A stretch of DNA of 36,752 nucleotides from Acetobacteraceae bacterium. GTDB lineage: Bacteria; Pseudomonadota; Alphaproteobacteria; Acetobacterales; Acetobacteraceae. The notes beneath the pieces were generated by a model. It did no database searches, was not told the DNA's origin, and saw only the letters and a program-made list of their open reading frames with translations. Position numbers and translations under genes: made by a program. This document shows positions 1-36,752 of this stretch, piece after piece. The stretch covers positions 1 through 36,752 of the forward strand of contig CANJJS010000051.1 of the NCBI GenBank assembly GCA_947474705.1, given 5' to 3'. Within the stretch, counting starts at the first letter, position 1, and each line of letters opens with the position of its first letter.

Positions 1-1409
<1,409 letters not shown>

Positions 1410-1419
1410 GACCGCCTTA

Positions 1420-1453
1420 CCGCTCCCACGCGAAACGATCCGCGTGGGAGCGG
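1420..1453 (+). terminator. Hairpin behind ilvC
   Basis: A perfect 13-bp inverted repeat (1420-1432 and 1441-1453, CCGCTCCCACGCG and its complement) with an 8-base loop starts 10 bases after the ilvC stop. There is no T-run after it, so it is either an imperfect intrinsic terminator or an mRNA 3'-end stabiliser. The rest of 1410-1670 holds no gene I can support. Confidence 0.65.
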
Positions 1454-1670
1454 ACAGAGAACCAGGATGGGCCGCCAGGCCGCGCGCGCCATTCCCTCCG
1501 GGCTTTCCGTCCAGCCTCTCCCCGCCATCGCCCGGCGAGACATGGGGCGGTCCGCCGGATAGCGCTCGCTTCCCGCCACGGCGGGCCAAAGTGTCGGAAA
1601 TTCTTACAGTCCCCGCGAAGTCGCGCGTAAGACGCTCTTCAAGACTTTGGATTCATTCGCACAATGCGCG

Positions 1671-1685
1671 CGGCATGGAATTTGC
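1671..1685 (+). promoter_or_regulatory. Predicted sigma-54 (-24/-12) promoter of the PEP-CTERM gene
   Basis: The sequence CGGCATGGAATTTGC carries GG at 1672-1673 and GC at 1684-1685 with exactly ten bases between, and matches the GGCA and TTGC cores of the RpoN consensus. Transcription would start about 12 bases later, near 1697, leaving a roughly 22-base leader that holds AGGA (1707-1710) before the ATG at 1719. Sigma-54 control by the PrsK/PrsR pair is known for PEP-CTERM/exosortase systems, which makes the match more credible than an isolated motif. Confidence 0.5.
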
Positions 1686-1718
1686 CTCCCCTGACGGAAA
1701 ATCGATAGGATCGGCATC

Positions 1719-2237
1719 ATGTATTCCATCGCGCGAGGCGCGCTCGCCTTGGCCGCCTGCCTCATGTTCGCGACCGCCGCCGAGGCCGCGTTGATCTCAA
1801 AAACCTTCACGTTCTCCTGGACGGGGGGAGGGCTTGTCCCGGATCCGCTGGAGGGCCGATTCACCGTCACCTGGGACAACAGCCTGAACTATACCGATCA
1901 AACCTCCGGGATCACGCTCGACAGCTTCAACGGCGCCGCTCTGGGATCGCCCTTTGGCTTCACTTACCAGACCGGCGGCGATAGCTTGCTCGTGGGCGGA
2001 ACACAGGGGGGCGCCAATGCGATAAACGCAGCCACCAACGACCTCCACCTTACAATATTCGCCGCGTCCACCTCGGCTCCGATGCTTGCGGCCTTTGCTT
2101 ACGCCAATGGCGGCCCGTTTCTCCTTGGAGTCAGTGGCACTGGCACCTTCACGTCCGTCGATGCACCGGAGCCGGCCTCGATCGCGCTGTTGGGCGCGGG
2201 TTTGATCGGTCTGGCGCGGGTTCGCCGGCGCCGCTGA
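1719..2237 (+). CDS. PEP-CTERM sorting-domain protein
   Basis: A 172-residue exported protein of unknown function. Residues 1-24 are a signal peptide (short basic N-terminus, hydrophobic LALAACLMFATA, cleavage after AEA). The middle is polar and rich in Gly, Thr and Ser, like many beta-rich surface proteins. The C-terminus is a full PEP-CTERM signal: PEPAS, a hydrophobic helix (IALLGAGLIGLA) and a basic tail (RVRRRR). Such proteins are recognised and processed by an exosortase, usually in exopolysaccharide-producing Gram-negatives. AGGA lies 8 bases before the ATG. No exosortase is in this window. The passenger domain resembles nothing I can name. Confidence 0.9.
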   Translation: MYSIARGALALAACLMFATAAEAALISKTFTFSWTGGGLVPDPLEGRFTVTWDNSLNYTDQTSGITLDSFNGAALGSPFGFTYQTGGDSLLVGGTQGGANAINAATNDLHLTIFAASTSAPMLAAFAYANGGPFLLGVSGTGTFTSVDAPEPASIALLGAGLIGLARVRRRR

Positions 2238-2255
2238 TCCGGACGCCGTCCGCCG

Positions 2256-2296
2256 CGGCGGTGCCAGGCGGGGGGCCGTCTGGCCTGGCACCGTTG
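2256..2296 (+). terminator. Hairpin behind the PEP-CTERM gene
   Basis: A perfect 10-bp inverted repeat, GGTGCCAGGC (2260-2269) and GCCTGGCACC (2283-2292), extends by four more pairs, two of them G-T, to 2256-2296. The loop is 13 bases. It begins 18 bases after the PEP-CTERM stop. No T-run follows, so termination is likely but not certain. It isolates the PEP-CTERM gene from corA. Confidence 0.55.
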
Positions 2297-2466
2297 GCGC
2301 TGGCATGAAGGGCGGCGGAACCGGAAACGCCAGGCCGCGAACACGCGGAACGGCGGCGACGCCCAGGCCGGCGAAACCAGGCAGGAACGCGCGGCGGCCG
2401 GGACAAGGTGCCTCCACCGCGCCATCGTGCTATGCCCGCCGCCAACACCGCGCGCCAGGCCCCTTC

Positions 2467-3447
2467 ATGCTCACCGCTTTTGCTCCAGCGACCCCCAGCC
2501 CAACCCGTGTCCCGGCGCCGCCGACCCGCGAGGCCCTTGGCGCCGCCGTCTGGATCGACCTCCAGGACCCGACTCCCGAGGAAGCCGCGCTGGCCGCCGA
2601 AGCGACCGGCCTCCACATCCCCACCAAAGCCGAGGTCAGCGAAATCGAGACCTCGAGCCGCCTCGTCCTGCGCGACGGCGTCCTTTATCTCAGCACCCCG
2701 CTGATCAGCCTCGCCGACGGGCCCAAAATCGTTCCCGCCGGCTTCGTTCTGTCCCACGACCGCCTGATCACCGTCCGCTTCGCGCCCAGCGTCACCTTTT
2801 CCGCCTATATCGAGCGGGCGCCCACGGGCGACGTGCCGCTCGACACCGCCGCCGCCACGCTTATTGGCCTGCTTGGCGCCATCGTCGACCGCCAGGCCGA
2901 CGCGTTGGAACATACGCACGCCGAACTCGACGCCATTTCCCACCGGGTTTTTTCGCTTGGCGGCCGCCGCCGGGCCGGGCGCAAAATGGAGGACCGGCTC
3001 CTGCGCGCCACGCTCGCCGAGTTGGGCCGCATCGGCGACCTTATTTCCCACATTCGGGAGAGTCTGATCGGGATCGGCCGCCTGATCCCCTTCATCGATA
3101 CCCATACGGCGGCATGGCTGCCCCAGGACCTCCGCCCGAAACTGACCTCGCTGCGCGACGACACCGCCTCGCTTGGCGACTACGATACCCATCTTAACGA
3201 CAAGCTTCAGTTCCTGTTGGATGCCACTTTGGGTTACATCAACATCGCCCAGGCCGACGTCATGAAAGTCATGACCATCGCCTCGGTGGTTGGTATTCCG
3301 CCGGTGCTGGTCGCCGGGATCTATGGGATGAATTTTAAGAATATCCCGGAATACGACTGGGCTTATGGATACCCTTATGTCTGGGGGCTGATCGTGATCA
3401 CAACCCTGATCCCGCTGGGATTGTTCTGGTGGCGCAAATGGATCTGA
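2467..3447 (+). CDS. corA: CorA-family divalent metal ion channel
   Basis: A 326-residue inner-membrane protein of the CorA family (Mg2+, Co2+ or Zn2+ flux). A large cytoplasmic domain is followed by two transmembrane helices at the extreme C-terminus. The first (roughly [17 protein letters not shown]) ends in the selectivity signature YGMNF; the second is [18 protein letters not shown], followed by a short basic tail. The frame stays open upstream to 2305, but those residues are Arg/Pro/Ala-rich and unlike the family, so the ATG at 2467 is preferred even though its ribosome site is weak (AGG). GMN points to CorA, but substrate cannot be read from sequence. The stop overlaps the next gene. 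Confidence 0.88.
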
Positions 3448-3956
3448 ACCCCGCCCGGCTTTCCATCCGCATCGCGGATATCGTGACCCTCGATGTGGAC
3501 GCCATCGTCAACGCCGCCAACGAAACCCTGCTGGGCGGCGGCGGCGTGGACGGCGCCATCCATCGCGCCGCCGGCCCGGACCTGCTGGCGGAATGCCGGA
3601 CCCTTGGCGGATGTCCGACGGGACGGGCGAAAATCACAGGCGGTTACCGTTTGCGCGCGCGGCATGTGATCCATACCGTGGGGCCGATCTGGCGCGGCGG
3701 CACCGCGAACGAACCCGAACTTCTGGCGAGTTGCTATCGCGAGAGCCTCGCTTTGGCCGTCGCGCATGGTATCGAAACCATCGCGTTTCCGGCGATAAGC
3801 TGCGGGGTCTACGGATATCCCATTCCGGCGGCGGCGCGGATCGCGGTCGATACGGTCAATGCGTTTCTGGCGGCGGACCCTTCGCTGAAGCAGGTCGTCT
3901 TCGCGTGTTTCGGCGACACGGTGTTCGCCGCGTTCCAGGCCGCCGCCGGAGGTTGA
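3438..3956 (+). CDS. Macrodomain protein (O-acetyl-ADP-ribose deacetylase-like)
   Basis: A stand-alone 172-residue macrodomain of the MacroD/YmdB class, which hydrolyses O-acetyl-ADP-ribose and can remove ADP-ribose from proteins. Visible signatures are [19 protein letters not shown] followed by AIHRAAG (ribose and diphosphate binding, catalytic Asn/Asp region) near the N-terminus, and the second ADP-ribose loop [10 protein letters not shown] near residue 115. The ATG at 3438 overlaps the last 10 bases of corA; a GTG at 3429 would add three residues. The overlap implies translational coupling with corA. The gene converges on mntA with a 6-base gap. Confidence 0.92.
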
Positions 3957-3962
3957 CGCCTC

Positions 3963-4304
3963 CTATGGCGCCACACCGGCCGGCCGGTCGTCCATGCGGA
4001 ACGCCAGCGGCACGGCGTCCCGCGACACGCGCGCGCGGAACGGCGGTTCGACCGCCGCCAGATCGACGAGGTCGACCCGAAAAGGCAGGTCGGACTCCGA
4101 CAGGGCCTCGGCGATTTCCCCGATCAGGTCCAGGTCCAACGGTCCGTCTCCGGCCAGCGCCAGGTCGAGGTCGGAAAAGGCACGGGCGCGGCCTCGCGCG
4201 CGGGACCCGAATACGTAAACCTGGACATGCGGCGGCAACCGGTCCCGTAAAACCCGTGTCAGGATCGCGCGCTCCGCGTCGCCAATATCCAAGGAGTCCG
4301 TCAC
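3963..4304 (-). CDS. mntA: MntA-type nucleotidyltransferase antitoxin
   Basis: A 113-residue minimal nucleotidyltransferase with the exact GS-X10-DxD motif (G33-S34 and D45/D47), preceded by the hydrophobic strand VQVYVF. In characterised MntA-HepT pairs this enzyme transfers AMP groups to a Tyr of the HepT toxin and so neutralises it. The frame is open further upstream, but the GTG at 4304 overlaps the hepT stop as GTGA, a typical coupled start, and gives the normal family length. The ribosome site is weak, consistent with coupling. The older annotation would be 'nucleotidyltransferase, HI0073 family'. Confidence 0.88.
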   Translation of the reverse strand: MTDSLDIGDAERAILTRVLRDRLPPHVQVYVFGSRARGRARAFSDLDLALAGDGPLDLDLIGEIAEALSESDLPFRVDLVDLAAVEPPFRARVSRDAVPLAFRMDDRPAGVAP

Positions 4305-4717
4305 GATGGCCGCGCGGTCAGGGTGTCGAACAGGTGCGCGGCTTCCTTCAGGAAATCCGGGATGCCCGCGACAACCGCCATGGCCGCGGCCGCCGCGTAG
4401 GTGTGGCTGGTTCTGGCGCGGAGGTCGCGGTAACGCCGCCACGCCGGCCAATCGCCCAGGAGCAGGCCGTGCTCGTTACCCAGTCGAATCAGGTCCTGGA
4501 AGGGCATCTGGTCGAACAACGCGGGCGAGGCTGAGACATGACGCAAATACCGGCGCAACATCCGATGGGCGAGTTCGTAGGTGTACTCGAACCGCTGGAT
4601 CAACCCGTCCCGCACCTGTTCGTCCGCCGGTTCGCGGAGGTGGCGGGCCAGTCCCTCGCGCAAGCGCGCGACCGCGTTCCCCAATGGGCCAAAATCGAGT
4701 TCGGGTGCGCCGGTCAC
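4301..4717 (-). CDS. hepT: HepT-type HEPN toxin (HI0074 family)
   Basis: A 138-residue helical HEPN protein. It carries the family stretch QRFEYTYELAHRMLRRYL (41-58) and, near the end, RARTSHTY (100-107), which is the RX4HXY motif of HepT RNase toxins: R100 and H105 would cleave RNA and Y107 is the residue AMPylated by MntA. The frame remains open upstream to a TTG at 4837, but the GTG at 4717 has a perfect GGAGG seven bases before it and matches the N-terminus of relatives. It is first in the two-gene operon, with mntA overlapping by four bases. Confidence 0.85.
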   Translation of the reverse strand: MTGAPELDFGPLGNAVARLREGLARHLREPADEQVRDGLIQRFEYTYELAHRMLRRYLRHVSASPALFDQMPFQDLIRLGNEHGLLLGDWPAWRRYRDLRARTSHTYAAAAAMAVVAGIPDFLKEAAHLFDTLTARPS

Positions 4718-4858
4718 GTCGAGGCCTCCGGGGTTGCGCGCGTCATGGTGCCACACCGCCGTTACATGCGCCACGGCGTTCCGGACCGCCATCTGACACG
4801 CGGCGGGGGCCTCCAATACATGGGTATGTGTTCGCAATTTCCTTGAAATATTAACTGG

Positions 4859-4888
4859 ATTACAACATCATCTCTTTATCGAGAACAA
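4859..4888 (-). promoter_or_regulatory. Candidate promoter for hepT-mntA
   Basis: In the A+T-rich divergent region between hepT and the lipase gene, the minus strand reads TTGTTC (4883-4888), an 18-base spacer and TGTAAT (4859-4864), a five-of-six match to the -10 box. The leader to the GTG at 4717 would be about 135 bases. The plus-strand promoter of the lipase gene probably lies in the same stretch, but I see no clear pair for it. Confidence 0.3.
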
Positions 4889-4919
4889 CGCGGGATACCG
4901 TGAAAGAGGAGTGCCGGGA

Positions 4920-5645
4920 ATGGCGACGTGCCTGGATTACGCGAAGATCGCCTACGCGGCGTATTTCACGTCCACGAGCCAATATTACGCCGATCCCTCG
5001 GGCCACATGGTCGACGATTGGGGTGTTCAGACCTGGGAGACCGGGACCTTGTTCGGGGACGGGTTCCAGGGCGGGATCTGGACCTCCGACAAAGAGGTCG
5101 TCGTCGGTTGCTGCGGCACGAACCCTGGGCAGTTCGGCAAACTGTTCTCCGACCTGAGCGCCGACGCGCGGATCGGATTGCGGATTCTGCCGAACCAGGC
5201 GTCCTCGGCGCGGAAAATGGTGCGCGCGGCAAAGGAGATCGCTGGTAGGCGGCGGGTTTCGGTGACCGGGCACTCGCTGGGCGGCGGTCTGGCCCAGGTG
5301 GTGGGGGTGTGGGAGGAAGTGCCGTTCGTGACGTTCAACGCGCCCGCGATGAAGCATGTCATCAAGGCCGCGAACATCAATATTTTCAAACCGATGATGA
5401 TGATCCGGACTTTGCTCGCGAAAAGCCCGGACGACTCGGCGGGCGTCAACTTCCGCATCCGGGGTTTGGGGTCGGACGGGAAAATCTATAACGATATGGT
5501 CAGCCTCGAGGGGGTGTTGGGCGGTCACGTGGGCATGACGGTGGATCTGCCGTGGCGCGGCGGCGGCGACGCGCATGGTAAAAATACGTGCTGGCAGGCG
5601 GTCATGGAGACGGATTGGGCGTTTATCGATCCGTTCGGGGGGTGA
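4920..5645 (+). CDS. Alpha/beta-hydrolase, class 3 lipase-like
   Basis: A 241-residue protein with the lipase nucleophile elbow VSVTGHSLGGGLAQ near residue 120 (GxSxG with the extra glycines typical of class 3 and related lipases). No signal peptide is visible, so it is probably cytoplasmic or leaves the cell by a non-Sec route. Candidate acid and base residues lie in the second half (D of SPDDSAG; H of GGHVGM or DAHGK), but I cannot assign them. The ATG at 4920 is preferred over the GTG at 4911 because AGAGGA at 4905-4910 is then about ten bases away. Substrate unknown; the fold assignment rests mostly on the elbow motif. Confidence 0.65.
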   Translation: MATCLDYAKIAYAAYFTSTSQYYADPSGHMVDDWGVQTWETGTLFGDGFQGGIWTSDKEVVVGCCGTNPGQFGKLFSDLSADARIGLRILPNQASSARKMVRAAKEIAGRRRVSVTGHSLGGGLAQVVGVWEEVPFVTFNAPAMKHVIKAANINIFKPMMMIRTLLAKSPDDSAGVNFRIRGLGSDGKIYNDMVSLEGVLGGHVGMTVDLPWRGGGDAHGKNTCWQAVMETDWAFIDPFGG

Positions 5646-5692
5646 GCGGCCCACGCGGGGAAGCGTCCCAGGCGATGGTCAGGCCGTGAGGG

Positions 5693-6031
5693 TCAGTTCC
5701 GCCATGGCACCAAATCGTCGAGATCGACTCGCAACGCGCGGGCAATGGCAAGCAACGGCCGGAGCCCCCCCTCCTGTGCGAACGTCTCAATCGCGACGAT
5801 GAGACCGGGCGCGACCTCCGCCGCATTGGCGAGTTCTTCCAGGGTCATCCCGCGCAACTCCCGAAATACCATGACCGGGTGCTCCCCGGCATGGAGGCGC
5901 TGGACCACCGACCAAGGACGGATCTCGTCGTTTGCCTGCTCCATGCGCGCGAGCATAAACGTGACGGCGTCTCTCTGATCTTCCATTTCCTCAAGTTCGC
6001 GGGCGCGGTCGTTGTCGATATTATCGGCCAT
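5693..6031 (-). CDS. Xre-type helix-turn-helix antitoxin
   Basis: A 112-residue protein with an acidic, helical N-terminal half and a C-terminal Xre/HipB-type helix-turn-helix (VFRELRGMTLEELANAA then VAPGLIVAIE, roughly residues 55-85). The ATG overlaps the last base of the toxin stop (TGATG), so the two are translationally coupled, in toxin-first order as in HigBA loci. It likely neutralises the upstream RelE/ParE-type toxin and represses its own operon. It converges on the lipase gene with a 47-base gap in which I see nothing. Confidence 0.8.
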   Translation of the reverse strand: MADNIDNDRARELEEMEDQRDAVTFMLARMEQANDEIRPWSVVQRLHAGEHPVMVFRELRGMTLEELANAAEVAPGLIVAIETFAQEGGLRPLLAIARALRVDLDDLVPWRN

Positions 6032-6282
6032 CAGCGGTAAACTTCCCTGCGATGCATCACCCGGGTCACCTCCATACGCCCGTCCACGATCGCGAAGATC
6101 GCGCGCCAGTCCCCCGCGCGCAATCGAAATCCCGATCGAGTACCAGCCAATGGCACGACGTCGTGACGCGGATCGGTGGGCGAAATCGCATATGCCTCTA
6201 TGCGCGCCTTGATCCGCTCCCGATCCGTGAACGGCAATCCCGCCAGGTCTTTCTGTGCACGCGGCAGGATGAATAATTCCAC
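6031..6282 (-). CDS. RelE/ParE-family toxin
   Basis: An 83-residue protein of the RelE/ParE toxin fold: N-terminal MELFILPRAQKDLAGLP helix-strand, the RLRAGDWRAIFAI hairpin (residues about 53-65) that is diagnostic of the family, and a short basic C-terminus ending HRREVYR. Such toxins are mostly ribosome-dependent mRNA nucleases (RelE) or gyrase poisons (ParE); sequence alone does not tell which. It starts with GTG five bases after the ispG stop, so it either rides on the ispG transcript or has a promoter inside ispG. Confidence 0.85.
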   Translation of the reverse strand: MELFILPRAQKDLAGLPFTDRERIKARIEAYAISPTDPRHDVVPLAGTRSGFRLRAGDWRAIFAIVDGRMEVTRVMHRREVYR

Positions 6283-6287
6283 CCGTG

Positions 6288-7415
6288 TTATTCCGCCGCC
6301 AGTTTCTCCGCGTCCGCGGCCTTTTTCAGTTCGGCCGCCTTCGCTTCCACCAGTTCGACGATATGATCGACCATCGTCGTGCCTTCGATCGTATGGTCGG
6401 TCTTCCCCGCGCTGTAGATCATGTGCCGCCCATTGCCGCCCCCGGTGACGCCAAGGTCGGTCATCAGCGCCTCGCCCGGCCCGTTCACCACGCAGCCGAT
6501 GATCGACAGGGTCAGCGGCGTTTCGATATGCGACAGGCGGTCTTCCAGCGTTTGCACGGTCTCGATGACATTGAACCCCTGGCGCGCGCAGGACGGGCAG
6601 GAGATCACCTTCACGCCGCGGTGGCGAATCCCCAGAGACTTCAGAAGATCCCAGCCGACCCGGACTTCTTCCTCGGGTTCATCCGACAATGACACCCGCA
6701 GCGTATCGCCGATCCCGGCCCAGAGCAGCGAGCCCAGACCGATCGAGGATTTCACCGTTCCCATGCGGCGGCCGCCGGCCTCGGTGATCCCGATATGCAG
6801 CGGATGGTCGCAGACCTCGGCGAGTTGCTGATAGGCCGCGACCGCCAGGAACACGTCGGAGGCTTTCACGCTGATCTTGAAGTCGTGAAAGTCATGCTGC
6901 TGTAATATATTGGCGTGGTACAGCGCGCTTTCGACCAGGGCTTCCGGGTTCGGCTCGCCGTATTTCTCCAGCAGATGCTTTTCAAGCGATCCGGCGTTGA
7001 CGCCGATGCGCATGGAGCAGCCGTGATCCCGCGCCGCCTTCACGACCTCGCGGACCCGTTCGTCGCTGCCGATATTGCCGGGATTGATCCGCAGGCAGGC
7101 GGCGCCGCTCTCGGCGGCTTCAATGGCGCGGCGGTAATGAAAATGGATATCGGCGACGATCGGGACTTCGACCTGCTTCACGATCTCTTTCAGCGCCAGG
7201 GAACTGGCCTGATCGGGGCAGGAGACACGGACGATATCGACGCCCGCCGCTTCGGCGCGTTTGATTTGCGCGACGGTTCCCGCGACGTCGGAGGTCAGGG
7301 TGTTCGTCATCGTCTGCACCGTGATCGGCGCGCCGTCGCCGACCGGCACTTTACCCACGTAAACCCGCCGCGAGGCGCGGCGTTTGATTTCCTGATAGGG
7401 GCGATAGAGGCTCAT
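6288..7415 (-). CDS. ispG: 4-hydroxy-3-methylbut-2-enyl diphosphate synthase
   Basis: Also called GcpE; the penultimate enzyme of the MEP isoprenoid pathway, reducing the cyclic diphosphate MEcPP to HMBPP with a [4Fe-4S] cluster. The 375 residues match the bacterial form. The TIM-barrel part opens with the [14 protein letters not shown] start and contains the HFHYRRA strand. The C-terminal cluster domain has C273 and C276 (CPSC) and C308 ([10 protein letters not shown]), with the same 3 and 32 residue spacings as E. coli. The start is an ATG. It is 71 bases behind the RodZ-like gene, a common pairing in this bacterial group, and 5 bases before a toxin gene. Confidence 0.97.
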
Positions 7416-7486
7416 GCGGGACTCCCATGCGTCCCGGTCTGTCCGGGCGGTGTTGGCCGTTCGATAGCCGAGAGAACGCCGCGCGG

Positions 7487-8545
7487 CTACCGCCTGGTGG
7501 CCGCCGCGGCTGGCGCGACGTATCCGGCTTTGAGTTGATCCGGGTCCATCGGCACGTCCTTGCGGACCACGCCAGAGCCGCCGATCGCGGGCACCTGGTT
7601 GCCATCGACCAGGACCTCCACGCGGCCGGCATTGCCGGTGTTCAGGATCAGGTTGGGCCGCGCGGGGACCGCGAAGGTTTCGCCGGCCTTCATGACCTTG
7701 GCGACCAGAACCTGGCCGCCGCGTTCCCTGACCTGCACCCAGGTATCGCCGGTGAAGCGCAGGGTGACGCGGGTGGTTTCCGTGGCGGCGCCACCGTCCG
7801 TGACAGGCGCGGGGGGCGCGTCGGGCCGCCGCATCTGTGGGGTCACCGGCATGGCGATCGCCGTCGTGGCGGTCGCACCCGGAATCGGCGTGGGACGCGT
7901 GGCTTCCACCGGCGGCGGCGGCACTGGATCCGGCGCCAGCAGCGGGTTTTCCGTCGCGGCGGAGCGTGGTTCGAACTGGTCGTCGTCGAGCGGCGCGGCG
8001 GCCACGGGCGGTGGCGCCGGCACGCGCCCATCCGGTCCCGGCAGTGCCTGTTCGGCGAGCGAGGCGAGTCGCGCCGGTACGGGCGCGACGGTTTCCGCGG
8101 GGAGTTTGCCTTCGCCCGACAGCCGGTACCAGCCGATATAGGCGCCGCCCGCCAGCACGAGGCCGAGCAGGATCAGCGCGCCGGCCGGCAGGCCTCGTTC
8201 CGGCACGGGGGCCAGGAATTCGAGTTTGGTGTCGCGTTCGATTTCCCCGGCCTCCGCGCGGAAGCGGCGGGCGGTTTCCTCGGGTTCGAGGCCCAGGGCC
8301 ATGGCGTAGCTGCGGAGGTAGCCGAGCGCGTAGACGTTGCCGGGCAGCTTATCGAGTCGCCCGGCTTCCAGCGCTTCCAGATAGGCCACGCGGATCCGCA
8401 GCATGGCCGCGACGTCGGTCAGCGCCCACCCCAGGCGTTCCCGCGCGGCGGACAGATCCGCGCCAGCGCGTGGCGCGTCCAGGTTTGTATCGAACGTGGC
8501 TCCACCTTGCGGCGGAGATGCCCCATTTTTTGTCTTTATTGACAT
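7487..8545 (-). CDS. RodZ-like helix-turn-helix membrane protein
   Basis: About 352 residues with the RodZ layout: a cytoplasmic Xre-type helix-turn-helix ([19 protein letters not shown], then [12 protein letters not shown] and [10 protein letters not shown]), one transmembrane helix ([20 protein letters not shown]), a Pro/Ala-rich periplasmic linker, and a C-terminal DUF4115 beta domain ([18 protein letters not shown]...). RodZ links MreB to the cell-wall elongation machinery. The ATG at 8545 is used here; a GTG at 8560 with GGAG five bases before it is a serious alternative and a GTG at 8566 is also open. The role is inferred from architecture and from the ispG neighbour. Confidence 0.82.
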
Positions 8546-8732
8546 ATTTTCTCGCGGCACGATCACTCCGCCTGTCTTTGCAAACCCATGTCAGAAACCA
8601 GTCGCCCGCGCGACACCAGGTGGAAACGGTGTCTTCGCGGGCGCGGCATGATTTAACCCAGGTCCGCGTCCTTTGCCAACCACCCCAGACAATGTGACAG
8701 GGTTTTCATATGGCAATATGGTGGCCTTCGAT
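8546..8732. other. Intergenic region before the RodZ-like gene
   Basis: Separates the last gene of the acyl-CoA dehydrogenase operon from the RodZ-like gene, both on the minus strand. It must hold the promoter for the rodZ-ispG operon. I see neither a convincing -35/-10 pair nor a strong terminator hairpin. Confidence 0.4.
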
Positions 8733-9815
8733 TCAGCCGTCGGTCAACAAGGGCCAGAGGTTATCGCCGCCTCTGAGACAGGCGTACGCGCCCACTTTGG
8801 CCGCCCATTCCGGATCGGCGCCGAACTCCTCGCGCCAGGACCACAGGCGTCTGGTGGAGAGTTGCAGCGCGTATTCCTTGGTGAAGCCGATGGCGCCGTG
8901 GACCTGGTGGGCGATTTCGCAGGCCAGGGTCGCCGCCTCTCCCACGCGGGTTTTGGCGACGGCGATCAGGAATTCCTCGCGGTCCGGATCGGTTTCGGCC
9001 AGGGCTTCGATGCCAAGGTTGGCGGCGGCGACGGCGGCGGCGGTCTGACCGGCGAGGACGGCGAGGTTTTGTTGCACCGCCTGGAATTTCGAGATCGGCC
9101 GGCCGAACTGCACGCGTTCCTGCGCGTAGTTCACGGCGAGGTCCATGGCTTTTTCCAGCGCGCCCGACATCATCGTCGCCCGCGCCAGCGCGCCGCGCCG
9201 GTAGAGTCGCGCCCGCGACACGCCGTTCGCCACCGGGGCGACCTGGTCGGAGGACAGGCGCACGTCGTTGAAGGTCAGCGTGTCCCGCGACTCGTTGGCG
9301 ATGTTTTTACCTTTGGCCAGTTCCGCGCCGCCGGTTCCGTCGAAGGTGGCCACCATTTCCCCGTCCGGCCCGTTGGCGATCAGCACCGCGCGAGTCGCGA
9401 AGGAGGCGTAAGGCAGCCGCGATGCCGTGCCGGACAGGCGCCAACCGTTGCCGTCGCGGCGCAGGCTCAGCGAGTCGCTGTTGCGCACGGGTCCGACTGT
9501 CATCGGGCCGTCGCTCGTTTCAAGACCGCAAGAAGATGCCGCCCATGCCGCGAGCATTGTCTCCGCCAGCGGGATCGGCGCCGAATAGCGCGCCGCGACT
9601 CGCAGGGCGGCGTAAAGGTCGGACCATTCGGCGTCCGCGCCTCCCGCCGACTCGGGCAGCGCCGCCAGCGGAACCCCCGTTTCCGCCACGGCGTCCCAGA
9701 GACCTTGGGCGAACACGCCCGTCTCCGCCGCGTCGGCGACCTGTTTCGTGCAGTGATCCTCGAACAGCCGGCTCATGCTTTCCAGCAGCATCCGGGTTTC
9801 GTCGCGAATGGCCAT
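8733..9815 (-). CDS. Acyl-CoA dehydrogenase, FAD-tail-binding type subunit
   Basis: A 360-residue acyl-CoA dehydrogenase-like protein, last in the minus-strand operon. The C-terminal domain keeps the motifs that hold FAD across a dimer: AQERVQFGRPISKFQ (about 230-245) and QVHGAIGFTKEY (about 305-316). The middle domain lacks the usual (T/S)EPxxGSD flavin motif, reading LETSDGPMTVG instead, and the C-terminus lacks the GGT/EGT motif. The neighbour upstream has the opposite pattern. Paired subunits of this kind form alpha2-beta2 enzymes in actinobacterial steroid degradation. Inactive alone or divergent homodimer are the alternatives. Confidence 0.85.
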   Translation of the reverse strand: MAIRDETRMLLESMSRLFEDHCTKQVADAAETGVFAQGLWDAVAETGVPLAALPESAGGADAEWSDLYAALRVAARYSAPIPLAETMLAAWAASSCGLETSDGPMTVGPVRNSDSLSLRRDGNGWRLSGTASRLPYASFATRAVLIANGPDGEMVATFDGTGGAELAKGKNIANESRDTLTFNDVRLSSDQVAPVANGVSRARLYRRGALARATMMSGALEKAMDLAVNYAQERVQFGRPISKFQAVQQNLAVLAGQTAAAVAAANLGIEALAETDPDREEFLIAVAKTRVGEAATLACEIAHQVHGAIGFTKEYALQLSTRRLWSWREEFGADPEWAAKVGAYACLRGGDNLWPLLTDG

Positions 9816-9850
9816 TTTTTATCCTTCCCTTCAGCGCAAGCCCAGAGTCT

Positions 9851-11002
9851 TCAACGTAAACCAAGCCCGCGGGCGATGATCCCCCGCAGGATTTCGCGCG
9901 TGCCGCCCTGGATGGAGAAGCGTGGCGCGTTCATGGTGGAGCGGGCGATCATCGAGGTGTAGACGTCGATCGCCTCCAGCTCCGGTTCGGTCGGGAACAA
10001 CTGCCGCGCGACGACGGGGATGTCCTGTTCGTAGCGGGTGCCAAGGTCCTTCACGACGGCGGCTTCGTTGTTCGGGTTGGCGCCTTCCTGCAACATGCCG
10101 GCGATCGAGACCGACATGCTGCGCAATGTCGCGAGCTGCGAGATCAACTTTCCGAGCGCGGCGGCGGTGGCCTTGTCCGGGTTGGGGCCGGCCATGCGGA
10201 GCATTTGTTGCAGCATCTGGAACAAGACCAGGAACCGGTCGGGCGCGCTGCGCTCGAACGACAATTCGCTGGTCAACTGGTTCCAGCCGTTGCCCTCTTT
10301 GCCGAGCAAACGGTTATCGGGGACGATGACGTCGGTGAGGAAAATTTCGTTGAAGTGGTGCTCGCCGAGAAGATTGATCACGGGCCGGATTTCGATGCCG
10401 GGCAATTTCAGGTCCAGCAGGAACTGCGTCGCGCCGGCGTGGCGGTCGTTCGGATCGTCCTTGCCGTCGCTGGACATCTTGCAGAACAGAATCGCGTAAT
10501 CGGCGCGATGCGCGTTCGAGGTCCAGAGCTTCGTGCCGTTGATTTTATATCCGCCGTCGACCTTCACCGCCCGCGTGCGCGTGCCCGCGAGATCGGACCC
10601 GGAGTTGGGCTCGCTCATGCCGATGCAGAAGGTCAGTTCCCCCGCGGCGATGGCCGGCAGGAAGAAATTTTTCTGCTCCTCGGTGCCAAAGCGCAGCAGG
10701 TTCGGTCCGCTTTGCCGGTCGCCGGTGTAATGGGCGGACAGTGGCGCGCCCGCGACCAGCATTTCCTCGATGACGACATAGCGTTCGAAGGAGGTCCGTT
10801 CGTGGCCGCCATATTGCTTCGGCCAGGTCATGCCGATCCAGCCCTTCTTGCCCATGGCGCGGCTGAATTCGCGGTTATGGTCGCCACGGGAGAAGCCCAT
10901 GACGTGCTGGTGTTCCTTGATGAAGGCGCGGACTTCCTTGCGGATTTCCAGTGCCTCTTGCGGCATTTCCACCGGATCGAACCGGAAGGTGGGGGTGACC
11001 AT
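9851..11002 (-). CDS. Acyl-CoA dehydrogenase, substrate/flavin-face subunit
   Basis: A 383-residue acyl-CoA dehydrogenase. It has the N-terminal helical domain (WPKQYGGHERTSFERYVVIEE), the flavin-contact motif FCIGMSEPNSGSDLAGT near residue 125 and the WTSNAHRADY strand, and ends with RFSIQGGTREILRGIIARGLG. It lacks the RxxFG motif (the corresponding stretch is SAPDRFLVLFQML) and a clear QxxGGxG motif, which its partner 35 bases downstream supplies. The position of the medium-chain-type catalytic Glu is Gly here (QGGT), so the base must lie elsewhere. It is 12 bases behind the LLM gene. Substrate unknown; acyl chain or ring degradation is likely. Confidence 0.88.
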   Translation of the reverse strand: MVTPTFRFDPVEMPQEALEIRKEVRAFIKEHQHVMGFSRGDHNREFSRAMGKKGWIGMTWPKQYGGHERTSFERYVVIEEMLVAGAPLSAHYTGDRQSGPNLLRFGTEEQKNFFLPAIAAGELTFCIGMSEPNSGSDLAGTRTRAVKVDGGYKINGTKLWTSNAHRADYAILFCKMSSDGKDDPNDRHAGATQFLLDLKLPGIEIRPVINLLGEHHFNEIFLTDVIVPDNRLLGKEGNGWNQLTSELSFERSAPDRFLVLFQMLQQMLRMAGPNPDKATAAALGKLISQLATLRSMSVSIAGMLQEGANPNNEAAVVKDLGTRYEQDIPVVARQLFPTEPELEAIDVYTSMIARSTMNAPRFSIQGGTREILRGIIARGLGLR

Positions 11003-11014
11003 GGCGGTTTCCTC

Positions 11015-12061
11015 TTATTGGTTCGGGTTGAACCCTTTGAAGACATGGGGGATGCGTTGGATGTCGGCGACCAGTTCCCGCATCAGGCCCGGCGGGGTGC
11101 TGTCGGGGAAATGGACGTCAATCGAGTCGGCGGCGCCGCCGAAGCGGTCCTCGATGGCCTTGGGCAACTGGTCGTAGGTGCCGCAGGCCGCGAAGACGCG
11201 GACGACGTCGTCGGAGATTTCGGCGCCCATCTTGTCCCATTGGCCCGCGACCGACATGCGATGCAGCTTCAGGCCGAGGTCGCCGATCCCATGCAGTTGC
11301 AGGATCGGCAGATAGGTGCGGGTGGAACCGTAGAAGCCGATCCGCTCCCGTGCCTTGTCCATTTCCGCCGCGACGGTTTCATTGTCGGGCCCGGTGCAAA
11401 CGAAGCCGCCGCCGTGGATGTCGAAATGCTCGCGCGACCGCCCGCCGCGCCGCATGCCTTCCAGCATTTGCGGCATGCAGACCTCTTCCAGATATTTCCG
11501 CGAGCAGATGGGATGCAGCCGCACCCCGTCCGCCACCTGGCCCGCGACCCGCAGCATCGCGTCGCCGACGGCGGCGATCGTCACGGGGACCATTGGCAGG
11601 CCCGTCGGCTCTGGCGCGAAGGCCGGGGTCATCAGGGACAGTTTGTAGTGTGGGCTGTCGAAGGCCAGTTTTTCGCCGGTTTCCCAACAGCGCCACAGCG
11701 CCCGCAGCGCCAGCACGTAATCCCGCAGCCGCGGCGCGGGCGGGGTCCAGGCGATGCCGTAACGGCGCTCGTTATGTCCCTTCACCTGCGACCCAAGCCC
11801 CAGAACGAACCGCCCGTTGGAATTGGCCTGCAAATCCCACGCGATGTGCGCCATTACCGTCGGCGAGCGCGGGAAGGCGATCGCGACCGATGGCGTCAAC
11901 TCGATCCGGTTCGTGGCCAACGCCGCGATGGCGAGCGGGGTGAAGGGATCGTGCTTCAGTTCGACGCTCATCAGCGCGTCGAAGCCGGCCACTTCCGCCG
12001 CCATCGCCGCGGGGCCCGCTTCCCGCCAGTGACGCAGCGGTAAGATGGTGAAAACGCGCAT
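11015..12061 (-). CDS. Luciferase-like (LLM class) flavin-dependent oxidoreductase
   Basis: A 348-residue TIM-barrel protein of the bacterial luciferase / F420-dependent superfamily. Visible family blocks are GFDALMSVELKHDPFTPLA, the SVAIAFPRSPTVMAHIAWDL strand-helix, GRFVLGLGSQVKGHNERRYG (flavin phosphate region) and TIAAVGDAMLRVAGQVADGV. It closely resembles the proteins annotated as F420-dependent oxidoreductases, but FMN is equally possible, since F420 synthesis is not shown here. It sits between the DsbA-like isomerase (3-base gap) and the two acyl-CoA dehydrogenases (12-base gap), so it probably works on the same substrate. The start is an ATG. Confidence 0.85.
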   Translation of the reverse strand: MRVFTILPLRHWREAGPAAMAAEVAGFDALMSVELKHDPFTPLAIAALATNRIELTPSVAIAFPRSPTVMAHIAWDLQANSNGRFVLGLGSQVKGHNERRYGIAWTPPAPRLRDYVLALRALWRCWETGEKLAFDSPHYKLSLMTPAFAPEPTGLPMVPVTIAAVGDAMLRVAGQVADGVRLHPICSRKYLEEVCMPQMLEGMRRGGRSREHFDIHGGGFVCTGPDNETVAAEMDKARERIGFYGSTRTYLPILQLHGIGDLGLKLHRMSVAGQWDKMGAEISDDVVRVFAACGTYDQLPKAIEDRFGGAADSIDVHFPDSTPPGLMRELVADIQRIPHVFKGFNPNQ

Positions 12062-12064
12062 CGG

Positions 12065-12670
12065 TCAGCCTTTGGCCAGCCGGCGCTGGACGAACTCCAA
12101 CCGGTCCTGGCCCCAGAAAATATCCTCGCCGATGACGTAGCACGGCGCGCCGAACACGTTCCGCGCCAGAGCGGCCTTGGTGTCCGCTTCTCGCAGCGCC
12201 GCCCATTTTGGATCGGCGCCGAGTTTCAGCACCGCGTCGGCGTCGAGGCCGCATTCCCCGATCAGCGTCGCCAGTGTCGCGGGGTCCGCGGGGTTTAGTT
12301 CGCGCTGCCAGACCGCTTTCAGGACGGAATGCGCCAGCTTGATCGCGGGCTGGTCGCCCATGGTTTCCCGCACGCCGATGACACAACTGGAGGTCAGTGC
12401 CTCCGACGACGGAAAGAATTTGGGCTGGATCTGGATGGGAATGCCCAGGTGGTCGCGCCAGCGGACGAGTTCCTGGAGACGATAGTGTTGGCGCTGCGCC
12501 GAGCGCTTCGGCAGCGGCAACCCGCCCGAGTTGGCGAAAATCTCGCCGAAATCCACGGGGTAGATGCGGAGCGTGGCCCCGGCGGCGTACGCCATGCCCT
12601 CGATCCGGGCGGCGCCCAGATGGGTCCAGGGGGAATTGAGCGAGGCGTAGTAGTCGATGTGCAGCGGCAT
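12065..12670 (-). CDS. DsbA-family / 2-hydroxychromene-2-carboxylate isomerase-like protein
   Basis: A 201-residue thioredoxin-fold protein with an inserted helical domain, of the kappa-GST/HCCA isomerase type. The N-terminus MPLHIDYYASLNSPWTHLGA has the SPW motif whose Ser activates glutathione in this family, and there is no CxxC. The C-terminal part has the cis-Pro-like turn FGAPCYVI and the EDIFWGQDRLEFV end. The frame is open far upstream, but GGAGG six bases before the ATG at 12670 fixes the start. HCCA isomerase acts in naphthalene degradation; many relatives act on other substrates. Context suggests catabolism of an aromatic or acyl compound. Confidence 0.85.
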   Translation of the reverse strand: MPLHIDYYASLNSPWTHLGAARIEGMAYAAGATLRIYPVDFGEIFANSGGLPLPKRSAQRQHYRLQELVRWRDHLGIPIQIQPKFFPSSEALTSSCVIGVRETMGDQPAIKLAHSVLKAVWQRELNPADPATLATLIGECGLDADAVLKLGADPKWAALREADTKAALARNVFGAPCYVIGEDIFWGQDRLEFVQRRLAKG

Positions 12671-12747
12671 GGGCGTCCTCCGGTTGCCGCGATCCTGAGG
12701 GAGCCGCCGGTTTCGGGCAAGGCCGGGGGACGCGAAGCCGGGCGTGT

Positions 12748-13590
12748 TCAGTCCGATTTCGTTTCGAACAAGCCGCCGGGCGCTGGTTCTTCGCGCGAAT
12801 AATCCAGCGCGCAGAAATTTCCGCCCATGTAACGTTCCTCGATTGGATCGCCGCTGACCTTCCCGCTCAGTTGTCCGGCATAGGGATCGGCGCTGTCCTG
12901 GGCAGCCCACCCGATGTCCTCCCGCGCGTCGTCGCGCCACCAGGTCATCCGCGCGTTGTCCGACGCGCCCCATACGACACTGCAGCCCACTTTCTCCGTC
13001 GTCACGCAGCGCACCACCAGCCGCGCCAGATCGGGATAGGACAGCCATGTGGACAGCATGCGCGCGTTCACCGGCTCCGGAAAACAGGAGCCGATCCGCA
13101 GGAACACGCTCTCCACGCCATGTTTGAACCAGTAAAGACGTCCCATCAGTTCGCCATAGGCCTTCGACAGGCCGTAAAACCCGTCCGGCAGGAATTGCGT
13201 GTCGGCGCCAATGGTTTCCATGCGCTCGTGAAATCCGATCGAGTGGTTCGAGGACGCGAACACAACGCGCGCCTTTTCGCGGCGGGCGGCTTCGTAAATG
13301 TGATACAGGCCGCGAATGTTGGGGCCGATAATCGTTTCGAACGGCTGCTCGTTCGCGATGCCGCCCATGTGCACGATCGCGCCGCAGCCCTCCGCCAGCC
13401 GCATGATCGTCACGCCATCGTTCAGATCGGCGCGCGTGAAGCTCGCCCCCGCGGGCAGCGGGTCCGGAAATGGCGAGATGTCGGTCAGGCGTAGCGTCCA
13501 GCCTTCCGCCGTCAGGGCCTTGGCCAGCATGCGGCCGAGATTGCCGGACGCGCCGGTCAGTAATACGGGTTTGGCTGGCGCGCCGGGCAT
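12748..13590 (-). CDS. NAD(P)-dependent epimerase/dehydratase, uronate dehydrogenase-like
   Basis: A 280-residue extended short-chain dehydrogenase. The Rossmann motif is GASGNLG (13-19) and the catalytic pair is Y139-xxx-K143 (YGLSK). The segment RIGSCFPEPVNARMLSTWLS, followed later by VVWGASDNA and a WW pair, closely resembles uronate dehydrogenase (Udh, which oxidises glucuronate or galacturonate to the lactone). The ATG at 13590 follows AGGAG by eight bases; the open frame further upstream is not family-like. It is divergent from the amidase gene with only 31 bases between starts, and 77 bases before the isomerase-like gene. Substrate assignment is from remembered similarity only. Confidence 0.8.
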   Translation of the reverse strand: MPGAPAKPVLLTGASGNLGRMLAKALTAEGWTLRLTDISPFPDPLPAGASFTRADLNDGVTIMRLAEGCGAIVHMGGIANEQPFETIIGPNIRGLYHIYEAARREKARVVFASSNHSIGFHERMETIGADTQFLPDGFYGLSKAYGELMGRLYWFKHGVESVFLRIGSCFPEPVNARMLSTWLSYPDLARLVVRCVTTEKVGCSVVWGASDNARMTWWRDDAREDIGWAAQDSADPYAGQLSGKVSGDPIEERYMGGNFCALDYSREEPAPGGLFETKSD

Positions 13591-13621
13591 GGCATGATCT
13601 CCTGAACGAACTGGAGGCATC

Positions 13622-14959
13622 ATGCACGCGATCGACGATCTGGCCCAGAGCCTGGCCACCGGACAAACCACCAGCCGGGCCTTGATCGAGGACGCCCTGT
13701 CCCGCATCGCCGATCCCGCCGGCGAGGGCGCCCGCGTGTTCATCAAGGTCCATGCGAACCAGGCCCGCGCCGCCGCCGACGCGGTCGACGCCGCGCGGAA
13801 AGCGGGCATGGGCCTTCCCCGTTACGCCGGCATTCCCATCGCGCTGAAAGACCTGTTCGACATTACAGGCGAGCCCACTCCGGCGGGGTCCGCCGTCCTC
13901 GCCAACGCGCCGGCGGCCACCGCCAACGCGCCCGTGGTGCAACGCATGCTGAACGCCGGTTTCATCGCCATGGGGCGGGTGAACATGACGGAGTTCGCTT
14001 TTTCCGGGCTGGGGATCAATCCGCATTACGGCACGCCCACCTCGCCCTGGGATCGCGCGTCGGGGCGCATTCCCGGCGGCAGTTCCTCTGGCACCGCCGT
14101 CGCCATCGCGGATGGCATGGCGGCCGCGGGACTGGGCACCGACACTGGCGGGTCCTGCCGCATTCCGGCGGCCTTTTGCGGTATTGTTGGCTATAAACCC
14201 ACGGCGCGGCGGGTGCCGATCGACGGAGTGCTGCCACTGGCGCCATCGCTCGACTCAGTCGGGCCGCTGGCCACCACCGTTGCCTGCGCCGCCGCGATCG
14301 ACGCCATCCTGGCGGGTGAGTCCGCGCCGGACGTCGCGCCGATGCCGCTCGCCGGTCTGCGCCTGGCGGTGCCGGAGAACATGGTGCTTGAGGGGATGGA
14401 TGCCACCGTCGGCGCCGCGTTCGAGCGCGCCTTGTCGGTGCTGGCATCGGCCGGCGTGGCGATTTCGCGAGTGCGGTTCGCGGCGTTCGATGCGATCCCC
14501 GGCGTGAACGCCAAAGGCGGTTTCGCCGCCAGCGAGGCCTATGGCTGGCACCGCGCGCTGCTGGCCACGAAAGGCAACGAATACGACCCGCGCATCCGCG
14601 TCCGGATTTCGCGTGGCGAAGGGATGAGCGCCGCCGACTACCTCGATCTGCTGGCGGCCCGGACCCGTATCGTGGCCCAGTTCGACCGGGAAACGCGGGA
14701 TTACGACTGCGTGCTGATGCCCACCGTGCCGATCGTCGCGCCGACCATCGCCTCGCTGGACGACGAGCGCGCATACAACCGGATCAACATGCTTATTTTG
14801 CGAAATACCGCGCTCGGCAATTTCCTGGATCGTTGTTCGATCTCGATCCCCTGCCACCGTTCCGGCGAGGCGCCCGTGGGTCTGATGCTGACCGGCGAGA
14901 CCATGGGCGACGCGAAACTGTTCCGCATCGCCGCCGCCGCCGAAGCCGCGCTCCGATAA
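13622..14959 (+). CDS. Amidase (amidase-signature family)
   Basis: A 445-residue amidase-signature hydrolase. The Ser-cisSer-Lys triad is visible: K76 in ALKD, the glycine/serine loop GGSSSG at 152-157 (cis-Ser probably S154) and the nucleophile S178 in GTDTGGSCR, with the family spacing of 24 residues between the two serines. It resembles GatA-like amidases, but no gatB or gatC is near, and the serine-hydrolase neighbour suggests a catabolic or detoxifying role. GGAGG lies before the ATG at 13622. It is first in a two-gene plus-strand unit, with 26 bases to the next start. Confidence 0.93.
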   Translation: MHAIDDLAQSLATGQTTSRALIEDALSRIADPAGEGARVFIKVHANQARAAADAVDAARKAGMGLPRYAGIPIALKDLFDITGEPTPAGSAVLANAPAATANAPVVQRMLNAGFIAMGRVNMTEFAFSGLGINPHYGTPTSPWDRASGRIPGGSSSGTAVAIADGMAAAGLGTDTGGSCRIPAAFCGIVGYKPTARRVPIDGVLPLAPSLDSVGPLATTVACAAAIDAILAGESAPDVAPMPLAGLRLAVPENMVLEGMDATVGAAFERALSVLASAGVAISRVRFAAFDAIPGVNAKGGFAASEAYGWHRALLATKGNEYDPRIRVRISRGEGMSAADYLDLLAARTRIVAQFDRETRDYDCVLMPTVPIVAPTIASLDDERAYNRINMLILRNTALGNFLDRCSISIPCHRSGEAPVGLMLTGETMGDAKLFRIAAAAEAALR

Positions 14960-14985
14960 ATCCAACCAAAACGAGAGGAAACCAA

Positions 14986-16104
14986 ATGTCCTACCCGCTG
15001 CCATCGGCCAACTTGAAAGACCTCGGCTTCGCGCCGAAACCGCTCGAACATCTCGACTCGCTGATCCGCGCCCATATCGCGGAGGGAAAATATCCCGGCG
15101 CCCAGATCGCCCTGGCGCGGCACGGCAAGCTGGCGTTATTCCAGACATACGGAAACGCCCGCGTCGAGGGCGGCGCGAAAGCCGCCACGGACGACACGAT
15201 CTGGCTGATGTTCTCGCAAACCAAAGTCCTCTGCATGGCCGGACTCTGGGCGCTGATCGAGGAAGGCAAACTGTCCTTCATGGACAAGGTCTCCGAACAC
15301 CTCCCGGAATTCGCCGCCCGCGGCAAGGCCGACATCACCATCCATCAGGTCGCGACGCACCAGGCCGGTTTCCCCACCGCGCACATGGAACGCGACGCCT
15401 GGCTCGACCATGAGAAAATGCGGGCGCAGGTCTGCGACTTCTCCCTGGATTGGACGCCGGGATCGCGCATGGCCTACCACGGACGTAGCGCGCACCCCGT
15501 CCTCGCCATGGTCATGGAAGCGGTCACAGGTCAGGATTTTCGGGATATCATCCGCGAGCGGGTGCTCGCGCCGATCGGCCTCGACAACGATATTTTCGTC
15601 GGCGTGCCGGAAGGGCTGCACGATCGTTGCGCGGACATGTATTATACCAAGGGCAGCGAAATGCCCTACGACAACAGCCGGGAACTGCGCCTCGCGGGTC
15701 TGCCGCACGGCGGCGGCTTCGGGACCGCGCGCGGACTCGCCGCCTTCTACCAAATGTTACTTGGCAAGGGCCGATTGGGCGACGCGCGCGTGTTTTCTCC
15801 GCGCCTTGTCGAATATGTCAGCCGCAATCACACGGGAGAACTGGGCGACGGCACCATGGGCGGCATTCCGATGCACCGCGGCCTTGGCCCGCATGTTCGC
15901 GGCACCTCCGACCGTATCCGCGGTCTGGGCACCAACGCCCACCCCGCCACCTTCGGTCACGGCGGCGCCGGCACATCTTATTCATGGGCCGACCCGGACA
16001 GCGGCGTGTCGTTTACATATCTCACGAATAACGTGGTACCGGATCCCTTCCACAGCGCCCGCCTGGATCGGGTCTCGAACCTGGTTCACGCCTCGATCGA
16101 CTGA
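14986..16104 (+). CDS. Serine hydrolase, class C beta-lactamase/esterase family
   Basis: A 372-residue protein of the penicillin-binding-protein-like fold. The motifs are S77-Q-T-K80 (SxxK), Y164 (YHG in place of YxN) and H325-G-G in place of KTG. This pattern is that of the esterase/peptidase branch (EstB-like) rather than a true AmpC beta-lactamase. There is no signal peptide, so it is probably cytoplasmic. The ATG at 14986 has AGAGGAA about seven bases before it. It follows the amidase closely and likely shares its transcript. Its last 19 bases overlap the convergent antitoxin gene. Confidence 0.88.
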
Positions 16105-16415
16105 ACCCCGGCAGTCCCCAGAGCGGCCGCCGCCAGAGCCCGATCGACGGCGGCCGGCTCATGGGCGATCACCAGCAACAACACGCGCGCCGCCTGTTCC
16201 GGCGTGCGGCGCTGCTGCTCCCAGTCCCGCACGGCGGCCAGACCGAAGCCAAACCGTTTCGCGAAGGCCTCCTGGCTGAGGCCCAGACCGGCGCGAATGC
16301 CCCGGACATCGACGTTATCCGGCACATGAACGACGAACCCGCCATCGCCATCGCCACGCGCGAACGCCCGCGCGGTGCGAACACTACCGAGGATACGGCT
16401 ACCAGCCCTGGACAT
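16086..16415 (-). CDS. HigA-type Xre antitoxin
   Basis: A 109-residue protein with an Xre helix-turn-helix in the middle ([20 protein letters not shown], then [21 protein letters not shown], about residues 37-80), the layout of HigA/VapB-type antitoxins paired with RelE-like toxins. The N-terminal 30 residues would contact the toxin. The ATG lies inside the end of the toxin gene (17-base overlap), which forces co-expression. The 3' end overlaps the convergent serine hydrolase by 19 bases. It likely binds the palindrome in the promoter at 16857-16885. Confidence 0.85.
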
Positions 16416-16764
16416 GACGACGGACTCCTTGACGATAATCTTCGGCCAGGCCGGCGAGTTCCTTGCGCAACTCGTTCCGCTCGGCCTTGGTGAGGTCGAT
16501 CTTGTCCCCCTTGGCGAACACGTTCAGCAGGAACACCGGCACGTCCGGTCCCGCGTAAAACGAAATCACGCGATACCCGCCGCTTTTGCCTTTGCCCCGG
16601 CCCGGAAACCGTATCTTCCGGGCCCCGCCGGTGCCGGGAATTTCGGCTCCGGCTTTCGGAAAAGCGGCGGTCAAAGCCACGATCCGAGCCCGCTCCTCCG
16701 CCGTCAGACGGGCATCCTCCGCGTCGCGGAGAAAGTCCGGAGTCTCGACGACCGATTGCAACAT
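16399..16764 (-). CDS. RelE/HigB-type toxin
   Basis: A 121-residue toxin of the larger RelE/HigB subfamily (the DUF1044-like group paired with Xre antitoxins). Signatures are [20 protein letters not shown], where the basic Lys/Arg/Gly loop would contact rRNA and mRNA, then [23 protein letters not shown] and the C-terminal [13 protein letters not shown] helix. It is expected to cleave mRNA on the ribosome. First gene of a toxin-first operon with its own promoter about 90 bases upstream. The ATG has only a weak ribosome site, which fits low toxin expression. Confidence 0.88.
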
Positions 16765-16856
16765 GGCACGCCCGCTGGCTGGAGAAGCAACGGACGAAGC
16801 ATGGCGGCGAAGTACTGACGAATGGTTGACCTCAGGGGATTTTTTCGCTGGCCCGG

Positions 16857-16885
16857 GTTATACGGCAATGCCGCATACGACGCAA
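16857..16885 (-). promoter_or_regulatory. Promoter and probable operator of the higBA-type module
   Basis: On the minus strand, TTGCGT (16880-16885), a 17-base spacer and TATAAC (16857-16862) form a sigma-70 promoter. An imperfect palindrome at 16859-16877, TATGCGGC-ATT-GCCGTATA with one mismatch per arm, overlaps the -10 box and most of the spacer. This is the classic place for autorepression by the Xre antitoxin. The rest of the gap 16765-16901 is the leader of the toxin gene. Confidence 0.6.
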
Positions 16886-16901
16886 GCCCAAAATCGACCC
16901 G

Positions 16902-17204
16902 TCACGGCTGAGGCCCGTCGTACCCCTCGATGACAATCACATCCGCGACTCCCGCCCCGTCGCGATGCGCCTTCGCCGCCTGGTATTCCGGCGACCGGTA
17001 ACACGCCAGCGCCGTCGCGTAATCCGCGAATTCCAGCACCACGTTCCGCGCCCGCGGCGAGCCCTCCGGTGCCTCGAACTGCCCCCCGCGCACCAGAAAC
17101 TTCGCGCCGAATTTGCTGAACGCCGCCGCGTTCGCCTTCACGTAGCCCTGATATCCGTCGGGGTTCGTCACATCGACCCGCGCGATCCAATAACCCTTCG
17201 CCAT
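16902..17204 (-). CDS. DUF1330 family protein
   Basis: A 100-residue ferredoxin-like alpha/beta-barrel protein of the DUF1330 family, recognised from the start MAKGYWIARVDVTNPDGY, the central strand-loop VRGGQFEAPEGSPRARNVVLEF and the helix CYRSPEYQAAKAHR. Function is unproven for the family; it is related to dimeric monooxygenase-like folds. The ATG has AGGAG six bases before it, and that site is built on the stop of the SGNH hydrolase gene nine bases upstream, so the two genes are coupled. Confidence 0.9.
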   Translation of the reverse strand: MAKGYWIARVDVTNPDGYQGYVKANAAAFSKFGAKFLVRGGQFEAPEGSPRARNVVLEFADYATALACYRSPEYQAAKAHRDGAGVADVIVIEGYDGPQP

Positions 17205-17213
17205 GCCCGTCTC

Positions 17214-18050
17214 CTATTTTCCACGAGGCCGATCGCCCAGTAAATTCGCCAGAACCGGCTCCATCGCCGCGGCCATCAGCGCCTGTCCCTGCGCCGAGGG
17301 ATGCAACGGCGCCGATGGCGGATTGAGTTTCGGATCGTAATAAAGATCGCGATTCACCCGGTTCCCGGTCAGGAACACATGCCCGACATCCAAAAATGTC
17401 ACGATCCGGTCGGTCGCGTATTTCGCGTCCAGCGCGCGATTGACCGTCCATTCGGTCTGGCTGGTCCACTGGGATCGTTCCGACGGCAAAATCCCCAGCA
17501 GCAGCAATCGCGTCGAGGGCAGGCGCCGGCGCAAGTCCCCAACGATCGTATCGATCCCCAGCAACGTGTCCTCGGCGGACCAGCGCAATTTTCCCAGATT
17601 GTTGGCGCCGATCAGAATGACCGCCACTTTCGGCGCGATCCCATCGGTTTCGCCATTACGTATCCGCCACAACAGGCTCGCGGTCGTATCGCCGCTGAAG
17701 CCCAGATTGACCGCCCGCCGGTCGCCGTAAAACCGCCGCCAGACCGGCGCGAAATTTTTCCACTCCGGACCGCCCTCGAACTCCCAGCTCTGGGTGATCG
17801 AATCGCCCAGAAAAATCAGGTTCGGCTGCACCCGGCGCAGTTCCTCGAGCTTCGCGAGATGCCGCTCCCGCCACCATTTCAGGTCCATCCGCGAGATCGG
17901 CGTCGCCGCCAGCACGCCCGCCGCGCGCGCCGGCGCGAAGGGCGCCGCGATCGCCGCCGCGAGCAACACCCGGCGCGCCAGCGAAGGCCGCCGCGAAGAA
18001 CACAATTCGGTCACGCCCGTTCGTACCCCATCGCTCGAAGAGACCGGCAC
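17214..18050 (-). CDS. SGNH/GDSL-type hydrolase, exported
   Basis: A 278-residue esterase/acetylhydrolase. All four SGNH blocks are present: GDSITQSW with the nucleophile near residue 84, GFSGDTT (block II Gly), GANN (block III Asn) and LHPSAQG (block V His) with the preceding Asp/Pro-rich DPKLNPPSAP. It resembles the platelet-activating-factor acetylhydrolase-like branch. Residues 19-44 look like an export signal (SRRPSLARRV, then a hydrophobic Ala-rich stretch ending PARAA), possibly Tat. The start is unsure: GTG at 18050, or GTG at 18014, which would still keep the signal. Its role may be to deacetylate a polysaccharide or lipid. Confidence 0.85.
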   Translation of the reverse strand: MPVSSSDGVRTGVTELCSSRRPSLARRVLLAAAIAAPFAPARAAGVLAATPISRMDLKWWRERHLAKLEELRRVQPNLIFLGDSITQSWEFEGGPEWKNFAPVWRRFYGDRRAVNLGFSGDTTASLLWRIRNGETDGIAPKVAVILIGANNLGKLRWSAEDTLLGIDTIVGDLRRRLPSTRLLLLGILPSERSQWTSQTEWTVNRALDAKYATDRIVTFLDVGHVFLTGNRVNRDLYYDPKLNPPSAPLHPSAQGQALMAAAMEPVLANLLGDRPRGK

Positions 18051-18088
18051 TTTAATCGCCGCCCCATGCCGCGCAATCCATACCCCCG

Positions 18089-18114
18089 CTTATCCCCTGG
18101 GCTTATCCCCTGGG
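18089..18114. repeat. Perfect 13-bp tandem duplication
   Basis: CTTATCCCCTGGG occurs twice, head to tail (18089-18101 and 18102-18114), in the 129-base divergent region between the SGNH hydrolase and GNAT genes. It could be a paired regulator site or a slippage duplication. Nothing else in the region looks like a promoter. Confidence 0.6.
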
Positions 18115-18179
18115 TCCCTATCGCGCGGCCCACCCACCGCGTAATCTGCGGCACGACCGCAAACGATGGACTCTCCAGA

Positions 18180-18659
18180 ATGGACCACGGCGCGCCCGCC
18201 ACGTACCGCCTCAGCCGGCCCGCTTCGCCGGACGAGTGGGCCGCCTATCACGCCATCCGCCGGCGCGTCGCCTTCGAAGCGGGCGAAACCGATGATGACG
18301 ACCCCGACGAGCACGCCCCCGGCCATTACCCCCTGCTCCTGACCCTTGACCAACAACCCGTCGGCACGATCCGCGTGGACAGCCTGAACGACAGCGACGC
18401 GGCGCTCCGCCTGGTCGCGATCGATCCCGCCCGCCAGGGCGAGGGCCACGGCCGCGCGCTCCTGCGCGAAGCCGAGGCCTTCGCCCGCGACATCGGCTGC
18501 CGCCGCGCCGTGGTCTACGCGACGCCGGAGGCCGCAGGTTTTTATGCCGCCGCCGGTTACGCCGAGGACGATTTCGACGACAATTATTTCGGCGGCATCG
18601 TGCAGATGGTCAAACCCTTGCACTATGCCGGCTTCGCGCTGGAGGACGCGGACGGCTAA
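18180..18659 (+). CDS. GNAT-family N-acetyltransferase
   Basis: A 159-residue acetyltransferase. Acetyl-CoA binding motif A is clear: LRLVAIDPARQGEGHGRALLREAEAFA, with Q-G-E-G-H-G as the pyrophosphate loop (about residue 87), followed by the motif B region AVVYATPEAAGFYAAAGY. Substrate unknown. The ATG at 18180 is preferred; the frame is open upstream but Arg/Pro-rich, and the ribosome site is weak. The stop overlaps the convergent lyase stop by four bases. Confidence 0.87.
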   Translation: MDHGAPATYRLSRPASPDEWAAYHAIRRRVAFEAGETDDDDPDEHAPGHYPLLLTLDQQPVGTIRVDSLNDSDAALRLVAIDPARQGEGHGRALLREAEAFARDIGCRRAVVYATPEAAGFYAAAGYAEDDFDDNYFGGIVQMVKPLHYAGFALEDADG

Positions 18660-20005
18660 ACCCGTTCCGCCGCCGCCAGCACCCGTTCCACGAACGCGTC
18701 CGCGCTGCCCAGGTATGACGCCGGGTCGGTAAGGCGCTCGATCGCCGCCCGGTCCAGCCGCGAGGCCACCTGGGGGTCGCGTTCCAACGCGTCGGTCAAC
18801 GCCACGCCCTCGGTCAGCGCGACATCGCAGGCGTGTTTGACGACGTGATGCGCCTCGCCCCGGCCCAGGTGTGGCGCGAGTCCCATCATCACGGCCTCGG
18901 CGACGATCAGGCCGTGGGTCAGGTCGAGGTTCCGGCGCATGCGGGCGGGATCGACGACCATGCCCTCGGCGATCGTCCGCGCATGGATCAGCGCGCCGTG
19001 GGTCAGGACGAAGGCCTGCGGAAGGGCCAGCGCCTCGCTTTGCCAGGGGCCGGTGGCGCGTTCGTGGTCCTGCGCCATCGCCCCCATGATCATCGGCACC
19101 ATGGCCTGGGTGCCGCGCGCCGCCGCCAATATATATTCCGACGCGATCGGGTTGCGTTTCTGCGGCATGGTCGAGGACGCGCCGCGGCCCGCGACATAGG
19201 GTTCGGCGACCTCCCCCACCTCCGTCTGCGCCAGCAGGATGATGTCGGTGGCGAACTTCGCCAGTCCGCCGCAGATCAGCCCGAGGTAGGCGACCGTCTC
19301 CGCCAGCCCTTCCCGGCAGACATGCCAGGGCGCGATCGGCGCGCGCAGCCCGAGTTCGGCCGCCAGCCCCTCCATGACCGCGATTCCCTGATCTCCCAGC
19401 GAAGCCAGCGTGCCCGCCGCGCCGCCGAATTCGACGATCTCGACTCGCCGCCGCAGTTCCGGCAGGCGTTCCAGATGGCCGATGAAGGGCAAAGCCCAGG
19501 TGGCGCATTTCAGACCGAAGGTGGTGGGTAGGGCCTGTTGAAGGTGGGTGCGGCCGGCCATCACGGTGGCTTTGTGCGTCCTCGCCTGGCCCGCCAAAGC
19601 CCGCAGCAGGCCGCGCATCTCGGCCTCGATCAGCCCGAGTCCCTCCCGGACCTGAAGCACCGTCGCCGAGTCCATGATGTCCTGCGTCGTGGCGCCCCAA
19701 TGGGTCCAGCCGCCCGCCTCCCCCGCGCCGCGGGACAGTTCGGAGACCAGGCCGATCACGGGATATCCGACGTTCCGCGCGCTGGCGGCGAGCGCTTCGG
19801 TGCTCAGATCGCCCTTCGCGGCGGCCGCGACGATGGCGGCGGCGGCCTCGGCCGGGATGATCCCCAGCTTCGCCTGCGCCTTCGCCAAGGCGGCCTCGAC
19901 ATCCAGCATTCGTTGAAAATACGCGGTTTCCGCGAACACCGCGCGCATCGCGTCGCTGCCGTAGAGCGTTCCCAGGATGGGGCCATCGGCGGGATTGACG
20001 GGCAT
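18656..20005 (-). CDS. pcaB: 3-carboxy-cis,cis-muconate cycloisomerase-like lyase
   Basis: A 449-residue member of the fumarase/adenylosuccinate-lyase superfamily. The signature loop GASSTMPQKRNP (about 275-287) and the HWGATTQDIMDSA block (about 105) are intact, and the overall sequence is closest to PcaB, which closes the lactone ring in the protocatechuate branch of the beta-ketoadipate pathway. No other pca gene is in the window, so a related lyase role is possible. The ATG at 20005 has GGAGG seven bases upstream. It is divergent from the TPR gene. Confidence 0.82.
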   Translation of the reverse strand: MPVNPADGPILGTLYGSDAMRAVFAETAYFQRMLDVEAALAKAQAKLGIIPAEAAAAIVAAAAKGDLSTEALAASARNVGYPVIGLVSELSRGAGEAGGWTHWGATTQDIMDSATVLQVREGLGLIEAEMRGLLRALAGQARTHKATVMAGRTHLQQALPTTFGLKCATWALPFIGHLERLPELRRRVEIVEFGGAAGTLASLGDQGIAVMEGLAAELGLRAPIAPWHVCREGLAETVAYLGLICGGLAKFATDIILLAQTEVGEVAEPYVAGRGASSTMPQKRNPIASEYILAAARGTQAMVPMIMGAMAQDHERATGPWQSEALALPQAFVLTHGALIHARTIAEGMVVDPARMRRNLDLTHGLIVAEAVMMGLAPHLGRGEAHHVVKHACDVALTEGVALTDALERDPQVASRLDRAAIERLTDPASYLGSADAFVERVLAAAERV

Positions 20006-20092
20006 GGAGGAGCCTCCGGAAAAATTTTCGCCTGGTTATGGAAATCGTTCCCGGCGGTAAACCCTCCATTAACACTTTCCTGCGAGGGTACG

Positions 20093-20105
20093 CCTGTCTG
20101 ACAGG
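20093..20105. repeat. Short palindrome over the TPR-gene ribosome site
   Basis: CCTGTC-T-GACAGG is a perfect 13-base palindrome in the divergent pcaB/TPR region, and its right end overlaps the AGGAG of the TPR gene. It could be an operator half or sequester the ribosome site. Only the symmetry is seen; the role is a guess. Confidence 0.35.
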
Positions 20106-20115
20106 AGAGGCCAAA

Positions 20116-21735
20116 ATGGACCGGCGGGACGAGGCACCGAACAATCGAGAACGGCATTTGGCAAGCGCGCTGGCGCACCTGGAAACCCGAAGCTGGCGGC
20201 TGGCCGAAGCCCAGTGCCGGATCCTCCTGGCCATCGACTCCAACGATGTCGAAGGCATGCTCCTTCTGGGCCTGTCCATCGCCGCCAGCGGCGAAGCCGC
20301 GCGCGCCGCGCCGATCCTGGGACGGGTCCGGCGCCTGCGTCCCGACCTCGCCGATCCCTGCCGCGACCTTTCGAACATGCAGCCGCGCGTGCCCCGCGCC
20401 ATGGTCGCGCGGCAATACCGCGCCTGCCTCCGCCTCGCGCCCATGGATGCCCGCCTGCGCCTGGATTTCGCGAGCTACCTCCTGGAAAACGGCGACCCCG
20501 CGAGCGCGTTGACCGTGCTGCGCGACGCGCCCGACAGTTCCGACGCGTTCAACATGCGCGGCATGGCGCTGGCCGAGGCCGGCAAATTCAAAGACGCCAT
20601 CCGCGCTTTCGAATCCGCCATCCGCATTGACCCGACGCCCCCCGCCAACTGGGCCAACCTCGCGACCATGCTCCGCATCGAGGGCCGGTTCGACGAGTCG
20701 CTCGCCGCCTACGACCGCGCCATCGCCCGCGACGAGGGCGACTCGCGCATCAAAGTGAACCGGGCGATTGCTCAGTTGCACGCGGGCCGCTGGGAAGAGG
20801 CCTGGCCCGACTACGAATCGCGCTTCCTCCGGCCCGGCTACACCCCGATCTCCGCCGCGCCGCTGCTCCCCTCCATCGCGCCCGGCACGCGCCTCGACGG
20901 CGTCCGCGTCCTGGTCTGGCACGAGGAAGGTTTCGGCGACACGCTACAATTCGCCCGCTATCTGCCGCTCCTGGCCCAACTGGGCGCCGAGGTGACCGCC
21001 GTCGTGCCCGCCCCCCTGGTGCGGCTACTGCGCGGCCTGCCCAATATCGCGGTGATCCGCGCGGGCGAGTCCGAATTGCCCCCGCACGACGCGCATTGCC
21101 CGTTTTTCAGCCTCGCCCGCGTTTTCGGCACGACCACGCGCGACGTCCCCAACGCCCCCTACCTCGCCGCCGACCCCGCTTTAACCGCCAGTTGGGCGGC
21201 CCGCCTCCCGAAAGGCGCTCTAAGCGTCGGTCTCGTCTGGGCGGGCCAGGCGAGGCCCTGGCTGCACGGGTTCGGATCGGTGGACCGCCGCCGCAGCGCG
21301 GGACTGGCGGCCTTCGCGCCGCTGGCGACAGTTCGAGGCGTGAATTTCGTCAGCCTCCAGGCTGGCACGCCGGCGGCGCAGGAACCGCCAGAGGGCCTGG
21401 TGCTGACCGACCCCATGGAAACCGTGCGCGACTTCGCCGACACGGCGGCGATCATCGCCAACCTGGACGCGGTGATCGGCGTCGATACCTCGGTCGCGCA
21501 TCTCGCGGGCGCCATGGGAAAACCGGTCTTCCTGCTGGACCGTTACGACAATTGCTGGCGCTGGCTGCACGGGCGGGCAGACAGCCCCTGGTATCCGTCG
21601 ATGACGATCTTCCGCCAGCCCAGACCCGGAGACTGGACATCGCCGATGCACCGGGCGGCGGCGTCTCTGGCGGCCCTGACAATCTTCCGCGGCGGCCAGA
21701 TCGCGCCGGCGCCGGAACTGGCGAACGCGGCGTAA
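20116..21735 (+). CDS. TPR protein with glycosyltransferase-like C-terminal domain
   Basis: A 539-residue protein. The first ~250 residues are tetratricopeptide repeats (for example AFNMRGMALAEAGKFKDAIR then AFESAIRIDP, and NWANLATMLRIEGRFDESLA then AYDRAIARD). The rest resembles a GT-B/heptosyltransferase-like domain: VRVLVWHEEGFGDTLQFARYL early on and the nucleotide-sugar region IIANLDAVIGVDTSVAHLAGAMGKPVFLL. Such fusions are frequent in alphaproteobacteria and are thought to modify proteins or surface glycans, but are poorly studied. The ATG at 20116 with AGGAGAGG upstream is preferred over an ATG at 20038. Confidence 0.85.
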   Translation: MDRRDEAPNNRERHLASALAHLETRSWRLAEAQCRILLAIDSNDVEGMLLLGLSIAASGEAARAAPILGRVRRLRPDLADPCRDLSNMQPRVPRAMVARQYRACLRLAPMDARLRLDFASYLLENGDPASALTVLRDAPDSSDAFNMRGMALAEAGKFKDAIRAFESAIRIDPTPPANWANLATMLRIEGRFDESLAAYDRAIARDEGDSRIKVNRAIAQLHAGRWEEAWPDYESRFLRPGYTPISAAPLLPSIAPGTRLDGVRVLVWHEEGFGDTLQFARYLPLLAQLGAEVTAVVPAPLVRLLRGLPNIAVIRAGESELPPHDAHCPFFSLARVFGTTTRDVPNAPYLAADPALTASWAARLPKGALSVGLVWAGQARPWLHGFGSVDRRRSAGLAAFAPLATVRGVNFVSLQAGTPAAQEPPEGLVLTDPMETVRDFADTAAIIANLDAVIGVDTSVAHLAGAMGKPVFLLDRYDNCWRWLHGRADSPWYPSMTIFRQPRPGDWTSPMHRAAASLAALTIFRGGQIAPAPELANAA

Positions 21736-21752
21736 ACGAGGAAAATCTCGCG

Positions 21753-22283
21753 TTACCGGGTGTAAATCGCGGACAATGGGATCGAGACGCCAACTTCCGG
21801 CAGCGGAAGTTCGGCGTCGAGACCTTCCACGGCATCCTCCTCCCAGCCCGCCGAACGGCGCCGGATCGAGACTCGTGGCGCCTCGGTTTCCAGGATCGCA
21901 TAGACCAGAATACCCGGCACGGCGGCGTATTCCGCGACCTTGACCCGCCGGTCCGTCAGAACCGAGGACGGGGACAAAACCTCGAACACGATCGTGGGTT
22001 CGACGACATCGCCGTCGGTTTCCGGCACCAGGCACACCACGCTGGCATCGGGGTAACGCACCCTCCCCGGCGTGAGAACTTTCAGTTCCGAGCCAATGGC
22101 CTCGCATGGCGGCCTAAGTCTGGTTCCAAGGGCAGTGGTAAGCCGTGTAATGGTTCGCGCATGCTCAAAACTCCCGCCGGTCATCGCCACCGGTTGAATC
22201 CCGTCGAATTCGTATCGAAACGGCTGCGCCCGTTCCCATTCGAGAAACTCCTCGACCGTCAAGGGCTTCAACGACACGCTCAT
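21753..22283 (-). CDS. Uma2-family PD-(D/E)XK endonuclease-like protein (copy 2)
   Basis: A 176-residue Uma2 (DUF820) protein. It begins MSVSLKPLTVEEFLEWE, followed by RYEFDG, and keeps the restriction-endonuclease-like core: D in RYPDASVVC, E in IVFEVLSPSS and K in DRRVKVAEY. The family is a very common but poorly understood set of putative nucleases, sometimes mobile or multi-copy. The ATG overlaps the stop of copy 1 by four bases (ATGA), so they form an operon. It converges on the TPR gene with a 17-base gap. Confidence 0.88.
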   Translation of the reverse strand: MSVSLKPLTVEEFLEWERAQPFRYEFDGIQPVAMTGGSFEHARTITRLTTALGTRLRPPCEAIGSELKVLTPGRVRYPDASVVCLVPETDGDVVEPTIVFEVLSPSSVLTDRRVKVAEYAAVPGILVYAILETEAPRVSIRRRSAGWEEDAVEGLDAELPLPEVGVSIPLSAIYTR

Positions 22284-22846
22284 GGCTCCCGCCTCCCATC
22301 GTCCGGTTCGATCCCGCGATACAAAACATCGATCGGCAGTTCGACGCCGATCTCCGGCATTTCCAGAAACCCGCCCGCCGTGACCGTCTCCGCGATCCAG
22401 CGTCCCCGATCGCGGCTGAACACCATCGCCGCGATCGTGTCCTGTTCCAGAATGACATAACGCGCGATCGACGCCGTCAGCCCGTACTCGCGCAATTTGT
22501 CGATGTGATCGATCCGCGCGGTGCTGTCGCTCAGAACCTCAAACACAACCACCGGGTTCCCGGCCACGGTCGCCTTGCGGTCCATCGGCCCGCACACGAC
22601 AAACGCGTCGGGATAGCGGATATGGCCCGCGGCCTCGATCTTCATCGTCGGACCCAGTACGGCACAACGCGTGCCGGGCAGACGGTTGCGCAGTTCGACC
22701 CGGAGATTGCCCCCGATCGTCTCATGCGCGATCGTCCCGCCGGTCATCGCCACCGGCCACACCCCATCGAACTCGAACCTCTCCTCCTGGCTTTCCTCCC
22801 AGACAAGAAATTCCTCGACCGTCATCGGTTTCAGCGCCGCGCTCAT
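22280..22846 (-). CDS. Uma2-family PD-(D/E)XK endonuclease-like protein (copy 1)
   Basis: A 188-residue paralogue of the next gene downstream. It shares the N-terminus (MSAALKPMTVEEFLVWE), RFEFDG, RYPDAFVVC, VVVFEVLSDST and a Lys in HIDKLREYG, so the nuclease core looks intact in both. The ATG at 22846 is chosen because it aligns with the start of the other copy; ATGs or GTGs up to 22873 are open. The two copies have clearly diverged, so this is an old duplication or the acquisition of two relatives. Function unknown. Confidence 0.88.
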   Translation of the reverse strand: MSAALKPMTVEEFLVWEESQEERFEFDGVWPVAMTGGTIAHETIGGNLRVELRNRLPGTRCAVLGPTMKIEAAGHIRYPDAFVVCGPMDRKATVAGNPVVVFEVLSDSTARIDHIDKLREYGLTASIARYVILEQDTIAAMVFSRDRGRWIAETVTAGGFLEMPEIGVELPIDVLYRGIEPDDGRREP

Positions 22847-22901
22847 GACCCCATCCATAACACATCCCAACACGCCCGCGCCACGGACCCGCGCATGCCC
22901 C

Positions 22902-22930
22902 TTGCGAGTTGAGGCATGTTCGTCTACATA
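22902..22930 (+). promoter_or_regulatory. Candidate promoter of the rimP-nusA-infB operon
   Basis: TTGCGA (22902-22907), a 17-base spacer and TACATA (22925-22930) are the best -35/-10 pair I see on the plus strand between the Uma2 genes and rimP. The -10 match is weak. Transcription would begin near 22937, about 30 bases before the leader terminator. Confidence 0.3.
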
Positions 22931-22966
22931 AACGATACACCTTAATTCTCCGCTGCTTTATCGGGG

Positions 22967-22992
22967 GGTGGCCTTAACCGGCCGCCTTTTTT
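22967..22992 (+). terminator. Intrinsic terminator in the rimP leader (possible attenuator)
   Basis: GGTGGCC (22967-22973) pairs with GGCCGCC (22980-22986) over seven base pairs, one of them G-T, around a six-base loop, and is followed at once by six T (22987-22992). It is the only classic hairpin-plus-U-tract terminator I found in the window. It faces into rimP and ends three bases before its start codon. No plus-strand gene lies upstream that it could serve, since the Uma2 genes are on the other strand, so a leader attenuator is the best reading. Confidence 0.65.
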
Positions 22993-22995
22993 GCT

Positions 22996-23523
22996 TTGGA
23001 CCATGACGAAGACACTGCCGCGCCGCTGACACTGGAGGCCAAACTGACCGCCATCGTGGGCCCGCGCCTGGAATCCATGGGCTTCGAGCTCGTCCGCGTC
23101 GCCGTGCTGGGCCGCGAGCGGCCGACGGTCCAGGTCATGGCCGACCGCGCCGATGGCAGCCTGATCTCGGTCGAGGACTGCGAGCAGATCAGCCATTACA
23201 TGAGCACCGTCTTCGACGTCGAAGACCCCATTCCCGGCGCCTGGCATCTGGAAGTCAGCTCCGCCGGCATCGACCGCCCGCTGACCCGGGTCAAGGACTG
23301 GGCGCGCTTCGCCGGACACCTCGCCCGGGTCGAGACGAACTTCCCGATCGATGGGCGCAAACGCTTCTCCGGCATTGTATTGGGGGCGGACGAAACCCAT
23401 GCTAAACTACGGCTCGACGACGGAACCGAGGCGGAATTGCCGCTCCACGACATCCGCCGCGCCAAACTCGTGCTGACCGACGCGCTGATCGCCTTCACCG
23501 CGCCCGCCGCGGTCCCGAACTGA
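22996..23523 (+). CDS. rimP: Ribosome maturation factor RimP
   Basis: A 175-residue factor for 30S subunit assembly. It aligns with E. coli Rim[21 protein letters not shown] at the start, the [21 protein letters not shown] block, the hallmark [12 protein letters not shown], and the C-terminal SH3-like part ([20 protein letters not shown]). No ATG or GTG fits: an in-frame stop at 22975 leaves the TTG at 22996 as the only usual start that keeps the N-terminal helix. It has no ribosome site and sits three bases after a terminator U-tract. An out-of-frame ATG at 23003 opens only an eight-codon ORF. First gene of the rimP-nusA-ylxR-infB-rbfA operon. Confidence 0.92.
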
Positions 23524-23554
23524 TACCGAAGCCAGAATCAAGACAGAGGCCCTC

Positions 23555-25088
<1,534 letters not shown>

Positions 25089-25096
<8 letters not shown>

Positions 25097-25958
25097 CCTT
25101 TCCGACGAAAACGGCGACCCCGCGGTTGACGCGGACGCCGAAGAGCCGGAAACAGGGCCCTTGCGCCGCTGCGCGGTCACGCGCGCGCGTTTGCCGAAGG
25201 AGCTTATGTTCCGATTTGTCGTCAGTCCCGATCGCGCCTTGGTCCCGGATCTCGCCGGGAAGCTGCCGGGACGGGGAATATGGTTGAGTGCCTCCCGGGA
25301 TGTGATAGAAGGCCCGCGAGGGACAAGAGCCGACGCGAAAGGCGGGGGCACGAAAGGCCGGGAGTTGCTTCGGGCGGTGGCCCGCGCGGCACGCGGTCCG
25401 GTCCTGGTTCCCCCCGATCTTCCTCTCGTGTTGGAGACGGCGCTGGTCCGGCGGATCGGAGACTATCTCGGCATGGCCCGGCGCGCGGGTCAGGCCATCG
25501 CGGGTTTCGAAAAAGCGCGCGATTGGATGCGAAGCCATCCCACGGGGCTTGTGTTGCAGGCCTCCGATGGCAGCGAGGCGGAGCGGACCCGATTTCGGTC
25601 CGCCGTGCCCGGCACGGTGCCGGTTCTGACCCCTTTGACGGGCGCGGAACTGGGACGGGTGTTCGGGCACGACAACGTGGTGCATGTGGCGGTGGCATCC
25701 GGCCGGTTGGCCAGTTCCCTCGTCATGGAGGCCGGCCGTCTGGCCGGGTTACGGTCCTCGCCCGACACGGCGGGACCGGAGATGTCGCCGCGGGAAGCGG
25801 CGCGGGATACAGCGTCGCGGCAAGCGGCGCGGGATACAGCACCGCGGCAAGCGGCGCCTGACACAACGCCGCATCGCGCGGCAAAAGACTTAACGTCGCA
25901 CCGGGCGACGCGGCGGGAAACCGCCGGAATCAACGACGCGACGGGTACCAACGGGTAG
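25089..25958 (+). CDS. YlxR (DUF448) - L7Ae-like RNA-binding fusion protein
   Basis: The N-terminal half is a YlxR domain (LRRCAVTRARLPKELMFRFV then VPDLAGKLPGRGIWLSAS). The second half is an L7Ae/YlxQ-like domain (ALVRRIGDYLGMARRAGQAI ... HVAVASGRLASSLVMEAGR). In Firmicutes these are two separate genes between nusA and infB; the fusion is usual in alphaproteobacteria. The tail is a run of nine-residue repeats. The start is unresolved: the natural N-terminus would be (M)TDLSDENGDP from an ACG at 25089, seven bases after GGGGAG and overlapping the nusA stop, but ACG is not a normal start. Standard choices are TTG at 25161 or TTG at 24978. Three bases separate it from infB. Confidence 0.88.
25791..25925 (+). 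repeat. 27-bp in-frame tandem repeat in the ylxR-L7Ae tail
   Basis: Five 27-base units encode nine-residue repeats: REAARDTAS, RQAARDTAP, RQAAPDTTP, HRAAKDLTS, HRATRRETA. The first three are nearly identical at the DNA level; the last two have drifted. The tail is basic and probably disordered, which suits an RNA-binding extension, and its copy number may vary between strains. Confidence 0.85.
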
Positions 25959-25961
25959 GGC

Positions 25962-28772
25962 ATGAGCGAAGGTAACGATCAAGACGGCGGTAAACAGCGT
26001 CTCTCCCTGCGGCCGGCGGCGCGGCTGGAAGTGGGGCGGACGGTCGACGCGGGTTCGGTACGGCAAACCTTCAGCCATGGACGGTCGAAAGTCGTTCAGG
26101 TGGAAGTGCGGAAGTCCCGCGCGGGGGCACCGCCAAAACCGGCCGCGGCCGCGGGCGCGCCATCGGCGGCGCCAGGCAACGTGCCGGCATCGGCGCGTGC
26201 CGGGGCACCCGCATCGCGTCCCGTGCCGGGTGCCGGACGCGCGCTGACCGCGACGGAACTCGCGGCCCGCCAACGCGCGGTGGTCGAGCAGCAGCGCGAA
26301 GCCGCGCGCCGCGAGGCCGAACGGCGCGAGCAGGAAAAAATCTCCATTCTCTCCGCCGCCGAGGAAGCCCGGCGCAAGGCCGAGGAAGACGCGCGCCGTG
26401 AGGCCGAAGAGGCCGAACAGCGCAAGATCGACGAAGAAGCGGCCCGCGTTCGCGCCGAAGAAGAAGCGCGCATCGCCGCCGAGGAGACGAAACGCAAGGC
26501 CGAGGAAGACGCGGCCGCGGCGGAACACGCCCGCCTGACCGCCGAAGCCAAATCCAACGGGACCGAGGCCCCGCCGCCGCACCCCGCGCCGAAACCGCGC
26601 GAACCCGTGCGGGCACAGGCGCCAGCCCCCGCCGCCCGGCCCGCGACTCCGCCGGCCCGTCCCGGCGCGCCCGGTGCGCGGCCCGGCGCCCCCTCCGCTC
26701 CTGGCACACCCGCGCCTGGCACACCCGCCGCGGAAACGCTCCGGCTGCGGCCCGGCGGCGCCCGTCCCGGCGAGGAAGAAGACGAATCGCGCGTCGTCCG
26801 CCGTCCCGGCGGGATCGGCGTCCCGCCGCGCAAACCGGCCGTCGTGGTCGCCAAGAAGGGCGGCGACGATCGCCGCCGCACCGGCCGCATCGACGTCCAG
26901 GCCGCCATCGAGGGCGAGGACGATCGCGTCCGCTCTTTGGCGTCCGTCCGGCGTCAGCGCGAACGCGAACGCCGCCAGGCCGATCTGGAACGGTTGCGCG
27001 CCGATCAGGTCCGTGTCGTCCGCGACGTGGTGCTGCCCGACCAGATCTCGGTGCAGGAACTCGCCAACCGTATGGCGGCGCGCGTTCCCGACGTGATTAA
27101 AACCCTGATGAAGCTTGGGGTCATGGCGACGGTCACGCAGTCGCTCGACGCCGACACCGCTGAGCTCGTGGTGCAGGAATTCGGCCACCGTGCCCGCCGC
27201 GTGTCGGAAGGCGACGTGGAAATGGGCCTGGTCGGCGACGCCGATGCCGACACCGACATGGTGATCCGGCCGCCCGTGGTCACGATCATGGGCCATGTCG
27301 ATCACGGCAAGACCTCGCTGCTCGACGCGCTGCGCTCCACCGATGTCGCGGGCCGCGAGGCCGGCGGGATCACCCAGCATATCGGCGCCTACCAGGTTCA
27401 GCTTGGGTCCGGCGACAAGATCACCTTCGTCGACACGCCGGGCCACGAGGCCTTCACGGCCATGCGGTCCCGCGGCGCCTCCGTCACCGACATCGTGGTG
27501 CTGGTCGTGGCCGCCGACGACGGCGTCATGCCGCAGACCATCGAGGCGATTCGCCACGCCAAAGCAGCCAACGCCCCGATCATCGTCGCCATCAACAAGA
27601 TGGACAAACCGGACTCCAATCCGGCCCGGGTGCGCCAGGAACTGCTCAGCTACGAGATCGTGGTCGAGGAAATGGGCGGCGAAACCCAGGATGTCGAAGT
27701 TTCCGCGTTGAAGAAGACCGGACTCGACAAGCTGGAGGAAGCAATCCTGCTCCAGGCCGAAATCCTCGACCTGCGCGCCAATCCGGATCGCTCCGCCGAA
27801 GGCTCCGTCATCGAAAGCCGCCTGGATCGCGGACGCGGGCCCGTGGGCACCATCCTTGTGCAACGCGGCACGCTGAAACAGGGCGACATCGTCGTGGCCG
27901 GCGCCGAATGGGGCCGCGTCCGGGCGATGCTCGACGACAAGAGCAAGCCCATCCAATCCGCCGGCCCCTCGACCCCCGTCGAGATCCTCGGACTCAGCGG
28001 CGCGCCCACCGCCGGCGAACCCTTCGTGGTCGTCGAAAACGAAGCGCGGGCACGCGAGATCACCGAGTTCCGTCAGCGCCGCCAACGCGACAAGGTCGCG
28101 GGACAACAGGCCGGCGCGCGCGGCACTCTCGACGACATGCTGGCCCGCATCCAGGCCGGCGTGCAAAAGGAAGTCGCCGTCCTGATCAAGGCCGACGTGC
28201 AAGGCAGCTCCGAGGCCCTGCAGGCCACGGTGATGAAGCTGGAACACGAGGAAGTGAAAGTCCGGGTGCTGCTCGCCAGCGTCGGGCAGATCACCGAAAG
28301 CGACGTCCAACTCGCCAAGGCCTCGAGCGCGGTCATCATCGCGTTCAACGTCCGGGCGACCTCCCAGGCGCGCGAAATGGCGCAGCGGGACGGGGTCGAT
28401 ATCCGCTACTTCTCGATCATCTACGAAGTCTCCGACGACGTGGAAAAACTCGTCCGCGGCAAGGTCGCCCCCAAAGCCCGCGAACGTTTTCTGGGCTATG
28501 CCGAAGTCCGCGCGGTCTTCAACATCACCAAGACCGGCAAGGTCGCGGGCTGCATGATCACCGAAGGCCTCGTCAAGCGTGGCTCCGGCGTGCGCGTGCT
28601 CCGCGACAACGTCGTCATCCACAACGGCGAACTCTCGCAGCTCAAGCGCTTCAAGGACGATGTCCGCGAAGTCGCCCGCGGCTACGAATGCGGCCTGTCC
28701 TTCGCGAACTTCCACGATCTGCAAGAAGGCGACGTCGTGGAATGCTTCGAAACGGAGATGGTTCCGGGTTGA
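25962..28772 (+). CDS. infB: Translation initiation factor IF-2
   Basis: A 936-residue GTPase that places initiator tRNA on the 30S subunit. Residues 1-340 are a charged, low-complexity arm: an Ala/Glu/Arg-rich predicted coiled coil at about 120-190 ([20 protein letters not shown]) and Pro/Ala/Gly-rich linkers. The IF2N helix domain is at about 356-408. The G domain starts near 437: [13 protein letters not shown] (G1), DTPGHEAF (G3), NKMDKP (about 545, G4) and SALKKTG (G5), followed by domains II, III and the C-terminal tRNA-binding domain. The start ATG has GGTAGGG just before it. The stop overlaps the rbfA start. Confidence 0.97.
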
Positions 28773-29221
28773 GCAAGGATCCACGGCGCGACTCCCGGGA
28801 ACCCCGGGAGTCGCCGCCCCGCGCGAAGACGAAGAAACCCCAGGACGCCGCGCCGTCGCAACGCCAGTTGCGAGTCGCCGAGGAAATCCGCCACGTTCTG
28901 GCGGGCGTCTTCACGCGCCGCGAATTCCGCGATCCCGACCTGGCGGAATCCGACATCACCGTCAGCGAAGTCCGCATCGGCCCCGACCTGAAACACGCCA
29001 CGGCCTTCATCTCGCGTCTCGGCCGCACCGACGTCGAGGCCCTGCTGCCCGCGCTGCGCCGCGCGACCCCCTGGATGCGCCAGCAAATGGGCCAATCGCT
29101 GACCCTGCGCAGGGTCCCGGAACTGTCCTTCCTGCCGGATCGGGCGCTGGATTACGCGACCAAAATAAACCTGTTGATGCGAAAACCGGAAATCGCGCGA
29201 GATCTGAAAACCGAGGATTAA
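28769..29221 (+). CDS. rbfA: Ribosome-binding factor A
   Basis: A 150-residue cold-shock/30S maturation factor with a type II KH fold. Recognised blocks are RQLRVAEEIRHVLAGVFTR, the strand DITVSEVRIGPDLKHATAFI and the C-terminal LTLRRVPELSFLPDRALDYA. The first 30 residues (basic, Pro-rich) are an extension not seen in E. coli. The TTG at 28769 overlaps the infB stop as TTGA, so it depends on re-initiation after infB; GGAG lies 11 bases upstream. It ends the core operon; the gap after it holds hairpins but no T-run. Confidence 0.92.
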   Translation: MSKDPRRDSREPRESPPRAKTKKPQDAAPSQRQLRVAEEIRHVLAGVFTRREFRDPDLAESDITVSEVRIGPDLKHATAFISRLGRTDVEALLPALRRATPWMRQQMGQSLTLRRVPELSFLPDRALDYATKINLLMRKPEIARDLKTED

Positions 29222-29291
29222 TTCTTTCCGGTTACAATCGCGATTTATTTTCGTCCTCTCCCTGTAATACGTGGCCGGCACCCCATATAAT

Positions 29292-29322
29292 GCCCATGGC
29301 TCCGGAATTGCGCCCCATGGGC
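29292..29322. terminator. Inverted repeat behind rbfA
   Basis: GCCCATGG (29292-29299) and CCATGGGC (29315-29322) form an 8-bp stem with a 15-base loop in the 174-base gap after rbfA. Without a T-run it is only a weak terminator candidate for the rimP-rbfA operon. Confidence 0.3.
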
Positions 29323-29355
29323 CGAATTCGCGCCTGAGACGACATGGCGGCACGT

Positions 29356-29377
29356 TGGAAGGATATAGGTCCTTCCA
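29356..29377 (+). repeat. Hairpin in the leader of the small membrane protein gene
   Basis: TGGAAGGA (29356-29363) and TCCTTCCA (29370-29377) form a perfect 8-bp stem with a six-base loop, ending 18 bases before the ATG at 29396. The bases between it and the ATG are almost all A. It could be an mRNA-stability or translation-control element, or part of a terminator for upstream transcripts. Confidence 0.5.
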
Positions 29378-29395
29378 GAACACAAAGAAAAAATC

Positions 29396-29752
29396 ATGGA
29401 AATTCCCGCTGGACTAAAGCCTGGACTCTGGGGCGCGGCGGCTGGCGCGATCGGCATGGCCATCGTCGGCTTCTCCCAACTCGGATGGATCACCGCGACG
29501 ACATCGGAAAAACAGGCGCAGGAAACAGCGGGAACCGCGGTCATCGCCGCGCTTCTGCCGTATTGCGTGACAAAAGCGAAAGCCGATCCCAACCCGGCGA
29601 CACTGGCGAAGTTTCAGGCGGAACAATCCTCCTATTCCCGCGCCGATATCGTCATGAAGGCCGGTTGGGCGTCGCAGGATGGCAAAACCACGGGCAACGA
29701 TGCGCTCGCCCGCGCCTGCGCCGACAAACTCCACGTCGCCAAGACCGGTTGA
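29396..29752 (+). CDS. Conserved hypothetical protein with one membrane segment
   Basis: A 118-residue protein. Residues 10-32 (LWGAAAGAIGMAIVGFSQLGW) form one hydrophobic segment, probably an N-terminal anchor with the rest in the periplasm. The remainder has two conserved-looking cysteines (LPYCVTKAKA, and ARACADKLH near the end) that could form a disulfide, and a SRADIVMKAGWAS stretch. I recall similar uncharacterised proteins in Rhizobiales and Rhodospirillales but know no function. The ribosome site is A-rich rather than GGAGG. It is ten bases before the FYDLN-acid gene, so they may be co-transcribed. Confidence 0.75.
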   Translation: MEIPAGLKPGLWGAAAGAIGMAIVGFSQLGWITATTSEKQAQETAGTAVIAALLPYCVTKAKADPNPATLAKFQAEQSSYSRADIVMKAGWASQDGKTTGNDALARACADKLHVAKTG

Positions 29753-29762
29753 GGACGGGCCG

Positions 29763-30104
29763 ATGAGCAAGCCGGAATTCGGCGTCAAATATACCTGCGA
29801 AGCCTGTGCCGAACGGTTCTACGACCTGAACAGAACGCCAGTGGTCTGCTTCAAATGCCACGCGGTGCAGGCGCCCCCCAAACCGCGCATGTACCGTCCG
29901 CTGCGCGCCGCCTCCGATCGCGGTGCCTTCGGCCGCCGGGCGCCGCCCGTTCTGGCGGAGGAGAAAACGGACGCCGCCGACGATCTGGCGGTGGACGACG
30001 CGGAGGACGCCGAAGCGCCGGACGACGACAACGACCTCGACGACGATGTGGACGTCGAGATCGAAGTGGAAGTCGACCCGGACGATGGCAAGATCCTGGT
30101 TTGA
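29763..30104 (+). CDS. FYDLN-acid domain protein (TIGR02300 family)
   Basis: A 113-residue protein typical of alphaproteobacteria. The N-terminus is a zinc ribbon, KYTCEACAERFYDLN...CFKC, with two CxxC knuckles around the FYDLN motif. The C-terminal half is extremely acidic: about half of the last 45 residues are Asp or Glu (DDDNDLDDDVDVEIEVEVDPDD). Function is unknown; the layout suggests nucleic-acid or protein contacts through the ribbon. The start ATG has GAGG behind the stop of the preceding gene. A bidirectional terminator follows. Confidence 0.92.
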   Translation: MSKPEFGVKYTCEACAERFYDLNRTPVVCFKCHAVQAPPKPRMYRPLRAASDRGAFGRRAPPVLAEEKTDAADDLAVDDAEDAEAPDDDNDLDDDVDVEIEVEVDPDDGKILV

Positions 30105-30108
30105 CAAA

Positions 30109-30131
30109 GGCGCGGGCACGCTGCCCGCGCC
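30109..30131. terminator. Bidirectional terminator hairpin between convergent genes
   Basis: A perfect 10-bp stem, GGCGCGGGCA (30109-30118) and TGCCCGCGCC (30122-30131), with a three-base loop lies between the FYDLN-acid gene and the convergent Sec-containing Rdx gene. The plus side is followed by CTTCTCT and the minus side by TTTGTC, short pyrimidine or T tracts, so it can serve both operons. Confidence 0.7.
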
Positions 30132-30137
30132 CTTCTC

Positions 30138-30356
30138 TCATTGTATCGCCGCCAGCACCTGGTCCGCTGTCGGGAAAGCGCCGGTTTTCTTCTTCGAATA
30201 ACCGAGCCGCCCATCGACGACAATTTCGAACACCCCGCCACCCGAGCGGCGCAGCGTGACATTCGCGGTTTTGTCGGCTTTCAGAATACGATCCCTCGCC
30301 TCACGGGCGCGGCCCTCGTAGCCTCACATGCCGCAATATTCGATTTCCACGTTCAT
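30138..30356 (-). CDS. SelT/SelW/SelH (Rdx) family selenoprotein with in-frame TGA (Sec)
   Basis: Reading through one TGA gives a 72-residue thioredoxin-like Rdx protein. It starts MNVEIEYCGM, then the TGA (30324-30326), then GYEGRAREARDRILKA, and later GGGVFEIVVDGRLGYSKKKTG, the whole layout of SelW (whose motif is C-G-A-U). C8 and U11 form the CxxU redox motif, and the TGA falls exactly on the known Sec position. AGGAG lies seven bases before the ATG and the glnD stop is 15 bases upstream, so it is the last gene of the yejF-mutS-glnD unit. A SECIS-like stem-loop follows the TGA. A nonsense mutation is the main alternative, but the frame after the TGA is fully conserved. Ordinary gene calling would miss or split it. 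Confidence 0.88.
30294..30312 (-). promoter_or_regulatory. Candidate bacterial SECIS element
   Basis: On the minus strand, CGCC (30309-30306) pairs with GGCG (30300-30297) around the five-base loop CGTGA, and two more pairs follow after a G/A mismatch (30312-30311 with 30295-30294). The loop has G in its second position, 20 bases after the TGA. A short stem, small loop, early G and a 16-37 base distance are the known features of bacterial SECIS elements that recruit SelB. A competing GGGC/GCCC stem overlaps it. Confidence 0.55.
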
Positions 30357-30371
30357 ATGTTGTCTCCTGGT

Positions 30372-33227
30372 TCAGGCCGCCGCCGCCCGGCGGGGACGGC
30401 GGGTTCTCGGAATATCGCCATCCGTTCCGGACGTGGCGGGCGCGGCGTCGTCCGGGCTGGCCAGCGCCTTTAACAGCGCCTCGCGCAATCCGGCGAGCTT
30501 CCTCTCGTTCTCGACCTTCAACCCAAAAATATCCTTGACGTAGAACACGTCGACCGCGCGTACGCCATAGGTCGTGACATGCGCGGAGGCGATCTGGATG
30601 CCCTGTTCGCTGATCGCCGCCGTGACGTCGTGCAGAAGTCCGGGCCTGTCGCGGCCGTTGACCTCCAGGATCGTGTGTGTGTTGGAGGCGTGATTGTCGA
30701 CCACCACCCGCGGCGGCGCATGGATCGCGCGCATCCGCTTGCCGTAGGTGTCGCGCGACAATTTGCGGATTTCCTGCGTCAGCCGGATGCGACCCGACAG
30801 CGCCTGTTCGATCAGCGCCGAGAGTTTCGCCAGCCGGTGCGGTTGTTCGAAGGTTCCGCCCGCCGCGTCCTGGATCCAGAATGTGTCGAGCGCCATGCCA
30901 TTCGTCATGGTGTGAATGCGCGCGTCGACGATCGAGGCGCCGGCCACGGCCAGGGCGCCGGAGATTTTGCTGAAAAGCCCCGGGTGGTCGGCGGCGTAAA
31001 CCGTGACTTCCGTGACGGCGCGTGCGGGGAGCGGTTGCGTGTCCACGGTCAGCGGCGATTGCCGCTGGTCCGCGTCGCGCAGCAACCGCGCGTGCCGCGC
31101 ATGGGTCTCGGGATCGAAGGACAGCCAGTAGCCGGGATAGCCCAGGTCGGAGAACCAGGTTTTGTCCTCGCCGGACCAGCCCAAGAGCAGCCCGCCCGCC
31201 GCCTGTTTCGCGCGTTGGACGCGGACGTCGCGCTCCGTGGTGGACAGGCCGCCCGCCAGAACCTCGGCGACCCGGTGGTAGAGTTCGCGCAGCAGCGTCG
31301 CCTTCCAGCCGTTCCAGACTTTCGAGGACACGGCGCGCATATCGGCCACGGTCAGGATAAGAAGCAGCCGCAGGCGTTCCGGGGATTGAATGGTTTCGGC
31401 GAGATCGAGAATCGTTTTGGGATCGTCGATATCGCGTTTGAAGGCGGTCGTGGTGAACAGCAAATGATGCAGCACCAGCCAGGAGACGGTTTCGGTTTCT
31501 TCCGCCGTCATGCCCAGGGCGGGACAAACTTCCAGGGCCAGGTCCGCGCCGAGTTCGGAATGATCGCCGCCTCGCCCCTTGCAGATGTCGTGCATGATCA
31601 TCGCCATGTACAACGCCCGCCGCGACTCGATCTGTTCGATCAGTTCCGACGCCACGGGCGCGATTTCGGACAATTCGCCGCGTTCCATGGAGTTGAGGAT
31701 TTTGACGGCCTCAATGGTGTGCTCGTCGACGGTGAAGATGTGGTAGGTGTCGAACTGCATCTGGCCGACGATGCGGCCCCAGTCGGGCATGTAACGGCCG
31801 AAGAAGCCGGTTTCGTTCAGGATGGTCAGCCATTTGGCGCCATCGGGGTGATTGGTCGGGGGGCGTTCGCCGGGCCGGTCGCCGGGCCGGCGTTTTTCCG
31901 GTGGTTTGCCGCAGAGCAGATCCATGAACAGCGTCGCCGCGCGCGGGTCGTCGCGGAGGGAGACGGCGCGGCGTTCGTTCTGGATGAAGGAGCGGATGGT
32001 CAGCGGGTGCAGGTCGAGATTGCGGTCGCGGGCCACGCGCAGAACGCGAAGCATTTGCAGGGGCTCGGTGTCGAAATCGCGGCCCGCGAGGGGCAGCAGC
32101 TTGCCTTCCGCCAGCACGAAGCCGCTGTCCATCAGGGCTTTGTCCGTCTCCGCCTCGATGGCGGGCGGGCCGAGGGCGGCGCGGAGGATGGCGGGTTCGA
32201 GGATGCGGGTCAGGCGGGCGATGTCGCGGGCATTGAGGAAATAGTGGCGCATGAAACGTTCGACGCCGTCCTGCTTGCCGTGGCGCGTGTAGCCCATGCG
32301 CGCGCCGACGACGGGTTGCAGATCGAATGTCAGGCGTTCCTCCGCGCGTCCGGCGACGTAATGGAGGTGGAAGCGCACGGTCCACAGGAACTCCCAGGCG
32401 CGGCGGCCGTGGCGGGCTTCCTGCTGGGTCAGAATCCCGCCGAGGTCGGCGAGTTCGCCCATGGTTTGCGTGTCGAAGACGTAACGGGCGATCCAGTACA
32501 ATGTCTGGATATCTCGGAGGCCGCCGCGTCCTTCCTTGACGTTGGGTTCCACCATGAAGGGGCTGTCGCCGTAGCGGCGGTGGCGCACGGCGCGTTCGCC
32601 CTGTTTCGCGGCGACGTAATCGGCGACGCCCGCGTCCTTGCAGGCGGCGCGGAAGCGGCGGTGGAAGTCGGCGAACAGCGGTTTGTCGCCGGTGACGTGG
32701 CGGGCGTCGAGCAGGGCGGTGCGGATCGTCGTGTCTTTCGCGCCTTCGACCAGGCAGTCCTCGATGGAGCGTGTCGCGTGGCCGACTTTCAGGCCGAGGT
32801 CCCAGAGGAAATACAGCATGTATTCCACGGTCCGCAGTGTTTCCGGATCCGGTTCCTCGCTGGTCAGAAACAGCAGGTCGATGTCGCTGAAGGGTGCGAG
32901 GACTCCGCGTCCGTAGCCGCCGGTCGCCGCGACGCTGAGGACGGTGGGCGCGGTCAGTCCGGTGTCGCGGGTCGCGTGTTCGAACAATCCGGACACGACG
33001 CCATCGACCAGCGCGCCCAGCAAGCGGGCCGCCTGTAGGCCGGTGAGTTGTTCCTGTTCGAAGGCCTGGCGGACATAGGTCTGGATGCGGGCCAGATGGC
33101 GGCGGAAGGCGCCCAGGGCGGCCTCGCGCGGGATGGGCGATTCTTCGGCCGCGAGTGCCGCGAGGGCGTCGGAGAGTTGCGCCGCGGCCGCCTCGGGCGC
33201 CTTCGGCATGGGGATCGGGGTCAGCAT
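30372..33227 (-). CDS. glnD: Bifunctional uridylyltransferase/uridylyl-removing enzyme (PII)
   Basis: A 951-residue nitrogen sensor that adds UMP to PII proteins when glutamine is low and removes it when glutamine is high. Domains in order: nucleotidyltransferase (GGYGRGVLAPFSDIDLLFL near 107-125, G-x-G-R plus the DxD pair), the GlnD-type helical region (GRGGLRDIQTLYWIARY), the HD phosphohydrolase (MIMHDICKGRGGDHSE near 540) and two ACT domains (about 735 and 850: VYAADHPGLFSKISGALA and VNGRDRPGLLHDVTAAIS). All catalytic signatures are present. It is 28 bases behind mutS, a common alphaproteobacterial pairing. Confidence 0.97.
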   Translation of the reverse strand: MLTPIPMPKAPEAAAAQLSDALAALAAEESPIPREAALGAFRRHLARIQTYVRQAFEQEQLTGLQAARLLGALVDGVVSGLFEHATRDTGLTAPTVLSVAATGGYGRGVLAPFSDIDLLFLTSEEPDPETLRTVEYMLYFLWDLGLKVGHATRSIEDCLVEGAKDTTIRTALLDARHVTGDKPLFADFHRRFRAACKDAGVADYVAAKQGERAVRHRRYGDSPFMVEPNVKEGRGGLRDIQTLYWIARYVFDTQTMGELADLGGILTQQEARHGRRAWEFLWTVRFHLHYVAGRAEERLTFDLQPVVGARMGYTRHGKQDGVERFMRHYFLNARDIARLTRILEPAILRAALGPPAIEAETDKALMDSGFVLAEGKLLPLAGRDFDTEPLQMLRVLRVARDRNLDLHPLTIRSFIQNERRAVSLRDDPRAATLFMDLLCGKPPEKRRPGDRPGERPPTNHPDGAKWLTILNETGFFGRYMPDWGRIVGQMQFDTYHIFTVDEHTIEAVKILNSMERGELSEIAPVASELIEQIESRRALYMAMIMHDICKGRGGDHSELGADLALEVCPALGMTAEETETVSWLVLHHLLFTTTAFKRDIDDPKTILDLAETIQSPERLRLLLILTVADMRAVSSKVWNGWKATLLRELYHRVAEVLAGGLSTTERDVRVQRAKQAAGGLLLGWSGEDKTWFSDLGYPGYWLSFDPETHARHARLLRDADQRQSPLTVDTQPLPARAVTEVTVYAADHPGLFSKISGALAVAGASIVDARIHTMTNGMALDTFWIQDAAGGTFEQPHRLAKLSALIEQALSGRIRLTQEIRKLSRDTYGKRMRAIHAPPRVVVDNHASNTHTILEVNGRDRPGLLHDVTAAISEQGIQIASAHVTTYGVRAVDVFYVKDIFGLKVENERKLAGLREALLKALASPDDAAPATSGTDGDIPRTRRPRRAAAA

Positions 33228-33255
33228 GACCCAGGCCGTTTTCGTTGGGCGTCCA

Positions 33256-35904
33256 TCAATGTGTGTCTCCGGCGGGGGCGGGCAATAAAGCTTTCAGTCG
33301 GTAGAGTGCATCCAAGGCATCGCGCGGTGTCAACCTGTCCGGGTCGATTTCCGACAAGGCGCGGCGAATTTCGTCTTCGGGTTCGGGTTCGGGCGCGGGG
33401 TCCGAGTCATCTGGGTCGACGGCGGCGGCGAACAAGGGCAGCGCGCCCAGGGCGCCGCCGGGGGACACGGGGGAGTTTTGTTTTTCCAGCGCATTTAAAA
33501 TCGTCGCGGCGCGGCGGACGACCGGTTTCGGCACGCCGGCGAGTTCGGCGACGTGCACACCCCAGGAGCGTCCGGCGGCGCCTTCAGCGACCTCGTGCAG
33601 GAAGACGACGGTGCCGCGCCATTCCTTGACGCGCATGGTGTGGGGCCGGATGCGCGGCATGCGTTCGGCCAGTTCGGCGAGTTCGTGGAAATGGGTGGCG
33701 AAGATGGTGCGGCAGCGGATGTTGGAGTGCAGCGCTTCCAGGACAGCCCAGGCGATAGCGAGTCCGTCGGTGGTGGCGGTGCCTCGGCCGATTTCATCGA
33801 CCACGACCAAAGACCGGGGACCGGCCTGGTTCAAAATCGCGGCGGTCTCGGTCATTTCGACCATGAAGGTGGAACGTCCGCGGGCGAGATCGTCGGCGGC
33901 GCCGACGCGGCTGAACAGGCGGTCGACGATGCCGATGCGGGCGTCTTCGGCGGGGACCGGCAGGCCGGATTGCGCCAGGACGGCCATCAGCGCGTTCTGG
34001 CGCAGAAAGGTCGATTTTCCCGCCATGTTCGGGCCGGTCAGCAGCAACACGCGGCGCTCCGGCGACAGGTCGCAGGTGTTGGGTACGAAGGCCGCCTGCC
34101 CGGCCAGGGCGGTTTCGACGACGGGGTGGCGGCCGCCGCGAATCAGAAAGGAATCGTCGTCCGTCACCACGGGACGGCACCACGTCCCTGACGCGCCGAG
34201 ATGCGCGGCGGATTGGGCGACATCCAGCAGCGCGATGGCGTCGGCGCGATCCGCCAGCGCGTCGGCGTGTTCGAGCGTCGCTTCCACCAAGTGCCGGAAC
34301 ACCAGTTTTTCGCGGGCGGCGGCGCGTTCGCCGGCCTCGGCGATGCGGCGGTCGAGCTCGGACAGGCCCGGTTCGGTGAAACGCGCGCCGTTGGCCATGC
34401 CCTGGCGCAGGGTCAGTTCTGGGAAGGCGCGCAGGGCTTCGACGGAGGCGGCGGGGGCTTCGATGATGTAGCCGAGTTGTTGATGGTGCCGGATTTTGAG
34501 GCTCGCGACCCCGTATTTCTGGGCGTAGTCGAGTTGCATCGTCGCGAGCACGCGGCGGGAGTCGTCGCGGAGGGAGCGGTGGGCGTCGAGTTCGCCGTCG
34601 AAGCCGGGTTGGATCGATCCGCCGTCTTCCAGGCGAAGCGGCGCGGGATCGGTCAGGGCGGCGGTCAGGGTGGCGTGGAGCGGCAGGTCTTCGGCCAGAA
34701 TGGTCCGCGCGGCCGCGAGCATTTCGGGAAGCGGCCCGTCCAGGCAGGCGGCGGCTTCTTTCGCGGCGGTCAGGGCGTCGCGGACGGCGGCGAGGTCGCG
34801 CGGGCCGCCGCGGTTCAGTGCGAGACGGCCCAGGGCGCGGGCGAGGTCCGGGGCGGACCGCAGACCGGCGCGCAGACGGGGCATCTCGGCGGGGTTGGCG
34901 AGCATCCAGGACCAGGCGTCCTGGCGCGCCACGATCGCCGCGGTGTCGGTCAGGGGCGAGGCGAGCCAGGCCCCCAGCAGTCGCGCGCCGGCGGGCGTGA
35001 CCGTGTGTTTCACGGCGGAGAGGAGTGTGTGTTGCGCGCCGCCGTCGCGGGCCCGGTGGATTTCCAGGCTGGCGCGAGTCGCGGCGTCCATCGCCAGGAT
35101 GCCCGCCTGCCCCACGGGCTCCGGCCGCGCCAGCCGCGGCATGGCGCCCGCCTGTGTCTTCCGGACATAATCGACGGCGACCATGGCGGCGACGGCCTCG
35201 GCGTCCGCGAAGGTGCCGAAGGCTTCGATGTCGGCGGTGGCGAAGGCCTCGGCGAGGCGGCGGCGGGCGACGAGGGGCGGAGAGGCGACGGTTTCGGGGC
35301 CGCGGCGGGACGACCATTCGCCCAGGGGCAGGGTCTCGGGCGCGACGATTTCCGCCGGTTCCAGACGGCCCAGTAACGCGAAGAGTTCGGCGAGCGGGAT
35401 GGCGGCGGTTTCGAAGACGCCGGTGGAGATGTCGAGCCAGGCGGCGCCGACGGTGTCGCGATCGCGGGTCAGCGCCAGCAGCAGGTTGGGCTGGCCGGCT
35501 TCCAGCAGGGAGTCCTCGGTGATGGTGCCGGGGGTGATCAGGCGGACGACCTCGCGCCGGATCGGGGTTTTGGCGTTGGCGCGGTTTTTCGCTTCCTCCA
35601 TCTGTTCGGCGACGGCGACGCGGTAGCCGCGGCGGATCAGGCGGGCGAGGTAGGTCTCGGCGGCGTGTTTGGGTACGCCGCACATGGGGACGGGGACGCC
35701 GTTGTGCTCGCCGCGATGGGCGAGGACGATGTCGAGCGCGGCGGCGGCGGCTTCGGCGTCGGAGAAGAACAACTCGTAGAAATCGCCCATGCGGAAGAAG
35801 AGGAGCGCATCGGGGTATTCGGCCTTGGCCGCGAACCACTGCGCAATGGCGGGGGTGGCGCCGGGCGGGATGGCGGGTTTCGAGGGGACGGGCTGGTCGT
35901 TCAT
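33256..35904 (-). CDS. mutS: DNA mismatch repair protein MutS
   Basis: An 882-residue mismatch sensor. The N-terminal mismatch-reading motif is GDFYELFF (about 41-48, F-Y-E). The ATPase domain has Walker [11 protein letters not shown] near 622-631, Walker [18 protein letters not shown] near 700 and the following [10 protein letters not shown]. The C-terminus ends with the dimerisation/helix-turn-helix part and an acidic linker. The ATG overlaps the stop of the upstream yejF-like gene by four bases (ATGA), so the repair gene is coupled to a transporter ATPase. There is 28 bases to glnD. Confidence 0.97.
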
Positions 35905-36752
35905 CCCACGGGTTTAGCGTGGATTGGGGCGGGAGTGGTATCGGCTTCCGCATCCAGATCGAAGGCCGCGCGCATCAAAGTACGCGTGTATTCCTCCTTC
36001 GGCGCGTCGAAAATCTCGTCCGCCGGGCCCTGTTCCACGATCTTTCCGTGACGCAGCACCACGACACGATGCGCCAGCGCGCGGACCACCTTCAGATCGT
36101 GGCTGATGAACAAATACGCGAGATCGTGCTTCTCCCGCAGCGTCCGCAGCAACGCGACGATCTGCGCCTGCACGGACATGTCCAACGCGGAGGTCGGCTC
36201 GTCCAGCACGATCAGCGCGGGTTTCAGGACCAAAGCGCGGGCGATGGCGATGCGCTGGCGCTGTCCCCCGCTGAATTCGTGCGGGTAGCGCTCCATCGAG
36301 TCGGCGGGCAGGCCGACTTCCTCCAGCGCGTCGGCGACGCGGCGGGCGCGGTCCGCGGGGGCCAGATCGGGTTCGTGGACGTCCAGGCCCTCGGCCACGA
36401 TGTCGCCGACGGTCATGCGCGGGGACAGGCTGCCGAAGGGGTCCTGGAAGACGATTTGCATCCGCGCGCGGGCTTTTCGTAATGCGCGTTTTCCCAGATC
36501 GACGAGGTCGCGGCCCATGAAGACGATCCGGCCCTCGACCGGTTCCAGGCGCAAGGCGGCCAAAGCGAGCGTGGTTTTGCCGGAGCCGGACTCGCCGACC
36601 AGGCCCAGGGTCTCGCCGGCATGGACGGTCAGGGACACGTCGTCCACGGCGCGGACGACGGAGACGACGCGGCGGAACAGGCCGCGGCGGACCGGGAAAT
36701 GGACTTTGGCGTGCTCGATCCGCATCAACACCGGCGCGTCCGCCGCCAGGGG
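35901..36752 (-). CDS. yejF: Peptide ABC transporter ATP-binding protein, YejF-like, C-terminal part
   Basis: The frame is open to the window edge, so the 5' end is missing. A GTG at 36731 could start a 276-residue protein, but the residues before it (PLAADAP) read as the linker to a first ABC domain, as in the two-domain YejF. Visible in this domain: [12 protein letters not shown], Walker [11 protein letters not shown]-loop [15 protein letters not shown], signature [14 protein letters not shown], Walker [13 protein letters not shown], and H-loop [38 protein letters not shown] is typical of oligopeptide importers. The stop overlaps the mutS start. Confidence 0.88.

Follow-up and report, generated by a model that had tools for sequence, protein, structure and literature searches.

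Does the TGA that splits a short reading frame behind glnD, in a 36,752-nucleotide stretch of Acetobacteraceae DNA (hereafter the window), mark a broken gene, or is it a codon for selenocysteine (Sec)? The original prediction, made from the letters of the window, took the second view and proposed a hidden SelW/Rdx selenoprotein. By comparing the locus with related genomes, we arrive at a probability of about 95% that the window gene is a functional SelW-like/Rdx selenoprotein gene with UGA codon 11 decoded as Sec.

Results

The reading frame and its flanks

The gene lies on the minus strand at 30138..30356 and specifies, when read through, a 72-residue protein whose residue 11 would be Sec. 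Its start ATG (30354-30356, minus) follows an AGGAG ribosome binding site (30364..30368, minus) at a spacer of 7 nt, the in-frame TGA (30324..30326, minus) is codon 11 and completes the motif C-G-M-U, and a further TGA (30138-30140, minus) is the stop codon. Gene content, coordinates and each of these elements agree with the original prediction, which had left the strand unstated; a plus-strand reading of 30138-30356 yields no Rdx-like protein and was rejected. The prediction placed the TGA at the "second position" of the CxxU motif, which is right for the second redox position and inexact as wording, the TGA being the fourth residue of the motif.

Behind the stop codon, a hairpin at 30103..30137 (minus) has two 16-nt arms that are 88% complementary and separated by 3 nt. 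It had been called a terminator, and the hairpin is indeed present, but only a short T-run follows it and a terminator scan did not list the hairpin at 30103-30137, which leaves it a candidate terminator. Directly upstream, 15 nt away, lies glnD, encoding protein-PII uridylyltransferase (30372..33227, minus; NF003467, 1205.7 bits against a cut-off of 959), and the two genes may be co-transcribed. On the other side, a gene of the TIGR02300 family (29679-30104, plus; 46.9 bits, cut-off 41.65), whose product has an acidic tail, converges on selW. Counting the window's own, 3 of the 19 selW-like genes found in the genus sample have glnD as a neighbor, and the same number show the order glnD-selW-TIGR02300.

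The read-through protein belongs to the Rdx family

The read-through protein matches Pfam Rdx (PF10262) with 63.9 bits against a cut-off of 22.6, over model positions 1–72 of 74, and TIGR02174 (CXXU_selWTH) with 51.7 bits against 34.2. This near full-length match, interrupted by one in-frame TGA, bears out the proposed membership in the SelW/Rdx family. The best NCBIfam match is NF041051 (SelTWH_Campy, SelT/SelW/SelH family (seleno)protein), covering 69 of 70 positions with 69.5 bits; this is below the cut-off of 88 bits, so the window protein is no equivalog of that group. Among solved structures, the closest PDB entries by sequence were 2ljk (C17orf37, E 1.4e-7) and 2fa8 (E 1.8e-6), both of which we take to be Rdx-type entries, followed by 2obk ("SelT/selW/selH selenoprotein domain", E 0.0011) and 2npb (Selenoprotein W, E 0.082). 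By sequence, the solved proteins closest to the window protein are C17orf37 and Atu0228; Selenoprotein W is a weaker match.

A thioredoxin-like fold and redox chemistry are traits of the Rdx/SelW family, and the window protein carries its CxxU motif, C8-G-M-U11, near the N-terminus. The Cys-Gly-Met-Sec motif could form a selenenylsulfide, and the product probably acts as a thiol-selenol oxidoreductase, a role suggested by its family and motif.

The TGA is conserved in the genus and followed by constrained sequence

We searched a genus sample of 33 genomes, the window's own included, which are drafts in many contigs. An Rdx match was found in 19 of the 33, and every one of the 19 genes has exactly one TGA, at the same codon. 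The original prediction had named TGT or TGC at this codon in close relatives as the mark of a nonsense mutation; a Cys codon occurs at the Sec position in 0 of the 19 genus genes, and no stop-free Rdx gene was found among the 33 genomes. Downstream of the TGA, third-position differences in the 19 genes are 2.2–2.4 times those at positions 1 and 2, and dN/dS between the window gene and each of the 18 others ranges from 0.09 to 0.56, values that we read as purifying selection acting on the part behind the TGA. Because of this third-position excess and these dN/dS values, a fresh nonsense mutation is strongly disfavored.

Cys forms do exist more widely. In a family sample of 299 genomes, own genus included and five genomes shared with the genus set, Rdx was found in 74: 33 with the TGA form, 40 with a stop-free form and one with only the piece behind the Sec region. 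Thirty of the 40 stop-free genes were read, and all 30 have CTQC, CTRC or CVRC. These Cys-type proteins share the Pfam family and hold Cys at the Sec position (30/30 read of 40), but they are only distantly similar to the window protein, with 37–38% identity at most, and none was found in the genus sample. The expectation that most alphaproteobacterial relatives have Cys is thus borne out in part within the family, the level that we sampled: the stop-free form is present in 40 of the 74 Rdx genomes, but the TGA form in 33. A search of a named collection returned 11 loci; four are in Acetobacteraceae metagenome-assembled genomes (L087-L090), with 64–73% identity in the part behind Sec, and the rest belong to more distant bacteria.

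The existence of Cys-type Rdx in the family is what could suggest that the window gene is such a gene struck by a nonsense mutation, as a pseudogene or through a sequencing error. Given a TGA in 19 of 19 genus genes, the lack of any stop-free Rdx in the 33 genomes, the purifying selection and the Sec machinery described below, we attach hardly any credence to this explanation.

The genome holds a complete set of Sec genes

The genome of the window (5.48 Mb in 205 contigs, 99.27% complete, 3.2% contamination) encodes selA (C4:21399-22724, 553 bits), selC (C4:22759-22850, tRNA-Sec with 69.1 bits; tRNA-SeC with anticodon tca in ARAGORN), selD (contig C7, 312 bits) and two full selB genes scoring 379 and 361.5 bits, located at G000:C47:28780-30651 (L010) and G000:C67:4478-6322 (L011). 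The organism is therefore equipped for Sec, as the original prediction had supposed, and selB and selC, whose absence would have spoken against it, are both there. The selC gene sits directly behind selA (L002 / L036, G000:C4:21399-22850), away from both selB genes. Two more tRNAs score narrowly above the tRNA-Sec cut-off, but ARAGORN assigns them to tRNA-Ser.

In the genus sample, selA is above the cut-off in 27 of 33 genomes and selB at E 1e-80 in 25 of 33. Among the draft genomes that bear the TGA gene, a selA match was absent in 2 of 19 in the genus (G023 and G029), and a SelB match was absent at the cut-offs used in 7 of 47, these too being drafts in many contigs. Four genomes of the family sample (G129, G034, G316 and G272) have a TGA-containing SelW and no SelB match at E 1e-75, G129 being given as 100% complete. 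A third, very different SelB type was also seen (L081 and L082, in G008:C128 and G003:C60, and L245, in G110:C43); in G008 and G003 its gene adjoins selA.

With the machinery present, the TGA conserved in 19 of 19 genes and purifying selection downstream of it, a true SelW/Rdx selenoprotein gene is very probable. The UGA at codon 11 would be decoded by the cell's own SelA, SelC and SelD together with a SelB, which the hairpin just after the UGA may guide. Ordinary suppression, or insertion of an amino acid other than Sec, would also read through the TGA, and the weak fold of the candidate SECIS leaves some room for this, the case for Sec being built from sequence; the codon nevertheless coincides with the position where the family is known to carry Sec, in a genome with tRNA-Sec (anticodon TCA), SelA, SelB and SelD, and we consider such a readthrough very improbable.

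Codon choice at the predicted hairpin tip is a better signal than the fold

By the usual rule for placing the tip, a bacterial SECIS element is a hairpin that follows the UGA immediately and whose apical loop begins with G. In the window, the TGA and a candidate SECIS stem-loop span 30280..30326 (minus), and the predicted tip GCCCGU (30303-30308) begins 16 nt after the TGA. The downstream RNA folds with –17.3 kcal/mol (z –1.12), so that the fold alone is not significant, and the RNAalifold consensus keeps 4 pairs with no compensatory change. A 12-pair stem drawn by hand on one homologue has 86.6% of its cells paired, compared with 24.5–51.4% for slid versions, but it is equalled by 123 of 500 shuffles and its covariation is not above that of the shuffles. 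Codon usage is more telling: of the 14 genus genes that encode Arg at codon +7 after the TGA, 13 use CGT, versus 15 of 107 for the other Arg codons of the 19 genus selW genes, an excess as expected under selection on the RNA itself. The codons at the predicted tip look constrained, and codon choice is a better signal than the fold.

Two SelB lineages in one genome

Aligned over 635 columns, the two SelB proteins of the window's genome share 40% identity. Each comprises the GTPase, barrel and winged-helix parts. Two SelB were found in 8 of the 25 SelB-bearing genus genomes, each pair consisting of type A and another type. In a tree of 91 SelB rows, a quick tree without bootstrap, as were all our SelB trees, clade A (24 rows, support 99) and clade B' (10 rows, support 100) both include a protein of the window's genome. 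The A + B' pairing recurs in other genus genomes and in two other genera. Across the family sample, 8 of 75 SelB genomes, from five genera with the window's own counted, have two copies, a count that may be too low as the search scored four candidates per genome.

SelB-A and the SelW tip

Of the 24 genomes with SelB-A, 20 also have SelW, compared with 20 of the 55 typed genomes that lack SelB-A (Fisher 1.7e-4); 14 of the 93 SelB genomes were untyped, none of which is in the SelW list. Codons +6/+7 of SelW are GCC CGT in 20 of 20 SelB-A genomes versus 3 of 20 with another SelB only (Fisher 2.6e-8), and also in 3 of the 7 SelW genomes without a SelB match. When only Arg codons are compared, the counts are 20/20 for SelB-A and 3/10 for the others (Fisher 5.9e-5). 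Three divergent SelB proteins that fall beside clade A (G049, G212 and G070) were left outside type A in these counts; the SelW of G070 lacks the CGT tip. When codons +6/+7 are left out of the SelW tree, it gives two supported independent contrasts and five in all; over 200 random pairings, an average of 1.8 show the tip going in the same direction and none in the reverse, which puts significance out of reach.

One idea, which would add to the Sec reading of the window gene, is a division of labor in which SelB-A is specialized for the SelW SECIS (tip GCCCGU) and the second SelB serves other mRNAs. Several observations point this way. Pairs occur in about a third of the SelB-bearing genus genomes (the 8 of 25 above), each time as A plus another type, and also in four further genera, and both SelW and its GCC CGT tip go with SelB-A (20/24 vs 20/55 and 20/20 vs 3/20). 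Sec formate dehydrogenases of relatives carry a different tip (AGTCT in 7 of 8 read, AGTTT in 1 of 8), and in G018 and G032 the Sec formate dehydrogenase gene shares a contig with a type-B selB some 3 kb away. Against it, the association is confounded by shared descent, being reduced to between two (supported) and five independent contrasts, four SelB-A genomes have no SelW, and three SelW genomes of the comparison group carry GCC CGT too, although they lack SelB-A. Moreover, G002 and G017 hold both SelW and a Sec formate dehydrogenase with a type-B SelB as the sole one found, and one SelB may therefore serve both. Searches of the window's own genome, among formate dehydrogenase matches and in the selA/selB/selD neighborhoods, found no target for a second SelB. 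On balance, we regard this specialization of SelB-A as a tentative and rather unlikely proposal.

Search for further selenoproteins

Formate dehydrogenase was considered as a second selenoprotein in the window's own genome and rejected, with no TGA in the matched stretches: TIGR01591 matched 13 stretches, none with an internal stop, and TIGR01553 had no match at E 1e-100. Elsewhere, L107 (G020:C105:3387-6428) is a TIGR01553-type formate dehydrogenase without an internal stop, in a genome, G020, without a selA or selB match, and perhaps represents a Sec-to-Cys change. A first scan for conserved in-frame TGAs near selA, selB and selD (19 loci) returned mostly shadow frames among the matches listed. 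A stricter scan of these neighborhoods (30 loci) gave 17 rows, none selenoprotein-like by eye, most being ordinary TGA gene ends (of selA, selB and other genes) and a few weak short matches.

Discussion

The family to which we assign the window gene is well established: SelW-like proteins with a CxxU motif are known bacterial selenoproteins, with 10 in the SelW-like row of the table in the part of a 2006 survey available to us (PMC1794560), and 427 SelW-like sequences are counted in the corresponding part of a study of Global Ocean Sampling data (PMC2398784). The window gene resembles these proteins in its HMM family, in its Sec site and in having Sec without a Cys form in Sec-using relatives, which agrees with the statement, in the same portion of the survey, that Cys homologues of SelW-like proteins are very few or lacking altogether in organisms that contain Sec (PMC1794560). 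It differs from them in being alphaproteobacterial, with Acetobacteraceae as its named relatives, whereas FdhA is given there as the only selenoprotein of Sec-decoding Alphaproteobacteria (PMC1794560), and its place behind glnD (3/19) is local. We found no literature on Acetobacteraceae selenoproteins, nor on two selB lineages in one bacterium, in searches that covered subscription journals poorly.

The Sec machinery of Alphaproteobacteria has shown another oddity, a SelB gene with selC nested inside it (Mukai 2021, PMC8124441). The window's genome differs from that arrangement, its selC lying behind selA and both selB genes on other contigs, and the part of that article available to us describes no genome with two selB lineages, unlike the one studied here (PMC8124441).

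As a member of a known selenoprotein family, the window gene is unremarkable; what is less ordinary is the pairing of SelB lineages. The gene would represent a further known selenoprotein, with the UGA dividing its frame, in a class where the consulted part of the survey gave only formate dehydrogenase (PMC1794560).

If the link between SelB and SelW holds, the natural SelB pairs and the constrained SelW tip would make SelB-SECIS specificity testable. To our knowledge, it is usual to assume a single code per organism for the recognition of SECIS elements by SelB; two SECIS codes, if true, would mean that the Sec code is divided within a single bacterium.
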